DNA of 64,000 nucleotides from Rhodobacterales bacterium LSUCC0031 (GTDB lineage: Bacteria > Pseudomonadota > Alphaproteobacteria > Rhodobacterales > Rhodobacteraceae), in assembly GCA_015689735.1 (NCBI GenBank), contig WVSP01000003.1, positions 124,001 to 188,000 of the forward strand, read 5' to 3'. A program made the translations under genes and the position numbers. Below the pieces are notes generated by a model. The model did not search any database, had not been told where the DNA came from, and worked only from the letters and a program-made list of their open reading frames with translations. This document shows positions 1 to 64,000 of this stretch, piece by piece (within the stretch, counting starts at the first letter, position 1; each line of letters begins with the position of its first letter).

Positions 1-22
1 TGAATTTTCGCGCGAAAATTCA
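1..22. repeat. Perfect 22-bp palindrome downstream of glmM
   Basis: This is a perfect inverted repeat with arms TGAATTTTCGC and GCGAAAATTCA. As RNA it would fold as a stem of about 9 bp with a CGCG loop. It starts 26 bases past the glmM stop codon (glmM reads leftwards), so it is placed like a transcript-end hairpin, but it has no clear T-run. It belongs to the same design as the hairpins at 18321-18340 and 63450-63473. Confidence 0.7.
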
Positions 23-47
23 CATGCATCCCCGAATGGGGCGCGCC

Positions 48-1391
48 TCACAGGGCCGCTTCGACAGCGCCCACGATCTCATCGACCACGGCCCGCATCA
101 GCCCTTCATCCTCGGCCTCGGCCATGACCCGTATCAAGGGCTCCGTGCCGGATTTGCGGATCAACAGCCGCCCTTGCCCAGCCAGTTTCGCCTCGCCTGC
201 CGCAATCGCGGCTTGCACCGTGGGCAAGTCCAGCGGTGCCGTCCCTGCACCAAAGCGCACATTGCGCAACAGTTGCGGCACGGTCTCGAAATTGCGCGCA
301 AGGCGGCTTGCGGGGTGACCTGTGCGCACCATCTCAGCCAAGAATTGAAGGCCCGCGATCAGACCGTCGCCGGTCGTGGCGTAATCGGTCATCACGATAT
401 GGCCCGACTGCTCTCCGCCAAGGTTCAGCCCATGCGCCCGCATCGCCTCGACCACGTAACGATCGCCCACGGATGTCCGGTGCAGCCCGACCCCCCGGGC
501 GGCAAGGTAGCGCTCAAGGCCAAGGTTCGACATCACGGTCGTGGCCAAGGCATGGCCCTTCAACCGCCCCTCCTCGGCCCAGCGGGCGGCAAAGAGCGCC
601 ATGATCTGGTCGCCATCAGCCACGGTGCCGGTCTCGTCGATCAAGATTACCCGATCGGCATCGCCATCAAGGCAGATCGCCACATCGGCACCCACATCCT
701 TCAGCCGCGCCATCGCCGCTGCCGGTGCAGTGGAGCCGACTCCGGCATTGATATTCGCCCCATCGGGCGACACGCCCAAGGCCACGACATCGGCGCCCAA
801 TTCCCACAACACTTCGGGTGCTGCGCGATAAGCGGCGCCATTGGCGCAATCGATCACCACTTTCAACCCGTCGAGTGTCCGCCCTTGCGGAAAGCTGCTT
901 TTGACGCGCTCGACATAACGGAAACGCCCATCATCGATCCGCTTGGCGCGCCCGATATTGGCCGCTTGCGCAGGCTGGAATTCACCCAGCACCAGCGCCT
1001 CGATCTCGGCCTCTGCCTCGTCGGAAAGCTTGTAACCATCGGGGCCGAAGAACTTGATCCCGTTATCCTCGGCCGGATTATGGCTCGCCGAGATCATCAC
1101 ACCGACATCAGCGCGCATCGACGGCGTGAGCAAGCCCACAGCCGGTGTCGGCACCGGCCCCAGCAGCAGCACATTCATCCCGGTTGAGGTGAAACCAGCG
1201 GTCAGCGCATTCTCGATCATGTAACCCGACAGGCGCGTATCCTTGCCGATCACCACACGATGCGCCCGGCTGCCGTCACGGCGGAAATAGCGCCCGGCCG
1301 CTGCCCCAAGACGCAAGGCCATCTCAGCGGTCATCGGGTAGCTATTGGCGCGCCCGCGCACGCCATCGGTTCCAAACAGCTTTCTTGTCAT
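48..1391 (-). CDS. glmM: Phosphoglucosamine mutase
   Basis: GlmM converts glucosamine-6-phosphate to glucosamine-1-phosphate, the step before UDP-GlcNAc for peptidoglycan and lipid A. The 447-residue protein starts [13 protein letters not shown], the classic GlmM N-terminus. The phosphoserine loop ISASHNP lies at 100-106, with Ser103 as the expected catalytic serine. The metal-binding loop DGDADR is in the middle, and [12 protein letters not shown] near the C-terminus binds the sugar phosphate. A longer reading frame exists upstream, but this ATG overlaps the folP stop by 4 bp (ATGA), which supports the start and suggests translational coupling. Length is normal for the family (about 445-450). 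Confidence 0.97.
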
Positions 1392-2434
1392 CTTTCCCGC
1401 ACGTCCTGCCCTACAGCCCCCGGTGCAGCCAAAGCCTGCCAGAGGGCCAATGCTTGTTGATGCAACGCGACATCGTGAACGCGCAACATCTGTATGCCCT
1501 GTTGCACGGCCCATAGGCCAATCGCCGCCGATCCCGGCCCGCGCTTGGCGGCTGTCGCCTCGCCCGAAATGGTGCCGATCATGCCCTTGCGCGACACGCC
1601 CAGCAAAATGGCGCAGCCCAAGCCGTGAAACAGGCCGATGCGCGCCAAGAGCGCCTTGTTCTGCGCCAAGGTCTTGCCAAAGCCAATACCGGGGTCGATC
1701 ATGATGCGCGCGCGCGGCACACCGGCTGCCTCGGCCTGCGCCACGGTCGCGGCAAGCGCGTCATAGACGTCAAAGAGCACATCGGCATAAGCATCCGCGG
1801 CCATGGCCTGCATGGTCTCGGGCGTGCCGATGGAATGCATGACAATCAAGGGTGCGCCATGGCCCGCGACGAGATCGGCCAAGGCCGCATCGTGGCGTAA
1901 TCCCGAGACATCGTTGATCACATCCGCCCCTGCCGCCAACCCCGCAGCGGCAACCGCCGATTTGCGGGTATCAAGGCTGAGAGGTGCCGTAACCCCAGCG
2001 GCACGCAAGTCGGCAATCACCGGGGCAATCCGATCGATCTCTGTGGCGATGGGTAATTCCATGGCACCCGGACGAGTGGATTCGCCGCCAATATCGATCA
2101 GGTCCGCCCCCTCGCCCAACATCGCCAAGGCCGCCGCAACGGCGCTGTCTTGCGCTGCATGCTGCCCCCCATCCGAAAAGCTGTCGGGCGTGACGTTGAG
2201 AATACCCATGATGCGCGGGCGGTCGCATGTCAGCCCGGCAATCGCTTGGCGCGGCGCGAGAAACGGGGCCAAGGCATCATCGGGCAGATCATGGGCCGCG
2301 ACGATCTGGGGCGGGCCACCACGGCGAAGCTTCTCAAGATGGGAAAAGCGCACCCAACCGCCGGCAAGCAAAAGGCCCGCGTCTGCATGCGCGGGATCAG
2401 TCAGCGGAATGGGGCGCAGATAGTCATCACTCAT
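1388..2434 (-). CDS. folP: Dihydropteroate synthase
   Basis: FolP joins p-aminobenzoate to dihydropterin pyrophosphate in folate synthesis. The DHPS signature [16 protein letters not shown] lies at 75-90 and GGESTRPGA at 116-124; a C-terminal GVSRKG follows. The protein is 348 residues, longer than the usual 270-290. The extra 70-75 residues are at the N-terminus and look like a conserved lineage extension, because the chosen ATG starts at [11 protein letters not shown]. It forms an operon with glmM through a 4-bp overlap. The upstream region is shared with the divergent GNAT gene. Confidence 0.96.
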
Positions 2435-2545
2435 GGCAGGCGCGTTACGTCCGCGCCCTGCCCTTGGCAAGCCCTGCAACCATGATCATGCGCAAGTTGA
2501 CGCCGCATATTGACCGCAATGCCACTTTGCCCCCTTGTGGCGGTC

Positions 2546-3031
2546 ATGGACCACGCCACCATTTTCCGCAGCACCAGATTGAACGGGCGCGCCACCAGCC
2601 CTGAGGATGCGGCGCTTTACACAGCATTGTTCGATGCAGCCACGGCGCAGGCGCGCCTGGCCGCCGATCTGGCTGATTGGCAAGCACATGGGCTTGCACC
2701 TTGGGTGCTCTTTCATGCTGAACACGCCGTTGGCGTGGCGGGTTTTCGACATGGTGACACCGACGAAGGTCTGGAGCTGCGTTTCGATTTCCTGCCCGAT
2801 GTCGCGGGACAGGGATTGGCCAGCGAGTTCGTGCAAGCCGCCTTGGACCACGCGATGCTTGTACAGGGCCAAGATCGGGTCTTTGCGCGTGTCAGCGACG
2901 ACAACCCCGCCTCGATGCGCGTTCTGGCGAAAGCGGGCTTCACCGCCGATCCGACCATGGCGAGCGGTGGGCAGATGTTCCTTGCGCTCAGACCAAAGGT
3001 GGTGGCGCGTCGGCCGGACCCAGAAGCCTGA
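2546..3031 (+). CDS. GNAT-family N-acetyltransferase
   Basis: This is a 161-residue protein of the GNAT (RimJ/RimL-like) fold. It opens with a strand carrying FRSTRLNGRATSPEDA, has the acetyl-CoA-binding turn near VAGQGLASEFV, and ends with the family pattern SDDNPASMRVLAKAGF. The substrate cannot be told from sequence. In-frame alternative starts are TTG at 2510 and ATG at 2519; the ATG at 2546 (MDHATIFRS) best fits the domain start, but the ribosome site is weak. It runs against the folate genes, and its last 44 bp overlap the 3' end of folB tail to tail. Confidence 0.8.
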   Translation: MDHATIFRSTRLNGRATSPEDAALYTALFDAATAQARLAADLADWQAHGLAPWVLFHAEHAVGVAGFRHGDTDEGLELRFDFLPDVAGQGLASEFVQAALDHAMLVQGQDRVFARVSDDNPASMRVLAKAGFTADPTMASGGQMFLALRPKVVARRPDPEA

Positions 3032-3926
3032 CTCGTAGCCCAGCCGGCAGAGCAACATCGGGCGCCGCGCCAAAGGCCAAGACCTCGCGCGCCTCAAAGG
3101 CTTGGGCAAGCCACAAGGTCAGCGCGAAGGGGTCCGTCACCGATGCAGCAGGTCCGTCATGGGCATCAAGCACCAGCTTGGAGGGCGCCCAAACGCTGAT
3201 CTGACCGTGGCGCATGGCCCAATCAAGCTCGGTCCGGCTATCGACCACCACGCAGCGCGCATCGCGCGAGGCGAGCACCCACGCCGCCTGTTCGATGGCC
3301 AAAAGATCGATCCGGCGCTGCGGCATCAGATGCATGGCGCGCGGCGCGTCGGTTTCCGAGCGGCCCACACACAAGATCACCGGCTCGCCTGCCGCCTCCA
3401 ATTGGTCGAGCATCGCTGGCAGATCGGGGCGCGCAATTGCTGCCGCGGCCAAATAGACAATCCGCGGGTGCGGCGCGTCTTGGGGCAAGAACACCCGTTT
3501 GCGCCCCACGGGAGCATTGCGCAAGATTTCCACGCCCAGAACATATGGCCCGCGATCAAGCTTGCCGAGCCGCACGATGCAACGGGTCGCCAAGGGATGG
3601 GCCAAGATATGGTCGGCAATCCGGGCAGCAAGCGTTTCGAGCAGGTTGACCCTTTCGGCGGCCAGCGCGGCATCGATCGCCGCAACGATCGTATCATAGC
3701 TCAGAATACGATCGACATCATCGACCGCTTGCTCTGCACGCGTCGCGACCTCGACCACAACATCGAATTGCACGGTTTGCGTGACGCCGCGTTCGGCCTG
3801 AAAGGCCCCGATCTCGACCTCGCGGCGATGATCTGTCATGGCGATCCGGTCAAGCGGCGGGTCGCCCGCAAGGGCCTTGGCCCGCTCTGATGGATGCCCA
3901 AAGGCGAATGTGATGTCGTCGTTCAT
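2988..3926 (-). CDS. folB: Dihydroneopterin aldolase with extra C-terminal domain
   Basis: Residues about 33-140 are a FolB domain. The strand EIGAFQAERGVTQTVQFDV, the SYDTIV segment, the LLETLA glutamate (Glu97) and the catalytic lysine region RLGKLDRG (Lys122) match dihydroneopterin aldolase, which releases glycolaldehyde in folate synthesis. The protein is 312 residues, against about 120 for a plain FolB. Residues about 150-312 form a second alpha/beta domain that I cannot assign firmly. Segments such as EPVILCVGRSE, VVVDSRTELD and ISVWAPSKLVL recall the amino-acid-kinase fold without an obvious catalytic set. The start ATG is clear. With folP nearby the context is folate synthesis. Confidence 0.85.
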   Translation of the reverse strand: MNDDITFAFGHPSERAKALAGDPPLDRIAMTDHRREVEIGAFQAERGVTQTVQFDVVVEVATRAEQAVDDVDRILSYDTIVAAIDAALAAERVNLLETLAARIADHILAHPLATRCIVRLGKLDRGPYVLGVEILRNAPVGRKRVFLPQDAPHPRIVYLAAAAIARPDLPAMLDQLEAAGEPVILCVGRSETDAPRAMHLMPQRRIDLLAIEQAAWVLASRDARCVVVDSRTELDWAMRHGQISVWAPSKLVLDAHDGPAASVTDPFALTLWLAQAFEAREVLAFGAAPDVALPAGLRVRLLGPADAPPPLV

Positions 3927-3999
3927 GGGCGCGACCTAGCATGCCAAAGCGGGCCAATCCATGTCCACAGGCGGCAAGCCGCGCGCATTCCGCGACCGA

Positions 4000-4674
4000 T
4001 CAATACTGTCGGCGATAGAAGATATGCGTGCCGTAACGCGCCGTGCGCGGATAAACACGCGCCCACCGCGGATTGACGTAATCGGCGTGATAATGCGTGG
4101 CCCCCGCCGTCAGGTTGCGCGGCGCACCATCCATCATGATCCGCGCGATCTTGCCCGCGCGGTCCCAGGCACGTTGATCGGTCACCACCTCGGGGATGCC
4201 GTCGCAGGTATAGGTGAACTGACACGCATAGCGCCGCCCCGTACCTTGATTGACCACATCACAAATCCTGTTGGGATAATTGGCGTGATCCACGCGATTC
4301 AAGATCACCTCGGCCACAGCATATTGACCCGGTATCTCTTCGCCGCGCGCCTCGAAATAGATCGCTTCGGTCATGCAGCGCCATTGGCGATTGCCGCGTA
4401 CGCGCGGCATGGCATCCAGCTGGCGGGCCGACATCACATGGCTGGCGCCATCACGTCTAGGCGCGACAAAGGCCGCGCCAATCCGGCGCAATCGCTCGCC
4501 CGACAATGCCGAAAGCGAATTTGTCTCGACCCCCATCAAGGCACCGATGCGCAGTCCAAGATCGCCATTGCTCGCAGGGCTGGACGTACTCAAGGTTACC
4601 TCGGCATGCACATGGGCGGCCCCCATGATGAGCATGGCCCCACAGAGAGCAAGAAAGCGTCTTTGCTTTGCCAT
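4000..4674 (-). CDS. Secreted SleB-type cell-wall hydrolase
   Basis: This 224-residue exported protein has a signal peptide ([18 protein letters not shown], probable cut after AHVHA at 24). The C-terminal domain of about 130 residues is the Hydrolase_2/SleB fold. It starts with [13 protein letters not shown], where Glu108 is the expected catalytic acid, continues [21 protein letters not shown] and ends at YGTHIFYRR. The family cuts peptidoglycan glycan strands in the periplasm. An ATG two codons upstream (4680) is also possible, but the GGAAAGG ribosome site is only 2 nt from it and 8 nt from the chosen start. The upstream gap 4675-4875 holds only the promoter region. Confidence 0.88.
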
Positions 4675-4875
4675 TCGCATATCCTTTCCGGGGTCTTACG
4701 CCCCGCGTCGGTTGGCCACTGCAACAGCCTCTGATTCGCTTCCTTAGCAATGCAGGGCCAGAGCGCCAAATCGGCACAGGGTTTTGGGGACAGACCACCC
4801 ATGCCCCCTAGGTTTAGACCGGGGAATGCAGGTCTTGTTCACCGCGATTGGCGCAAGATGAGGATCACCAAGCAA

Positions 4876-7389
4876 TTACCTGTCTTGAATGGATAATTGC
4901 GCCGCGGCCAACTTGGCCACCGGCACCCGGAAGGGCGAGCATGACACATAGTCAAACCCCGCCTTACGGCTAAAGGCGATGGTCCCGGGATGGCCCGCAT
5001 GCTCGCCGCAGATCGACAAGACCAGATCGGGACGCGCCATGCGCCCGCGCGCGGAACCGAGCAGCATCAATTCGCCTACACCATCGAGGTCGAGTTGCTG
5101 GAACGGATCTTCGGGGAAAACGCCCTGCTGGACATAATCCGACATGAAGCGACCCGCATCGTCGCGCGACAAACCATAGGTCATCTGGGTCAAATCGTTG
5201 GTCCCGAACGACAAAAAGGCCGAATGATCCGCGATATCGCCCGCGCGCAGGCAGGCGCGCGGCGTTTCGACCATGACGCCCAGGCGATAGGTGAAATCCT
5301 GACCGGATTTCGATTTCACCTCGGCGGCGATGGCATCGACACGGGCCTTGACCAACTCGACCTCGCGCCGGGCCGAAACCAACGGGATCATGATCTCAGG
5401 CACCACGGGTGCGCCCTTGGTCGATGCTTTGATCGTCGCCTCGAAAATGGCACGCGCCTGCATCTCGTAGATTTCCGGCACGGTCACGCCCAAGCGGACG
5501 CCGCGCATGCCGAGCATCGGGTTGAATTCCTGCAAGCTTTCGATGCGGGCCTGCACGCGGCTGACGGGCAGATCCAGCGCCTCGGCCAGCGCGCGGATGC
5601 CGTCGCGATCACCGGGCAAAAACTCGTGCAAGGGCGGATCGAACAGGCGGATCGTCACCGGCTGACCCTGCATCATCTGGAACAACTCGATAAAATCGGC
5701 GCGCTGCATCGGCAAAAGTCGGTCAAGTGCTGCGGCGCGGTCGGCAGGGTTTTCGGCAAAGATCATCTCGCGCATCACCGTCAGGCGTGCGGGATCAAAG
5801 AACATGTGCTCGGTACGGCAAAGCCCGATGCCATCCACCCCGAAACGCTGCGCCATCGCCGCATCCTCGGGGGTGTCGGCATTGGCGCGGATGCCGATAT
5901 CGCGCGCGGCATCGGCCCAATCCATCAAGGTGGCAAAGGCCCCGCCAAGGCTGGGTTCGACCAAGGGAACGGACCCCACGAGGATATCGCCGGTCGACCC
6001 GTCCAGCGTGATCACATCGCCTTCGTGGAAAATGCGCCGCCCCGGCACGGTCAGCGTCTTTTTGCGCGGGTCGAGTTGCAGCCGGATCGCCCCCGTGACG
6101 CAAGGCAGGCCAAGGCCACGCGCGATCACCGCGGCATGGCTGGTCATGCCGCCACGCTCGGTCAGGATCGCTTGGGCGGCGTGCATCCCGCGAATATCCT
6201 CGGGGCTGGTTTCGCGCCGCACGAGGATGCAAGCCTCGCCCTGGGCGGCCATCGCCTGTGCCGCGGTCGCCGAAAAGACAATCTTGCCCGTGGCAGCACC
6301 CGGCGCGCCCGCGATCCCGCGGGTCAATACGTCGCGCACAGCCCCCGGCGCAACTTGGCGGTGCAAGAGCTGGTTCAGGGTAAAGGGCGGGATGCGCAGC
6401 AATGCCTCGTCGCGGGTGATGATCCCATCTTCGGCCAAGGCGACGGCGATCGCGACTTCGGCCCGGCCCGAGCGCGGGCTTTTCACCGCGTCCAGAATGG
6501 CAAGCTGGCCGTTCATCAAGGTGAATTCGACCTGCATTTCCTCGCGCAGACGCTCGCGCATCAGCGCGCCTGCCTCCTTGAGGGCGGCCACTGTGTCGGG
6601 GGCCACATCCTCCAGCGCGCGCCCGCGCTTGTCGCTGAGGATATACTGCGCATCCACCTCGGACAGCGCCGCGCGGCCCTGGGCCTGCGGCAGCCAACGG
6701 CCCGTCACCTGCGCCGCGCCTGTATCGGGGGCGGCGAATTGCACAACGCCCGAACCCGAAAGGCCCTGACCGATGCCTAGCGCCATCTCTTGCACTACAA
6801 GGCCCAGCCCCGCATCTGCGGGCGCACCTTGCGCTTGCCTCAGCAATCGCGCGGTCGTGCCTTCCCATGCACGCGCCATGGATTTCAGCACTTCGGCCAA
6901 TTGCTCGGCCGGGTCTTGGGGGAAGGGATCGTCGGTTTCGGTCTCAAACGCGGATTTGGCAAGACGGGGCGTCATCGGCCCCTCATAAGCATCGGCGTCC
7001 AGACGCAGCACATCGACCGCATAGGACCGAATGAAGCTGACATAGAGCGCATCAGCGGCATCTTGCCCATGCAACTGGGCCAGTGCGGCCGCCTTGGCGT
7101 CGCACATCCCGATATTGAGGATGGTTCCAGGCCCGCCCCAATCGGCCATCTGCGAAGAGGAGCGCACCGACAAAAGCGCGCCGGGGCCGAAGACGCCGAT
7201 CAGCGATTGCAGATCGGGCAAGCGGCCAGCGGCAATCGCGCGCACCGTCTCGAAGCTGAGCGCCACGGTTCTTGGCACAGGCAACCCAAGACGCACCAAG
7301 CGCTGCAAGCATTTCGCGCGGTTGCCATGCGTCGGGGTCCGCAATTCGGCGGTGGGTGTCACTTCGGTAAAGTCGGGCGTGGTCAGCAT
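4876..7389 (-). CDS. PPDK-like PEP-utilizing protein with degenerate ATP-binding half
   Basis: An 837-residue relative of pyruvate phosphate dikinase (ATP + Pi + pyruvate to PEP). The middle swivelling domain keeps the phosphohistidine motif GGMTSHAA (His418). The C-terminal TIM barrel keeps GLCRTEHMFF, FGTNDLTQMTYG and SICGEHAGHPG (Cys794), so the PEP/pyruvate side looks intact. The N-terminal ATP-grasp half is shorter and altered: the family's LQTR nucleotide motif reads ILDAV at 298-302, and the usual GGKG opening reads GNRAK. I chose the ATG at 7389 because GAGG lies 6 nt upstream; a GTG at 7428 is the longer option. It follows glyS in the same direction. Many annotations would simply say ppdK; true dikinase activity is doubtful. 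Confidence 0.85.
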   Translation of the reverse strand: MLTTPDFTEVTPTAELRTPTHGNRAKCLQRLVRLGLPVPRTVALSFETVRAIAAGRLPDLQSLIGVFGPGALLSVRSSSQMADWGGPGTILNIGMCDAKAAALAQLHGQDAADALYVSFIRSYAVDVLRLDADAYEGPMTPRLAKSAFETETDDPFPQDPAEQLAEVLKSMARAWEGTTARLLRQAQGAPADAGLGLVVQEMALGIGQGLSGSGVVQFAAPDTGAAQVTGRWLPQAQGRAALSEVDAQYILSDKRGRALEDVAPDTVAALKEAGALMRERLREEMQVEFTLMNGQLAILDAVKSPRSGRAEVAIAVALAEDGIITRDEALLRIPPFTLNQLLHRQVAPGAVRDVLTRGIAGAPGAATGKIVFSATAAQAMAAQGEACILVRRETSPEDIRGMHAAQAILTERGGMTSHAAVIARGLGLPCVTGAIRLQLDPRKKTLTVPGRRIFHEGDVITLDGSTGDILVGSVPLVEPSLGGAFATLMDWADAARDIGIRANADTPEDAAMAQRFGVDGIGLCRTEHMFFDPARLTVMREMIFAENPADRAAALDRLLPMQRADFIELFQMMQGQPVTIRLFDPPLHEFLPGDRDGIRALAEALDLPVSRVQARIESLQEFNPMLGMRGVRLGVTVPEIYEMQARAIFEATIKASTKGAPVVPEIMIPLVSARREVELVKARVDAIAAEVKSKSGQDFTYRLGVMVETPRACLRAGDIADHSAFLSFGTNDLTQMTYGLSRDDAGRFMSDYVQQGVFPEDPFQQLDLDGVGELMLLGSARGRMARPDLVLSICGEHAGHPGTIAFSRKAGFDYVSCSPFRVPVAKLAAAQLSIQDR

Positions 7390-7490
7390 GGATGCCTCGT
7401 TTGCACCTGCGGCATTAGATACAACCACAGCGCGAAGTGTCCAGAAAAACCATAGGCATGACTGTCATTTTATTCTGACGGTACCGGGCC

Positions 7491-9563
7491 TCAGCCCTCG
7501 AGCTTGGACAGATCGGCCACAGCGCCACAGGTTTGCACGATCCGATGCAGCAGGTTCAGGCGGTTGCGCCGGATGATCTGGTTCTCGGCATTGACCTGCA
7601 CCGCCTCGAAGAACGCATCGATGGGCGCACGAAGGCTGGCCATTTGGGTCATGGCGGCGGCGAAATCCTCGGCGGCAAGGGCGGGTTGGATCGCCGCTTC
7701 GGCGGTGGCAAGGGCTGCGAAAAGCGCTTTTTCTTCAGGTGTTTCCGCGAATTTCGCATCCGCGCCATAGCGGTATTCGACCCCATCGGCAGCTTCCGCC
7801 TGATGCAGGATATTGGCCGCGCGGCGGTAGCCTTGGACAAGGTTCTCGCCATCGGGCGCGGCAAGGAACGCCGCCAGCGCGCGCGCGCGCGCAACCACAA
7901 GGAACAGGTCATCGGCGGGCGGTTGGGCCAAGGCCGCGTCGATGATATCGTGGCGGATGCCCTCGTCGCGGAGGTGGACCTTGAGGCGGTCGTGGAAGAA
8001 GGCGAGGAGGTCGGCCTCCCCTGCTCCGGCTTGCGCATGAGCGGCGTAGCCGGAAACGGTGATCGCCGATAGCCCCAACCGCACCCCGTTCTCCAGCACC
8101 ATCCGCACCACGCCCAGCGCGGCGCGGCGCAGCGCGTAGGGGTCTTTCGACCCCGTGGGCTTTTCGTCAATCGCCCAAAAGCCCGTCAGCGTGTCTATCT
8201 TGTCGGCCAGCGCCACGGCGAGCGACACAGGCGCGGTTGGCACAGCATCCCCCTGCCCCATCGGTTTCCAATGGTCGCGGGCTGCATCCGCCACCTCCGC
8301 CGCGCGGCCCGCGGCCAGCGCGTAGTAACGGCCCATCACGCCCTGAAGCTCGGGGAATTCGCCCACCATGCCGGAGCGCAAATCGGCCTTGGCGATCTGC
8401 GCGGCCTCTTCGGCTTGCCCCGGATCGGCGCCCACCATCGGCGCGATCTCGCGCGCAAGGGCCGCGATACGCGCGATCCGTGCGGCTTGCGAGCCGAGTT
8501 TCGCGTGGAAGGTGACCGTTTTCAGCCCGTCGAGCCAATCACCCATCCCGGCCTTGGCCACGCGCAGATCGTTTTCCCAGAAGAATTTGGCATCCGACAG
8601 CCGGGCCGACAGCACCTTTTGGTTGCCCTTCAGGATCGTCGCGCCATGGTCGGCCGTCTCGATATTGGCGACCGTGATGAAGCGCTCGATCCGCCCCGTC
8701 TTGGGATTGCGGACCGAAAAGAATTTCTGATGCTCGCGCATCGAGGTTTGCAGGACTTCGGGCGGCAGATCGAGAAAGCGGTCCTCGATCTGGCCCATCA
8801 GCACCACGGGCCATTCGACCAGCCCCGACACCTCGGCCAGAAGGCCAGGATCATCGACCAGCTCAAGGCCTGCTGCAAAGGCCATCTGTTCGGCGTCATG
8901 GCGGATATGGGCCGCGCGGTCGGCCGCCGACAAGATGACATGGGCGCGCTTCAGCTTGGCCGCGTAATCGGCGAAATGGGCCACGGGAAAGCGGGCGGGC
9001 GCCATGAAGCGATGCCCCTCGGTCGTATTGCCCGACGCGATGCCATCGACATCGAAAGGCACGACATCGGCTCCGGCCTCATCCGACAAGATACATAGGA
9101 TCGACTGCAATGGCCGCACCCAGCGCAAGTTACCCGAACCCCAGCGCATGGATTTGGGCCATGGAAAATCGCGGATCACAGACGGCACGACCTCGGCGAT
9201 GATATCGGCGGCAGGGCGGCCCGCGCGTTCGATCACGGCGAAGAACACCTCGCCCTTTTTATCGGCGCGCGCCTCAAGCTGGTCGCGGCGCAGCCCCGCG
9301 CCGCGCAAGAACCCCTCGATCGCGGCTTCGGGCGCATCGGTGCGCGGCCCGCGGCGTTCCTCGCGCGTGGTGGGGGAATGGGCGGTCAAACCCTCAAGCG
9401 TCAGCACCAGGCGGCGCGGCGTGGCAAAGGCCCCCGCGCTGGCATAGGTCAGCCCCGCTTGCACCAAACCCTCGGTCACCAGCCGCTTGAGGTCATCGGC
9501 GGCGCGTGCCTGCATCCGGGCGGGGATTTCCTCGGAGAACAACTCCAGTAGCAGATCGGGCAT
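7491..9563 (-). CDS. glyS: Glycyl-tRNA synthetase beta subunit
   Basis: GlyS is the large subunit of the alpha2-beta2 glycyl-tRNA synthetase and carries tRNA recognition and the anticodon-binding region. The 690-residue protein starts MPDLLLELFSEEIPARM, the family's hallmark N-terminus. It contains the KSMRWG, EHQKFF and GLKTVTFHAKLG segments and a C-terminal DALR-type helical domain. Length is normal. It is on the same strand as glyQ but is separated from it by a methyltransferase gene and a small membrane-protein gene. Confidence 0.97.
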   Translation of the reverse strand: MPDLLLELFSEEIPARMQARAADDLKRLVTEGLVQAGLTYASAGAFATPRRLVLTLEGLTAHSPTTREERRGPRTDAPEAAIEGFLRGAGLRRDQLEARADKKGEVFFAVIERAGRPAADIIAEVVPSVIRDFPWPKSMRWGSGNLRWVRPLQSILCILSDEAGADVVPFDVDGIASGNTTEGHRFMAPARFPVAHFADYAAKLKRAHVILSAADRAAHIRHDAEQMAFAAGLELVDDPGLLAEVSGLVEWPVVLMGQIEDRFLDLPPEVLQTSMREHQKFFSVRNPKTGRIERFITVANIETADHGATILKGNQKVLSARLSDAKFFWENDLRVAKAGMGDWLDGLKTVTFHAKLGSQAARIARIAALAREIAPMVGADPGQAEEAAQIAKADLRSGMVGEFPELQGVMGRYYALAAGRAAEVADAARDHWKPMGQGDAVPTAPVSLAVALADKIDTLTGFWAIDEKPTGSKDPYALRRAALGVVRMVLENGVRLGLSAITVSGYAAHAQAGAGEADLLAFFHDRLKVHLRDEGIRHDIIDAALAQPPADDLFLVVARARALAAFLAAPDGENLVQGYRRAANILHQAEAADGVEYRYGADAKFAETPEEKALFAALATAEAAIQPALAAEDFAAAMTQMASLRAPIDAFFEAVQVNAENQIIRRNRLNLLHRIVQTCGAVADLSKLEG

Positions 9564-9586
9564 GGTTCAACGTCCTGAAAGAGCGG

Positions 9587-10279
9587 TCAGATCCAGTCAA
9601 GATTGACACGGGTCACGGGGTGGTGTTCGGCAACGGCCGCGCGCAGGGCGACAAAACGGGGGCGCAGCTCGCGGAACTTGTTTTCATGGGTCTCCGCCAC
9701 GGTCAACCGCACCAGATCGAAAAGCCCATGGGCCTGCATATGCTCTAACAGCGCAAGCTCGGCCCCTTCGATATCCATCTTGAGAAAGGCGACCTCGCCC
9801 TTATCGGCGGCAATCTCGCGGATCAGGTCGGGCAGCGCGATCATCGCGACCTCGATCGTGGCACCTTGGGCCTCGTCGATATTGCGCCCGCCCGTGATCA
9901 CCGTGGATTTCACCGAACCCGCCATGGGGTTGGCATCGAAATTGGCCGCGCGCATCAGATGCACCTTGCCCGCGGCGACACCGACGGCGGCATTGTGCAG
10001 CACGACATTCTCCATGCCCGCCACGCGGTCCGACAGCTTGGCAAAGGCGAAAGGATCAGGCTCGAAGGCATGCACGGTCGCGCCGGTTTCAGCCAAGGGG
10101 CCGGTCACCGCGCCAACATTTGCGCCGCAATCAAGCACGACATCACCGGGCCGCAGCATGGACAATATCCCTTGCATCAGGCCGCGCGCAAACTGGGTGC
10201 GCTCATTGCGGGCCGCGCGGCGCTTGAGCTTGTCATGTTCGGCTTGCAGCGCCGCAAAATCCTCCGAAAGCTCGGTCAT
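9587..10279 (-). CDS. FkbM-family SAM-dependent methyltransferase
   Basis: The protein has 230 residues. A short coiled N-terminus (ELSEDFAALQAEHDKLKRRAARNER) precedes the Rossmann methyltransferase domain, with SAM motif I VVLDCGANVGAVTG and the acidic EPDPFAF strand. The FLKMDIEGAE segment is typical of the FkbM family. These enzymes O-methylate sugars or small molecules; the target is unknown. ATG 10279 has GGAG 9 nt upstream; GTG codons at 10282 and 10285 are alternatives, the last abutting the previous stop. It lies between the two glycyl-tRNA synthetase subunit genes, so it is probably co-transcribed with them, without a clear functional reason. Confidence 0.85.
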   Translation of the reverse strand: MTELSEDFAALQAEHDKLKRRAARNERTQFARGLMQGILSMLRPGDVVLDCGANVGAVTGPLAETGATVHAFEPDPFAFAKLSDRVAGMENVVLHNAAVGVAAGKVHLMRAANFDANPMAGSVKSTVITGGRNIDEAQGATIEVAMIALPDLIREIAADKGEVAFLKMDIEGAELALLEHMQAHGLFDLVRLTVAETHENKFRELRPRFVALRAAVAEHHPVTRVNLDWI

Positions 10280-10285
10280 CACCAC

Positions 10286-10747
10286 TTACTCCAAGGTGCC
10301 GTTCAACTGGTGCCATGCATAGCCGCGCCCATCGGGGAAGACAGCGATCACTCTGTCAACACCGCGATGGATATCATGTTCGGATAAAACGGCGCGCGCC
10401 GTGCCATCTGCCAATCCCGAAACGATCACGCCTGCATCATAGCAGTCGAACCAATCAGGTGCGATCAGCGGGGTCGGATCGGGATAGGGCATGGCCTCAG
10501 CCACCTGCGCCAAACCTGTGGCGCCGAGCATGAAACAGCCCCGGAACCGCAAGGGCGAGCTCGCCGCATCGATGCCCACAAATGCATCATGGGCCAGCGC
10601 CGCCCGATCACCCGAAGGCAGGGCCACAACCAGATCGGCCCGATCAAGCGTGGTGAAATAGGCTCGCGTCTGCGCATACCACAGCACCGCCGCAAAGAGG
10701 GCGGTGATGCCGATAATGGCCATCGCGATGAGCCGCCCTGATGTCAT
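10286..10747 (-). CDS. Conserved membrane-anchored protein of unknown function (DUF6446-like)
   Basis: This 153-residue protein has one N-terminal membrane segment (about 5-23, [19 protein letters not shown]). The globular part has three cysteines (near RGCFMLG and DWFDCYDAG). The C-terminus reads [19 protein letters not shown] recall proteins of this shape, named DUF6446, sitting between glyQ and glyS in Rhodobacterales; that name is from memory. The start overlaps the glyQ stop by 4 bp (ATGA), so it is translationally coupled to glyQ. No enzyme motif is visible. Confidence 0.8.
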
Positions 10748-11679
10748 GCAGCAGGCCCTGGTGCCACCCAGCCGCCAGCCTCGGTTTGCACGAAAGCATC
10801 GGCGCAGCGTTTGGCCAGTGCGCGTACGCGCCCGATATAGGCTTGGCGTTCAGTGACCGAAATCACGCCGCGCGCATCGAGCAAGTTGAAAAGGTGGCTT
10901 GCCTTGATGCATTGGTCATAGGCGGGATGGGCCATGACAATACGTTTGCCGGTCTTGGGATCGTCGGCCGGCTGGTCGAGCAGACGGGCGCATTCGGCTT
11001 CGGCATCCTCGAAATGGCGCAAGAGTTTCGCGGTATCGGCCCCATCGAAGTTATGGCGCGAATACTCCTCCTCGGTCTGGCGAAAGATGTCGCCATACGA
11101 CAGCGCAATGGGGGCTGCCGGGTCGTTATACGGCATCTCCATCACATGATCGATGCCCAACACATACATGGCCAACCGTTCCAAGCCATAGGTCAACTCG
11201 CCTGAAACGGGATGGCAATCATGCCCGCCAACCTGTTGGAAATAGGTGAATTGCGACACTTCCATGCCGTCGCACCATACCTCCCAGCCGAGGCCCCAAG
11301 CGCCCAAGGTCGGGCTTTCCCAGTCATCTTCGACAAAGCGGATATCGTGCAGACCCATATCGATGCCGATCGCCTGAAGCGAGCCAAGATACAGCTCTTG
11401 CAGGTTCGGCGGGCTGGGTTTGATCAGGACTTGATACTGGTAGTAATGCTGCAAGCGGTTGGGGTTTTCGCCGTAGCGCCCATCGGTCGGACGGCGCGAG
11501 GGCTGCACATAGGCCGCCGCCCATGCGCGGCTGCCAAGCGAGCGCAGTGTCGTTGCGGGGTGAAAAGTACCGGCACCCACCTCCATATCATAGGGCTGCA
11601 TGATCGCGCAGCCTTGGGCGGCCCAATAGGCTTGCAAGCGCAAGATGATTTCCTGAAAACTCCGTGGGGTGTCGGACAT
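10744..11679 (-). CDS. glyQ: Glycyl-tRNA synthetase alpha subunit
   Basis: GlyQ is the catalytic alpha subunit that activates glycine with ATP. The 311-residue protein has [20 protein letters not shown] at the N-terminus, the class II motif region [15 protein letters not shown], and [20 protein letters not shown], all standard for GlyQ. A longer reading frame extends upstream, but the ATG at 11679 (MSDTPRSFQ) fits the family length. It is the first gene of a five-gene minus-strand run: glyQ, small membrane protein, FkbM, glyS, PPDK-like gene. Confidence 0.96.
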
Positions 11680-11865
11680 GGGCAGGCTCACTGGCTCGGT
11701 TGAGGTTGGCCGGGCCTCTCTAGTGACACAGCCGCCCGTGGTCAACGCACGCGCCAAGCCCCGCTTGCAAAAGCAAGGCCTTCCGGTGCATGCCCCGACA
11801 GGTTAGACAGACGCCTTGGGACAGGGCCTTGTGCTGGGTGTTGGTGAAGGATTGAGGTGAGCAGA

Positions 11866-13773
11866 ATGTCGGCGATGACACGCAGCCGTGGATCAAAATG
11901 GGTGCTAGGCCGGTTTCTGGCCTCGATGCTGGCCATCATGCTCGGCAGTTTCCTGACAATCGGGCTATCGGCCCTTACGGTTCAGCCCGCCGGCGCGCAG
12001 GTGCTTGCGAGCGCACAAGATCAAGTCTTCGTGCAGATCGAAAGCAACACCACCCTGACAACCACGGAAAATCGCGCCCGAATTTACGCGCAAACCTTGC
12101 CCGATGTGAACGCCTTTCGCGCCCGGACCGGGCTTTATGCGATCGCGCTTGGGCCGTATGCGGCGGCAGATGCGGCTGCGATCTTGCGCGATCTTCTCGC
12201 GCAAGGGCTGATCCCGCGCGACAGCTTTGTGGTAGATGGCTCGCCCTACCAAGCGCGGGTCTTTCCGATCGGCGATGCGGGGATTGCAGCATCGGCACCG
12301 ATGACGCCGCCCTTGCTGGACACGCCCCCTACATCGGAGGCCGCCACGATCGCGGCTGACGTTGCGTCAGCACCGGCAAGCGCTCTCACTCAACCCGTCT
12401 TGGCAGCCGAACCCATGCCGGCAACGACCCCCATCGCGCAACCTCAACCCGAAGAAACACTGCAACAAGCCCGCCAGAGCGAGGGAGAGCTTGACCGCCC
12501 CGCCCGTGACGCGCTGCAAATCGCGCTGCAATGGTTCGGCCATTACACCGCGCGCATCGATGGGTCTTTTGGTCCCGGCACCCGCCGCGCCATGGGCGCT
12601 TGGCAAGCGGCCAACGGGCATGAGCCGACCGGCGTTCTGACCACGTCACAGCGGGCAGCGCTGTTGGCATCGTATGAAAGCGAACTGGCCGCCCTTGGCA
12701 TGGAGACAGTGCGCGACGATCGCGCAGGGATCGAGATTGCGCTGCCCATGGCACTGGTGCGTTTCGATCAATACAACTTCCCCTTTGCGCAGTTCGCCCC
12801 GGTCGATGACAGCGGCGTTCAGGTCATGTTGATCAGCCAACAAGGTGATAGCAGCACGCTCTCAGGGCTATATCAAATTATGCAAACGCTCGACATCGTG
12901 CCGCTGGAGGGCGCACGCGAACGGCAAGGCGACCGTTTTTTGCTGACGGGGCGATCCGACAGCCTGCGCAGCCACACCGAAGCGCGGCTTGTCGGCGGCA
13001 CGGTCAAGGGCTTCACGATCGTCTGGCCACCCGAACAGGACGCGCGAATCGCACGGATCTTGTCAATGATGCAAGAGAGCTTCACGCCACGCGACGGCAC
13101 GCTCGAACCCGATGCCATCCCACCCGAGGCAGTCACAGCGATCGATCTTGTCGCCGGGCTAAGCATCCGCACCCCCGAACTGGTGCGCTCGGGGTTTTTC
13201 ATTGATGCGAACGGGCTGGTGATGACCACCGCAGAGGCCGTCGCGGGCCAGTGCGCGCGTGTGCTGATCGACGACGCTTATCCGGCTGAAATTGCCCTGC
13301 GTGACGACACGCTGGGACTGGCCGTGTTGCGCCCACTCCAGCCATTGGCCCCGATGCGCTTTGCCGAGATGGCAACCGCTCCGGGCCGGATCAGCGCTGA
13401 TGTCGCGGTCGCGGGTTTTCCCTTTGATGGGGCTTTGGGCGCTGCATCCATGGCCTTTGGAACCTTGGCCGAACTACGAGGGATCAATGGCGAAGAGACG
13501 GTGCAACGCCTTGATCTGCCGACCGCCGCAAGCGAGGCAGGTGGCCCGGTTTTCGACACCACCGGCACTGTTTTGGGTATGGTTCTGCCCGGCACGGCGG
13601 CAGGGCGGGTTTTGCCCGAGAACGTCACACTCGCGCTCAGGGCCGATCAATTTGGCCAAAAGCTGCGGGATGCGGGCATTAACACGCAGGCATCGACACG
13701 TAGCGGAACCCTCAATCGCGAGCTCTTGGCGCGTCTCGGCGCGGAAATGACCGTCACGGTGTCTTGCTGGAAC
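11866..13773 (+). CDS. Exported peptidoglycan-binding protein with catalytically dead trypsin-like domain
   Basis: The 635-residue protein has a hydrophobic signal or anchor (about 12-45, ending PAGAQ). A SPOR-like repeat follows near 52-125 ([21 protein letters not shown]). A peptidoglycan-binding type 1 domain lies at about 213-268 ([20 protein letters not shown]), then an unassigned region at 280-405. A trypsin-fold domain follows at about 430-600. In that domain the histidine position reads TTAEAV (Glu457), the aspartate position reads LGLAVL, and the serine motif GDSGGP reads SEAGGP (Ala558), so all three catalytic residues are missing. I chose ATG 11866 because GAGG lies 8 nt upstream; GTG 11857 is in frame. 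The role is probably periplasmic scaffolding or sensing. The coding end includes the stop codon TGA at 13774-13776. Confidence 0.8.
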
Positions 13774-13886
13774 TGACCCCTGATCGTCATCTTGCCAGGA
13801 TCGCCCACCGCCTTTCCCTTGCAGCCCCCCGCGATATGTTGCATGCCACAAGGCACGACATTCCCCCGGTCAGGATCGAGGACAAG

Positions 13887-14873
13887 ATGGCAGACGGCAG
13901 CTTGAGCATGGACGCGAAACCCACGGAAGAGCTTTCGGTCCGCGAGGTGTTCGGCATCGACACCGACATGAAGATCAAGGGCTTCGCCGAGCGTACCGAC
14001 CGCGTGCCAGATATCGACTCGACCTATAAATTCGATCCCGACACGACCTTGGCGATCCTTGCAGGCTTTTCGCACAACCGCCGCGTGATGATCCAAGGCT
14101 ATCACGGCACCGGCAAATCGACCCATGTCGAACAGGTGGCGGCACGGCTCAACTGGCCCTGCGTGCGGGTAAACCTCGACAGCCATATCTCGCGCATCGA
14201 CCTGATCGGCAAGGATGCGATCAAGCTGCGCGACGGCAAGCAGGTGACGGAGTTTCACGAGGGCATCCTGCCTTGGGCGCTGCGCAACCCCGTCGCCATC
14301 GTTTTTGACGAATACGACGCGGGCCGCGCCGATGTGATGTTCGTCATCCAGCGCGTGTTGGAGCATGACGGCAAGCTGACGCTTCTGGACCAAAACGAGA
14401 TCATAACGCCGAACAAGCATTTCCGGCTGTTTGCCACCGCCAACACGGTGGGCCTTGGCGACACCACCGGGCTTTACCACGGGGTGCAGCAGATCAACCA
14501 GGCCCAGATGGACCGCTGGTCGCTGGTGGCGACGCTGAACTATCTCAGCCATGACGCCGAAACGGCGATCGTCTTGGCCAAGGCCCCGCATTACAACACC
14601 GAGAAGGGGCGGCGCACCATCAGCCAGATGGTGACGGTCGCAGACCTCACCCGCACGGCCTTTATGAACGGTGAATTGTCAACCGTGATGAGCCCGCGCA
14701 GCGTGATCACATGGGCGCAGAACGCCGAGATCTTCCGCGATGTGGGCTATGCCTTCCGGCTGTCCTTCCTCAACAAATGCGACGAGCTTGAGCGCCAGAC
14801 GGTCGCCGAATTCTACCAGCGCTGCTTTGACGAGGAATTGCCGGAAAGCGCCGCGTCCATGTCGATGTCCTGA
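13887..14873 (+). CDS. cobS: Cobaltochelatase subunit CobS (AAA+)
   Basis: CobS is the AAA+ motor of the aerobic CobNST cobalt chelatase, which inserts cobalt into hydrogenobyrinic acid a,c-diamide. The 328-residue protein has Walker [10 protein letters not shown] at 71-79, Walker B AIVFDEYD at 137-144, and the MoxR-like [11 protein letters not shown] and [11 protein letters not shown] segments. A longer frame starts at 13764, but ATG 13887 has GAGG 5 nt upstream and matches the family start. I saw no cobalamin riboswitch in the 110 bp upstream. The partner cobT lies 1.5 kb downstream; cobN is not in the window. Confidence 0.95.
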
Positions 14874-14891
14874 GCGCTCCGCGTCAAAAGG

Positions 14892-14906
14892 TTAACCAAA
14901 AGTTAA
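14892..14906. promoter_or_regulatory. CtrA-type box TTAA-N7-TTAA
   Basis: The sequence TTAACCAAAAGTTAA is an exact TTAA-N7-TTAA, the binding pattern of the alphaproteobacterial cell-cycle regulator CtrA. It is 43 bp upstream of the start of the secreted nuclease gene, inside an AT-rich patch (GTTAATTTTTTAC) in otherwise GC-rich DNA. Binding is inferred from the pattern only. Confidence 0.5.
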
Positions 14907-14949
14907 TTTTTTACTCGACAGCCCTGCTGCGTGAGGCCATGCAGATGGC

Positions 14950-15387
14950 ATGCGCGCGCTGTTTTCCATTCTTTGGCTGGGGCTGGCCCTCGGCTTCGGC
15001 CTCGTTGCCTTGGGCGGCAACCAGGCCGAAGCCGCGACGGCTCCTTGCGCGGTGGCCCGCGTGGTCGATGGCGACACGGTCATCCTCGACTGTCTGGGCC
15101 TGGGCCAATTCCGCGCGCGGCTGATGGGGTTCGACACCCCGGAAACCCATCGCCCCCGCTGCAATCAAGAGGCGGCATTGGGCCAAGCCGCCACGCGGCG
15201 GCTGCGGGCGCTGTTGGACATGCCGGGCGCAAAGACGGTGGAATTGGGCGGTTGGGACCGCTATGATCGGCGCCTGATCACCATCACGATCAATGGCCGC
15301 GATGTCGGCGACACCCTGATCGCCGAGGGCCTTGCTCAACCCTATCGACGCGGCCAACGGCCTGATTGGTGCGCGCGCCTAGGTTAA
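14950..15387 (+). CDS. Secreted thermonuclease-like (SNase) protein
   Basis: The 145-residue protein has a signal peptide (MRALFSILWLGLALGFGLV, probable cut near AEA-AT at 28). The mature part is an OB-fold SNase domain. VVDGDTVIL carries the calcium-binding aspartate, RLMGFDTPET carries the first catalytic arginine and an aspartate, and WDRYDRRL carries the second arginine. The family hydrolyses DNA and RNA outside the cytoplasm; here it may act in the periplasm. The ribosome site is weak (GAGG about 13 nt away). Its upstream region holds a CtrA-type box, which suggests cell-cycle control. Confidence 0.85.
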   Translation: MRALFSILWLGLALGFGLVALGGNQAEAATAPCAVARVVDGDTVILDCLGLGQFRARLMGFDTPETHRPRCNQEAALGQAATRRLRALLDMPGAKTVELGGWDRYDRRLITITINGRDVGDTLIAEGLAQPYRRGQRPDWCARLG

Positions 15388-15429
15388 GGCGCGATTGACC
15401 GCGATGGCGCGGCGGTTCATCGTCGCGCC

Positions 15430-16368
15430 ATGACATATCCCACGCCTGACGACATCACCGCCGCCGCCACCCGCATCGCAAGCCATGTGCGCCGGACCCC
15501 CATCCTGACAGTCGAAGGTGCGGCCCTCGGCCTGCCCTACCCTGTGACACTCAAGCTCGAACACACGCAGGTCACCGGATCGTTCAAGGTACGCGGTGCC
15601 TTCAACACCATGCTGGAAGCGGGCGTGCCGGATGCAGGCGTCGTCGCGGCCTCGGGCGGCAATCACGGCGCGGCCGTGGCCTATGCCGCGACGCAGTTGG
15701 GGCATGCTGCGGTCATCTTCGTGCCGCGCGCGATCGCCAATGCCGAAAAGCTGCGCCGGATGGAGATGTTCGGGGCCACGGTGATCCTGACCGATGGCGC
15801 CGTCGCCGACTGCATGGCGGCCTATGCGGCGCATGCCGAACAGACAGGCGCGCTGTCGGTCCACCCCTACGACACTTTCCCGACCTTGGCGGGCCAAGGC
15901 ACGGTCGCAGCCGAGATCGAGGCGCAGATGGGCGGCCTCGACACGATCCTCGTGGCGACGGGCGGCGGTGGGTTGATCGGCGGTGTGGCGGCATGGTTTG
16001 GCGCGCGCGCCCGCGTGATTTCCGTCGAGACCGAGGGGACGAATACGCTTGAGCGCAGCTTGCGCGCGGGGCCGGAAATGAGCGTGCAGGCCAGCGGCAT
16101 CGCAGCGAGTTCCTTGGGGGGGCCGCGGCTAGGCGTGATGTCCTATGCCGTGGCGCGCGACCATGTCGATCAAGCCATCGTCTTGCCCGATCAGGCGGTC
16201 TTCGACGCCGCCAAGCGGCTGTGGGAGGGCACGCGCCTGATTGGTGAGCCGGGGGCCGCGGTGGCGCTGGCCGCGCTCACCTCGGGGGCCTATCGGCCTG
16301 CGCCGGGCGAGCGGGTCTGCGTCTTGATCTGCGGCGGCAATGCGGCCGTTGATTGGTTCTTGGGTTAG
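15430..16368 (+). CDS. PLP-dependent threonine/serine dehydratase-like enzyme
   Basis: The 312-residue protein is a fold-type II PLP enzyme. The PLP lysine is in GSFKVRGA (Lys53). [10 protein letters not shown] follows, binding the substrate carboxylate, and [10 protein letters not shown] binds the cofactor phosphate. It has no C-terminal ACT domain, so it resembles catabolic threonine dehydratase or serine/threonine racemase-type enzymes rather than the feedback-controlled IlvA. It would convert threonine or serine to the 2-oxoacid and ammonia. It sits between the nuclease and cobT on the same strand. Confidence 0.85.
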
Positions 16369-16427
16369 GGCGCAAAGGCCACCATCGCCCCTTGCCCTTA
16401 CCCCCGCTTCGCGCCACATTCTCGCCC

Positions 16428-18305
16428 ATGGCAAAGCACCCGACCGACAACCCGGCAGATCCGTTCAAAAAGGCCTTGGCCGAGGCGACCCGCGTTCTGG
16501 CCGACGACCCGGAACTGGCCGTGACCTATACGGTCGATCCGCCGGGTATCGCTGGCGACAACATGCGCCTGCCACAGGTCAGCCGGCGGATGACCCGCGA
16601 CGAGGTGCTCTTGGCGCGCGGCACCGCCGATGCACTGGCCTTGCGGCACCGCTATCATGATCTGGCAACGGCGGCCCGCTACACGCCCCCCGGCCCGATG
16701 GCCCGCGAATTGATGGAGGCGATGGAGATCGCACGTTGCGAGGCGGTCGGCGCACGCGCCATGCCCGGCACCGCCGGCAATATCGACGCCAAGATCGCCC
16801 ATGAGGCCCGGCGCAAGGGCTATGGAGAGATCCGCGATGCCGCCGATGCGCCGTTGGCCACCGCTGCGGGCTATTTGATCCGCCATTTGGCGACGGGCCG
16901 CCCCCTGCCTGCCGAGGCCGCCAATGTGATGGAGCTATGGCGCGGCTTCATCGAGGACCGCTCGGGCGGCACGCTGGAGAATTTGGGCGATGTCTTGAGC
17001 GATCAAGCGGCATTCGCCCGCTTCGCACGGCGGGTGATCGACGATCTGGGCTATGGCGACCAGCTGGGCGACGACCCCGACGAGATGGATGATCAATCCG
17101 ACGAGGACAGCGCCGAAAGCGAAGAGCAGGACCAGCCTGACTCGACCGGCGAGGATGACAGCCAAGAGGAAGAGGCCGAGGCCAACCCCGAGCGCAGCCA
17201 GGACCAGCAGCAAGACCAAAGCCAGGCCCAGGTCGAGATGGACGACCAAGGCGATATGGACGAGGCCGAGGAACAGGAAAGCCCCGATGGCGAGGCGCCG
17301 AAAGAACCCCCGCCCGCGCCACCCCATTCCGACGCCGATCCGGGCTATACGGTTTTTTCCACCGCCCATGATGAGGAAATCGCCGCCGAGGATCTGGCCG
17401 AGGCGCAGGAGCTTGAACGGCTGCGCGCCTATCTCGACCAGCAGCTCGAACCGCTGAAAGGGGCGGTTAGCCGCTTGGCCAACAAGCTGCAACGCCGCCT
17501 TCAGGCGCAGCAGAACCGCTCATGGGAATTCGACCGCGAAGAGGGTATCCTCGATGCGGGCCGCCTTGCGCGCGTGGTCGCCAACCCCACGACGCCGCTC
17601 TCCTTCAAGGTCGAGAAAGATACCGAATTCCGCGATACCGTTGTCACGCTACTTTTGGACAATTCCGGCTCGATGCGGGGGCGCCCCATTTCGATTGCCG
17701 CGATCTGCGCCGATGTGCTGGCGCGCACACTTGAGCGGTGCGGCGTCAAGGTCGAGATCTTGGGCTTTACCACCAAGGCATGGAAAGGCGGCAAGGCGCG
17801 CGAAGAATGGTTGGCTCAGGGACGCCCCAGCCAGCCCGGCCGCCTGAATGATCTGCGCCATATCATCTACAAATCCGCCGATGCGCCATGGCGGCGGGTG
17901 CGTGACAATCTGGGCCTGATGATGAAAGAGGGCCTGCTCAAGGAAAACATCGATGGCGAGGCGCTGGAATGGGCGCATCGGCGGATGCTCGCGCGCAGCG
18001 AAGCACGCAAGATCTTGATGGTGATTTCCGATGGCGCTCCGGTGGACGACTCAACCTTGTCGGTCAACCCGGCCAACTATCTTGAAAAGCATTTGCGCGA
18101 TGTGATCGCCATGGTCGAGCGCCGCCGCGGGGTGGAATTGCTGGCCATCGGGATTGGCCATGACGTGACACGCTATTACCAACGCGCGGTCACCATCACC
18201 GATGCCGAGCAATTGGCAGGCGCCATCACCGAGCAATTGGCAAGCCTGTTTGACAGTGATCCGCGCGCGCGGGCGCGTGTCATGGGCATGCGCCGCGCCA
18301 GCTAG
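16428..18305 (+). CDS. cobT: Cobaltochelatase subunit CobT
   Basis: CobT is the VWA-domain adaptor of the CobNST cobalt chelatase and partners the CobS AAA+ ring. The 625-residue protein has an N-terminal CobT domain, a very acidic middle (about 215-310, rich in Asp, Glu and Gln) and a C-terminal VWA domain. The metal-ion-dependent adhesion motif DNSGSMRG lies at 411-418. The ATG at 16428 ([13 protein letters not shown]) is preferred over a longer upstream frame. It is separated from cobS by two unrelated genes. A hairpin at 18321-18340 follows the stop. Confidence 0.95.
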
Positions 18306-18316
18306 CGCGGTCAGAC

Positions 18317-18347
18317 GGGGCGCAAAACGCATGTTTTGCGTGGCCCC
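18317..18347 (+). terminator. Hairpin after cobT (no T-run)
   Basis: The arms CGCAAAAC (18321-18328) and GTTTTGCG (18333-18340) pair perfectly around a GCAT loop. Flanking GGGG and CCCC can extend the stem. It starts about 12 nt past the cobT stop. It has the same A/T-rich arm and GC-loop design as the palindromes at 1-22 and 63450-63473. There is no T-run, so termination is inferred from position. Confidence 0.55.
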
Positions 18348-18385
18348 CGCTCCTGGCACCGGCGCAGGTGGCACGAGCCAGCATT

Positions 18386-18411
18386 GCGTATTTTTGGAAA
18401 AGTGAAGGGGG
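18386..18411 (+). repeat. Short dispersed element, copy 1
   Basis: The stretch begins GCGTATTT, continues GGAAAAG and ends TGAAGGGGG. It matches 52390-52415 at 22 of 26 positions by eye and resembles 22513-22540 (minus) and 62276-62299 (minus). This copy ends just before the M24 peptidase start and supplies its AAGGGG ribosome site. Confidence 0.5.
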
Positions 18412-18418
18412 CTTTCGC

Positions 18419-20218
18419 GTGTTTCAAAGTTTCAAGGCAAAAACGCGTGTCGAAGATAGCGGGCCGCGCTTGGCTTTGCTGCGCGCCGCGATGCGTGATG
18501 CGGGGCTTGATGCCTTCCTTGTCCCGCGGGCCGACCGCTTTCAGGGCGAATATGTCGCCCCTTGCGATGAGCGCCTGGCATGGCTGACAGGATTTACCGG
18601 TTCGGCAGGCTTTGCCGCGATCTCGGCCGACCGCGCCGGCATTTTTGTCGATGGGCGCTACCGGGTGCAGGTGCGGGTGCAATCGGATATGGCGGTGTTC
18701 GAGCCTGTAAACTGGCCCGAAACCGCGCTCGAGGATTGGCTGTTCACCGCCCTGCCGCAAGGCGGGTGCGTGGGCTATGATCCTTGGCTGCATAGCGCGG
18801 CCGAAGTCGCGCGGCTGGACAAGGCGCTTTCACCCCACCAAATTGCGTTGCAACCCGTGGACAACCTGATCGACACGATCTGGGCTGACCGCCCCGACCC
18901 GCCGATGGCCCCGGCGACAGCGTGGCCGCAGGCATATGCCGGACGCCGTGCAGAAGAGAAGCTTGCCCAGATTGCCGAAATTCTGAGCAAAGCAGGCGAT
19001 GACGCGGCGCTGATCACCCAGCCCGACAGCCTGTGCTGGCTTTTGAACCTGCGCGGCGGCGATGTCAGCCACACGCCGCTATTGCATGCGATGGGAATTA
19101 TGCGGCGTGATGGGCGGCTCGATCTTTTCGTCATGGCCGAAAAGCTGGCCGGTGTGGCATTGCCGCAAACGGTTACGGCTCATCCGCCCCAAGCCTTGGC
19201 CCAAATGCTCACCGCCGAGACTGGCCGGATCAGGATCGATCCCGCGACCGCCCCGCAAGCGGCCAAGGCCATCCTTGCCACCAGCGATGTCACGATTGCC
19301 GAAGCGGCCGATCCCTGCCTCTTGCCCAAGGCCTGCAAACACCCTGCCGAGATTGCGGCCACCACCGCCGCGCATCTGCGTGACGGGGCGGCCATGGCGC
19401 GATTCCTGCATTGGTTCGACCAAGAGGCCCCAAAGGGCAATCTGACCGAGATCGATTGCGTCCGCGCGCTCGAAGGGTTCCGCCGCGAGACAGGTGCGCT
19501 CAAGGAGATCAGCTTTGACACCATCGCCGGCGCAGGTGCCAATGGCGCCATCGTGCATTACCGCGTGACTGAAGAAAGTAACGCTCCCGTCACCCCCGGC
19601 TCGCTGTTCTTGATCGACAGCGGTGGCCAATACGCGGATGGAACAACCGATATCACCCGCACGCTGTGCGTGGGCGATACCGCCCCCGATGCTGCGCGCG
19701 TGGCCTTTACGCAAGTCTTGCAAGGCATGATCGCCATCCACCGGGCGCGCTTCCCCAAGGGGGTGGCGGGCGCGCATCTCGATGCCTTGGCGCGCGCGCC
19801 ACTTTGGGCGGCGGGCCGCGATTTCGACCATGGCACAGGCCACGGGGTCGGCGTCTATCTGGGTGTGCATGAAGGCCCCCAGCGGCTCAGCCGTGTTTCG
19901 ACCATCCCGCTCGAGGCAGGCATGATCTTGTCGAATGAACCGGGCTATTACCGCGAAGGCGCGTTCGGCATCCGCATCGAGAACCTGATCGTGGTCACGC
20001 CTGCCCCCGCCCTGCCCGACGGCGACCCACGCGAAATGCTGTGTTTCGAGACACTGACCTGGGCGCCCATCGACCGTCGCTTGGTCGTGGCTGAAATGCT
20101 TGCCGCCTGGGAGCGCGATTGGCTGAACGGCTACCATCGGAGCGTTTTGGACCTTATCGGCCCTCAGCTTGACCCAGACACCTACGCTTGGCTTGCCGCG
20201 GCCTGCGCGCCGATCTGA
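18419..20218 (+). CDS. pepP: M24-family aminopeptidase P (Xaa-Pro aminopeptidase)
   Basis: The 599-residue cytosolic metallopeptidase would remove N-terminal residues before proline. It has the three-part layout of long aminopeptidase P: two creatinase-like N-terminal domains, with DAFLVPRADRFQGEYV near the start, and a pita-bread catalytic domain. The metal ligands are visible: LIDSGGQYADGTTDIT (two Asp, about 399-412), GTGHGVG (His, about 471), NEPGYY (Glu, about 507) and RIENL (Glu, about 521). I chose GTG 18419 (VFQSF) because AAGGGG lies 8 nt upstream and relatives begin MFQSF. A GTG at 18368 gives a longer frame. It is not linked to cobalamin genes in function. Confidence 0.92.
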   Translation: MFQSFKAKTRVEDSGPRLALLRAAMRDAGLDAFLVPRADRFQGEYVAPCDERLAWLTGFTGSAGFAAISADRAGIFVDGRYRVQVRVQSDMAVFEPVNWPETALEDWLFTALPQGGCVGYDPWLHSAAEVARLDKALSPHQIALQPVDNLIDTIWADRPDPPMAPATAWPQAYAGRRAEEKLAQIAEILSKAGDDAALITQPDSLCWLLNLRGGDVSHTPLLHAMGIMRRDGRLDLFVMAEKLAGVALPQTVTAHPPQALAQMLTAETGRIRIDPATAPQAAKAILATSDVTIAEAADPCLLPKACKHPAEIAATTAAHLRDGAAMARFLHWFDQEAPKGNLTEIDCVRALEGFRRETGALKEISFDTIAGAGANGAIVHYRVTEESNAPVTPGSLFLIDSGGQYADGTTDITRTLCVGDTAPDAARVAFTQVLQGMIAIHRARFPKGVAGAHLDALARAPLWAAGRDFDHGTGHGVGVYLGVHEGPQRLSRVSTIPLEAGMILSNEPGYYREGAFGIRIENLIVVTPAPALPDGDPREMLCFETLTWAPIDRRLVVAEMLAAWERDWLNGYHRSVLDLIGPQLDPDTYAWLAAACAPI

Positions 20219-20293
20219 CATGCCCCTGTCACATGGGGTTGGCATCCGGGGACTTGAACGACATAAGGGCGACAACCGTTGAAAGGACCGCAC

Positions 20294-20635
20294 ATGGCCG
20301 AGAACATCACGATACGAAACGCCCCCGGCAGATGGGTCGTGCGTGCTGGCGGCGCGATCTTGGGCGAAAGCAACCGCGCGCTGGAATTGACCGAAGGCGA
20401 TTACCCCCCGGTCATCTACTTCCCGCGCGACGACATTGGCATGGCATTCTTGGAGAAAACCGCCAGTGCCACGACCTGCCCGCACAAGGGTGTCGCAAGC
20501 TACTTCATGGTCTGCGTGCCGTCAGGCAACATGCCCGATGCAGCATGGAGCTACGAGGCGCCGCTACCCGCCATGGCAGCTATCACGGGCCATATCGCCT
20601 TTTACACCGATCGGGTCACGGTCGAGCGGCTCTGA
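20294..20635 (+). CDS. DUF427 family protein
   Basis: A 113-residue DUF427 protein of the small beta-rich family. It shows VVRAGGAILGESNRALEL, the PPVIYFPRDDI segment, and TTCPHKGVASYF, the conserved Cys-Pro-His-Lys-Gly patch. The function of the family is not established. GAAAGGA lies 7 nt upstream of this ATG; a TTG at 20279 is in frame. It ends 5 bp before the converging ClC transporter gene, so the two share a tail-to-tail junction with no room for a separate terminator. Confidence 0.9.
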   Translation: MAENITIRNAPGRWVVRAGGAILGESNRALELTEGDYPPVIYFPRDDIGMAFLEKTASATTCPHKGVASYFMVCVPSGNMPDAAWSYEAPLPAMAAITGHIAFYTDRVTVERL

Positions 20636-20640
20636 TCAAC

Positions 20641-22329
20641 TTAGCTATGCTCCTCGGCCGCAGTGGCGGCCAAGGCGCGGTTATAGGCCTTGAGCGCATC
20701 GACATGAAAGAGCGCGCCCTCCAGCGCAGGTGGCCCATCGCCTGGCGCAAGCTTGACGACCGGCACGAAATCGAGGCCGGTGCGCTCGAAAATCGGCAAG
20801 GCACGCTCAAGTGTTGCGTTGGTATCAGTATAAATGCCTTGTTCGATCAGGGTCAAAAGCCGCTCATACGGGGCGGAATTCTCGTGATCCATCGGCCGCA
20901 TCACCAGCCCAACGCGGAACATCGCCAAGAGATAGGCCTGCGGCCCGGCGGCGAGGTGGATATTGCGCCGCTCAAGCTGGGTGAGGAAAAACGACCGATC
21001 CACAAGCCGGGATGCGAGCGCGGTCGAGATCGACACCGCAACCATCACGGCCAATCCCGTCTGCCAATCGCCTGTCAGTTCGAACACGATCAAGGTGGTC
21101 GAGATCGGCGCACCGAGCACGGCAGCCGCGACAGCCCCCATCCCCGCCAGCGCGTATAACGTCCCTTCGCCTGATTGATCGGGAAAGATCGCCGTGGCGA
21201 CGATACCAAAGGCAAGCCCAGTCATCGCACCAATCATCAGCGAAGGCGAAAAGATGCCGCCCCCCATGCGCCCGCCCAAGGTGATGGCAACGGCCAAGAC
21301 CTTCAGCACGGTAAAGACGATCGCTTCATGCAACAGCAACGCCCCGGTCAGCGCAGCCGATGTCGTCTCGTAACCCACGCCAATGATATGGGGAAAGGGG
21401 ATGGCCATCATGCCCAAGAGCAACCCTGCACAGGCCGGCCGAAGCCAGCGCGGCAACCCCGAGAGCCGCTGGGCCAGGTTGCCCAAATCCTCGGCCCAGA
21501 ACACCGCCCGCATCAAGGCGACCGCGACCAGACCGCAGACCAATCCAAGGATCAAGAAGGCAGGCAATTCGGCATAGAATTGCAGCGCATTATCGCTGGG
21601 CAGGCTATACTCCGTCACGCCGCCAAACTCGAGCCGGTTGATCACCGTACCTGCGACGCTGGCGATCACGATGGGCGCAAAAGCATGCACCGCGAAATGG
21701 CGCAACACCACCTCAAGGGCGAAAAGCGCGCCCGCGATCGGTGCGTTGAACGAGGCGCTGACCGCGGCGGCCACCGCGCACCCCAACAGATCGCGCCCGG
21801 TGATGCCATCGGCCCGGATCCAATCGCTGACCTTGCTCGAGATCACGGCCGCCAGATGCACCACAGGCCCTTCACGCCCCGATGAGCCACCCGATCCGAG
21901 CGTAATGAGCGAGGCAAAAGCCGAAGCGATCCCTGCCTTTTGTTCAACCCGCCCATCGGCAAGTGCCGCGCCTTCGATCACGTCGGCAACCGAACGCGCG
22001 CGCCCATCGGGGGTAAAGAGATGCAGGATCACACCCACGGCCAAGCCACCCGCTACGGGGATCAGCAAGATCATGTACCAAGGCAGGCTTTCGGCAAAGC
22101 TGTGCATCAAGCGCACATCATCAACACCGTAAAGCGCTTCTTGCAGCCAGCTAATGCCCTTGCGAAACAACAGCGCGGCAAAACCCGCCGCGATCCCGAT
22201 CAGCAAGGCGATCAGCCAGAACTGCACTTGGGTTGGCCCGTTTTCCCGCAGTACCAGCCAGCCGCGCCGGCTTGCCGCCAAAGCGGCAGTGATGCATTCG
22301 CGCAGTAGGCCGATCACGGTTTCGGCCAC
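20641..22329 (-). CDS. ClC-family chloride channel/antiporter
   Basis: The 562-residue inner-membrane protein has about 10-11 hydrophobic segments. The ClC selectivity motifs are visible: GSGGSSGREGP, the second GRMGGGIFSPS region, and SFNAPIAGALFALE after it. The cytosolic tail is short, with one CBS-like stretch (ERLLTLIEQGIYTDTNATLE and the following strand) rather than a full CBS pair. Whether it is a channel or an H+/Cl- antiporter cannot be decided here. I chose GTG 22329 (VAETVIGLLRE) because GGGG lies 6 nt upstream; ATG 22383 and GTG 22392 are longer options. Confidence 0.9.
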   Translation of the reverse strand: MAETVIGLLRECITAALAASRRGWLVLRENGPTQVQFWLIALLIGIAAGFAALLFRKGISWLQEALYGVDDVRLMHSFAESLPWYMILLIPVAGGLAVGVILHLFTPDGRARSVADVIEGAALADGRVEQKAGIASAFASLITLGSGGSSGREGPVVHLAAVISSKVSDWIRADGITGRDLLGCAVAAAVSASFNAPIAGALFALEVVLRHFAVHAFAPIVIASVAGTVINRLEFGGVTEYSLPSDNALQFYAELPAFLILGLVCGLVAVALMRAVFWAEDLGNLAQRLSGLPRWLRPACAGLLLGMMAIPFPHIIGVGYETTSAALTGALLLHEAIVFTVLKVLAVAITLGGRMGGGIFSPSLMIGAMTGLAFGIVATAIFPDQSGEGTLYALAGMGAVAAAVLGAPISTTLIVFELTGDWQTGLAVMVAVSISTALASRLVDRSFFLTQLERRNIHLAAGPQAYLLAMFRVGLVMRPMDHENSAPYERLLTLIEQGIYTDTNATLERALPIFERTGLDFVPVVKLAPGDGPPALEGALFHVDALKAYNRALAATAAEEHS

Positions 22330-22512
22330 GCCGATCCCCTTTTGCGGAGCATGTCTGACCCCATTGTCGCAACCGTTCCGCATCCGGCACACGACGGGTA
22401 ACTCAAGCTGTAAGCCACGGATCGCCTTGAGAAAAGGCCAGAGCGTTCACGATCGCCACGCATTGGTGGATGCACTGAAAACTTTCGTGATCGCCGGCGA
22501 TGCAATGACCCA

Positions 22513-22571
22513 CCATCCTTGCTTCACAAATACGCCCGGGGAGACGCGCAAAGCGCGGCGGGGGCAGAGCC
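22513..22571 (-). repeat. Dispersed element, copy 2, with CG-rich hairpins
   Basis: Read on the minus strand, it begins GGCTCTGCCCCCGCC, passes a small CGCGC hairpin and CTCCCCGGGCGTATTT, and ends GTGAAGCAAGGATGG. The CTCCCCGGG plus TATTT core recurs at 62276-62326. It lies between recN and the ClC gene. Confidence 0.5.
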
Positions 22572-22595
22572 ACCACACCTTCAATCGCCGCCTTT

Positions 22596-22621
22596 GGTGG
22601 CGGGGGCAAAACCCCCTCACC
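22596..22621 (-). terminator. Hairpin after recN
   Basis: On the minus strand the arms GGTG and GGGGG pair with CCCCC and CACC around a TTTTG loop, with a 1-2 nt bulge. It begins about 14 nt past the recN stop. It has no long T-run, so it is a probable rather than proven transcript end. Confidence 0.5.
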
Positions 22622-22634
22622 TTAAGCGCCGTCT

Positions 22635-24293
22635 CTAGCCTTGCACTGCACCAATCAGGGCGCGTGCCGCGTCACGCGCGGCATCGGTGATACGCTCACC
22701 GGCGAGCATCCGTGCCACCTCGTCGATGCGTTGATCGGGGTTTAGCGCGCTGACATGGCTGAAAGTCACCCCATCCGTGACGCGCTTGGCCACTTGCCAA
22801 TGATGCGCGCCAAGGGCTGCGACCTGCGGGGAATGGGTGACGACAAGGACCTGCGCACCCTCAGCCAAGGCCTTGAGGCGGCGGCCCACCGCATCGGCGG
22901 TCGCGCCGCCTACGCCGCGGTCAATCTCGTCGAAGATCATCGTGATGCCACGCGTCTGCGCAGTCAGACAAACCTTCAAGGCAAGCAAAAAGCGCGACAA
23001 CTCCCCGCCTGATGCGATCTTGTTGAGGGGTCCGGCAGGCGCACCAGGGTTTGTCGCGGCCACGAAGGTCACCTGATCCACCCCCTCGGGGCCGGGGGTG
23101 GCGGGGGCGATCTCGGTGGTGAACACTGCGCGCTCCATCTTCAGGGGCGCAAGTTCGCCGGCCATCGCAGCGTCAAGCTTGGCCGCGGCGGCGCGACGGG
23201 CCGCGGTGAGCTTGGCGGCCATCTCGGCATAATCCTTGGCGGCCATGGTTTCGGCGGCACTCAAGCGGGCGATCTGGTCGGTGCCACCATCAAGCGCGGC
23301 AAGCCTGCCACGCAATTCATCGGCCAAACTGGCCAGATCATCAGGACCAACACCATGTTTGCGCGCCAAGCCGCGCAGCGCAAAGAGCCTCTCTTCGGTC
23401 CGTTCTAGGGCAAATGGATCAAGATCGAGCGCCTCGGCGAAACGGGCGAGCGCGTCTTGCGCCATCCCCAATTCAACCATGGCGCGCTCAAGCGCGCCAA
23501 GTGCCTCGTCCAGCCCACCTTCTGCCCGACCTGCCAACCCGTCGAGCCATCGGCGCGCATCGGCCATCATGCCTTCGGCCCCTTGCACACCAAGGGCTGC
23601 ATCGGCGCGGGCAAGGTCTTCGCGCATCTTGGCGGCCGATTGCATCAAGCGACGGCTGGCATCAAGCGTCGCCTCTTCGCCCTGTTGCGGGTCAAGCTGA
23701 TCCAGTTCGGCCACGGCATGACGCAGGAAGTCTTCCTCAGCCTGCATCCGCGCCAGATCGGCCTGCGCAGATGTCAGCGCCTTTTGCGCGGCGCGATGGG
23801 CCGACCAAGAGGTGCGCATCGCGGCCAGCATCGCCGCATGCCCCCCGAAATCATCGAGCATGGCGCGGTGTTGGCGCGGATCAAGCAAGCCGCGATCATC
23901 TTGCTGTCCATGCAATTCGACCAAGGTATCAGACAAGGCGCGCAAGACATCGCCGCTGGCGCGACGGTCGTTGATCCACGCCATTTTACGCCCATCGGGC
24001 ATATTCACCCGGCGCAAGATCAATTCGGGGGATGCGGGCAATCCCGCCTCGGCCAAGACCGCAAGAGCGCCGTGATCGGGGTCAAGGGCAAAGGTTGCGA
24101 CCACCTCGCCCTGCGCCGCACCCGCGCGTACCAAATCGGCCCGCCCGCGCCAGCCAAGGGCAAAGCCTAACGCATCGAGAAGAATGGATTTCCCGGCGCC
24201 GGTTTCACCCGTCAACACGTTCAACCCCGGCTGAAACGCAAGTTCCAGACGGTCGATAATCAACATGTCGCGAATATCGAGGTGAAGCAGCAT
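22635..24293 (-). CDS. recN: DNA repair protein RecN
   Basis: RecN is an SMC-like ATPase that acts in double-strand-break repair. The 552-residue protein has Walker A GETGAGKS at 29-36 and long coiled regions in the middle. The C-terminal half carries SGGELSRFLLALK (ABC signature) and IFDEIDRGVGG (Walker B). Length is normal. It is the last gene of the envelope-division run (lpxC-bamD-recN), an order common in Rhodobacteraceae, and is followed by a hairpin. Confidence 0.96.
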   Translation of the reverse strand: MLLHLDIRDMLIIDRLELAFQPGLNVLTGETGAGKSILLDALGFALGWRGRADLVRAGAAQGEVVATFALDPDHGALAVLAEAGLPASPELILRRVNMPDGRKMAWINDRRASGDVLRALSDTLVELHGQQDDRGLLDPRQHRAMLDDFGGHAAMLAAMRTSWSAHRAAQKALTSAQADLARMQAEEDFLRHAVAELDQLDPQQGEEATLDASRRLMQSAAKMREDLARADAALGVQGAEGMMADARRWLDGLAGRAEGGLDEALGALERAMVELGMAQDALARFAEALDLDPFALERTEERLFALRGLARKHGVGPDDLASLADELRGRLAALDGGTDQIARLSAAETMAAKDYAEMAAKLTAARRAAAAKLDAAMAGELAPLKMERAVFTTEIAPATPGPEGVDQVTFVAATNPGAPAGPLNKIASGGELSRFLLALKVCLTAQTRGITMIFDEIDRGVGGATADAVGRRLKALAEGAQVLVVTHSPQVAALGAHHWQVAKRVTDGVTFSHVSALNPDQRIDEVARMLAGERITDAARDAARALIGAVQG

Positions 24294-24347
24294 CAGGCCC
24301 CGCGCGTCCCTATCCCCTGCGGCCCGAACCGGGCAGCGATGCAGAAT

Positions 24348-25232
24348 TCAGAGCCAATCCCCGCGCACTGTCTGACGCCAGATATCGCGCAACCACCCCT
24401 CGCCCGCCGCGTCTGGTGCCAAATCCTGACCCGTCAACTGGCGATAGGCATCGTCGTAGAAGGGGGAGGATTGATAATTATACCCCAAGATCGCACCGGC
24501 CGTCTGCGCCTCGTCAGTCAGACCGAGTGCAAGGTAAGCCTCGACCAGACGCATCAGCGCCTCGGGAGTGTGGCTGGTTGTCTGGAACTGTTCAACGACC
24601 ACACGGAAGCGGTTGATTGCGGCCCCGTAATGCTCTTTGCGCAGGTAGTAGCGCCCGATCTCCATTTCCTTCCCGGCAAGGTGATCAAAGGCGAGATCGA
24701 AGCGCAAGATCGCATCTTGGGCATACTCGCTCTCGGGGTAGCGTTCGATCACCTCGCGCAGCGCTTGCAACGCTTGAAAGGTGATCCCCTGATCGCGCCC
24801 GACCTGATCGATCTGATCGTAATAGCTCAGCGCCAAAAGGAACTGGGCGTAAGCGGCATCTTCTTCGCCGGGGTAGAAATCGATGAAACGTTGCGCGGCG
24901 ATGCGCGTATTCTCGTAATCCTTGGCGCTGTGATAGGCGAAAGCGGCCATGATCAAGCCGCGGCTGGCCCACTCGGAATAGGGATGCAGCCGCTCAACCT
25001 CGATGAAAAGGGCGGCGGCATCTTCGGGTTCATCCGCGGCAAGCGCTGCTTCGCCCCGCGCAAAGATCGTCGCGGCGTCAAGTTGCTCGAGGGGAACAGG
25101 CGCGCTGCGACCGGCGAAAAAACCACCCTCGGCGAAAAGGCCCCTATCACCACAGCCGGCAAGCGCCGTCACAAGGCAGAGGCTTGCACCAAGGCCCCAT
25201 TTCCGGATCATGCCCTGACCGCTGCGCTGCAT
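24348..25232 (-). CDS. bamD: Outer-membrane assembly lipoprotein BamD
   Basis: BamD is the essential TPR lipoprotein of the BAM complex that inserts beta-barrel proteins in the outer membrane. The 294-residue protein has a lipoprotein signal with lipobox LAGC (LVTALAGCGD). TPR repeats follow, with the family patterns ERLHPYSEWASRG, FIDFYPGEEDAAYAQFL and VIERYPESEYAQDA. I chose ATG 25232 (MQRSGQGMIRKWG) with GAGG about 10 nt upstream; ATG 25211 would give a shorter signal. It lies between lpxC and recN. Confidence 0.93.
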   Translation of the reverse strand: MQRSGQGMIRKWGLGASLCLVTALAGCGDRGLFAEGGFFAGRSAPVPLEQLDAATIFARGEAALAADEPEDAAALFIEVERLHPYSEWASRGLIMAAFAYHSAKDYENTRIAAQRFIDFYPGEEDAAYAQFLLALSYYDQIDQVGRDQGITFQALQALREVIERYPESEYAQDAILRFDLAFDHLAGKEMEIGRYYLRKEHYGAAINRFRVVVEQFQTTSHTPEALMRLVEAYLALGLTDEAQTAGAILGYNYQSSPFYDDAYRQLTGQDLAPDAAGEGWLRDIWRQTVRGDWL

Positions 25233-25318
25233 GGTTGAAAACCTCGTCCTTGTCGCTGCGAGCGCTGTCATGCACCCGCCGTCACGTGGTCCTAACACAT
25301 AATTTTGGAGCGCAAAAC

Positions 25319-25344
25319 GCAAGAGTTCACCAAGCGGCTCTTGC
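25319..25344 (-). terminator. Possible terminator after lpxC
   Basis: The 7-bp arms GCAAGAG and CTCTTGC pair around a 12-nt loop, followed on the minus strand by GTTTTGCG. It starts about 20 nt past the lpxC stop and 87 nt before the bamD start. The stem is short and the T-run is only four bases. Confidence 0.4.
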
Positions 25345-25364
25345 CGATAATCGAGCGTCAGTGA

Positions 25365-26282
25365 TCAGGCGACATGCGCCAAATCGGCCCCGGTCACACC
25401 AATGCCGGGCAAGCTGGCAGCCTGTTGCGCGCTACATTCCACCACACGCCATGCGCCATGCGTGGCGAAAAGCTTGCGCAAAAGCTGGTTGGTCAGCATG
25501 TGGCCCGCGCGTAGCCCGGTGTATCGCCCCAAGATCGGCGCCCCGGCCAAGGCCAGATCACCCAAAGCGTCAAGCATCTTGTGACGCACGGCCTCGTCTG
25601 CGTGGCGCAGGCCACCGGGGGTAAGAACCGTGTCGCCATCGACAACCACAGCGTTGTCATAGCTGCCACCCAACGCCAAGCCTGCGGCGTGCATCGCATC
25701 AACATCGGCCTTGCGGCAGAATGTGCGGCTGTCGCAGAACTCGCGCACGAAGCGGCCATTGGCCAGATTGGCCACCCTGCGCTGACGCCCAATCGCGGCA
25801 TCGGCGAAATCGATGGTGAAATCCATTTCAAGACCGGCAGCCGGTGAAAGGATTGCGTGGCTTTCACCATCGCTGACCAAGATCTCCTGCAAGATCTCGA
25901 TCGCATGGATCGGTGCATCTTGCTGCTGGATCCCCGCGGCCAGAAAAGCGCGCACGAACGGTGCAGCAGACCCATCAAGGATTGGCAATTCCGGGCCATC
26001 CACTTCGATCAAGGCGTTATGAATGCCACATCCCGCCAGCGCTGCCATGATATGCTCGATCGTCGAGACCTCGGTCCCGTCATCGCCGCGCAGCTTCGTA
26101 CAAAGGCGGCTCATCGGCACGGCGTCATAGCGCGCGGGGATCAAGGCAGCCTGCGGCAAATCTGTACGCGCAAACCACAAGCCCATATGGGCAGCTTGCG
26201 GCGCGACCGTCACATTGACGCGCTGCCCAGTGTGAAGACCCACACCCGACAAGCGGACCGTTTGCCTGAGCGTTGCCTGCAT
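25365..26282 (-). CDS. lpxC: UDP-3-O-acyl-N-acetylglucosamine deacetylase
   Basis: LpxC is the zinc deacetylase that commits UDP-acyl-GlcNAc to lipid A. The 305-residue protein starts MQATLRQTVRLSGVGLHTG. STIEHIMAAL holds a zinc histidine (His77). GPELPILDGS and HKMLDALGDL hold the other zinc ligands and active-site residues, and a late GHMLTNQLL follows. A longer frame starts at 26444, but the ATG at 26282 has GGAG 8 nt upstream and matches the family start. A strong terminator behind ftsZ separates it from the division genes, so it probably has its own promoter in the 235 bp upstream. Confidence 0.97.
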   Translation of the reverse strand: MQATLRQTVRLSGVGLHTGQRVNVTVAPQAAHMGLWFARTDLPQAALIPARYDAVPMSRLCTKLRGDDGTEVSTIEHIMAALAGCGIHNALIEVDGPELPILDGSAAPFVRAFLAAGIQQQDAPIHAIEILQEILVSDGESHAILSPAAGLEMDFTIDFADAAIGRQRRVANLANGRFVREFCDSRTFCRKADVDAMHAAGLALGGSYDNAVVVDGDTVLTPGGLRHADEAVRHKMLDALGDLALAGAPILGRYTGLRAGHMLTNQLLRKLFATHGAWRVVECSAQQAASLPGIGVTGADLAHVA

Positions 26283-26502
26283 TGCGTACTCCGTATCCCC
26301 CAATCGCACCCACAGTTTGGCCTTGCGCGGCCGTGTCTTGTGATGCGCAGCGGCGGCAGCTTTGGTTATCGCTGCATCCCCATTTGTGTCGATAACGGGC
26401 CGGGAAGAAAGGAACAATTCAACCTTTATGACGTCTTGCAACAAAGCCTAGAGCAATCGGCAATTCTTTGCCTACGCGAATCGCTAAATGGACCAACCAT
26501 TT

Positions 26503-26541
26503 GGTAAAAAACAAAAAAGGGCCGACACAACTGTCGGCCCT
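26503..26541 (-). terminator. Intrinsic terminator of ftsZ
   Basis: On the minus strand the 10-bp arms AGGGCCGACA and TGTCGGCCCT pair perfectly around a GTTG loop, followed by TTTTTTGTTTTTTA. It begins 21 nt past the ftsZ stop. This is the textbook intrinsic terminator of the window and marks the 3' end of the dcw transcript. Confidence 0.95.
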
Positions 26542-26562
26542 CTTGGCAAAAACATCGCGGCG

Positions 26563-28206
26563 TTAATTCGCTTGGCGCCGCAAGAAAGCGGGGATGTCGA
26601 TGCGTTCCTGCTCGGGATCAACGATTCCCTCATCAGGCATGGCGCGCTGCACGGGCTGTTGCATCGGCTGTTGAACGGGGCGCGGCGGTATGGTGCCAGT
26701 CATCATCGGCTGACGACGCTCGGTCATTGGATGGCTTTCTTCAGCATGGCCGGTCATCCGATTGATCAAGGAGTTCAAGCTCAGACGCGATTTCTGCACC
26801 TCTGGCTGCGGCTGCGCGGAGGCCGCCGGGCGCGCGACATCTTTCTGGATCGCATCGCGCAGACGGGCAAGCACTTCGGGGCGGGCCTTGCTTACGAACT
26901 GCTGCCCGCTAACCGCTGGTTCTTGCGCAGGATGGTTGAAGCCTGCCGGTTGTGTCTCAGCTGTCTCAGGCTGAAACTGGGGCTTGGGCTGGGAAGCATA
27001 GACCGGGGCTGGAACCTCATCGACCACGCCGAGATCGTCGTCGTCATAAGCGCCCATGCCGAGGCTATTGAACAGCGAGGGCTCTGCCTGATCGTGCCGG
27101 GCAAAAGCCGCGCGGCCGGGTTGCGCGACCGCCTCTGGTTGCGGCGCAGGCGCGGCGGCGACCTCTGCGGCAGGGCGTGCTGGCACGGCTGCGGCGGTAT
27201 AAACGCGCGCCGGTTCCTCCGGGGCTTTTGCGGCTTCGGCCACATCGATGCCGGTTGCCACGACGCTCACGCGCATCCGGCCTTCCATGGCGGTATCGAG
27301 TGTCGATCCGACGATGATGTTTGCTTCTGGGTCAACCTCTTCGCGGATACGATTGGCCGCCTCGTCAAGCTCGAACAAGGTCAGGTCATAGCCACCGGTC
27401 ACATTGATCAAGACACCGCGCGCGCCCTTGAGGCTGATTTCATCCAAGAGCGGGTTGGCGATGGCCTTTTCGGCGGCTTGCAACGCGCGGTTCTCGCCAT
27501 CTGCCTCGCCAGTGCCCATCATGGCCTTGCCCATCTCGTTCATCACGGCGCGCACATCGGCAAAGTCGAGATTGATCAAACCGGGCCGAACCATCAGGTC
27601 GGTCACACCCTTGACGCCCTGATAAAGCACGTCGTCGGCCATCGCGAAGGCCTCGGTGAAGGTGGTCTTTTCATTGGCCAGACGGAACAGGTTCTGGTTG
27701 GGAATGATGATCAGCGTATCGACGACCTTTTGCAGCGCCTCGATCCCCTCATCGGCCTGGCGCATACGCTTGGCCCCTTCAAACTGGAAGGGTTTGGTCA
27801 CGACGCCGACGGTCAAAACACCCAATTCGCGGGCGGCCTGCGCGATGATGGGGGCCGCGCCCGTGCCTGTACCGCCGCCCATGCCGGCGGTGATAAAGGC
27901 CATGTGAACACCGGCCAGATGATCCACGATCTCTTCGATCGACTCTTCGGCGGCCGAGGCACCGACCGCGGGGCGCGCGCCGGCGCCCAAACCTTCGGTC
28001 ACACGCGCACCCATCTGGATGCGAGCATTGGCGCGCGATTGCGCCAATGCTTGCGCGTCGGTGTTGGCAACCACGAACTCGCAACCATCCAGGCTTTGGT
28101 CGATCATATTGTTGACGGCATTGCCCCCGGCCCCACCCACGCCAAACACGGTGATCCGGGGTTTCAGGTCCGGCTGGCTTTTGGGCATCATAAGATTGAG
28201 TGTCAT
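26563..28206 (-). CDS. ftsZ: Cell division protein FtsZ
   Basis: FtsZ is the tubulin-like GTPase that forms the division ring. The 547-residue protein has [13 protein letters not shown] and the tubulin signature GGGTGTG at 110-116. The T7 loop region [11 protein letters not shown] completes the GTPase core of about 320 residues. The C-terminus is long (about 210 residues), rich in Pro, Ala and Gln, and ends in [10 protein letters not shown], the conserved peptide that binds FtsA and other partners. Such a long linker is normal in alphaproteobacteria. The 211-bp gap after ftsA gives room for its own promoter, and an intrinsic terminator follows the stop. Confidence 0.98.
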
Positions 28207-28417
28207 GGGTCTGTCCGCCTGTGTGTGATCTTATTCGCGATCAATGTTCGATGTGGCGACGATCTTGGTGTCGTGCTGCCGTTTTTGCCTCTGATTTCCC
28301 ACCACGTTACCCGTTTTCCGACAGCCCGTCACGCGAAAATTCTAGGTTTTTCACGAAATATAGAGCAGAAATCCGCTCAATTCGCCGCGTGTAGTGGGCA
28401 ACTACCAGATACAGGGG

Positions 28418-29752
28418 TCACCAGTTTTCGCGCAACCATTTGGCAGCACGCCTTAGGCTACGGGCAGGCAAACGTTCGGCGGGGGTTTCGAAATCCCACC
28501 ACTCGTCTTGCGGATAGGCCGCAAAAAGCGCCAAGCCCACCAGCGACGAGAAGGCAGGCCCCGCCGCCGACTGCGGCAAGCCTTGCACACGCAAGGGACG
28601 CCCCAAGCGCACCTGATTGCCCAAAATGCGGCTGGCAAGCCCATCAAGGCCGGGGATCTGGCTTGCACCGCCGGTCAAGACGATGCGCTGGCTGGGCAGA
28701 TGATCGAACCCCGCCGCATCCAGACGCAGCCGCACCTCTTCTAAGATTTCTTCAACGCGCGGTCGCATCACGCCGATCAACTCGGCCCGGGTCGCCCTGC
28801 GCCGGTCGTGATGCCAATCGCCGGTCTCGCCGGTCAGTTCGATCACCTCGCGGTCATCGAGACCGGTGGCGATCACGCCACCGAAGCGGCACTTGATGCG
28901 CTCGGCATCGGCCATCGGGATCTGAAGCCCTTGGCTGATGTCACTGGTGACATGATCGCCGCCCATCCGCACGGTATCGGCGTAGATCATGTGCTTCTTG
29001 ATAAAGATCGACAGGCTCGCCGTGCCGCCGCCGAGATCGATACAGGCCGCGCCCAGCTCTTGCTCGTCTTCGACAAGGCTGGAAATCCCTGCCGCATAAG
29101 GGGCCGAGGCAAGGCCCGCCAATTCCAGATCGCACCGCTTGACGCATTGCAACAGCGCTTCGATCGCGCCTGCATCAATTGACAGAAGATGCAGATCAAC
29201 CGAGAGCCGGTTGCCAACATGGCCGCGCGGATCGGTCAAACCGCTCCGATGGTCGAGGGCAAAGTTCACCGGTTGGGCATGCAACACCTCGCGCCCTGCC
29301 CCCAGATCGGGCAGATCACAGGCCGTAAGTACACGGGCGACATCGGTATTCTCGACCGTGCCGCCACCGATATCGACATCACCCTCAAGTCCGTAACTGC
29401 GTGGGCGGCCACCAGCAAAGGCCACGATGACATGATCGACACGGATCTGTGCCATTTTCTGTGCAGCTTGTACGGCAGTGCGAATGGCACGCTCGGTCTC
29501 TTGCAGGCTTTCGATCTCGCCAAAGCGCACGCCGCGCGACCGGGTGGTTGCAGCACCGATGATCCGCACACTGGCTTGACCAGCCATCGCACCGATCCCT
29601 TCGGCAGGCGAGGCCGTCTCGGCGGCATCGAATTTCAATACAAGACACGAAATCTTGTGGCTTCCGATATCGAGAACAGCCACGACGCCGCGTTTAAGCG
29701 CATCTTGCCGCTTTGCCCGCATGGCGCGTTGCGCATGGTATAGCGTGTTCAT
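28418..29752 (-). CDS. ftsA: Cell division protein FtsA
   Basis: FtsA is the actin-like ATPase that ties FtsZ to the membrane. The 444-residue protein has the phosphate-binding VVAVLDIGSHKISCLV, the DLGGGTASLSIF segment and VLTGGASQIPG, the actin-family loops. The last residues, SLRRAAKWLRENW, form the expected amphipathic membrane-targeting helix. Its start overlaps the ftsQ stop by 4 bp. Confidence 0.97.
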   Translation of the reverse strand: MNTLYHAQRAMRAKRQDALKRGVVAVLDIGSHKISCLVLKFDAAETASPAEGIGAMAGQASVRIIGAATTRSRGVRFGEIESLQETERAIRTAVQAAQKMAQIRVDHVIVAFAGGRPRSYGLEGDVDIGGGTVENTDVARVLTACDLPDLGAGREVLHAQPVNFALDHRSGLTDPRGHVGNRLSVDLHLLSIDAGAIEALLQCVKRCDLELAGLASAPYAAGISSLVEDEQELGAACIDLGGGTASLSIFIKKHMIYADTVRMGGDHVTSDISQGLQIPMADAERIKCRFGGVIATGLDDREVIELTGETGDWHHDRRRATRAELIGVMRPRVEEILEEVRLRLDAAGFDHLPSQRIVLTGGASQIPGLDGLASRILGNQVRLGRPLRVQGLPQSAAGPAFSSLVGLALFAAYPQDEWWDFETPAERLPARSLRRAAKWLRENW

Positions 29753-30690
29753 CCGCTTTGCTCTCCGGTGGGATTTGCCCGCGCAGGGCTTTGCGCACCG
29801 CGCAAGGCCTCCATCGCGGCAGGGCTGAGGGTCACACTCACCCGATCGGCATCGCGCAGATCGAGGCGTTGCACATCACGGTTCAAAATATCGGTGGCAT
29901 CATGGAGCCCGAGCGCCCGGTCAAGCGCCTGTACGGCACCCGTCTCGGGCAGCAGGATACGACGCCCATCCATCAACACTACATCCCAGCGCCGCTCGCC
30001 GATGCGCACCAGCCCGAGCAGTCTATCAGCCAAAGGCGCGGCTGCTGCATAAAGGGCGAGCGCCTCATCAACGACAAGATCGGCACCTTCGCCCCCGATC
30101 AGCGGCAAAGGCACATCCAACTCACGCGCGGCCAGATCAGCCACGAAATGCCCCTCGGCATCGATCAACGCAGATCCCTCGCCGGTTTGCCAAATCGCGA
30201 CCGGCACCCGCTCGCGGATGATGACCGACAGATAACCCCCGGCTTGGATCCGCAAATCGGCCTGCGCCACGGCGGGCAAGGCCTCGATCCGACTGCGCAG
30301 GGCAGTCAGATCAAGGTCGAAAGACGAGAGCGGAAAAGACAGCGCGAGATGGTCGCGAATATCATCTTCAACCGCCGGGCTTGCATCGGTGATAACCATC
30401 GCGTTGACCCGGAACTCCGGGCGGCTTTCGATACTGTCACGAAGGGTTTGCAGCTGGCCAAAAAAGGCGGTGCGGCTGTGCTCATCGGCAAAGAACAAGC
30501 CCAGCCCAACAGCAACCGCGCCGACCGGCAAACCGACGCGCACCATCCGCCGAAAGAGCGGCGTCAGCCACAAACGCTGCGCGCGATAGGACCAGATCGA
30601 AGGTGCCGGATCGCGTGGGGTGTCAAGCATCCCGGCTTGGGAGGGCGGCACCGCTCGCTGTGGCCTGCGATCGGCAATCAACGGTCGCAT
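29749..30690 (-). CDS. ftsQ: Cell division protein FtsQ
   Basis: FtsQ is the bitopic divisome protein that binds FtsB/FtsL. The 313-residue protein has a cytosolic basic start (MRPLIADRRPQRA) and one membrane segment near 49-67 (VRVGLPVGAVAVGLGLFF). A POTRA domain (FRVNAMVITDAS and SFPLSSFDLDL) and the FtsQ beta domain (VIIRERVPVAIW, LIDAEGHFV) follow. ATG 30690 was chosen; its first 13 bases overlap the 3' end of ddl, and its own 3' end overlaps ftsA by 4 bp. Confidence 0.94.
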   Translation of the reverse strand: MRPLIADRRPQRAVPPSQAGMLDTPRDPAPSIWSYRAQRLWLTPLFRRMVRVGLPVGAVAVGLGLFFADEHSRTAFFGQLQTLRDSIESRPEFRVNAMVITDASPAVEDDIRDHLALSFPLSSFDLDLTALRSRIEALPAVAQADLRIQAGGYLSVIIRERVPVAIWQTGEGSALIDAEGHFVADLAARELDVPLPLIGGEGADLVVDEALALYAAAAPLADRLLGLVRIGERRWDVVLMDGRRILLPETGAVQALDRALGLHDATDILNRDVQRLDLRDADRVSVTLSPAAMEALRGAQSPARANPTGEQSG

Positions 30691-31613
30691 GAGGCATCCT
30701 CCACCAGCCAGCGGCACAGCGCGCCGAAATCATAACCGCACAGCGCCGCCTGTTCCGGCGTGAGCGAGGTGGGCGTCATACCAGGCTGCGTATTGGTTTC
30801 GAGCAGGAACAGCCCACCCAGGCCGCGCCCTTCGTCCCAGCGGAAATCGGTGCGGCTGACGCCGCGACAGCCAAGCGCGCGATGGGCGACGAGCGCCATC
30901 TCCATGCAGGAATCAAAAATCGGCTTTGGCAGATCGGCAGGCACCACATGACGTGATCCACCGGGCTTGTATTTCGCGTCGTAGTCATACCAGCCATCGG
31001 TGATGATGTCAGTCACGGTCAGCGGCCCCGGTTGGCCTGGCCCGTCGCCCATCACCGAACAGGTCAATTCACGGCCCGCGAGATAGGCTTCGACCATCAC
31101 CCGCGCGGGCATGGCATCGGACAGAAGCGGCGGTTCGTTGGCACCTTCGGCGACCAGATAGACACCGACCGAGGACCCTTCGTTATTGGGTTTGATCACA
31201 TATGGCGGGGTCAGCACATGAGCTTCCATCGCCTGCGCCTTGGTCACGATCCGGCTTTCGGCAACCGGCAGGCCATGGGCGCGATAGACATCCTTGGTGC
31301 GGGTCTTGTCCATCGCGAGCGCCGAGGCCAGCACGCCTGAATGGGTGTAGGGGATGCGCAGCCACTCCAGCAGTCCTTGCACACAGCCATCCTCGCCCCA
31401 GCGACCATGGAGCGCGTTGAAACAGATATCGGGCTTGAGCGCGTCAAGACACGACGGCAGATCGGGGCCGCAATCGACCTCGACCACCTGATAGCCTTCG
31501 CCCCTGAGCGCCTCCGCGCAGCCACGGCCCGTGGACAGCGACACCTCGTGCTCGGACGAAGGGCCACCCATCAGCACCGCAATCAGGGGGGTTGCTCTGC
31601 TCGAACCCGCCAC
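30678..31613 (-). CDS. ddl: D-alanine--D-alanine ligase
   Basis: Ddl makes the D-Ala-D-Ala dipeptide that MurF adds to the peptidoglycan stem. The 311-residue ATP-grasp protein has VLMGGPSSEHEVSLSTG, the HGRWGEDG loop, PPYVIKPNNEGSSVGV and FLLETNTQPGMTP. I chose GTG 31613 (VAGSSRATPLIAVLMGG) because GAGG lies 5 nt upstream; a TTG at 31649 is longer. The 83-bp gap from murB carries two hairpins. Confidence 0.95.
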   Translation of the reverse strand: MAGSSRATPLIAVLMGGPSSEHEVSLSTGRGCAEALRGEGYQVVEVDCGPDLPSCLDALKPDICFNALHGRWGEDGCVQGLLEWLRIPYTHSGVLASALAMDKTRTKDVYRAHGLPVAESRIVTKAQAMEAHVLTPPYVIKPNNEGSSVGVYLVAEGANEPPLLSDAMPARVMVEAYLAGRELTCSVMGDGPGQPGPLTVTDIITDGWYDYDAKYKPGGSRHVVPADLPKPIFDSCMEMALVAHRALGCRGVSRTDFRWDEGRGLGGLFLLETNTQPGMTPTSLTPEQAALCGYDFGALCRWLVEDASCDR

Positions 31614-31657
31614 TTTTGCCTCGATCCGCCAGGTCTTGAGCCCGGTCAACCTGTATC

Positions 31658-31695
31658 GGGGCTTTGCCCCTTGTTGTTATGCCGGGTTTGCCCGG
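31658..31695 (-). terminator. Twin short hairpins between murB and ddl
   Basis: CCGGG and CCCGG pair around a 4-nt loop at 31682-31695, 1 nt past the murB stop. GGGGC and GCCCC pair around a 3-nt loop at 31658-31670. Neither has a T-run. They may stabilise or attenuate the dcw transcript between murB and ddl rather than end it. Confidence 0.45.
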
Positions 31696-31696
31696 A

Positions 31697-32632
31697 TCAG
31701 TCGCGCCGCGTTACACCAACGCGCATGATTTCCCATTCTAGCGCTATTCCCTGCGTCTCGAAAACCCTTTTTCGGACATCTTCTCCCAAAGATTCAAGAT
31801 CATCGGCAGTGGCGCTGCCTGTGTTGATCAAGAAGTTGGAATGCATCATCGACATCTGCGCACCGCCGCGGGTGGCACCGCGCATCCCGGCCGCGTCGAT
31901 CACCTTCCACGCTTTCAACTCATGGGTGTCGTTGGCCTGCCCGGTCGAGGAATAGCCCGCCGGGTTGCGAAAGGTGGATCCGGCGCTGCGGTCCTTGGTG
32001 GGTTGGGTCGCGTCGCGCTTGGCGATCTGCTCGGCCATGAGCGAAGCGAGCGCTTCGGGATCGCCGCTGGCGGTGGCGCGAAAGGTGACTTCGGTCACGA
32101 TGCTGTCGGGGGGCAGATCGGTCTGGCGATAGGCAAAGCCGATGTCGCCCTGCCCCAGCACCTCGGCGCGGCCATCGCGGTGGATGATGCGGGCGGCGTG
32201 GAAATGATCGGCAACGTAGCGCCCATAACAGCCCGCGTTCATCCTGAGGGCGCCGCCGATGGAACCGGGGATCGTGCGCAAAAATGTCAGGTCGCGCCCT
32301 GCCTCGGCCGCCTTGATCGCCACATGCGCATCAAGTGCCGCGGCCCCGGCTGTCACCAGATCGCCATCGACAGAAATCGCGTTGAAACCGCGCCCCAGCC
32401 GGATCACCACGCCCGCGATGCCGCCATCGCGCACGATCAGGTTCGATCCGACCCCCATCGGAAAGACTGGCACGTCGGCAGGCAAGGCCGCCAAGAACGC
32501 GGCCAGATCATCGGTGTCGGCAGGCTGGACCAGCCAATCGGCCGGACCACCCACGCGCAGCCATGTCAGATCGGCCAGCGGGCGGTCAGGCGTCGCGCGC
32601 CCACGCAGGGGAATATCGGCAACGCGCGTCAT
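31697..32632 (-). CDS. murB: UDP-N-acetylenolpyruvoylglucosamine reductase
   Basis: MurB is the FAD enzyme that reduces UDP-enolpyruvyl-GlcNAc to UDP-MurNAc with NADPH. The 311-residue protein has [11 protein letters not shown], the FAD loop [29 protein letters not shown], and [10 protein letters not shown] with the active-site serine. HSNFLINTG near the C-terminus places it in the shorter type II group. It starts 48 bp after the murC stop. Confidence 0.97.
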
Positions 32633-32680
32633 GCCCGCCCCGCTCGCGTCACGCTGGCGCGCTGTCCAGAATGCCCAAAC

Positions 32681-34096
32681 CTAGCCTTTTGCATCGAGAT
32701 CTTTCAGCCGCGCAGGCAGCCCATGAGCCCAAGCCGAGATGGTGCCTGCCCCAAGGCAGACGACCATATCGCCCGGACGCGCCTGTTCGCGCACGAGCCG
32801 TTCCAGATCATCCTCGGAGACAACGGCGCGCGCATGGCGGTGGCCATGCCGGATCAGCCCAGCCACCAGATCGTCGCGCCCGGCACCGGGGATCGGGTCT
32901 TCGCCCGCAGCGTAAACTTCGGCGATGCCGACGACATCGGCCTCGTTGAAGCAGGCACAGAAATCCTCGAACAGGCTTGAAAGGCGGGTGTAGCGATGGG
33001 GCTGATGGACCGCGATAACGCGCCCCTCGCTGGCTTGACGGGCGGCTTTCAGCACTGCGGCAATCTCGACAGGGTGATGACCGTAATCGTCGATGATGGT
33101 AATGCCGCCCACCTCTGCCACCTTGGTAAAGCGGCGGTTGACGCCCTTGAACCCGGCGAGGGCCGCGCGGATCTCCTCGGCCTTCATGCCCAGATGGCGC
33201 GACACCGCCACCGCAGCCAAAGCGTTCGAAACATTGTGATCACCCGGCATGGGCAGGGTGCAATTTTCAATCACCACCCCCTCGGCCTGAAGCGCGATGT
33301 CGAAATGCGCCACGCCACTTTTGTAGATCAGGTTGATCGCGCGCACATCGGCCTGTGCGTTAAAGCCAAAGGTCACAACGCGGCGGTCGGTGATGCGGCC
33401 CACAAGCGCCTGCACCTCGGGGTGATCGGTGCAGCACACGGCCAGCCCGTAAAAAGGGATATTCGAGACGAAATCGAGAAAGCCTTTGCGCAGGTTCTCG
33501 ATCGTGCCCCAATGCTCCATATGCTCGGGGTCGATATTGGTGACGATGGCGATGGTGGCAGGCAGGCGGTTGAAGGTGCCGTCGCTCTCATCGGCCTCGA
33601 CCACCATCCAGTCGCCTTGGCCCACCCGCGCATTCGAGCCATAGGCATGGATCACGCCGCCATTGATTACCGTCGGATCGACCCCACCCGCATCGAGAAG
33701 TGTGGCGACCATCGTCGTGGTCGTGGTCTTTCCATGCGTCCCCGCGATCGCGATATTCGAACGCAGGCGCATCAACTCGGCCAGCATCTCGGCGCGGCGC
33801 ACCACCGGCAGGCCACGCAGGCGCGCAGCGTCCAACTCGGGGTTGCCCGGCTTGATCGCGGACGAGATCACGACCACCTCGGCAGCTTCTAGGTTCTCGG
33901 CGTTTTGACCGATGAAGACGCGTGCGCCCAACCCCTCGAGACGCTCGGTGATCTTGGAGGCCTTTAGATCGGACCCTTGCACCTGATAACCATGGTTCAA
34001 CAGCACCTCCGCGATGCCCGACATGCCGATGCCGCCGATCCCAACGAAATGGATCGCCCCAAGCTTGGTCGGCAGTTTCGTGATCGCAGGTGTCAT
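32681..34096 (-). CDS. murC: UDP-N-acetylmuramate--L-alanine ligase
   Basis: MurC adds the first residue, L-Ala, to UDP-MurNAc. The 471-residue protein starts [27 protein letters not shown], has the ATP loop [17 protein letters not shown], the FGFNAQAD region, and DDYGHHPVE in the third domain. A much longer upstream frame exists, but the ATG at 34096 overlaps the murG stop by 4 bp and matches the family N-terminus. Confidence 0.98.
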
Positions 34097-35196
34097 GCAG
34101 CGCCTTTCTGGGCCAGTTCTTCGACGAGTGCCGCCAGCGTTTGGGCCGCATCGGGCAGGCCAAGCTCCACGGCCGCTTGCGCCATCTGGTCGGCCTTGGC
34201 CGGTTGGGTGAGAATCGATGCAATCGCCGTGGCAAGACTGTCGGGCGAGAGCGATTGCTCGGGTATCATCACGGCGGCACCGCCTGCAACCAGCCCATGG
34301 GCATTCGCGCTTTGATGATCGGCGGTGGCTTGCGCATAAGGGATCAGGATCGCAGGCCGCCCGATAACAGCGATATCTGCGACCGACGAGGCACCGGCGC
34401 GGCTGATGACCAACTGCGCCTCGGACAGGCGGCGCGGGATATCGCGAAAGAATGTCTCGATCTCGGCGCGTACACCGCTCGCGCCATAGGCCGCGATCAC
34501 ACGTTGCAAATCCTCGGGGCGGGCTTGTTGCGCGATGCGCAAATGGGCGCGCAACGCGGCGGGAAGGCACGCAATGGCCGCAGGCACGATGTCGGACAAG
34601 ATCCGCGCCCCTTGGCTGCCGCCGATGACCAGCACGCTCATCGGCCAGTCGCCGGGCGGCATGTAGGGGGCCGCCGCGCGTTCAAGAACAGCGGCGCGCA
34701 CCGGGTTGCCGGTATGCACCCCCACCAGTCCATCGGGCAAGGCGGTGGGCCATGTCCCGCAGGCCACGACATCAACGCGCCGCGCAAACAGGCGGTTGAC
34801 ACGACCCAAGACGCCATTTTGTTCGTGGATCATGCATGGCGTGCGGGTGATCCACGCTGCGGCCAGCGCAGGGATGGTCGGATAGCCACCAAAGCCCACC
34901 ACGACATCGGGCTTTTCGCGCCACATGCGCAAGGTCGCACCAAGGATGCCGCCCGCTACGCGAAACGGGACCATGAGCTTGGCCAGGATGCCGCCGCGGG
35001 CAAATGTGGCCGATGCCACCTCGCGCACCGCGACCGCATGGGAAAAGCCGTCGGTGTAACGCGCGCCACGCGCATCGGTCGATAACGTAACCTGCCAGCC
35101 CCGGCGCAGCATCACTTCGGACAAGGCTTGGGCGGGAAACATATGCCCCCCCGTGCCACCCGCCGCGATGATCAGATGTGCGCGTGTCGGCGTCAT
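34093..35196 (-). CDS. murG: UDP-GlcNAc:lipid I GlcNAc transferase
   Basis: MurG is the membrane-associated GT-B enzyme that makes lipid II from lipid I. The 367-residue protein has [20 protein letters not shown] (lipid I loop), [24 protein letters not shown] and [19 protein letters not shown] (UDP-GlcNAc site). ATG 35196 has AAGG 7 nt upstream and starts 4 nt past the ftsW stop. It overlaps murC by 4 bp. Confidence 0.97.
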
Positions 35197-35200
35197 GGCG

Positions 35201-36367
35201 TCACCTTTGCCGGGACAACAGATAGTCGCCGAGATCGCCCTGCGGTCGCGACCGGGTAAAGGCCAAGAGCATGCCAACCGATATCCCCATCGCAATCAGC
35301 GAAGAGCCGCCATAGCTAACGAAGGGGAGTGTCATTCCTTTGGCAGGCAAGAGCCGGACTGCGACACCGAGATTGATGAAAGCTTGCAGCGCCAAAAGGC
35401 TGACCAGCCCTGTGCCAGCTAGCCGAATAAAGGTGTCACGCTCACGCATCAGGCGGAAATAGGACCGCAGCGCGATGGTCACGAACAGCGCGATGATCAG
35501 ATAGACCATGACCACGCCATATTCTTCGGCGGCGACCGCGATGATGAAATCAGTATGCGCATCGGGTAGCGTCCAGCGCACTGTCCCCTCGCCCAGACCT
35601 GCGCCAAACAACCCGCCATTGCGGATCGCGTCGGTCGCATAGCCGATCTGGGTTGTGGGGTCGATCTCGGCTGAGAGGAACCCGTCGATGCGGCGCGCCA
35701 CATGTTCGGAATTGGCATAGGCAAAGACACCGCCGACTGCCACCAGCGCCATGACGGTGAACAAGACCAGCATCGGCGCGCCCGAGACGAAATAGATCAC
35801 CGACCAAGCAAAGACGATCAGCGCGCCTTGGCCAAAATCAGGCTGCATCACCAAAAAGCCCACGATCACCATCATGGCAAAGAGCGAGACAGTCTTGCCC
35901 GGCGGGCCGCCGATCTCTTGGCTGGCCGCGATCATCCACGCGGTGAAGATCACGAAAACGGGTTTGAGGAACTCGGCCGGTTGCACCGAGGCGAAGCCAA
36001 GCGAGAACCAGCGCACCGCCCCTTGGCCGAAATCCGTGCCAAAAGCAGGCAGCATCGCCAGCGCGAAGACCGCGCCGAAAAAGCCGATCACGCCAAGCCG
36101 GCGGATCATTACTGGGTTCAGCATGGACACAACCAGCATCACCAACAGCGCCAGACCGCCAAAGGCGGCCTGTCGTGTCACATAGTAAAATGGGTCAAGT
36201 CCGTTGCGTTCGGCCAAAGGTGTCGAGGCCGCGAAGCCAAGCAGGATGCCGATGGCGAAAAGGGAAAAGATGCAAAAGATCGTGACCCGATCGACCGTGC
36301 GCCACCAACGTGGGATCACGGCCTCGCCGGATTGCACGATCACCGTGCCATGCGCGATTTCCGTCAT
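35201..36367 (-). CDS. ftsW: Septal peptidoglycan polymerase FtsW
   Basis: FtsW is the SEDS-family glycosyltransferase that polymerises septal lipid II with FtsI. The 388-residue protein has about 10 membrane segments. Family motifs are [21 protein letters not shown], which carries the conserved SEDS region, [14 protein letters not shown], and [19 protein letters not shown] near the C-terminus. The C-terminal tail is short and basic ([18 protein letters not shown]). The 124-bp gap to murD holds no visible gene. Confidence 0.97.
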
Positions 36368-36491
36368 GGGGACTGCCTGCCCGTTTGTATTTTATCTGCC
36401 TCGACGCGCCCGTTTGCCGGGTCTGACAGATAGCCTAACCCGAAACGCCGCGCAGGGCCAGCGTTAGCTTGGCTGTGGCGGCTGTCTCAGC

Positions 36492-37895
36492 TCAGTTTTT
36501 CGGCAAGAGCTTGCCCACCTGCTCCATGAAATCGCGACCGCGATGCTCGAAGCTATCATATTGATCGAAACTCGCTGCCGCAGGCGCGAGCAAGACGGTA
36601 TCGCCGTCCTCGGCCTCGGAGGCCGCGCGCACCACAGCGGTCGCCATGTCGCCACAGATTTCGTGCGGCACGTCGCCCAAGTGAAGGGCGAAGGCCGCGG
36701 CCTCGCGGCCGACGACATAGGCCTTCACCACTGCGCCCGCCGCAGGGGCGAGCGCCGCCATCCCCCCCTCTTTCTCCAGCCCGCCACAGATCCAGCGGAT
36801 GCGCTTGAATGCCCCCAGCGCCTTGACCGCTGCATCCACATTCGTGGCCTTGCTGTCATTGACGAAGGCAACGCCACCGATCTCGGCCACGCGCTGGCTG
36901 CGGTGTGGCAAGCCTTCGAAACTGTGGAATGCGGTCTCGATCTCCTTGGGCGAAAGGCCCAATGCGCGGCAAGCCCCATAGGCGCAGGCTGCGTTTTGAT
37001 GATTATGCGCGCCAGGCAGGCCCGGCACCACGCGCAGGTCGATCGACGCCACTTGGCGGCCCTTGCGCATCTCCGACAGCCAGCCCTTGCGCGCCACCAG
37101 ATCCCAGCCAAGGCCCGAAAGTTTGGCCGAGGACACCCGGATCACGCGCGCATCGCCCGGCCCTTCGGCGAGTTGGTTGGCGATATACTGCCCTTCGATC
37201 TCGTCCACGCCGATGACGGCGCGATCTGGCCCGCCTTCGGAGAAGAGCCGCCGCTTGGCTGCGAAATAGCCGCCCATGCCGCCGTGGCGATCCAGATGAT
37301 CGGGCGACAGATTGGTGAAGACCGCCACATCCGGCGTCAGCGCGCGCGCAAGCTCGATCTGGTAGGAGCTCAGTTCCAGCACCACCACGCCGCCATCCTC
37401 GGGCGGGTCGATATCCAAGACACCGCGCCCGATATTGCCCGCCAGTTGCACGGGCCGCCCTGCAACCTTGAGGATATGGGCGATCAGCGCCGATGTCGTG
37501 GATTTTCCGTTCGAGCCGGTGATCGCGACGACCTTGGGCGGGGTGTCCATCTCGGTCCAATCCCCCTGCCCCAGCGAGCGAAAGAACAGCCCGACATCAT
37601 TGTCGACCGGCACACCGGCCATCTGGGCCGCGGCAATCGCGCGGTGCGGCGTGGGGTAGAGATGTGGAATACCCGGCGAGGTGATCAACGCCGCCACCCC
37701 ATCGAAGGCACCCTGCGCCATCGGATCCCAGATCGTGAACCCTTCGGCACCTGCGGCGTCGCGGGCGGCTGCGCCATCATCCCAGCACAGCGCCTCGGCA
37801 CCGCCTGCGCGCAGAGCGCGCGCCGTGGCCAGCCCCGAACGGCCAAGACCCAAGACCGCGACCCGCTGCCCTTCGACGCCTTGAACCGGTATCAT
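36492..37895 (-). CDS. murD: UDP-N-acetylmuramoyl-L-alanine--D-glutamate ligase
   Basis: MurD adds D-Glu to UDP-MurNAc-L-Ala. The 467-residue protein has [18 protein letters not shown], the ATP loop [25 protein letters not shown] and [16 protein letters not shown]. Length is normal. It starts 12 bp after the mraY stop. Confidence 0.97.
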
Positions 37896-37907
37896 GGCCT
37901 CACCCCT

Positions 37908-38990
37908 TTACCGCAGCTTCAATGTCGCCAGACCGATCAGCGCCAAGATCAGCGAGATGATCCAGAACCGGATCACAACTTGCGGCTCGGCCCAGCCTTT
38001 TTTCTCGAAATGGTGATGGATCGGTGCCATCAGGAAGACGCGCTTGCCGGTGGCCTTGAAATAGGCGACCTGCACGATCACGCTGACGGCTTCGGCGACG
38101 AAAAGCCCGCCGACAATGGCCAAGACGATCTCGTGCTTGGTCGCCACCGCGATCGCGCCCAGCGCGCCGCCCAAGGCAAGCGAGCCGGTATCGCCCATGA
38201 ACACGGCCGCCGGCGGCGCATTATACCACAAGAACCCAAGGCCGCCCCCGATCAGACCGGCAGTGAAGATCAACAGCTCACCCGTGCCGGGGACATAATG
38301 CACATCGAGGTACTCGGTAAAATCGACGCGCCCCACCGCATAGGCGATCACGCCCAGCGTGCCTGCCGCGATCATCACCGGCATGATCGCCAGACCATCA
38401 AGCCCATCGGTCAGGTTGACCGCATTGGCCGAGCCCACGATCACCAGCATCGCGAATGGCAGAAAAAGCCAGCCCATGTTGATCAGCACATCCTTGAACA
38501 CAGGCACGGCCAGTTGCGCCGAGAGCGCATCGGGGTGGATCGCGACACAGATCGCCGCCGCGACGGCCGCGATCACGAAACCGATCAAGAGCCGCACCCG
38601 CCCTGACAGCCCGGCGCTGGTGTTGCGGCTGACCTTGGCCCAGTCATCGGCAAAGCCGATCAGGCCAAACCCGACCGTGGTCAAAAGCACGATCCAGACG
38701 TACGGGTTGTCAAGCCGCGCCCAGAGCAGTGTGGACAGTGTCAGTGCAGCCAAGATCAGCAAACCGCCCATGGTCGGCGTTCCCGCCTTGGCCATGTGGT
38801 GGGCAGGGCCATCGGCCCGGATCGGTTGGCCACCCGTATATTTGCGCCGCAGCGCGTTGATCAGCGGCCGCCCGAAGACAAAGCCAAAGATCAGCGATGT
38901 GAAAAAGGCCCCACCCGCGCGAAAGGTGATGTAGCGAAACAGGTTGAAAACATCCCCGCCATCGGAGAACGCGGTCAGCCAATACAACAT
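37908..38990 (-). CDS. mraY: Phospho-N-acetylmuramoyl-pentapeptide transferase
   Basis: MraY moves phospho-MurNAc-pentapeptide to undecaprenyl phosphate, making lipid I. The 360-residue protein has 10 membrane segments. Motifs seen are [11 protein letters not shown], the DDWAKV aspartates, [14 protein letters not shown] and the [15 protein letters not shown] loop. Length is normal. It starts 12 bp after the murF stop. Confidence 0.98.
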
Positions 38991-39002
38991 CTAGCGGTGT
39001 TC

Positions 39003-40415
39003 CTATTCATGATCCACTGCCGCTTGCCCGAGTTTGCGCAGCACGTCAACCACGCGGGATACCTTGATCCCTTTGGACCCCTTGAGCAGGACAATATCAT
39101 CGGCCCTGAGGCTTTGCGGCAGGTATGCGGCCATGTCCTCGGCGTTGGCGCAATGTTTGCCGCGGATCGTACCGCGCAAGGCGGCATGCAGATGCGCCAT
39201 CAAGGGTCCGACTGTGTGGACCAGCGCGATGCGCGCCATAACGGGGTGTTCGGCGATGGCGGCATGAAGCGCCGGCCCCGTCGGCCCCAGTTCCAGCATG
39301 TCGCCCAAGACCGCGATGCGCCGCCCACGCCCTGTCGGCTCGGCCGCGGCCAGCATTTCAAGCGCTGCGCCAACCGAGGCGGGATTGGCATTGAAAGCAT
39401 CATCGATCATCGCGATCGTCAAATCATCGCGCCCGCCAAGCATCAGCTTTTCACGCGTGCCGCGCCCTTGAAACGGCGTCCAACTGGCGAGCGTGATCGC
39501 GGCTTGGGTCGCGTCCGCGCCGATCAAGTCGACCGCCGCCAGCGCGATCAGCGCGTTCATCGCGTAATGCCGACCCGGCGCGCCGATCTTGAATAGCCGC
39601 TTGGTGCCAAGGATATCGGCCTCGACCACCGTGGCGTTCTGGGCAAGCTGTGCCGCGATCATGCGCACCTCGGCCCCGTCGAAGGAACCAAAACGCACGA
39701 CGCGCGCACCGACCGAGCGGGCCTTGTCAAACAAGATCTGGGTCGTGTCGATATCACCATTGGCAAGTGCCACGCCACCGGGAGCGAGGCCCTCAAAGAT
39801 CGCGGCCTTTTCATGGGCGATCCCTTCAAGCGCACCGAACGCTTCCAGGTGGGCGGGCGCGACGGTGGTCACGATGGCAAGATCGGGCCGGGCGAGTTGC
39901 GACAGCGGCGCGATTTCGCCGGGATGGTTCATGCCGATCTCGATCACGGCATAGTCGGTATCGGCAGGCATGCGCGCCAGCGTAAGCGGCACCCCCCAGT
40001 GATTGTTGAAGCTGGCCACGGCGGCATGGGTCTTGCCCTGCGCGGCGAGCGCCGTGCGCAGCATTTCTTTGACCGTGGTCTTGCCGACCGACCCCGTCAC
40101 GGCGATGATCTTGGCACGGCTACGCGCGCGCGCGGCGACCGCCAAGGCGCGCAAACCATCCATGACATCATCAACGAGCAAAAGGCGCGTGGGATCAACA
40201 CCTTGCGGCACGCGCGACACAAGGGCGGCGGCGGCTCCGGCGGCCAGCGCGGCGGCGACGAAATCATGCCCGTCGCGAGCGGCGGAAAGCGCCACGAACA
40301 TCTCGCCCGGCGCAATCGTGCGACTATCAATCGACAGGCCCGTCACCGCCCAATCACCGGCGAGCTTACCACCCGTGGCGGCGGCGGCAGCGGCAGCTGT
40401 CCATAGTACGCTCAT
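39003..40415 (-). CDS. murF: UDP-MurNAc-tripeptide--D-Ala-D-Ala ligase
   Basis: MurF adds the D-Ala-D-Ala made by Ddl. The 470-residue protein has SIDSRTIAPGEMFVAL, the ATP loop TGSVGKTTVKEML, VIEIGMNHPGEI and DDAFNANPASVGAAL, all MurF marks. Alanine-rich repeats at the N-terminus (residues 7-13) are compositional. It overlaps murE by 4 bp. Confidence 0.97.
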   Translation of the reverse strand: MSVLWTAAAAAAATGGKLAGDWAVTGLSIDSRTIAPGEMFVALSAARDGHDFVAAALAAGAAAALVSRVPQGVDPTRLLLVDDVMDGLRALAVAARARSRAKIIAVTGSVGKTTVKEMLRTALAAQGKTHAAVASFNNHWGVPLTLARMPADTDYAVIEIGMNHPGEIAPLSQLARPDLAIVTTVAPAHLEAFGALEGIAHEKAAIFEGLAPGGVALANGDIDTTQILFDKARSVGARVVRFGSFDGAEVRMIAAQLAQNATVVEADILGTKRLFKIGAPGRHYAMNALIALAAVDLIGADATQAAITLASWTPFQGRGTREKLMLGGRDDLTIAMIDDAFNANPASVGAALEMLAAAEPTGRGRRIAVLGDMLELGPTGPALHAAIAEHPVMARIALVHTVGPLMAHLHAALRGTIRGKHCANAEDMAAYLPQSLRADDIVLLKGSKGIKVSRVVDVLRKLGQAAVDHE

Positions 40416-41896
40416 GCCCGCCCCTCCAACGCGGCGATGGCAAGGCTTGCCTGTTCGACATCGTCGAACGGATAGACCACATCGCCCACGATCTGCCCGC
40501 TTTCATGCCCCTTGCCCGCAATCAAGAGCGCATCACCTGGTGCCAAGTCTGCGACCCCGCGCAAGATCGCTTCGGCGCGGTCCCCCACCTCGAAGGCCGC
40601 GGGGCAAGCTTGCATAATTTCTGCACGAATTTGGGCTGGAACCTCGGATCTTGGGTTGTCGTCTGTCACAAATACCACATCAGCATGATCGGCAGCGGCC
40701 TTGCCCATCAAGGGGCGCTTGCCGCGGTCACGGTCGCCGCCGGCACCAAAGACCACAAGCAACCGGCCCATCACATGCGGGCGCAGCGCCCTGAGCGCCG
40801 TTTCCAGCGCGTCGGGCGTATGAGCGTAGTCAACGAAGACCGGCGCGCCATTGGCGCGGCGGCCTGCCAATTGCATGCGCCCGCGCACACCCGTCAGGCG
40901 CGGCAGAACGGAAAACACCGCCTGCGCCTCCTCGCCCGCGGCGATGACCAGACCGGCCGCCGTGAGCACATTCATCGCTTGAAAACCACCGATTAACGGC
41001 AAGCGCGTCTGCACCGGCTGACCCTGCCAGCGAAACAGCACATCTTGACCCGTCTCATCAAGGCGGCGCGCCGTGATCTTGAGGGCCGCATCCTCGGCAT
41101 ATTGGCCAACACCGATCACCTCGATCTCGCGGCGCGCACAGGCGGCAGCGACGTCGGGGCCGTAGTTGTCATCGAGATTGACGACCGCCACCCCATCTTC
41201 GGGCAAAAGCTCGGTGAACAAGCGCAGCTTGGCGTGGAAATAGGTCTCCATGTCGCCGTGGTAATCGAGATGGTCTTGTGTGAGATTCGTGAAAGCGGCC
41301 GCTGCAAGCCGCACCGCCTCCATCCGCCGCTGGTCAAGGCCGTGAGACGATGCCTCCATCGCGACATGGGTCACACCCGCCGCCGCCATCTCGGCCAAGA
41401 GCCGTTGAAGCGTCAGAGGATCGGGCGTTGTGTGTAGCCCCGGCGCGGCATATGCCCCTTCGACCCCGGTCGTGCCGATATTGACCGCCTCATGGTTCAA
41501 AAGCGCCCAGATCTGGCGCGCAAAACTGGCGACGCTGGTCTTGCCATTTGTGCCGGTCACCGCGACCACGCAATCGGGCTGCGCCGCGAACCAAAGTGCC
41601 GCTGCATGGGCAAGGGCGGCGCGCGCATCCTCGACCACCACCAGCGCAACTGCGCTTGCCGCCAAGGCATCGGCGGCGAGGGCTGCACCTTGGCGATCGG
41701 TCAAAATCGCAGCGGCTCCGTTTTGCAAGGCCGTGGGGATAAAGGCCGCGCCATGCACCTGCGTGCCGGGCAGCGCGGCAAAAAGGCTGCCGGGGGTCAA
41801 TTTGCGACTATCGAGCGACAGACCGCTCACAGCCACATCGCCGCCTGCGCGTGGCGTCAGACCGAGATCCGAAAGCTGCCGTGTCACAGCGGCCAT
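40412..41896 (-). CDS. murE: UDP-MurNAc-L-Ala-D-Glu--meso-DAP ligase
   Basis: MurE adds the third stem residue. The 494-residue protein has GLSLDSRKLTPGSLF, the ATP loop TGTNGKTSVASF, FTNLTQDHLDYHG, and the DDNPRSE motif that goes with meso-diaminopimelate, as expected for a Gram-negative. The start is uncertain: ATG 41896 (MAAVTRQLSDLGL) fits the family length, with GTG 41887 and an ATG at 41941 inside the ftsI end as alternatives. Confidence 0.95.
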   Translation of the reverse strand: MAAVTRQLSDLGLTPRAGGDVAVSGLSLDSRKLTPGSLFAALPGTQVHGAAFIPTALQNGAAAILTDRQGAALAADALAASAVALVVVEDARAALAHAAALWFAAQPDCVVAVTGTNGKTSVASFARQIWALLNHEAVNIGTTGVEGAYAAPGLHTTPDPLTLQRLLAEMAAAGVTHVAMEASSHGLDQRRMEAVRLAAAAFTNLTQDHLDYHGDMETYFHAKLRLFTELLPEDGVAVVNLDDNYGPDVAAACARREIEVIGVGQYAEDAALKITARRLDETGQDVLFRWQGQPVQTRLPLIGGFQAMNVLTAAGLVIAAGEEAQAVFSVLPRLTGVRGRMQLAGRRANGAPVFVDYAHTPDALETALRALRPHVMGRLLVVFGAGGDRDRGKRPLMGKAAADHADVVFVTDDNPRSEVPAQIRAEIMQACPAAFEVGDRAEAILRGVADLAPGDALLIAGKGHESGQIVGDVVYPFDDVEQASLAIAALEGRA

Positions 41897-41915
41897 TGCC
41901 CCACCCCATGCGCCC

Positions 41916-43697
41916 TCACCGTGACGCGCTCGATAGCGCATTCATGGCACCCGGTTCAATCTCGGGGCGCAACCCCAAAAGCGGGGCGCTGCGGCGAATG
42001 ATCTCGGCAGCGACGGGAACAACCGTCCAACCCGCGGTGCGGCGCGGTTCCGGCCCCGAGGTTTCAACAGGTTCTTGCAGCATGGTGATGAGCACATAGC
42101 GCGGTGCATGCATCGGAAAGGCCGCGGCAAAGGTGTTGATATTGCGATCTTCGTAATAACCACCCGTGGGGCGGGGCAGGTCGGCGGTGCCGGTCTTGCC
42201 GCCCACAGCGTAACCTTCGACCTCGGCAAAGCTTGCCGTGCCTTCGGTCACGGTGGCACGCATCATCGCGCGCAGTTCTTGGCTGGTCGCCTCTGAAATC
42301 ACACGCGCGCCAAGCTGAGGGCGATCTTGACGCAACAGCGTTGGCACCACTTGGGTGCCGCCGTTGACCATGGTCGCGTAGGCGCCGGCCAGATGCACCA
42401 GCGAAGTGGACACACCATGCCCATAGGAAATGGTCATGGTCGATAGCTCACCCCAACGCGGCGGGACCAACGGACGGGCATTGCGCGCCTCGATGATCTC
42501 GACAGGGGCCGGTGTCAGCAGCCCGAGCTTGTCGAGAAAGTCGCGCTGCGCCTCGCCGCCGATCTTTTGGGCGATGCGCGCTGTGCCGATATTCGACGAA
42601 TGGGTAAACACTTGGTGGACGGTCTGCTCAGGGCCGTAATTGCGGAAATCGCGGATGCTAAAGCGGCCCACGCGCATTGGCCCGCGGGTGTCGATGATGT
42701 CATCAGGCGCGATCAGGTCCAGCTCGAGCGCCTGCGCGATGGTGAAGGCTTTGAACACGCTGCCCAGTTCATAAACGCCCTGCACCGCGCGGTTGAACAG
42801 CGGGCTGTCAGCGGGGTCGCCCGAGGTTGCCGGGGCGGGGCGCGCGTTGGGGTCGAAATCGGGCAGGCTCGCCATGGCGATGATCTCGCCCGAGTGGGCA
42901 TCCATCAGTACCGCCGCGGCACCGCGCGCATTCATCAGCGCCATGCCGCCGGCCAGCACCTCTTCCAGACCGGCTTGGACGGAAAGATCGATCGACAATT
43001 GCAAAGGTACCGTGCGGCCCGGATCGCGCAAGCTGTCGTCAAACACTGCCTCCACGCCTGCCACGCCGATCACTTCGGCGGCATTGACCGCCTCTTGGCC
43101 GAAACCTGCACCGCCCAAGATATGGGCCGCCAAGCGCCCATTGGGATAAAGGCGCATCTCGCGCGGACCGAAAAGCAACCCCGGCTCGCCCAGATCATGG
43201 ACCTGCTGTTCCTGCTCGGGGCTGAGATAGCGGCGCAGCCACATGAAACGGCGATCCGAGTCGAGCCGTGCATAGAGCGTATCGGCCTCCATCTCTGGGA
43301 ATATCTCGGCAAGTCCATCGGCGGCGGCGCGTGCATCCACGATCTCATGGGGATGAGCGTAAAGGGCATTGGTCGCGAAATTCGTTGCCAGAACACGGCC
43401 CTCGCGATCGACGATATCGGCCCGCGTCGTGTGGATCGTGCTAGTGATACGGGCAACGGCGGGCTCGACCGCCTCGGAGGTTGCAAGTGCTGCCATACGC
43501 GCACCCACCGATCCAAAGGCGAACAGGAACACCACCGCGACAAGCAGCATCCGGCCCTCGGTGCGCTGACGTAGGCGGTCGCGGTCGGCCTCGTGGCGCA
43601 GGCGGAGGTTCTCGCGCTCAATCAAGGCGGGGTTTTCACCACGCTGACGCGCATCAAGGATGCGCGCCAAGGGTCTGAGCGGTGTACGCTGTGTCAT
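41916..43697 (-). CDS. ftsI: Septal transpeptidase FtsI (PBP3)
   Basis: FtsI is the class B penicillin-binding protein that cross-links septal peptidoglycan. The 593-residue protein has a basic cytosolic start, one membrane segment near 50-66, and a PBP dimerisation domain. The transpeptidase domain carries Ser313 in SVFK, SSN at 367-369 and KTGT at 501-504. It overlaps ftsL by 4 bp, in the normal dcw order. Confidence 0.97.
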   Translation of the reverse strand: MTQRTPLRPLARILDARQRGENPALIERENLRLRHEADRDRLRQRTEGRMLLVAVVFLFAFGSVGARMAALATSEAVEPAVARITSTIHTTRADIVDREGRVLATNFATNALYAHPHEIVDARAAADGLAEIFPEMEADTLYARLDSDRRFMWLRRYLSPEQEQQVHDLGEPGLLFGPREMRLYPNGRLAAHILGGAGFGQEAVNAAEVIGVAGVEAVFDDSLRDPGRTVPLQLSIDLSVQAGLEEVLAGGMALMNARGAAAVLMDAHSGEIIAMASLPDFDPNARPAPATSGDPADSPLFNRAVQGVYELGSVFKAFTIAQALELDLIAPDDIIDTRGPMRVGRFSIRDFRNYGPEQTVHQVFTHSSNIGTARIAQKIGGEAQRDFLDKLGLLTPAPVEIIEARNARPLVPPRWGELSTMTISYGHGVSTSLVHLAGAYATMVNGGTQVVPTLLRQDRPQLGARVISEATSQELRAMMRATVTEGTASFAEVEGYAVGGKTGTADLPRPTGGYYEDRNINTFAAAFPMHAPRYVLITMLQEPVETSGPEPRRTAGWTVVPVAAEIIRRSAPLLGLRPEIEPGAMNALSSASR

Positions 43698-44050
43698 GGG
43701 ATTTGCTCCTCGCTAAGGGAGGTGCTTTCCAAGATCAACGCGGCATCAGTGGTCTGGGCGACAGGTTGCGGATAGGGGATCTGAGTTGCCCGCCCGAATT
43801 GTTCAGGTGACATCGGCAACAGCCCCAAGCGTTCAAAATTGATGAAACCGAGCTCGCGCAGCCGGTCAGGACGGTTGAGATAGGCCCATTCGGCGGTCAA
43901 GATCGCCATCCGCTCACGCTCGGCACCGATCTGTGCTTGCAGACGCTCGACGCGGCGTTCGGCCTGTTGGGTCAAGATTGCCTGATGATAGGCCCAATAC
44001 CCCAAGGCCATCACCGCGATCATGCCACATAGGGTGAGAAAGTTGCGCAT
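43694..44050 (-). CDS. ftsL: Cell division protein FtsL
   Basis: The 118-residue bitopic protein is placed as FtsL by position between rsmH and ftsI and by shape. One membrane segment lies at about 4-22 (FLTLCGMIAVMALGYWAY), followed by a coiled coil (ILTQQAERRVERLQAQIGAERERMAILTAEWAYL, split here only as a description of 24-57) and the NRPDRLRELG motif typical of FtsL. ATG 44050 overlaps the rsmH stop by 1 bp; GTG 44053 would overlap by 4 bp. Confidence 0.9.
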   Translation of the reverse strand: MRNFLTLCGMIAVMALGYWAYHQAILTQQAERRVERLQAQIGAERERMAILTAEWAYLNRPDRLRELGFINFERLGLLPMSPEQFGRATQIPYPQPVAQTTDAALILESTSLSEEQIP

Positions 44051-45048
44051 CACAAAACCTCGGGCAGCAGCGGAAGACCAAGGCGGTCACGATCAACGGA
44101 GCGGGCCGGCGCATCGCTGCGGGTGGCCACGCGCAACCGTGCGGACCGCGCGCGCGGATTATCGGCCAATTCGCTGTTATCCGGTCCGATGGCCTTTTTC
44201 GGCGTCAGCACGAAACCGGGGATCTGCGCATGCGCGGCGGGGGCATGGCGCGAGCCACCGCCACCGCTGCTTGAGCGTTCGGCCAAGAAGCGTTTGACCA
44301 CGCGATCCTCGAGCGAATGAAATGTGACGACAGCGAGCTTGCCGCCCGGTTTCAATGCACGCTCGGCGGCCTCAAGTCCTTCGACAAGCTGGCGCAGCTC
44401 ATCATTCACCGCGATGCGGATGGCCTGAAAGCTGCGGGTTGCGGGGTGGCTTTGACCGGGCTTTTTGCGCGGCAAGCAGCCTTCGACCAGGCGGGCAAGT
44501 TGCAGGGTCGATGTGATTGGCCCTTTGGCACGCTCTGTCACGATGGCGCGCGCGATGCGACGGGCGGCATGTTCTTCACCATAGTGGTAAAGGATATCGG
44601 CAAGCAGCGCCTCGGGAGCTTGGTTGACGATATCGGCGGCAGACACGCCCGCCTGGCCCATGCGCATGTCGAGCGGGCCATCTTGCATGAAGGAAAAGCC
44701 GCGCTCGGCACGGTCAAGCTGCATCGAAGAAACGCCCAGATCGAGCGCGACACCGTCAAGCAGTTGCCCCGCCAAGCGGTCAAGATCCGAGAAAGTGCCT
44801 GCCACCAGCCGCAAACGATCGCCATATTCCCCCGCCCAAGGGGCCGCGAGATCAAAGGCCAGCGGGTCGCGGTCGATACCGATCACTTGCGTCGCACCTG
44901 CCGCCAAAAGGCCGCGGCTATAGCCGCCCGCGCCGAATGTGCCATCAAGCCAGACGCCTTCGACAGGGGCGACAGCCTTGAGAAGGGCGCGCAGCAAGAC
45001 CGGGATATGGGGCGCGCGAGGCTCGTCTGTCTCGCCTGCGGCGGTCAT
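44050..45048 (-). CDS. rsmH: 16S rRNA m4C1402 methyltransferase
   Basis: RsmH (MraW) methylates N4 of C1402 in 16S rRNA. The 332-residue protein has [15 protein letters not shown], the SAM loop [39 protein letters not shown] and [15 protein letters not shown], all family hallmarks. Its start overlaps the mraZ stop by 4 bp. Confidence 0.98.
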
Positions 45049-45566
45049 TCCGCATCCATCGGGTTTGGCTCGTCGGGCAAAAGCGACAACGCATCGAAAT
45101 GCGCATTGTCGCGCCCAAGCTCGGCCAGAAGAGCAGCAAATGTCGCAGCCTGCGTATCGGCCTCGGCAGGGCTGAGGATATGAAATTTCTCGCCATGCCC
45201 CTCGAACGCGGCCTCGTCGCCAAGCGCGATCTTGTCGCGCAACTCCTGCGACAGCACGATCCGCCCCGTCTCATCAAGCGTCAGCGTCTCGGACATGGTC
45301 TTGTAGTAGTAGGCCATGATACGGGCCTCGGCCGAGCCCGATTTCATCCGGCTGATGCGCGACAAGAGCCGCGCATAGGCATCGGCCGACCAGCATTCGA
45401 TGAATTTCTTGGTGGGATCGCCGAAGGTGACATGCATCCGCAACACGCCACCCGGCGCATACTCGGCGTCGCAGTTCTGCAAGACACGACGAAACTTGAC
45501 CGGGATCGAGACCCGGCCCTTTCCGTCCATCTTGTTCCGGCTGACGCCGGTGAACTCGCGTTCCAC
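45045..45566 (-). CDS. mraZ: Transcriptional regulator MraZ
   Basis: MraZ is the AbrB-like, ring-forming DNA-binding protein that controls the dcw cluster in several bacteria. The 173-residue protein has two SpoVT/AbrB-type repeats with the DxxxR pattern, [10 protein letters not shown] and [11 protein letters not shown] chose GTG 45566 ([17 protein letters not shown]), with AGGG about 9 nt upstream, because the domain begins there. A frame from ATG 45653 would run through a strong leader hairpin, which argues against it. It is the first gene of the dcw cluster. Confidence 0.93.
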
Positions 45567-45617
45567 GGGACTTTGCCCTTTTCTGCCTCGTTTGGGTCGC
45601 AGTGCGACCGCCGGGAA

Positions 45618-45827
45618 TGGAAACGGCGGATTGAGCAAGCTGCCACTGCTCAATCCGCCGCTCTCGTCCCATCTCTGGGTGTCCGACTACGCAGGCCACC
45701 TGGGGGGATGTCTGCTCGCTTGCGCGCCGGATCTCTTTTTTCTGGCGTGAGAGATGCCTGTATGAACCTGCCGTTTTTTGTTTTTGGTTCAGGCCTTTGC
45801 GGCCCGATCTTTTACTCGTCTGCCAGT
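45618..45827 (-). ncRNA. Candidate UpsM-like leader sRNA of the dcw cluster
   Basis: The transcript region between a possible promoter (45832-45863) and the hairpin at 45624-45660 is about 210 nt. I recall that in Rhodobacter sphaeroides the abundant sRNA UpsM, of about 200 nt, comes from partial termination in the mraZ 5' leader. Position, size and the terminal hairpin match. The ends here are estimates, and sequence similarity to UpsM was not checked. Confidence 0.55.
45624..45660 (-). terminator. 14-bp hairpin in the mraZ leader (attenuator/sRNA end)
   Basis: The arms CGGCGGATTGAGCA and TGCTCAATCCGCCG pair perfectly over 14 bp around a 9-nt loop. On the minus strand it is followed by TTTCCATT, a weak T-run. 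It ends about 57 nt before the mraZ start, so it could end some transcripts early and let others read on into the dcw genes. Confidence 0.75.
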
Positions 45828-45831
45828 GACC

Positions 45832-45863
45832 AATAGATGCCATGGCGTCATGCCCCATGTAAA
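45832..45863 (-). promoter_or_regulatory. Possible dcw promoter
   Basis: On the minus strand TTTACA (45863-45858) resembles a -35 box. The -10 candidates CATCTA or TCTATT lie 18-20 nt further on and match weakly. The TGGGA dyad at 45873-45887 is just upstream of the -35. Confidence 0.35.
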
Positions 45864-45872
45864 CCCTTTTTT

Positions 45873-45887
45873 TGGGAATTATTCCCA
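45873..45887. promoter_or_regulatory. TGGGA dyad near the dcw promoter
   Basis: TGGGAAT and ATTCCCA are perfect arms around one central base. TGGG-type repeats are the known recognition element of MraZ in Escherichia coli, although there they are direct repeats. The site is about 10 bp upstream of the candidate -35. Confidence 0.5.
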
Positions 45888-45956
45888 TTTTATGGGTCAG
45901 AAGACCAAAGCGCAGCGCAGGACCGTTGAACCACCCAATGGCTGGGGGCAGGTATT

Positions 45957-45969
45957 GTGGTGGGACCAC
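45957..45969. promoter_or_regulatory. TGGGA site inside a GTGG/CCAC dyad
   Basis: GTGG, TGGGA and CCAC form a short dyad. It is the middle of three TGGGA-type sites in the mraZ upstream region. Confidence 0.35.
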
Positions 45970-46012
45970 GGCATGCCCCAATATCTTGAGATGAGCCGGC
46001 AAGGGGTGAAAA

Positions 46013-46027
46013 TGGGACTGCGTCCCA
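46013..46027. promoter_or_regulatory. Second perfect TGGGA dyad
   Basis: TGGGAC and GTCCCA are perfect 6-bp arms around TGC. It is 140 bp upstream of the first dyad (start to start) and near the mrp terminator. Confidence 0.45.
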
Positions 46028-46057
46028 ATTTTCGCCCATGCAGGGTGAAATGCGGGA

Positions 46058-46099
46058 AAGAAGGGGCGTGATTGCGCGCGCATGGCGCGAATCACCCCT
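46058..46099 (-). terminator. Terminator of mrp
   Basis: On the minus strand AGGGGTGATTCGCGC pairs with GCGCAATCACGCCCCT, with one bulge and one mismatch, around a 7-nt loop, followed by TCTTTCCC. It begins about 21 nt past the mrp stop and separates mrp from the dcw promoter region. Confidence 0.65.
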
Positions 46100-46120
46100 C
46101 CCAGAACGGTCAGGTGCGGA

Positions 46121-47197
46121 TCACACCAAGCCGCCGGCAATCAGGCGGGCCGCCAAAGCGCCATAGGCCGTGGCCATCGGCCCCTCGCCCGCAGCAATCG
46201 GCACACCCGCATCCCCAGCAAGGCGCGTGTCCAGATCGATGGGAAGCGATCCCAGATAAGGCAGGCCAAGCTTCTCCGCCTCGGCTTTGACGCCACCTTG
46301 GCCAAAGATATGGGCCTCATGCCCGCATGCGGGGCAATGGTAAACGCCCATATTCTCGATCAGGCCGAGAACCGGGGTCTTGAGCAATTCGAACATGTTG
46401 AGCGCCTTGCGCGCATCCAAAAGCGCCACATCCTGCGGGGTGGATACCACGATTGCGCCGCTCACATCCGCGCGTTGGCAAAGCGTCATGGCCACATCGC
46501 CCGTACCGGGCGGCAGATCGACGATCAGCACATCAAGCTCGCCCCAGGCGACCTGCGTCAACATCTGCTGTAGTGCGCCCATCAACATTGGACCTCGCCA
46601 CACCACGGCTTTCTCTTCGGGCAGCATGAAGCCGATCGACATGAGCGTCACGCCATGCCCATGCAGAGGGATGATCGTTTTTCCATCGGGCGAGGCGGGG
46701 CGCTTGTTCACCCCCATCATACGCGGCTGGCTGGGGCCGTAGATATCGGCGTCCAGCAGCCCGACCTTTTTGCCCGCCCGCGCCAAGGCCACGGCGAGGT
46801 TGGAGGCGACGGTGGATTTACCCACCCCACCCTTGCCTGAGCCCACCGCGATGATGCGATTGACGCCTGTCGGGTTCATCGGTCCGGCCTGCGGGGTGGG
46901 ATGGCCGCCGATCATCAGGTTTGGTGGCGGCGCAGCGGGCTTGGGTGCCGGACCATGCGCGGTCAGCGCGACCGAGACCTGTTCGACACCGGCCAGTTTG
47001 CGCACCAGCCCCTCGCAGGCCAGCCGCACCGGTTCCATCTTGCGCGCCATATCGGGGCTTTCGGCCTCGAGCACGAAACTCACGCGCCCGCCCTCGACCT
47101 TGAGCGCGCGGACCATGTCCCGGCTGACCGGGTCACCACCATCGGGCAGGGTCAAGCCACGCAGGTTCTCAAGAATGGTTTCGCGGGTCTGTGTCAT
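46121..47197 (-). CDS. mrp: Mrp/NBP35-family iron-sulfur carrier ATPase
   Basis: The Mrp (ApbC) family carries or loads Fe-S clusters. The 358-residue protein has an N-terminal MIP18-like domain (about 1-85) and a P-loop ATPase with the deviant Walker A GSGKGGVGKSTVASN. DADIYGPSQPRMMG and DLPPGTGDVAMTL follow, and the cluster-binding CPAC motif lies in VYHCPACGHEAHIFG. A hairpin with a T-rich tail follows the stop. Confidence 0.95.
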   Translation of the reverse strand: MTQTRETILENLRGLTLPDGGDPVSRDMVRALKVEGGRVSFVLEAESPDMARKMEPVRLACEGLVRKLAGVEQVSVALTAHGPAPKPAAPPPNLMIGGHPTPQAGPMNPTGVNRIIAVGSGKGGVGKSTVASNLAVALARAGKKVGLLDADIYGPSQPRMMGVNKRPASPDGKTIIPLHGHGVTLMSIGFMLPEEKAVVWRGPMLMGALQQMLTQVAWGELDVLIVDLPPGTGDVAMTLCQRADVSGAIVVSTPQDVALLDARKALNMFELLKTPVLGLIENMGVYHCPACGHEAHIFGQGGVKAEAEKLGLPYLGSLPIDLDTRLAGDAGVPIAAGEGPMATAYGALAARLIAGGLV

Positions 47198-47246
47198 GCT
47201 TGGCCTGTGGTGTTATGCGATTGCTCTCGCGCCTTGACATAATCGC

Positions 47247-48473
47247 TCAGCGCCGGGCTTGCACCCCCAGAATGAGCGCGCCAAGAACCAACATGCCACC
47301 GCCCCCGGCCAAGGCGAGCGCGGTGCCGATCCCAAGAACCTCGCCCAAGCCGCCAATCCCGAAGGCACCCAGCGCCACGGCCCCGAAACCGGCAACGACC
47401 CACAAGCTCATCACGCGGCCACGATATTCATCGGGCAGGTCGGTCTGGATCGCCGATTGCATCGACACCCCCACCCATGTGGCGCAGAAACCCGCCACGG
47501 CCGTAGCCAAGATCGCCAGATGCCAGACCGGCGACAGGCCCATAGCAATCACTGCCCCCTGCCCGATGGCTGCCGCCCACAAAACCACAGGCGGGATGCT
47601 GGCCCCCGATGCGCCGATCCCAGACGCCTTGAGCGCGGCCGAGGACACCGCACCCGCACCCGCCGCGGCCGTGAGCACCCCCAAACCTGCTGCCCCCCGC
47701 CCATAGGCCCCATCGGCCAGAACCGGCAACACCTCGAGCGCACCGCGCACGATTGTCGAAAAGATCACCGTGATAGCCAGCGCACGGCGCACGACGGGGG
47801 CTTGCACCGCGTACACCAGCCCTGCCCGCAGATCGGCAAACACCGATGCCCGCGGCCGTGGCGGCAAGGCGCGCGGACGCAGTCGCGGCAAAACCACCAA
47901 CATCGGCACATAGCACAAGACCGAGACCCACAGCGCCACACCCGCCCCCAGATGGGCAATCACCGATCCCGCGATCACCGGGGCGATCAGCCGGGCCAAG
48001 TTGAAGTTCAGCGCGGCCACGCTGACCACGTGGCGTACATCGGACACCGGCACAAGGCGCGGCCCCAGCGACATGCGCACCGGGTGGTGCGCCGCCGAGA
48101 TCACGCCGATGGCAAAGGCCGCCACGACCAGTGCCAAAGGCCCCGTAAAGGGCAAGCTGATCGCCAAAAGCGCCAAGACCAGCGCCATCAACGCATTGGT
48201 CGAAAATGAGGCGCGGCGGATATCGACACGGTCGGCCATGACCCCGAACAAGGGGCCAAGCACCAGCGCGGGCGCAAGGCTTAAGCCCGCGACAAGCCCC
48301 ACGAATGCCGCCGATCCCGTTCGTTCCCACGCCAGCCAGCCCAGCGTGACCCGCTGCACCCAGATCGCTTGGACTGCAAAGAAAATACCGATGAAAAACA
48401 AGCGGAACTGGGCATCGCGAAACGCCCCTCCGGCCAAGGCCGTGATGTCAAGGGGTAGCTTCCGCAACGTCAT
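47247..48473 (-). CDS. MFS transporter (MFS_3/EntS-like)
   Basis: The 408-residue inner-membrane protein has about 12 hydrophobic segments. The MFS loop motif reads GVMADRVDIRR between segments 2 and 3, and YRGRVMSLW occurs in the second half. The group includes enterobactin and multidrug exporters. The substrate is unknown. It starts away from the DUF1127 gene, so the 160-bp region 48474-48635 holds promoters for both. Confidence 0.88.
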   Translation of the reverse strand: MTLRKLPLDITALAGGAFRDAQFRLFFIGIFFAVQAIWVQRVTLGWLAWERTGSAAFVGLVAGLSLAPALVLGPLFGVMADRVDIRRASFSTNALMALVLALLAISLPFTGPLALVVAAFAIGVISAAHHPVRMSLGPRLVPVSDVRHVVSVAALNFNLARLIAPVIAGSVIAHLGAGVALWVSVLCYVPMLVVLPRLRPRALPPRPRASVFADLRAGLVYAVQAPVVRRALAITVIFSTIVRGALEVLPVLADGAYGRGAAGLGVLTAAAGAGAVSSAALKASGIGASGASIPPVVLWAAAIGQGAVIAMGLSPVWHLAILATAVAGFCATWVGVSMQSAIQTDLPDEYRGRVMSLWVVAGFGAVALGAFGIGGLGEVLGIGTALALAGGGGMLVLGALILGVQARR

Positions 48474-48518
48474 CTCCAGCTATGCATTTGCTGCAAAGCA
48501 GCATTGAAGCATCGATCA

Positions 48519-48546
48519 TTGTGCAATCGCAGCATGTGTCTATCTT
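48519..48546 (+). promoter_or_regulatory. Possible promoter of the DUF1127-sRNA unit
   Basis: TTGTGC, a 16-nt spacer and TATCTT resemble a housekeeping promoter. A CTTGAAA-like ATTGAAG at 48503-48509 could instead serve a heat-shock sigma factor. In Rhodobacter sphaeroides the matching unit is driven by RpoHI/RpoHII (from memory). I cannot choose between the two. Confidence 0.25.
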
Positions 48547-48635
48547 CAGGTGCAAGGCGCGGCTGAGACATCAAGGGCCGCGCAGGGCCAAAGAGCAATC
48601 CGGCGCAGGTCCAGATGAGAAAGAAAGTGACGAAG

Positions 48636-48866
48636 ATGGCATATGTAACGAGCAACCGCACGATCTCCCACGGTATCGGCCTTGGCACGCGCCTGACCGA
48701 AATCGGCAAGGACATCGTGGCCGCATGGCGCGCCCATCGCGTCTATCGTGAGACGCTCGCTGAATTGCAAGCGCTCTCGCCGCGCGAATTGGCCGATCTT
48801 GGCCTGAACGCTTCGATGCTGCGCAGCATCGCGCTCGAAGCGGCCTATGGCAAGCGCGGTCTGTAA
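48636..48866 (+). CDS. DUF1127 small protein (CcaF1-like)
   Basis: The 76-residue basic protein ends with the DUF1127 (YjiS-like) domain: VYRETLAELQALSPRELADLGLNASMLRSIALEAAYG, described here as residues about 36-72. The Arg-rich helix pair is typical of small RNA-binding DUF1127 proteins. ATG 48636 (MAYVTSNRT) has GAAAG about 12 nt and GAAG 1 nt upstream; ATG 48615 is longer. In Rhodobacter sphaeroides the protein before the CcsR sRNAs is DUF1127 CcaF1 (RSP_6037), reported to bind RNA. The same layout here suggests the same role. Confidence 0.88.
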   Translation: MAYVTSNRTISHGIGLGTRLTEIGKDIVAAWRAHRVYRETLAELQALSPRELADLGLNASMLRSIALEAAYGKRGL

Positions 48867-48880
48867 GGCGGCGTGCCGCC
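48867..48880 (+). repeat. Inverted repeat at the DUF1127 stop
   Basis: GGCGGC and GCCGCC pair around GT, right behind the stop codon (loop in RNA probably CGTG). There is no T-run. It may mark the processing border between the mRNA and the sRNA array. Confidence 0.45.
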
Positions 48881-48904
48881 AAGGGGCGGCGTAAAGAATA
48901 GCTT

Positions 48905-48932
48905 GGCATCCCGCTCCTCCCTTGGGAATGCC
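48905..48932 (+). ncRNA. CcsR/cuckoo-like sRNA hairpin 1
   Basis: GGCATCCC pairs with GGGAATGCC (one bulged A). The loop carries CTCCTCCC at 48914-48921, complementary to a Shine-Dalgarno core. It is the first of five such hairpins behind the DUF1127 gene. Confidence 0.75.
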
Positions 48933-48938
48933 CTGCTT

Positions 48939-48974
48939 GCGGGTCCATCCTCCTCCTCCCTGGGATGGACCCGC
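48939..48974 (+). ncRNA. CcsR/cuckoo-like sRNA hairpin 2
   Basis: GCGGGTCCATCC and GGATGGACCCGC form a perfect 12-bp stem around the 12-nt loop TCCTCCTCCCTG. It is the strongest member of the array and shows that the loop motif, not the stem sequence, is kept. Confidence 0.8.
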
Positions 48975-49006
48975 CAAGACCCGGCTCGGTGACGGGCCAT
49001 GCTGAT

Positions 49007-49036
49007 CGGTTCCTCTCCTCCTCCCTTGGGGGACCG
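49007..49036 (+). ncRNA. CcsR/cuckoo-like sRNA hairpin 3
   Basis: CGGTTCCTC pairs with GGGGGACCG over 9 bp with two G-U pairs. The loop reads TCCTCCTCCCTT. Confidence 0.75.
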
Positions 49037-49044
49037 TGACGTCC

Positions 49045-49081
49045 GGCGGTGGGGCTACCTCCTCCCTTTGGCCCCGCCGCC
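49045..49081 (+). ncRNA. CcsR/cuckoo-like sRNA hairpin 4
   Basis: GGCGGTGGGGC pairs with GCCCCGCCGCC over 11 bp with one G-U pair. The 15-nt loop contains CCTCCTCCC. Confidence 0.78.
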
Positions 49082-49123
49082 GCCTTATTCCCGCCGTTGC
49101 GCGATATGCCTCGGCACAAAAAA

Positions 49124-49151
49124 TCGGCGCCACCTCCTCCCTTGGCGCTGA
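49124..49151 (+). ncRNA. CcsR/cuckoo-like sRNA hairpin 5
   Basis: TCGGCGCCA pairs with TGGCGCTGA over 9 bp with one G-U pair. The loop is CCTCCTCCCT. It is preceded by an A-rich stretch (CACAAAAAAT), a plausible processing site. Confidence 0.78.
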
Positions 49152-49156
49152 ACGTA

Positions 49157-49201
49157 GGCGGTGATCCGTGACCTCCCTCATGGATCGCCGCCTTTTCTTT
49201 T
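49157..49201 (+). terminator. Terminator of the DUF1127-sRNA unit
   Basis: GGCGGTGATCC pairs with GGATCGCCGCC over 11 bp with one G-U pair, followed by TTTTCTTTT. Its loop holds CCTCCC, so the terminator itself looks like a sixth, shortened member of the array. It ends transcription 53 bp before the LysE gene. Confidence 0.88.
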
Positions 49202-49254
49202 CGACCAATCCCCGTCATTGATGGCCGCGAAGTTGCCAAGCGGGCAGATACGCG

Positions 49255-49848
49255 ATGACGTCGGACCTCCTCCTTGCCCTGATCCTGTTCGCTTTTGCCT
49301 CGTCGATCACGCCGGGGCCGAACAACATCATGCTCTTGGCCTCGGGCGCGAATTTCGGGCTCAGGCGCACGGTGCCGCATATGTTGGGGATTTCGGGCGG
49401 ACATGCACTGATGGTGGCGCTCGTCGGTCTGGGGCTGATGCAACTTTTTGTGGTAATCCCGTGGCTGAAGCCCGCGCTGACCATCGCGAGCGCCGCTTAT
49501 CTGTTATGGCTGGCATGGAAAGTCGCCAATGCCGCGGCACCCGGTGCGCGCGATGCGACGGGCCAGCCGTTCAGCTTCGCGCAGGCGGCGGCGTTTCAAT
49601 GGGTGAACCCCAAGGCATGGTACATGGCGATCTACGCGCAGACGAATTTCGCACCCGACACAAGCGGTGCTTGGGGCGCGCTTGCCGTTGCCTTGGTCTT
49701 TGCGGCCATCAACCTGCCATCGGTAACGGTTTGGGCGGCCGCTGGCACACAGCTGCGCCGCTGGCTGGACGGGCCGGGGCGCTTGCGCGCCTTCAACATC
49801 GCGATGGCGCTGTTGCTGGTGGCGTCGCTTTACCCGATGCTGGCGCTT
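49255..49848 (+). CDS. LysE/RhtB-family amino-acid exporter
   Basis: The 198-residue membrane protein has about 5-6 hydrophobic segments and the family opening SSITPGPNNIMLLASG followed by GISGGHALMVALVGLG. FQWVNPKAWYMAI is the mid-protein family motif. The family exports lysine, threonine or homoserine-type compounds; the substrate is unknown. The stop codon follows at 49849-49851. It ends 3 bp before the converging helicase gene. Confidence 0.92.
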
Positions 49849-49854
49849 TAGGCG

Positions 49855-52305
<2,451 letters not shown>

Positions 52306-52389
52306 GGGTCGCAGGATAGGGGGAAATGGCGCGGCTTTAAAGATTTGTTCGCATAATGTTCCAATTTCTTTCGGATCGGCCGGGCAAAG

Positions 52390-52415
52390 GCGTATTTGGG
52401 GAAAGATGAAGGGGG
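52390..52415 (+). repeat. Short dispersed element, copy 3
   Basis: It begins GCGTATTT, continues GGGGAAAG and ends TGAAGGGGG, matching 18386-18411 at 22 of 26 positions by eye. It is in the gap before the alpha-hydroxy-acid dehydrogenase gene. Confidence 0.5.
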
Positions 52416-52481
52416 TACGGCCGCGCGACCCATCCTTGGAGGGGCTGGACAATCGCCGCGCGGCGGGATTGTTTCCACGCC

Positions 52482-53627
52482 ATGGATTTGCATGCGACAT
52501 ACCCCGCCCTGTCCGATCTGAAGGCCCGCGCCCGCAGGCGCATCCCGCATTTCGTGTGGGAATATCTCGACAGCGCGACGGGCAGCGAAAGCGTGACACG
52601 GCGCAACCGCGCGGCTCTGGACGCGGTGCTGTTTCACCCCGCCGCCCTGCGGGGCGAGATCTTGCCCGATCTGTCCACCAGCTTTCTGGGCCGCGACTAT
52701 ACGGTGCCGTTCGGCATTGCGCCCTTGGGGATGTCAGGGCTGATCTGGCCCGATGCCGAGCGGATGCTGGCGCGGCACGCGGCAAAGGCCGGCATTCCCT
52801 ACGGCCTGTCCACGGTGGCTACCCGCACCCCCGAGGAGATGGCGGGCGTGATCGGCGATCATGGCTGGTTCCAGATGTATCCACCGCGCGACACCAAGAT
52901 CCGTGACGACATGCTGGCCCGCGCCAAGGGGGCGGGGTTTCACACGCTGGTCTTGACCGTTGATGTGCCTGCGGCCTCGCGCCGGGAACGGCAGACGCGC
53001 GGCGGGCTGGTGCAGCCCCCGCGCCTGACCCCGCGGCTTTTGGCACAGGTCGCGCGCTGCCCGGCTTGGGCGCTTGGTATTCAGGCGACCGGCATGCCGC
53101 GCATGCGCCTGATGGACAGCTATGCCGACCAGAAAAAGACCGGCCCGCTGCCCTCGACGGCGCATGTGGGCTATCTGCTGCGCGCGGCCCCTGATTGGAA
53201 GTATGTTCAGGCCCTCCGCGAGGCGTGGGATGGCCCCTTGATCCTTAAAGGCGTGATGGAGGCTGATGTCGCGACCCGCGCCGAGGCGATGGGTGTCGAT
53301 GCGATCTGGGTGTCAAACCATGCCGGTCGACAATTCGACGGCGCGCCTGCCAGCCTCGACGCGCTGCGCGATGTGCGGGGTGCGACCACCCTGCCCCTGA
53401 TCTTTGACAGCGGAATCGAAGGCGGCCTCGACATCCTGCGCGCTTTGGCCTTGGGGGCGCATTTCGTAATGATGGGGCGGGCATGGCATTATGCGCTCGG
53501 CGCGGTGGGGGCGGCGGGGCCTGCGCATTGGCATGATGTGCTGGTCAAGGACATGGTCAGCAATATGGCCCAGATCGGCGTGACGCATTTTGCCGACCTG
53601 CCGGGGCGGTTGGCCACACCGGGCTAA
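52482..53627 (+). CDS. lldD: FMN-dependent alpha-hydroxy-acid dehydrogenase (L-lactate dehydrogenase-like)
   Basis: The 381-residue TIM-barrel protein would oxidise an L-2-hydroxy acid such as L-lactate with FMN. PFGIAPLGMSGLIWP, the FQMYPPRD strand, LILKGVMEADVA (FMN lysine) and SNHAGRQFDGAPA (active-site histidine and arginine) are seen. FDSGIEGGLDILRALALGA binds the FMN phosphate. The usual SNHGGRQLD reads SNHAGRQFD, a small change. L-lactate is the best guess. It is followed on the same strand by pyruvate carboxylase, which fits growth on lactate. Confidence 0.85.
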   Translation: MDLHATYPALSDLKARARRRIPHFVWEYLDSATGSESVTRRNRAALDAVLFHPAALRGEILPDLSTSFLGRDYTVPFGIAPLGMSGLIWPDAERMLARHAAKAGIPYGLSTVATRTPEEMAGVIGDHGWFQMYPPRDTKIRDDMLARAKGAGFHTLVLTVDVPAASRRERQTRGGLVQPPRLTPRLLAQVARCPAWALGIQATGMPRMRLMDSYADQKKTGPLPSTAHVGYLLRAAPDWKYVQALREAWDGPLILKGVMEADVATRAEAMGVDAIWVSNHAGRQFDGAPASLDALRDVRGATTLPLIFDSGIEGGLDILRALALGAHFVMMGRAWHYALGAVGAAGPAHWHDVLVKDMVSNMAQIGVTHFADLPGRLATPG

Positions 53628-53651
53628 CACCCACACAGCGCCCGCAAAAGG

Positions 53652-53776
53652 CGAAATTTGCATGGCGAAACACGCTGTGCGGGTAACTTCACGCCAAAAA
53701 TTGCTGCGTCGCAGCACTGTGTTCGGCAATGATTTCATTTGCAAGAAAAGAAATTTCGCGCCGCAAACCGTTTGCG
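53652..53776. promoter_or_regulatory. Dyad-rich control region of pyc
   Basis: The region holds an imperfect dyad TTTGC-ATG-GCGAAA (53657-53670), a perfect dyad TGCTGCG-T-CGCAGCA (53702-53716), TTTGCAAG (53738-53745) and a perfect dyad CGCAAAC-C-GTTTGCG (53762-53776). TTTGC half-sites are the type used by short-chain acyl-CoA regulators such as PccR in Rhodobacter (from memory). Confidence 0.45.
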
Positions 53777-53831
53777 TCACCCAAATTTCCTGCATAGAAA
53801 TTCTGCAACTGCGAAGGAAAGGTGCCACATC

Positions 53832-56800
53832 ATGTCTGATTTCAAGAAAATCCTCATTGCCAATCGCGGCGAGATCGCCATCCGCGTCATGCGGGCGGCC
53901 AATGAATTAGGCAAACGCACCGTCGCCATCTATGCCGAGGAGGACAAGCTGTCGCTGCACCGCTTCAAGGCGGACGAGGCCTACAAGATCGGCGAAGGTC
54001 TTGGCCCCGTGGCGGCCTATCTCTCGATCGAAGAGATCATCCGCGTGGCCAAGCTGTCGGGGGCGGACGCGATCCATCCGGGCTATGGGCTCTTGTCGGA
54101 AAACCCCGAATTCGTCGATGCCTGCGCGGCCAATGGGATCACCTTCATCGGCCCCAAGTCCGAGACGATGCGCGCGCTTGGCGACAAGGCGAGCGCGCGG
54201 CGCGTGGCGATGGCCGCAGGTGTGCCTGTCATCCCCGCGACCGAGGTCTTGGGCGATGACATGGACGCGATCCGTGCAGAGGCCGCACAGATCGGCTATC
54301 CCCTGATGCTCAAGGCCAGCTGGGGCGGCGGCGGGCGCGGCATGCGGCCAATCAATAGCGAGGCAGAGCTTGCGGAGAAAGTGCGCGAGGGCCGCCGCGA
54401 GGCAGAGGCCGCCTTTGGCAATGGCGAGGGCTATCTCGAAAAGATGATCCTGCGCGCGCGCCATGTCGAGGTGCAGATCCTTGGCGATAGCATGGGCAAT
54501 ATCTATCACCTTTACGAGCGCGATTGCTCGGTGCAGCGGCGCAACCAAAAGGTCGTGGAACGCGCCCCGGCCCCCTATCTGTCGCAAGCCCAGCGCGAGG
54601 AAATCTGCCTGCTCGGCAAGAAGATCTGCGCGCATGTGAATTACGAATGCGCAGGTACAGTCGAATTCCTGATGGATATGGACACGGGGAAGTTCTACTT
54701 CATCGAGGTGAACCCACGTGTGCAGGTCGAACATACCGTCACCGAGCAGGTGACGGGCATCGACATCGTGCGGGCGCAAATCCTGATCGCCGAGGGCAAA
54801 TCGCTGGTCGAGGCCACGGGTGTGGCGAGCCAATATGACGTCAAGCTTGACGGCCACGCGATCCAGTGCCGCGTGACGACCGAGGATCCCACCAACAATT
54901 TCATCCCCGATTATGGCCGCATCACCGCCTATCGCGGCGCGACGGGCATGGGCATCCGCCTTGACGGCGGCACGGCCTATTCAGGGGCTGTGATCACGCG
55001 CTATTACGACAGCCTGCTTGAGAAAGTCACCGCTTGGGCGCCCACGCCCGAGGCCGCGATTGCGCGGATGGATCGCGCCTTGCGCGAGTTTCGCATCCGG
55101 GGCGTCAGCACGAATATCGACTTCGTGATCAACCTGCTCAAGCATCCGACATTCCTGAACTACCAATACACGACCAAGTTCATCGACACGACGCCCGAGC
55201 TGTTCGATTTCAAACCGCGCCGCGATCGGGCCACGCGTATCTTGACCTATATCGCCGACATCACCGTCAACGGTCACCCCGAGACCCAAGGCCGCCCACG
55301 GCCCCGCGCCGATGTGAAACCGCCCAAGCCCCCGGCCGCGCGCGGCGGTAGTTACGCCAATGGCACCCGCCAATTGCTCGACGAACAAGGGCCATTGGCG
55401 GTCGCCAATTGGATGAAGGACCAAAAGCGTCTTTTGATCACTGACACCACGATGCGCGACGGGCATCAGTCGCTTTTGGCAACCCGGATGCGCTCGATCG
55501 ACATGATCCGCGTGGCGCCTGCCTATGCCGCCAAGCTGCCCGAGCTGTTCTCGGTCGAGTGCTGGGGGGGCGCGACATTCGATGTCGCCTATCGCTTCTT
55601 GCAGGAATGCCCGTGGCAACGCCTGCGCGATATCCGCGCTTCCATGCCCAATATCATGACCCAGATGCTTTTGCGCGGTGCCAATGGCGTGGGCTACACG
55701 ATCTATCCCGACAATGTGGTGCAAGCCTTCGTGCAGCAGGCCGCGACAAGCGGTGTCGATATCTTCCGCGTCTTCGACAGCCTGAACTGGGTCGAGAATA
55801 TGCGCATCTCGATGGATGCGGTGCTCGACACCGGCAAGATCTGTGAAGGCACGATTTGCTACACCGGCAATATCCTCGATCCCGACCGGGCCAAGTATGA
55901 CCTGAAATACTACGTCAAGATGGCCAAGGAGCTTGAGGCCGCGGGCGCGCATGTGCTGGGGCTCAAGGATATGGCGGGGCTCTTGAAACCCGCCTCCGCC
56001 GCCGTGTTGATCCCGGCACTGAAAGATGCGGTCGATCTGCCGATCCATTTCCACACCCATGACACGGCGGGCGTGGCTTGCGGCACGATTTTGACGGCGG
56101 CAGCGGCGGGGGTTGATGCTGTCGATTGCGCGATGGATGCGCTGTCGGGCAACACATCCCAAGCGACGCTCGGCACTATCGTGGAGTCGCTGCAATTCAC
56201 CGACCGCGACACCGGGCTTGATATCCGCGCCATCCGTGAGATCAGCGACTATTGGGAAGCCGTGCGCGCCCATTACGCGGCCTTCGAGAGCGGCATGCAG
56301 GCCCCGGCATCGGAGGTTTATCTGCACGAAATGCCCGGTGGTCAGTTCACCAATCTCAAGGCGCAGGCGCGTTCCATGGGGTTGGAAGATCGCTGGCACG
56401 AGGTGGCTCAGATGTATGCCGATGTGAACCGCATGTTCGGCGATATCGTCAAGGTCACGCCCTCGTCCAAGGTAGTGGGCGACATGGCGCTGATGATGGT
56501 CTCCCAAGGGCTGACCCGTGCCGATGTCGAAGACCCGGCCAAGGATGTGGCCTTTCCCGATAGCGTGATCGACATGATGCGCGGCAATCTGGGCCAGCCC
56601 CCCGGCGGCTTTCCGCCCGGCATCTTGAAAAAGGTGCTTAAGGATGAACAGCCAATCCTCGACCGGCCCGGCCTGCATGTGGCGCCCATCGATCTGGAAA
56701 AGACCCGCGCCGAGGTGGCCGCCAAGCTCGACGAAGAGATCGATGGCGAAGACTTGATGGGCTATCTGATGTATCCCAAGGTGTTCAGCGACTACGCGAT

Positions 56801-57272
56801 GCGCCACAAGGATTATGGCCCGGTCCGCACGCTGCCCACGCGCACCTTTTTCTACGGCATGGAACCTGGCGAAGAGATCGAGGCCGAGATCGACCCCGGC
56901 GTGACGCTGAACATCCAGCTGCAAGCCGTGGGCGAGACCACCGCCGAAGGCGAGGTCAAGGTCTTTTTCGAGTTGAACGGCCAGCCCCGCACCATCCGCG
57001 TGCCGAACCGCAAGCTCGCCGCGACCGTGGTCAAGCGCCCCAAGGCCGAGATCGGCAACCCTGCCCATATCGGCGCGCCGATGCCCGGTGTCGTGGCATC
57101 GGTCGCGGTCAGTGCAGGCAGCAAGGTCAAGATGGGCGACCTGATGCTGACGATCGAGGCGATGAAGATGGAAACGGGCCTGCACGCCGAGCGCGACGCG
57201 GTGGTCAAGGCGGTGCATGTCGCCCCCGGTGGCCAGATCGACGCCAAGGACCTGCTGATCGAATTGACGTGA
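53832..57272 (+). CDS. pyc: Pyruvate carboxylase
   Basis: Pyc makes oxaloacetate from pyruvate, bicarbonate and ATP to refill the TCA cycle. The 1146-residue single-chain enzyme has a biotin carboxylase domain (about 1-455, with KILIANRGEIAIRVMRA and GGGGRGMRP), and a carboxyltransferase domain with DTTMRDGHQSLLATRMR and HTHDTAGV. A PC-type tetramerisation region follows, and the C-terminal biotin domain has EAMKMETG with Lys1112 biotinylated. ATG 53832 (MSDFKKILIANRG) has a GAAGGAAAGG ribosome site. The upstream 200 bp is unusually rich in dyads. Confidence 0.97.
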   Translation: MSDFKKILIANRGEIAIRVMRAANELGKRTVAIYAEEDKLSLHRFKADEAYKIGEGLGPVAAYLSIEEIIRVAKLSGADAIHPGYGLLSENPEFVDACAANGITFIGPKSETMRALGDKASARRVAMAAGVPVIPATEVLGDDMDAIRAEAAQIGYPLMLKASWGGGGRGMRPINSEAELAEKVREGRREAEAAFGNGEGYLEKMILRARHVEVQILGDSMGNIYHLYERDCSVQRRNQKVVERAPAPYLSQAQREEICLLGKKICAHVNYECAGTVEFLMDMDTGKFYFIEVNPRVQVEHTVTEQVTGIDIVRAQILIAEGKSLVEATGVASQYDVKLDGHAIQCRVTTEDPTNNFIPDYGRITAYRGATGMGIRLDGGTAYSGAVITRYYDSLLEKVTAWAPTPEAAIARMDRALREFRIRGVSTNIDFVINLLKHPTFLNYQYTTKFIDTTPELFDFKPRRDRATRILTYIADITVNGHPETQGRPRPRADVKPPKPPAARGGSYANGTRQLLDEQGPLAVANWMKDQKRLLITDTTMRDGHQSLLATRMRSIDMIRVAPAYAAKLPELFSVECWGGATFDVAYRFLQECPWQRLRDIRASMPNIMTQMLLRGANGVGYTIYPDNVVQAFVQQAATSGVDIFRVFDSLNWVENMRISMDAVLDTGKICEGTICYTGNILDPDRAKYDLKYYVKMAKELEAAGAHVLGLKDMAGLLKPASAAVLIPALKDAVDLPIHFHTHDTAGVACGTILTAAAAGVDAVDCAMDALSGNTSQATLGTIVESLQFTDRDTGLDIRAIREISDYWEAVRAHYAAFESGMQAPASEVYLHEMPGGQFTNLKAQARSMGLEDRWHEVAQMYADVNRMFGDIVKVTPSSKVVGDMALMMVSQGLTRADVEDPAKDVAFPDSVIDMMRGNLGQPPGGFPPGILKKVLKDEQPILDRPGLHVAPIDLEKTRAEVAAKLDEEIDGEDLMGYLMYPKVFSDYAMRHKDYGPVRTLPTRTFFYGMEPGEEIEAEIDPGVTLNIQLQAVGETTAEGEVKVFFELNGQPRTIRVPNRKLAATVVKRPKAEIGNPAHIGAPMPGVVASVAVSAGSKVKMGDLMLTIEAMKMETGLHAERDAVVKAVHVAPGGQIDAKDLLIELT

Positions 57273-57382
57273 TGCATCAAGGACATACCCATGGGCAGGG
57301 CATGTTGCCGCCACGTCACATTGACTCAACCTGACAAGCGCGCCACCGTGTGCTTGGTGATCGTAAGCGGTGAGGTAAGTCG

Positions 57383-58144
57383 ATGTTACGGATCGGATTG
57401 GTCTGCGCCCTGTTTCTGGTGCTTGGCGGATGTGTCGCGAATATGCAGATTGGCACGGCGCTTACGTCGCGCGGTGTGATCGATCAGGCCAATTTGCAAT
57501 TGGGCCAAGTCCTGCTTTGGAACCGGGTTGAAGGCACGACACGTCCCATCGGGCGTATCGACCCAGAGCGCTTTGGCAGGTCAAGTCCCGCTCTGCGTGA
57601 GCAGGAAACGGCGGCCTTCACCGGAAGTGCGAAGCTGATCGGTGGCGTTGACCTGCCCGACAGGCTACGCGGAGAGCTGGAAAGCGAAGTGGCAAACCGC
57701 TCGCAAATCGCGCTGCGCAACATCCGCTTCACCAGCTTGCACGGTCCGAGCAACGCGTTTTACGAAACGGTGCGCGGGGATGACGGGTTTTGGTATGCCG
57801 AACTTGATCTTGACCGCAACGGCCCCTTGCGGCTGCCCGATGGTGTTTTCCTTGTGATTGTCACCGAGGTGACGCGCGGGGAATCGCTCCGCGTTACCGT
57901 GGATCGCCAACTTGATGCTGGTGGCACCTTCACCTCAAGTATCGTGACGGCACGGGGACCTGTCCGTTTCCGTGTTTCGGACGCAAGATCGCTTGAGATC
58001 GCATCGTCAGATGGCAATACGAACCTTTTTGCCCAATTTCAGATCTACGCCACCACGCGCGGCGAGAACGGCATACGGCTCTTGCGGGTCGATGACCGTA
58101 TGGCGCGGGCGGAATTGGCAGCGGCTATCGCAAGCGGGCGCTAG
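57383..58144 (+). CDS. Lipoprotein of unknown function
   Basis: The 253-residue protein has a lipoprotein signal, MLRIGLVCALFLVLGGC, with lipobox LGGC and lipidated Cys17. The mature part is beta-rich with no motif I recognise; RGPVRFRVSDARSLEIAS and TRGENGIRLLRVDDRMARAE are notable stretches. GAGGT lies 6 nt upstream of the ATG. It stands alone between pyc and the tRNA gene. Confidence 0.75.
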   Translation: MLRIGLVCALFLVLGGCVANMQIGTALTSRGVIDQANLQLGQVLLWNRVEGTTRPIGRIDPERFGRSSPALREQETAAFTGSAKLIGGVDLPDRLRGELESEVANRSQIALRNIRFTSLHGPSNAFYETVRGDDGFWYAELDLDRNGPLRLPDGVFLVIVTEVTRGESLRVTVDRQLDAGGTFTSSIVTARGPVRFRVSDARSLEIASSDGNTNLFAQFQIYATTRGENGIRLLRVDDRMARAELAAAIASGR

Positions 58145-58257
58145 GGGTGTGATGGGACCAAACCCCCACACTTCGGGCCACGGCGCACCGCGTTTCGCCG
58201 CGCCGCACGCGCGCATCACGCTGGCAGAAAACCCGCGCATTGGCCGCAAATTCCCCC

Positions 58258-58286
58258 TTGCACCCCCGGCCAGTTGCCACTAATAC
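58258..58286 (+). promoter_or_regulatory. Promoter of tRNA-Gly
   Basis: TTGCAC, a 17-nt spacer and TAATAC make a strong housekeeping promoter, placed about 13 bp before the tRNA. Confidence 0.7.
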
Positions 58287-58299
58287 CCGCCTCCACAGA

Positions 58300-58374
58300 G
58301 CGGGTGTAGCTCAGGGGTAGAGCATTACCTTGCCAAGGTAAGGGTCGTGAGTTCGAATCTCATCACCCGCTCCA
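58300..58374 (+). tRNA. tRNA-Gly (anticodon GCC)
   Basis: A 75-nt tRNA with encoded CCA. The acceptor GCGGGTG pairs with CACCCGC. The D-arm is GCTCAGGGGTAGAGC. The anticodon stem TTACC/GGTAA holds the loop TTGCCAA, anticodon GCC. The T-arm has GTTCGAATC. The discriminator base is T. A promoter precedes it and a terminator follows. Confidence 0.97.
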
Positions 58375-58380
58375 ATCGCA

Positions 58381-58410
58381 AAAACCCGGGTCACAAGACC
58401 CGGGTTTTTT
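58381..58410 (+). terminator. Terminator of tRNA-Gly
   Basis: AACCCGGGTC and GACCCGGGTT pair perfectly around ACAA, followed by a run of six T (TTTTTT). It begins 6 nt past the tRNA. Confidence 0.95.
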
Positions 58411-58497
58411 CGTCTACATCTTGTCGATGATGCCGGGTTGATCTTGTGATCTTTCGCGCGTAGCCACGCACGATAGTACACCAGTCAGGGGCGCGGC

Positions 58498-58593
58498 ATG
58501 ATGGCGACATCCGCAGATATCATGGATCCGGCAGCACTGCGGCCCGCGGTATTGGATATCTGCGCGACCATCGGCTTGGCCATCGGCAGGTGA
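58498..58593 (+). CDS. Possible 31-residue upstream ORF or leader peptide
   Basis: An ATG frame reading MMATSADIMDPAALRP and on to AIGR ends in TGA, overlapping the GTG start of the glycosyltransferase by 4 bp (GTGA). It contains inverted arms CGCAGATATC and GATATCTGCG 33 bp apart (58512-58521, 58555-58564). It may be a coupled leader, a gene remnant or chance. Confidence 0.25.
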   Translation: MMATSADIMDPAALRPAVLDICATIGLAIGR

Positions 58594-59693
58594 GCAGCGC
58601 GCAAGGCAAGGTCGCGATCATCGGCACCGTTGGTGTGCCGGCACGCTATGGCGGCTTCGAAACCTTGGCCGAAGAATTGGTCCGCGCCGCGGCAATGGCA
58701 GGCAAGGCCCATCGCCTGACCGTCTGGTGCAGCGGGCCGCAAACGGCCACGCCGCGGCCTGATCACTATCTGGGGGCAGGGCTACGTTACCTGCCATTGC
58801 GGGCCAATGGCGCGCAATCCATTCCCTATGATGCGCTGTCGCTGTTCCAAGCGGCGCGAAGCGGGCATCAATCGGCGCTTTTGCTTGGCGTCTCGGGCGC
58901 GCTCGCCCTACCCGTGCTGCGCGCAACCTCGTCCATGCGGGTGATCACCAATATCGACGGCATGGAGTGGCAGCGCGCGAAATGGCGCGGGGCCGCGCGC
59001 ATGGTGCTCAAGCGGTCCGAAGCGGTGGCCGTGCGTTGGTCACATGCCGTCATCGCCGACAACCCCGAAATCGCGCGCCATATCCGCGACAGCTATGGGC
59101 GCATGCCAGTGGAGATCGGCTATGGGCATGACATCACCACATACGCGCCGCCCGCCGATCTCAGCGATATTGCCTTGCCACCGCATTACGCACTGGTCAT
59201 GGCGCGCGCCGAACCCGAGAATAACCTTGCGCTGATCATGGGGCAGTTTGCCGATGACCCCAGCATGCCACCGCTCGTCGTGCTGTCGAACTGGGATGAT
59301 ACCGCCTATGGCCAAAACTTGGCACGACGCTATCGGGGCCATCCCAATCTGCATCTGCTCGCGGCCGAATATGATCCCTCGCGGCTGGCAGCGATCTGGG
59401 CAAGGGCCACCTGTTACATCCACGGCCACGCCGCCGGCGGCACCAACCCAGCGCTTGTCACCATGATGGGTCAATCCCTTCCGATCATGGCTTGGGATTG
59501 CCTCTACAACCGCGCCACGACCGAGGGGCAGGCGGCCTTTTTCACCAACGCATCGGGGTTGCGCGCCAGCGTCCTTGCACTGGCCGACACGCCCCAAGGG
59601 GCAGGCATGGGTGCAACGCTTCGCGCCATCGCGATGCGGCGCTACCGATGGGCAGATGTCACAGGTGCCTATTTCCGGCTCCTTGGCCTATAG
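58590..59693 (+). CDS. DUF1972-type glycosyltransferase
   Basis: The 367-residue protein has the DUF1972 N-terminus [22 protein letters not shown] and a GT-B layout with [22 protein letters not shown] and [20 protein letters not shown] in the C-terminal half, typical of rhamnosyltransferase-like GT4 enzymes of polysaccharide synthesis. It starts at GTG 58590. It ends 65 bp before hisB and is probably unrelated to histidine synthesis. Confidence 0.82.
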
Positions 59694-59758
59694 CTTGGCC
59701 TTTTCCCTGCGCCAATGCGCGTCTATACCCGCGCGCATCACGACAAGGGAACAGGCCG

Positions 59759-60346
59759 ATGCGCACCGCCCAGATCACCCGCAAGACCAACGAGACCGAC
59801 ATCACCCTGTCGGTCGACCTCGATGGCACGGGCCGCCGCAAAATCACAACCGGCATTGGCTTTTTCGATCACATGCTCGACCAACTTGCCCGCCACGCGC
59901 TGATCGATATGACGATCGCGGCCACAGGCGATCTGCATATCGATGATCACCATACAGTCGAGGATGTGGGCATCGCGCTTGGCCAAGCGCTAACGCAAGC
60001 CATGGGCGACAAGCGCGGCATCCGCCGCTACGGCAGCTTTCACCTCGCGATGGATGACGCGCTGGTGCGCGCGGCACTCGATCTGTCGGGGCGGCCCTAT
60101 CTGGTCTGGGACGTGGATTTCCCTACAGCCAAGATCGGCAGCTTCGATACCGAATTGGTGCGCGAGTTCTTTCAGGCGCTCTCGACCCATGGGGGCATCA
60201 CCCTGCATGTCAGCAAGCTTGCCGGGATCAACAGCCACCACATTGCCGAAGCGGCCTTCAAGGCCGTGGCGCGCGCGCTGCGCGACGCGCTCGAGGTTGA
60301 TCCGCGCAGCGATGGTGCCATCCCCTCGACCAAGGGAACGCTGTGA
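59759..60346 (+). CDS. hisB: Imidazoleglycerol-phosphate dehydratase
   Basis: HisB removes water from imidazoleglycerol phosphate. The 195-residue single-domain enzyme has [53 protein letters not shown] and [19 protein letters not shown], with the metal histidines in place. ATG 59759 has AAGGGAA upstream. hisH starts 4 bp after its stop. Confidence 0.97.
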
Positions 60347-60350
60347 TTGC

Positions 60351-60989
60351 ATGACCACGGTCTTGATCGATTACGATAGCGGCAACCTGCACTCGGCCGA
60401 AAAGGCCTTTCAACGTATGGCCGCCGAGGGTGGACATGGCCCGATCATCGTCACCGCCGATCCCGATCTTGTTTCAAAGGCGGATCGGATCGTGCTGCCG
60501 GGTGACGGGGCCTTTCCTGCCTGCCGCCGGGGATTGCAAACAATCGATGGCCTGGAAGCCGCGATCGTGGGCGCGGTGGAACAGCGCGGCGTGCCATTCC
60601 TTGGCATCTGCGTTGGGATGCAGATGTTGGCAAGTTGGGGCCGCGAATATGAAGATGTCGCAGGCTTTGGCTGGGTGCGCGGCGAGGTCGCCCGCATCAC
60701 CCCCGCCGACCGCGCGCTCAAAGTGCCGCATATGGGCTGGAACGATCTGATCATCGACCGGCCCCACCCCGTGCTTGCGGGAATCGAAACAGGCGATCAC
60801 GCCTATTTCGTCCATTCCTACGCCATGCGCGTCGCTGACCCTGCCGATCTGCTCGCGCATGTCGATTATGGTGGGGCAGTCACGGCCATTATCGGCCGTG
60901 ATACTGTGGTCGGCACCCAGTTCCACCCCGAGAAAAGCCAAAGCGCGGGACTTCGGCTGATTGCCAATTTCTTGGACTGGCGTCCATAA
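60351..60989 (+). CDS. hisH: Imidazole glycerol phosphate synthase, glutaminase subunit
   Basis: HisH supplies ammonia from glutamine to HisF. The 212-residue protein starts MTTVLIDYDSGNLHSAEKAF, has the nucleophile Cys87 in GICVGMQML, and the His/Glu pair in TQFHPEKSQ near the C-terminus. It follows hisB by 4 bp. hisF lies 1.4 kb downstream, after hisA. Confidence 0.97.
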   Translation: MTTVLIDYDSGNLHSAEKAFQRMAAEGGHGPIIVTADPDLVSKADRIVLPGDGAFPACRRGLQTIDGLEAAIVGAVEQRGVPFLGICVGMQMLASWGREYEDVAGFGWVRGEVARITPADRALKVPHMGWNDLIIDRPHPVLAGIETGDHAYFVHSYAMRVADPADLLAHVDYGGAVTAIIGRDTVVGTQFHPEKSQSAGLRLIANFLDWRP

Positions 60990-61016
60990 AGTCGGCCCAA
61001 GCACTGGCGTTGGCGT

Positions 61017-61412
61017 TCAATTACGCCGCCAAGTTCCGCCTTCGCGGCAAATTGCACCGCCCATCACACAGCCCGAGACCGTCAAGGCATCCCCTGCAAG
61101 CTGCAAGCGTGAACGGTAGTCACGCCCACGGTCGGGGGAATGGATCATGCCGCGATACTGACCAGCCTCGCCTGTCGGGTTCGTGTCCCATACAAGCTGG
61201 CGGCCTATATTCTCAGATTGCATCGGCTTGCCAGCGCTGTCGAAAGACTGCACCAGCGTGCCGCACAGCGATGTGCCGCACTGGGTGATCCGGATGATCC
61301 CGCTATTGCCGTTGTCATCGGGTGCGGTACGCCAATCGCCGATCAACGGGTCGGCCACTGCCGCCGAAGCCATCACCATAAGAACCGTGGCACCGCTTAA
61401 AAACTTACGCAT
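61017..61412 (-). CDS. Exported DUF2147-like protein
   Basis: The 131-residue protein has a signal peptide ([20 protein letters not shown]). The mature beta-rich domain starts [18 protein letters not shown] and ends [20 protein letters not shown], like DUF2147 periplasmic proteins. Function is unknown. GGAGGAG lies 6 nt upstream of the start. It lies opposite to the histidine genes, between hisH and hisA, and splits what would be one his run. Confidence 0.8.
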
Positions 61413-61556
61413 CACATCTCCTCCCAAGAGTTGCCACTCAATCTAGGCGCGCGCGGGGAGATTCTGTCCAGCATGACGTTGCGCCAAATGCGACCCTTGC
61501 CCCCCGCCCGCCCCTTTGACAAAAGCGCGCGATATGACCGCAAAAGGAACTGGCCC

Positions 61557-62276
61557 ATGATCCTCTACCCCGCCATCGACCTCAAGGATGGGCAGGCCGT
61601 GCGCCTGTTGCGCGGCGACATGGGCCAGGCCACCGTGTTCAACTCCGATCCCGCCGCGCAAGCGCGCGCATTTCAGGATGCCGGCTGTACATGGCTGCAC
61701 CTTGTGGATCTGAACGGTGCCTTCGCGGGCCAACCCGTCAATGGCGCAGCGGTCGAGGCGATCTTGGCCGCCACTTCCGTTCCCACCCAGCTGGGCGGCG
61801 GCATCCGCGACATGGCCACGATCGAGATGTGGCTCACCCGCGGCATTGCGCGCATCATCCTCGGCACCGTTGCGGTCGAGAACCCCGATCTCGTGCGCCA
61901 AGCGGCAACCGCCTTTCCGGGCCAGATCGCGGTTGGCATCGATGCCCGCAAAGGCCGCGTGGCGACCAAGGGCTGGGCCGAGGAAACCGATGTCATGGTT
62001 ACCGACCTTGCCCAGCAATTCTCGGATGCGGGCGTGGCTGCCATCATCTACACCGATATCGACCGCGACGGCGCGATGGGCGGGCCGAACGTCGCGGCGA
62101 CCGCCGATCTTGCGCGCGCCACATCCATCCCCGTGATCGCCAGCGGCGGGGTATCGTCGCTGGCCGACCTGATCGCCCTTCGCGACACAGGCGTCATCGC
62201 AGGCGCCATCTCGGGCCGCGCGCTCTATGACGGGGCGCTCGATCTGGGCGAAGCGCTGGCGGCTCTCACATCCTAG
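61557..62276 (+). CDS. hisA: Phosphoribosylformimino-AICAR phosphate isomerase
   Basis: HisA isomerises ProFAR to PRFAR. The 239-residue TIM barrel starts [20 protein letters not shown], with catalytic Asp8, and has [15 protein letters not shown]-type strand [13 protein letters not shown], and [13 protein letters not shown] with the second catalytic aspartate. AAAAGGA lies 8 nt upstream. Confidence 0.97.
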
Positions 62277-62326
62277 CTTCTCTGTTTTAAAAATATCCCG
62301 GGGAGCGCGAGGGGCTGGCCCCTCGC
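62276..62326 (-). repeat. Dispersed element, copy 4, between hisA and hisF
   Basis: On the minus strand a stem of GCGAGGGG and CCCCTCGC around a 4-nt loop is followed by GCTCCCCGGGATATTTTT and AAAACAGAGAAGC. The CTCCCCGGG-TATTT core recurs at 22513-22571. It ends at the hisA stop. Confidence 0.55.
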
Positions 62327-62370
62327 ACCGACCGCTTTCCCTGCCGCCGCCATTGGCGTATGAGACCCCC

Positions 62371-63132
62371 ATGCTCAAGACCCGCATCATCCCCTGCCTC
62401 GATGTCGCCGATGGCCGCGTGGTCAAGGGCGTGAACTTCGTCGATCTGGTCGATGCAGGCGACCCGGTGGAACAAGCGCGCGCCTATGACGCCGCAGGCG
62501 CGGATGAGTTGTGCTTTCTCGACATCCACGCCACCCATGAAAACCGCGGCACCATGTATGAGCTCGCCACCCGCACGGCCGAGCAATGCTTCATGCCGCT
62601 GACCATCGGCGGCGGGGTGCGCACGGTCGAGGATGTCCGAAACCTGCTGCTTGCGGGTGCAGACAAGGTCAGCTTCAACTCCGCCGCGGTCGCTGACCCC
62701 GATGTGGTGGCGCGTGCGGCTGACAAGTTCGGCAGCCAATGCATCGTGGTCGCCATCGACGCCAAGACGGTTGCACCCGGCATATGGGAAATCTTCACCC
62801 ATGGCGGGCGCAAACCCACGGGCATCGATGCGGTGGAATTCGCGCGTCTGGTCGTGGCCAAGGGGGCAGGCGAGATACTCTTGACCTCGATGGATCGCGA
62901 CGGGACCAAGGCGGGCTTCAACATTCCTCTCACACGCGCGGTCGCCGATGCCGTGCCAGTCCCCGTGATCGCAAGCGGTGGGGTCGGCACGCTCGACCAT
63001 CTCGTCGAAGGCGTGACCGAGGGGCATGCGAGCGCGGTGCTGGCAGCCTCCATCTTTCATTTCGGCACCTATTCCATCGCCGAGGCCAAGGCCCATATGG
63101 CCGCCGCAGGCATCCCCATGAGGCTGACATGA
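62371..63132 (+). CDS. hisF: Imidazole glycerol phosphate synthase, cyclase subunit
   Basis: HisF cyclises PRFAR with ammonia from HisH. The 253-residue TIM barrel starts [20 protein letters not shown], with catalytic Asp11, and has [26 protein letters not shown] with the second aspartate, and [17 protein letters not shown]. It overlaps hisE by 4 bp. Confidence 0.98.
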
Positions 63133-63446
63133 GCGACGACACCCTGATGCGACTTGCCGCCACCATTGCCGCGCGCAAAGGGGCAGACCCCGAAAGTTCA
63201 TGGACCGCGAAGCTTCTTGCCAAAGGCCCCGAAAAAGCGGCCCAGAAATTCGGCGAGGAAGCGATCGAGGCGATTGTCGAGGCCGTGCGCGGGGATCGCG
63301 ACAAGCTGACCGCCGAGGCGGCCGATGTGCTCTATCACCTGCTGGTGATGCTCGCCGCGCGTGATGTGACGCTTGATGATGTGCTTTCCGAACTTGCCCG
63401 CCGCGAGGGCCAATCGGGCATCACCGAGAAAGCCAGCCGCAGCTGA
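63129..63446 (+). CDS. hisE: Phosphoribosyl-ATP pyrophosphatase
   Basis: HisE releases pyrophosphate from phosphoribosyl-ATP. The 105-residue MazG-like helical protein has [21 protein letters not shown] and [16 protein letters not shown], with the metal-binding glutamates and aspartate. It is a free-standing HisE, not fused to HisI. Three tandem hairpins follow. Confidence 0.95.
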
Positions 63447-63449
63447 GGC

Positions 63450-63517
63450 GCACGAAAACGCGCGTTTTCGTGCGGGAAATCTCGCGATTTCCCATGCGGA
63501 AGACCCGCGTTTTCCGC
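63450..63517. terminator. Three tandem hairpins between hisE and the CoA-binding gene
   Basis: Hairpin one (63450-63473) is a perfect 24-bp palindrome with arms GCACGAAAAC and GTTTTCGTGC around GCGC/CGCG. Hairpin two (63474-63493) has GGGAAATC and GATTTCCC around TCGC. Hairpin three (63496-63517) has GCGGAAGAC and GTTTTCCGC around CCGC. They fill the junction of two converging genes and probably act as a two-way terminator. Confidence 0.75.
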
Positions 63518-63520
63518 CCC

Positions 63521-63994
63521 TTACAGTTTCGAGGAAATGATCCCGGTGTTGAAACCGCCCATGCGCAACTCGCCAAACAGGCGTTGATACTCGATCTTGG
63601 GGCAGCGATCCTGGATCACGGTCAGCCCTGCCGCCTCGGCCCGTGCTGCGGCCTGCGCATGGGTCACGCCGATCTGCATCCAGATCACTTTCGGCAATGG
63701 GTCCATCGCCAGAACCTCGTCCACGATCCCCGGCACGGCTTCGGACCGGCGGAAAACATCGACGACATCCACAGGCATGGGAATATCTGCAAGGCTTGCG
63801 CGTATCTCCTGGCCCCACAGCCGCTCGCCTGCATGGCCGGGATTGACCGGCACCACCTTGTAGCCCTTCAGCCCAAGGTAGCGGCCGACGAAATGGCTGG
63901 GGCGCACGGGGTTCGGCGATACGCCGACAAGGGCGAAAACGCGAGCATTGCGCAAGATATCACGCAGCTGATCATCTGTGGGGATCTGTGTCAT
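63521..63994 (-). CDS. CoA-binding domain protein (YccU-like)
   Basis: The 157-residue protein is a stand-alone CoA_binding_2 Rossmann domain. It has VFALVGVSPNPVRPSHFVGRYL, VVPVNPGHAGERLWGQEIRASLADIP, VDVVDVFRRSEAVPGIVDEV and a C-terminal DRCPKIEYQRLFGEL. Function is not established; relatives resemble the N-terminal domain of acyl-CoA synthetases. The start ATG is 6 bp from the window end, so its promoter is outside. Confidence 0.9.
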   Translation of the reverse strand: MTQIPTDDQLRDILRNARVFALVGVSPNPVRPSHFVGRYLGLKGYKVVPVNPGHAGERLWGQEIRASLADIPMPVDVVDVFRRSEAVPGIVDEVLAMDPLPKVIWMQIGVTHAQAAARAEAAGLTVIQDRCPKIEYQRLFGELRMGGFNTGIISSKL

Positions 63995-64000
63995 GACCCA

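Follow-up and report, generated by a model that had tools for sequence, protein, structure and literature searches.

The window, a 64,000-nt stretch from Rhodobacterales bacterium LSUCC0031, carries a short DUF1127 gene followed by a series of hairpins that differ in their stems and share a CT-rich loop. What kind of RNA do these hairpins form, how many RNAs are encoded, and how might they be switched on? An earlier note had proposed five separate sRNAs and an additional terminator hairpin, and had assigned them to the CcsR and cuckoo RNAs. We find that the locus is a CcsR/cuckoo array of the known DUF1127-linked kind and is ordinary for its family. The favored explanation, to which we assign a probability of about 85%, is a CIN1-type operon in which one promoter serves a CcaF1-like DUF1127 protein and three CcsR-type sRNAs in the 3′ part, with the last hairpin as terminator and with the mode of action proposed below.

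Organization of the locus

The order of features in the window is an Mrp/ApbC-like gene, an MFS transporter gene, the DUF1127 gene, five hairpins with the loop motif, a terminator hairpin and a LysE-type gene (Table 1). The PF06568 match and the folding predictions confirm the arrangement that had been described, a DUF1127 gene followed by five such hairpins and a sixth, terminating hairpin with CCTCCC in its loop. As at the CIN1 locus, the short DUF1127 gene lies directly 5′ of the array and on the same strand. Its protein shares 44% identity with the 71-aa protein of genome G087, which in turn is 99% identical to its Cereibacter johrii counterpart. An antisense open frame of 220 aa runs across the array (48546-49208, − strand) and is regarded as spurious, since the repeats in it mirror the array loops. 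At another locus, L075 (G019:C6:19600-23300), four DUF1127 matches occur within ~2 kb with loop hairpins in between, and the gene and its hairpins may have been copied there as one block.

Table 1. Features of the locus and candidate target sites (positions are those of the window)
Feature	Position	Strand	Basis or description
Mrp/ApbC-like gene	46121-47197	−	presumed from its sequence
MFS transporter gene	47247-48473	−	PF05977 and PF07690
Upstream box copy	48492-48504	+	TGCA-N5-GCAT, read in the window sequence
Main box, TTGTGCAATCGCAGCAT	48519-48535	+	48522-48535 reads TGCA-N6-GCAT, like the nfeR1 LsrB box
DUF1127 gene, CcaF1-like	48636-48866	+	76 aa; PF06568, E 1.1e-12
Unit 1 (H1+H2)	48896-48975	+	R1, E 1.4e-11; folding
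H1 hairpin	48905-48932	+	9 bp, one bulged A (folding); loop reads GCTCCTCCC
H2 hairpin	48939-48974	+	13 bp (folding)
Unit 2 (H3+H4)	48999-49081	+	R1, E 4.4e-12; RF02791, 19.9 bits, below gathering threshold
H3 hairpin	49007-49036	+	9 bp (folding)
H4 hairpin	49044-49082	+	14 bp (folding)
Unit 3 (H5 + terminator hairpin)	49117-49192	+	R1, E 4.7e-9; RF02791, 28.5 bits, E 8.7e-5, below gathering threshold
H5 hairpin	49124-49151	+	9 bp (folding)
Intrinsic terminator (H6, second hairpin of unit 3)	49156-49193, T-rich tail to 49201	+	16 bp, loop CCTCCC
LysE-type gene	49255-49851	+	PF01810
Candidate GGGAGGAG site L244			glcD-like gene
Candidate GGGAGGAG site L237			Metal_resist protein
Candidate GGGAGGAG site L243	near 61410	−	DUF2147 (PF09917); GGGAGGAG 5 nt before start codon
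Candidate GGGAGGAG site L240			70-aa frame

All five hairpins ahead of the terminator carry CTCCTCCC in or at the loop, in agreement with the earlier note, and CCTCCTCCC is present in four of them, the exception being H1. Hairpin H1 was detected by folding alone, since its bulge caused the motif-stem script to pass over it. The stems vary in length as had been claimed, although the range in H1 to H5 is 9–14 bp rather than 9–12 bp. Folding z-scores from H1 to H6 are −2.97, −5.97, −0.77, −4.98, −3.88 and −7.85; the hairpins fold as described, and H3 is weak, folding by itself no better than its shuffles. Throughout the 64 kb, CTCCTCCC occurs six times on the + strand, with five of these in the array, and is not found on the − strand. 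The spacers between units (48976-48998 and 49083-49115) could form small stem-loops that have no motif (e.g., CCCG...CGGG). By eye, relatives have comparable inter-unit spacers with differing stems.

The array consists of two-hairpin units

The distances between successive loops alternate between short and long (36, 65, 44, 75 and 38 nt), and the repeat unit is a pair of hairpins with a period of ~105 nt. The locus is built from tandem units with CCUCCUCCC loops and variable stems, and its last hairpin carries only CCTCCC. The Rfam model RF02791 (CcsR1) likewise comprises two hairpins, and RS0680a is described as having two stem loops (PMC3927594, section 2.7). As each CcsR RNA comprises two hairpins, the array amounts to three CcsR-type units rather than five sRNAs.

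This count is borne out by R1, a covariance model whose 23 training units come from eight other members of the genus and which leaves out the window, G007 and G008. When applied to the entire window, R1 identifies three units, and the next match has an E value of only 3.3. The same model finds four units in each of the loci of C. johrii and Cereibacter azotoformans, with a weak fifth (E 0.0009 and 0.14), and seven in G087, with a weak eighth (E 0.0015). It gives no match at L080, where the window's own genome has its second DUF1127 gene. The five-member array of the earlier note is therefore replaced by three two-hairpin units, and five separate sRNAs are rejected on the basis of the architecture of RF02791, the spacing and the R1 matches. 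The layout proposed to match CcsR1–4 holds as kinship and fails as to number, with three units rather than four.

Among members of the genus, three units are present in eight genomes (including G002, which has one unpaired motif in addition), four in two genomes, five in G004, where the array runs to the contig end, and six in G010; a search of G009 (73% complete) gave no array match. An array bigger than CcsR1–4 can be rejected, as the window is at the small end of this range. By eye, most first hairpins in the genus carry CTCCTCCCTTGG and most second hairpins have GGCGG-type stems. These arrays are to be read as tandem copies of a two-hairpin unit, with three to six units in the genus and up to 14 motifs in the named loci considered below.

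Distribution in the family

At E ≤ 0.001, RF02791 matches 121 of the 149 genomes of the family, and eight of these are above the cut-off. Among 14 control genomes, one match was seen (Thermus composti), and this was below the cut-off. The two RF02791 matches in the window are also below the gathering threshold of 65.3 bits (Table 1). In C. johrii and C. azotoformans, the first unit scores 106.2 bits, whereas the other three score 39.4–54.1 bits. The cut-off mainly selects CcsR1 itself, because units 2–4 of Cereibacter miss it too. In the covariance-model search that had been suggested as a check, the Rfam cut-offs are not reached, and R1 finds three units.

Among 80 named DUF1127 loci, 40 have at least four loop motifs and 11 have three, and the maximum is 14. 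R. sphaeroides is outside these 80 loci, and the layout of RSP_6037 was compared via sister species: C. johrii and C. azotoformans (L153 and L154) have eight motifs in four pairs, with 36–38 nt within a pair, and this corresponds to the arrangement of CcsR1–4. A different arrangement is seen at L072 (G018:C38:281300-283500), where 13 motif-loop hairpins are mostly ~37–47 nt apart without long spacers.

Loops and candidate targets

The anti-Shine-Dalgarno character of the loops, as proposed in the earlier note, is upheld, as is the kinship to CcsR/cuckoo RNAs that follow a DUF1127 gene of the CcaF1 type. Candidate targets were sought as exact, full-length copies of GGGAGGAG, the complement of eight loop bases, located 2–12 nt before an ATG. 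The window's genome has 12 such places compared to four for the reversed control, and two of the 12 are the antisense of the array. Beyond the array, an open frame of >65 aa is present at only four of these loci (Table 1). Eight of nine glcD-like loci were compared: GGGAGGAG is found in the window's genome only, GAGGAG in six and GGGAGGA in one. For Metal_resist, eight of 10 loci were compared, with GGGAGGAGG in L254, L255, L257 and L259 and GGGAGGAAG in L256; the start was not placed in the other three. Conservation before the Metal_resist starts may reflect the coding sequence of the gene that lies upstream. In the window's genome and at the glcD-like and Metal_resist loci, exact complements next to start codons are few and not clearly conserved, and no target is claimed.

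The scarcity of exact complements, both in total and next to frames of >65 aa, would be expected if the loops were a bulk sponge that weakly binds many purine-rich leaders, or the DUF1127 protein, and broadly damps translation under stress without specific targets. By eye, moreover, the loop is the sole long unpaired stretch that is kept in all units. We consider such a sponge unlikely, as NfeR1, which has the same loops, silences defined mRNAs, among them ntrB, on which the loops act at the start site (PMC10746234).

Pairing is kept while stems vary

In the consensus fold given by RNAalifold, which took in 34 of 43 units including the three of the window, seven of the 11 pairs in the second hairpin have changed on both sides without loss of pairing; at a single pair, up to nine of the 34 units are broken or gapped. 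No pairs were recovered for the first hairpin in the consensus fold of the same 34 units, because MAFFT misplaces gaps there. Since RNAalifold recovers only the second hairpin, an arm-swap test was used. All six 5′ arms in the window score highest with their own 3′ arm. Across the 43 units, which come from 12 genus members including the window's genome, first hairpins score 20.6 with their own arms and 13.8 with swapped arms, whereas the best of 300 swaps reaches 16.4. The corresponding values for second hairpins are 30.5, 18.3 and 21.7. The proposition that stems vary with pairing kept and the loop fixed, indicating RNA function, is supported by these data. The array is a real, functional-looking RNA.

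A quite improbable alternative is that the hairpins mainly serve the DUF1127 mRNA, as REP-like stabilizers or as signals for its processing, with loops kept by recent duplication and not by target pairing. Copying of the units in tandem, three to six per genus locus, is compatible with this proposal. However, the stems have diverged without loss of pairing whereas the loop has not, and the loops are identical across genera. Furthermore, the paired-motif pattern has only two matches in the window's genome, both within the array.

When 48867-49201 was shuffled 2000 times for each count, none of the shuffles reached the observed counts: the maximum was two motifs (five observed) and one motif-closing stem of at least 7 pairs (four observed). 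Chance folding of a CT-rich stretch, which the G+C-rich composition of the region and the weak folding of H3 might appear to favor, has virtually no probability, being already refuted by the shuffles, the R1 matches and the presence of arrays in 11 of the 12 other genus members, G009 being the exception.

The terminator is a unit hairpin with a reduced loop

The 16-bp stem and T-rich tail bear out the assignment of the CCTCCC-loop hairpin as the terminator. The accompanying suggestion that the terminator has joined the hairpin family is reversed by comparison with related arrays. Of 79 loci surveyed, seven lack an array of four, 23 lack a T-run terminator detected by script, and 49 have one; these sets mix genomes and named records, possibly of the same species. 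The window is wrongly among the 23, and its terminator was read from folding. The downstream lysE gene contains CTCCTCC, which misled the terminator script. The 49 terminators have the full loop motif in 39 cases, a reduced one in five and none in five. Ordinarily, therefore, the last unit has the terminator as its second hairpin, with a full loop; here the loop is reduced. Its recent recruitment into the hairpin family is ruled out by the same 39 terminators.

Within the genus, the terminator loop is full in G001, G003, G005, G010, G011 and G012 and reduced in G007, G008 and the window; in G002, G004 and G006, the script did not find a T-run terminator. By one further protein, G007 and G008 are nearest to the window's genome (75% and 79% identity versus ≤65% for others). 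The shortened loop is probably a loss in the clade formed by the window, G007 and G008, to judge from these sequences.

A double box precedes most arrays

The strict box TTGTGCANNYGCAGCA is present at 29 of 32 array loci and missing in G019, G021 and G015; the box had played no part in finding these 32 loci. In 28 of the 29, a second, GCNGCATTG-like copy is located 31 or 32 bp further upstream. At the main box, 21 of the 29 loci, one of them the window, show the literal form TGCA-N6-GCAT; the remaining eight, including G087 (L081), deviate because the last T is A. At the upstream copy, literal TGCA-N5/6-GCAT occurs in 25 of 29 loci, and both copies are literal in 20. In nfeR1 promoters, TGCA-N6-GCAT is described as the box to which LsrB binds (PMC10746234). 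A further VtlR/LsrB consensus, GCAT-N3-TG-N3-T, is given for B. abortus and A. tumefaciens (PMC7486931); inspection of the window promoter by eye did not reveal it.

The strict pattern also occurs outside such loci. Among 61 genomes, there are 41 matches in 31 genomes, compared to one for the reversed control, and the 17 matches within the genus include 12 at the array and five elsewhere. The window's genome has the strict box at two places. The other site, L142:2499 (G000:C1:603698), lies just upstream of an opposite-strand gene, which we take from its sequence to encode an ABC transporter substrate-binding protein of the urea/amide-like type. In G005, G002 and G006 (L111, L112 and L113), a strict box is found at the same place, a few bases before the start of a putative gene on the opposite strand.

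Box and array were also counted together, ignoring kinship. Among 30 DUF1127 loci listed, three have both and 27 have neither. Among the 80 named loci, 34 have an array (at least three motifs) and the strict box, 18 the array alone, one the box alone and 27 neither, again ignoring kinship. Named loci with at least four motifs have the strict box in 34 of 40 cases. The 18 boxless loci among the 52 with at least three motifs comprise seven in L160–L186, of which L160 is truncated at its upstream end and five, mainly from Paracoccus, have short arrays of 3–4 motifs, and 11 in L203–L232, mostly three-motif loci of rhizobia. At the window genome's second DUF1127 gene (L080; G000:C1:683300-685700), neither a strict box nor CTCCTCC is present on either strand. 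Two loose TGCA-N6-GCAT matches, one per strand, occur in these 2.4 kb, and L080 may share the array's regulator.

A candidate LsrB-type switch

An LsrB orthologue was identified in 15 of 16 same-family genomes (E ≤ 3.1e-92, with the next LysR proteins at ~1e-37 or weaker); the one genome in which it was absent is G004 (84% complete). These proteins are 51–53% identical to the query, a trxB-linked LysR protein of G037, and their DNA-binding region is near-identical. The orthologue in the window's genome is 79% identical to that of G087 and is a reciprocal best match in G037, G039, G040 and G043. Its best PDB match is 9HH1 (8.6e-74; the next is 6.4e-32), which is also the best solved match of the G037 protein. 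Structure 9HH1 is LsrB of A. tumefaciens (PMC11975290). According to the same paper, LsrB occurs in Rhizobiales only, and C. crescentus and R. sphaeroides are treated there as representatives of free-living bacteria. A gene order like that in G037 (lrp-trxB-LysR) does not apply to G000, G006 and G014, where the orthologue lies elsewhere.

The window's genome therefore has both TGCA-N6-GCAT upstream of the array and an LsrB protein, and we infer that this orthologue binds the array's box. We lean slightly toward a scheme in which a redox-linked LysR protein of the LsrB/VtlR type switches DUF1127-CcsR operons family-wide, as for NfeR1/AbcR1 in Rhizobiales. In this scheme, LsrB would be older than the Rhizobiales, an alphaproteobacterial regulator of RNAs with anti-Shine-Dalgarno loops, and duplication of units would tune the length of the arrays. 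This scheme is weakened because the literal box is present in 21 of 29 loci and not in nearly all. Points against it are that the ccaF1-CcsR promoter of R. sphaeroides is described as depending on RpoHI/RpoHII (PMC10253847) and that LsrB has been called a Rhizobiales-specific protein (PMC11975290). By eye, and relative to an RpoH-type consensus, CCCATGTT or CTCATGTT is found 3′ of the box in L081–L086 and TCTATCTT in the window; an RpoH-type promoter is possible in addition to the LsrB-type switch. A limited search of the CcsR and LsrB/Rhodobacter literature, with the founding papers outside it, found no published report of LysR control of ccaF1-CcsR.

Proposed mode of action

In the proposed CIN1-type operon, the LsrB-type LysR regulator would bind both boxes, which are about three helical turns apart, and turn the operon on. 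By analogy with R. sphaeroides and Sinorhizobium, RNase E would cut the transcript into RNAs of ~80 nt with the DUF1127 protein taking part; such processing has been reported in R. sphaeroides (PMC8625941, PMC10253847). The CCUCCUCCC loops would pair with Shine-Dalgarno sequences that are rich in purines, blocking translation, and several units might supply dose and redundancy, as suggested by the same organisms. In the clade of the window, the terminator loop has probably lost most of its targeting ability while termination is kept.

Comparison with known systems

The cuckoo RNA family and the CIN1 locus were reportedly described by Reinkensmeier and Giegerich in 2015. Like the window, they have variable stems, a fixed loop and a short DUF1127 gene beside CcsR-like RNAs (PMC4504443, PMC10253847). 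The cuckoo motif is given as two to four hairpins (PMC4504443), whereas the window has five full loops and a reduced terminator, which, as in named relatives with more motifs, are read here as two-hairpin repeats.

The closest system is ccaF1-CcsR1–4 (RSP_6037) of R./Cereibacter sphaeroides, for which an RpoHI/HII promoter, RNase E processing, an RNA-binding CcaF1 protein and FlhR mRNA as a target are described (PMC10253847, PMC8307010, PMC8625941). It shares with the window the DUF1127 gene, tandem two-hairpin RNAs with CCUCCUCCC loops and an end terminator (PMC10253847; sister species L153 and L154), and CcsR hairpins and loops are described elsewhere as well (PMC3927594, section 2.7). The window differs in having three units instead of four, a DUF1127 protein of 76 aa instead of 71, a reduced terminator loop and scores below the Rfam cut-off.

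With RF02344 (alpha-r14), the window reaches 31.6 and 21.9 bits, below the gathering threshold of 58.8 bits. To our knowledge, NfeR1 is not part of any DUF1127 transcript. Unlike the window, alpha-r14/NfeR1 of Sinorhizobium is a 115-nt sRNA with three hairpins (PMC8844928, PMC10746234), yet it has the same loops and a TGCA-N6-GCAT box in front (PMC10746234). The array itself is one more case of a known family, and its control is the part that may matter: the double box and the matching regulator could link Rhodobacter-type CcsR RNAs with NfeR1/AbcR1 of rhizobia and Agrobacterium.
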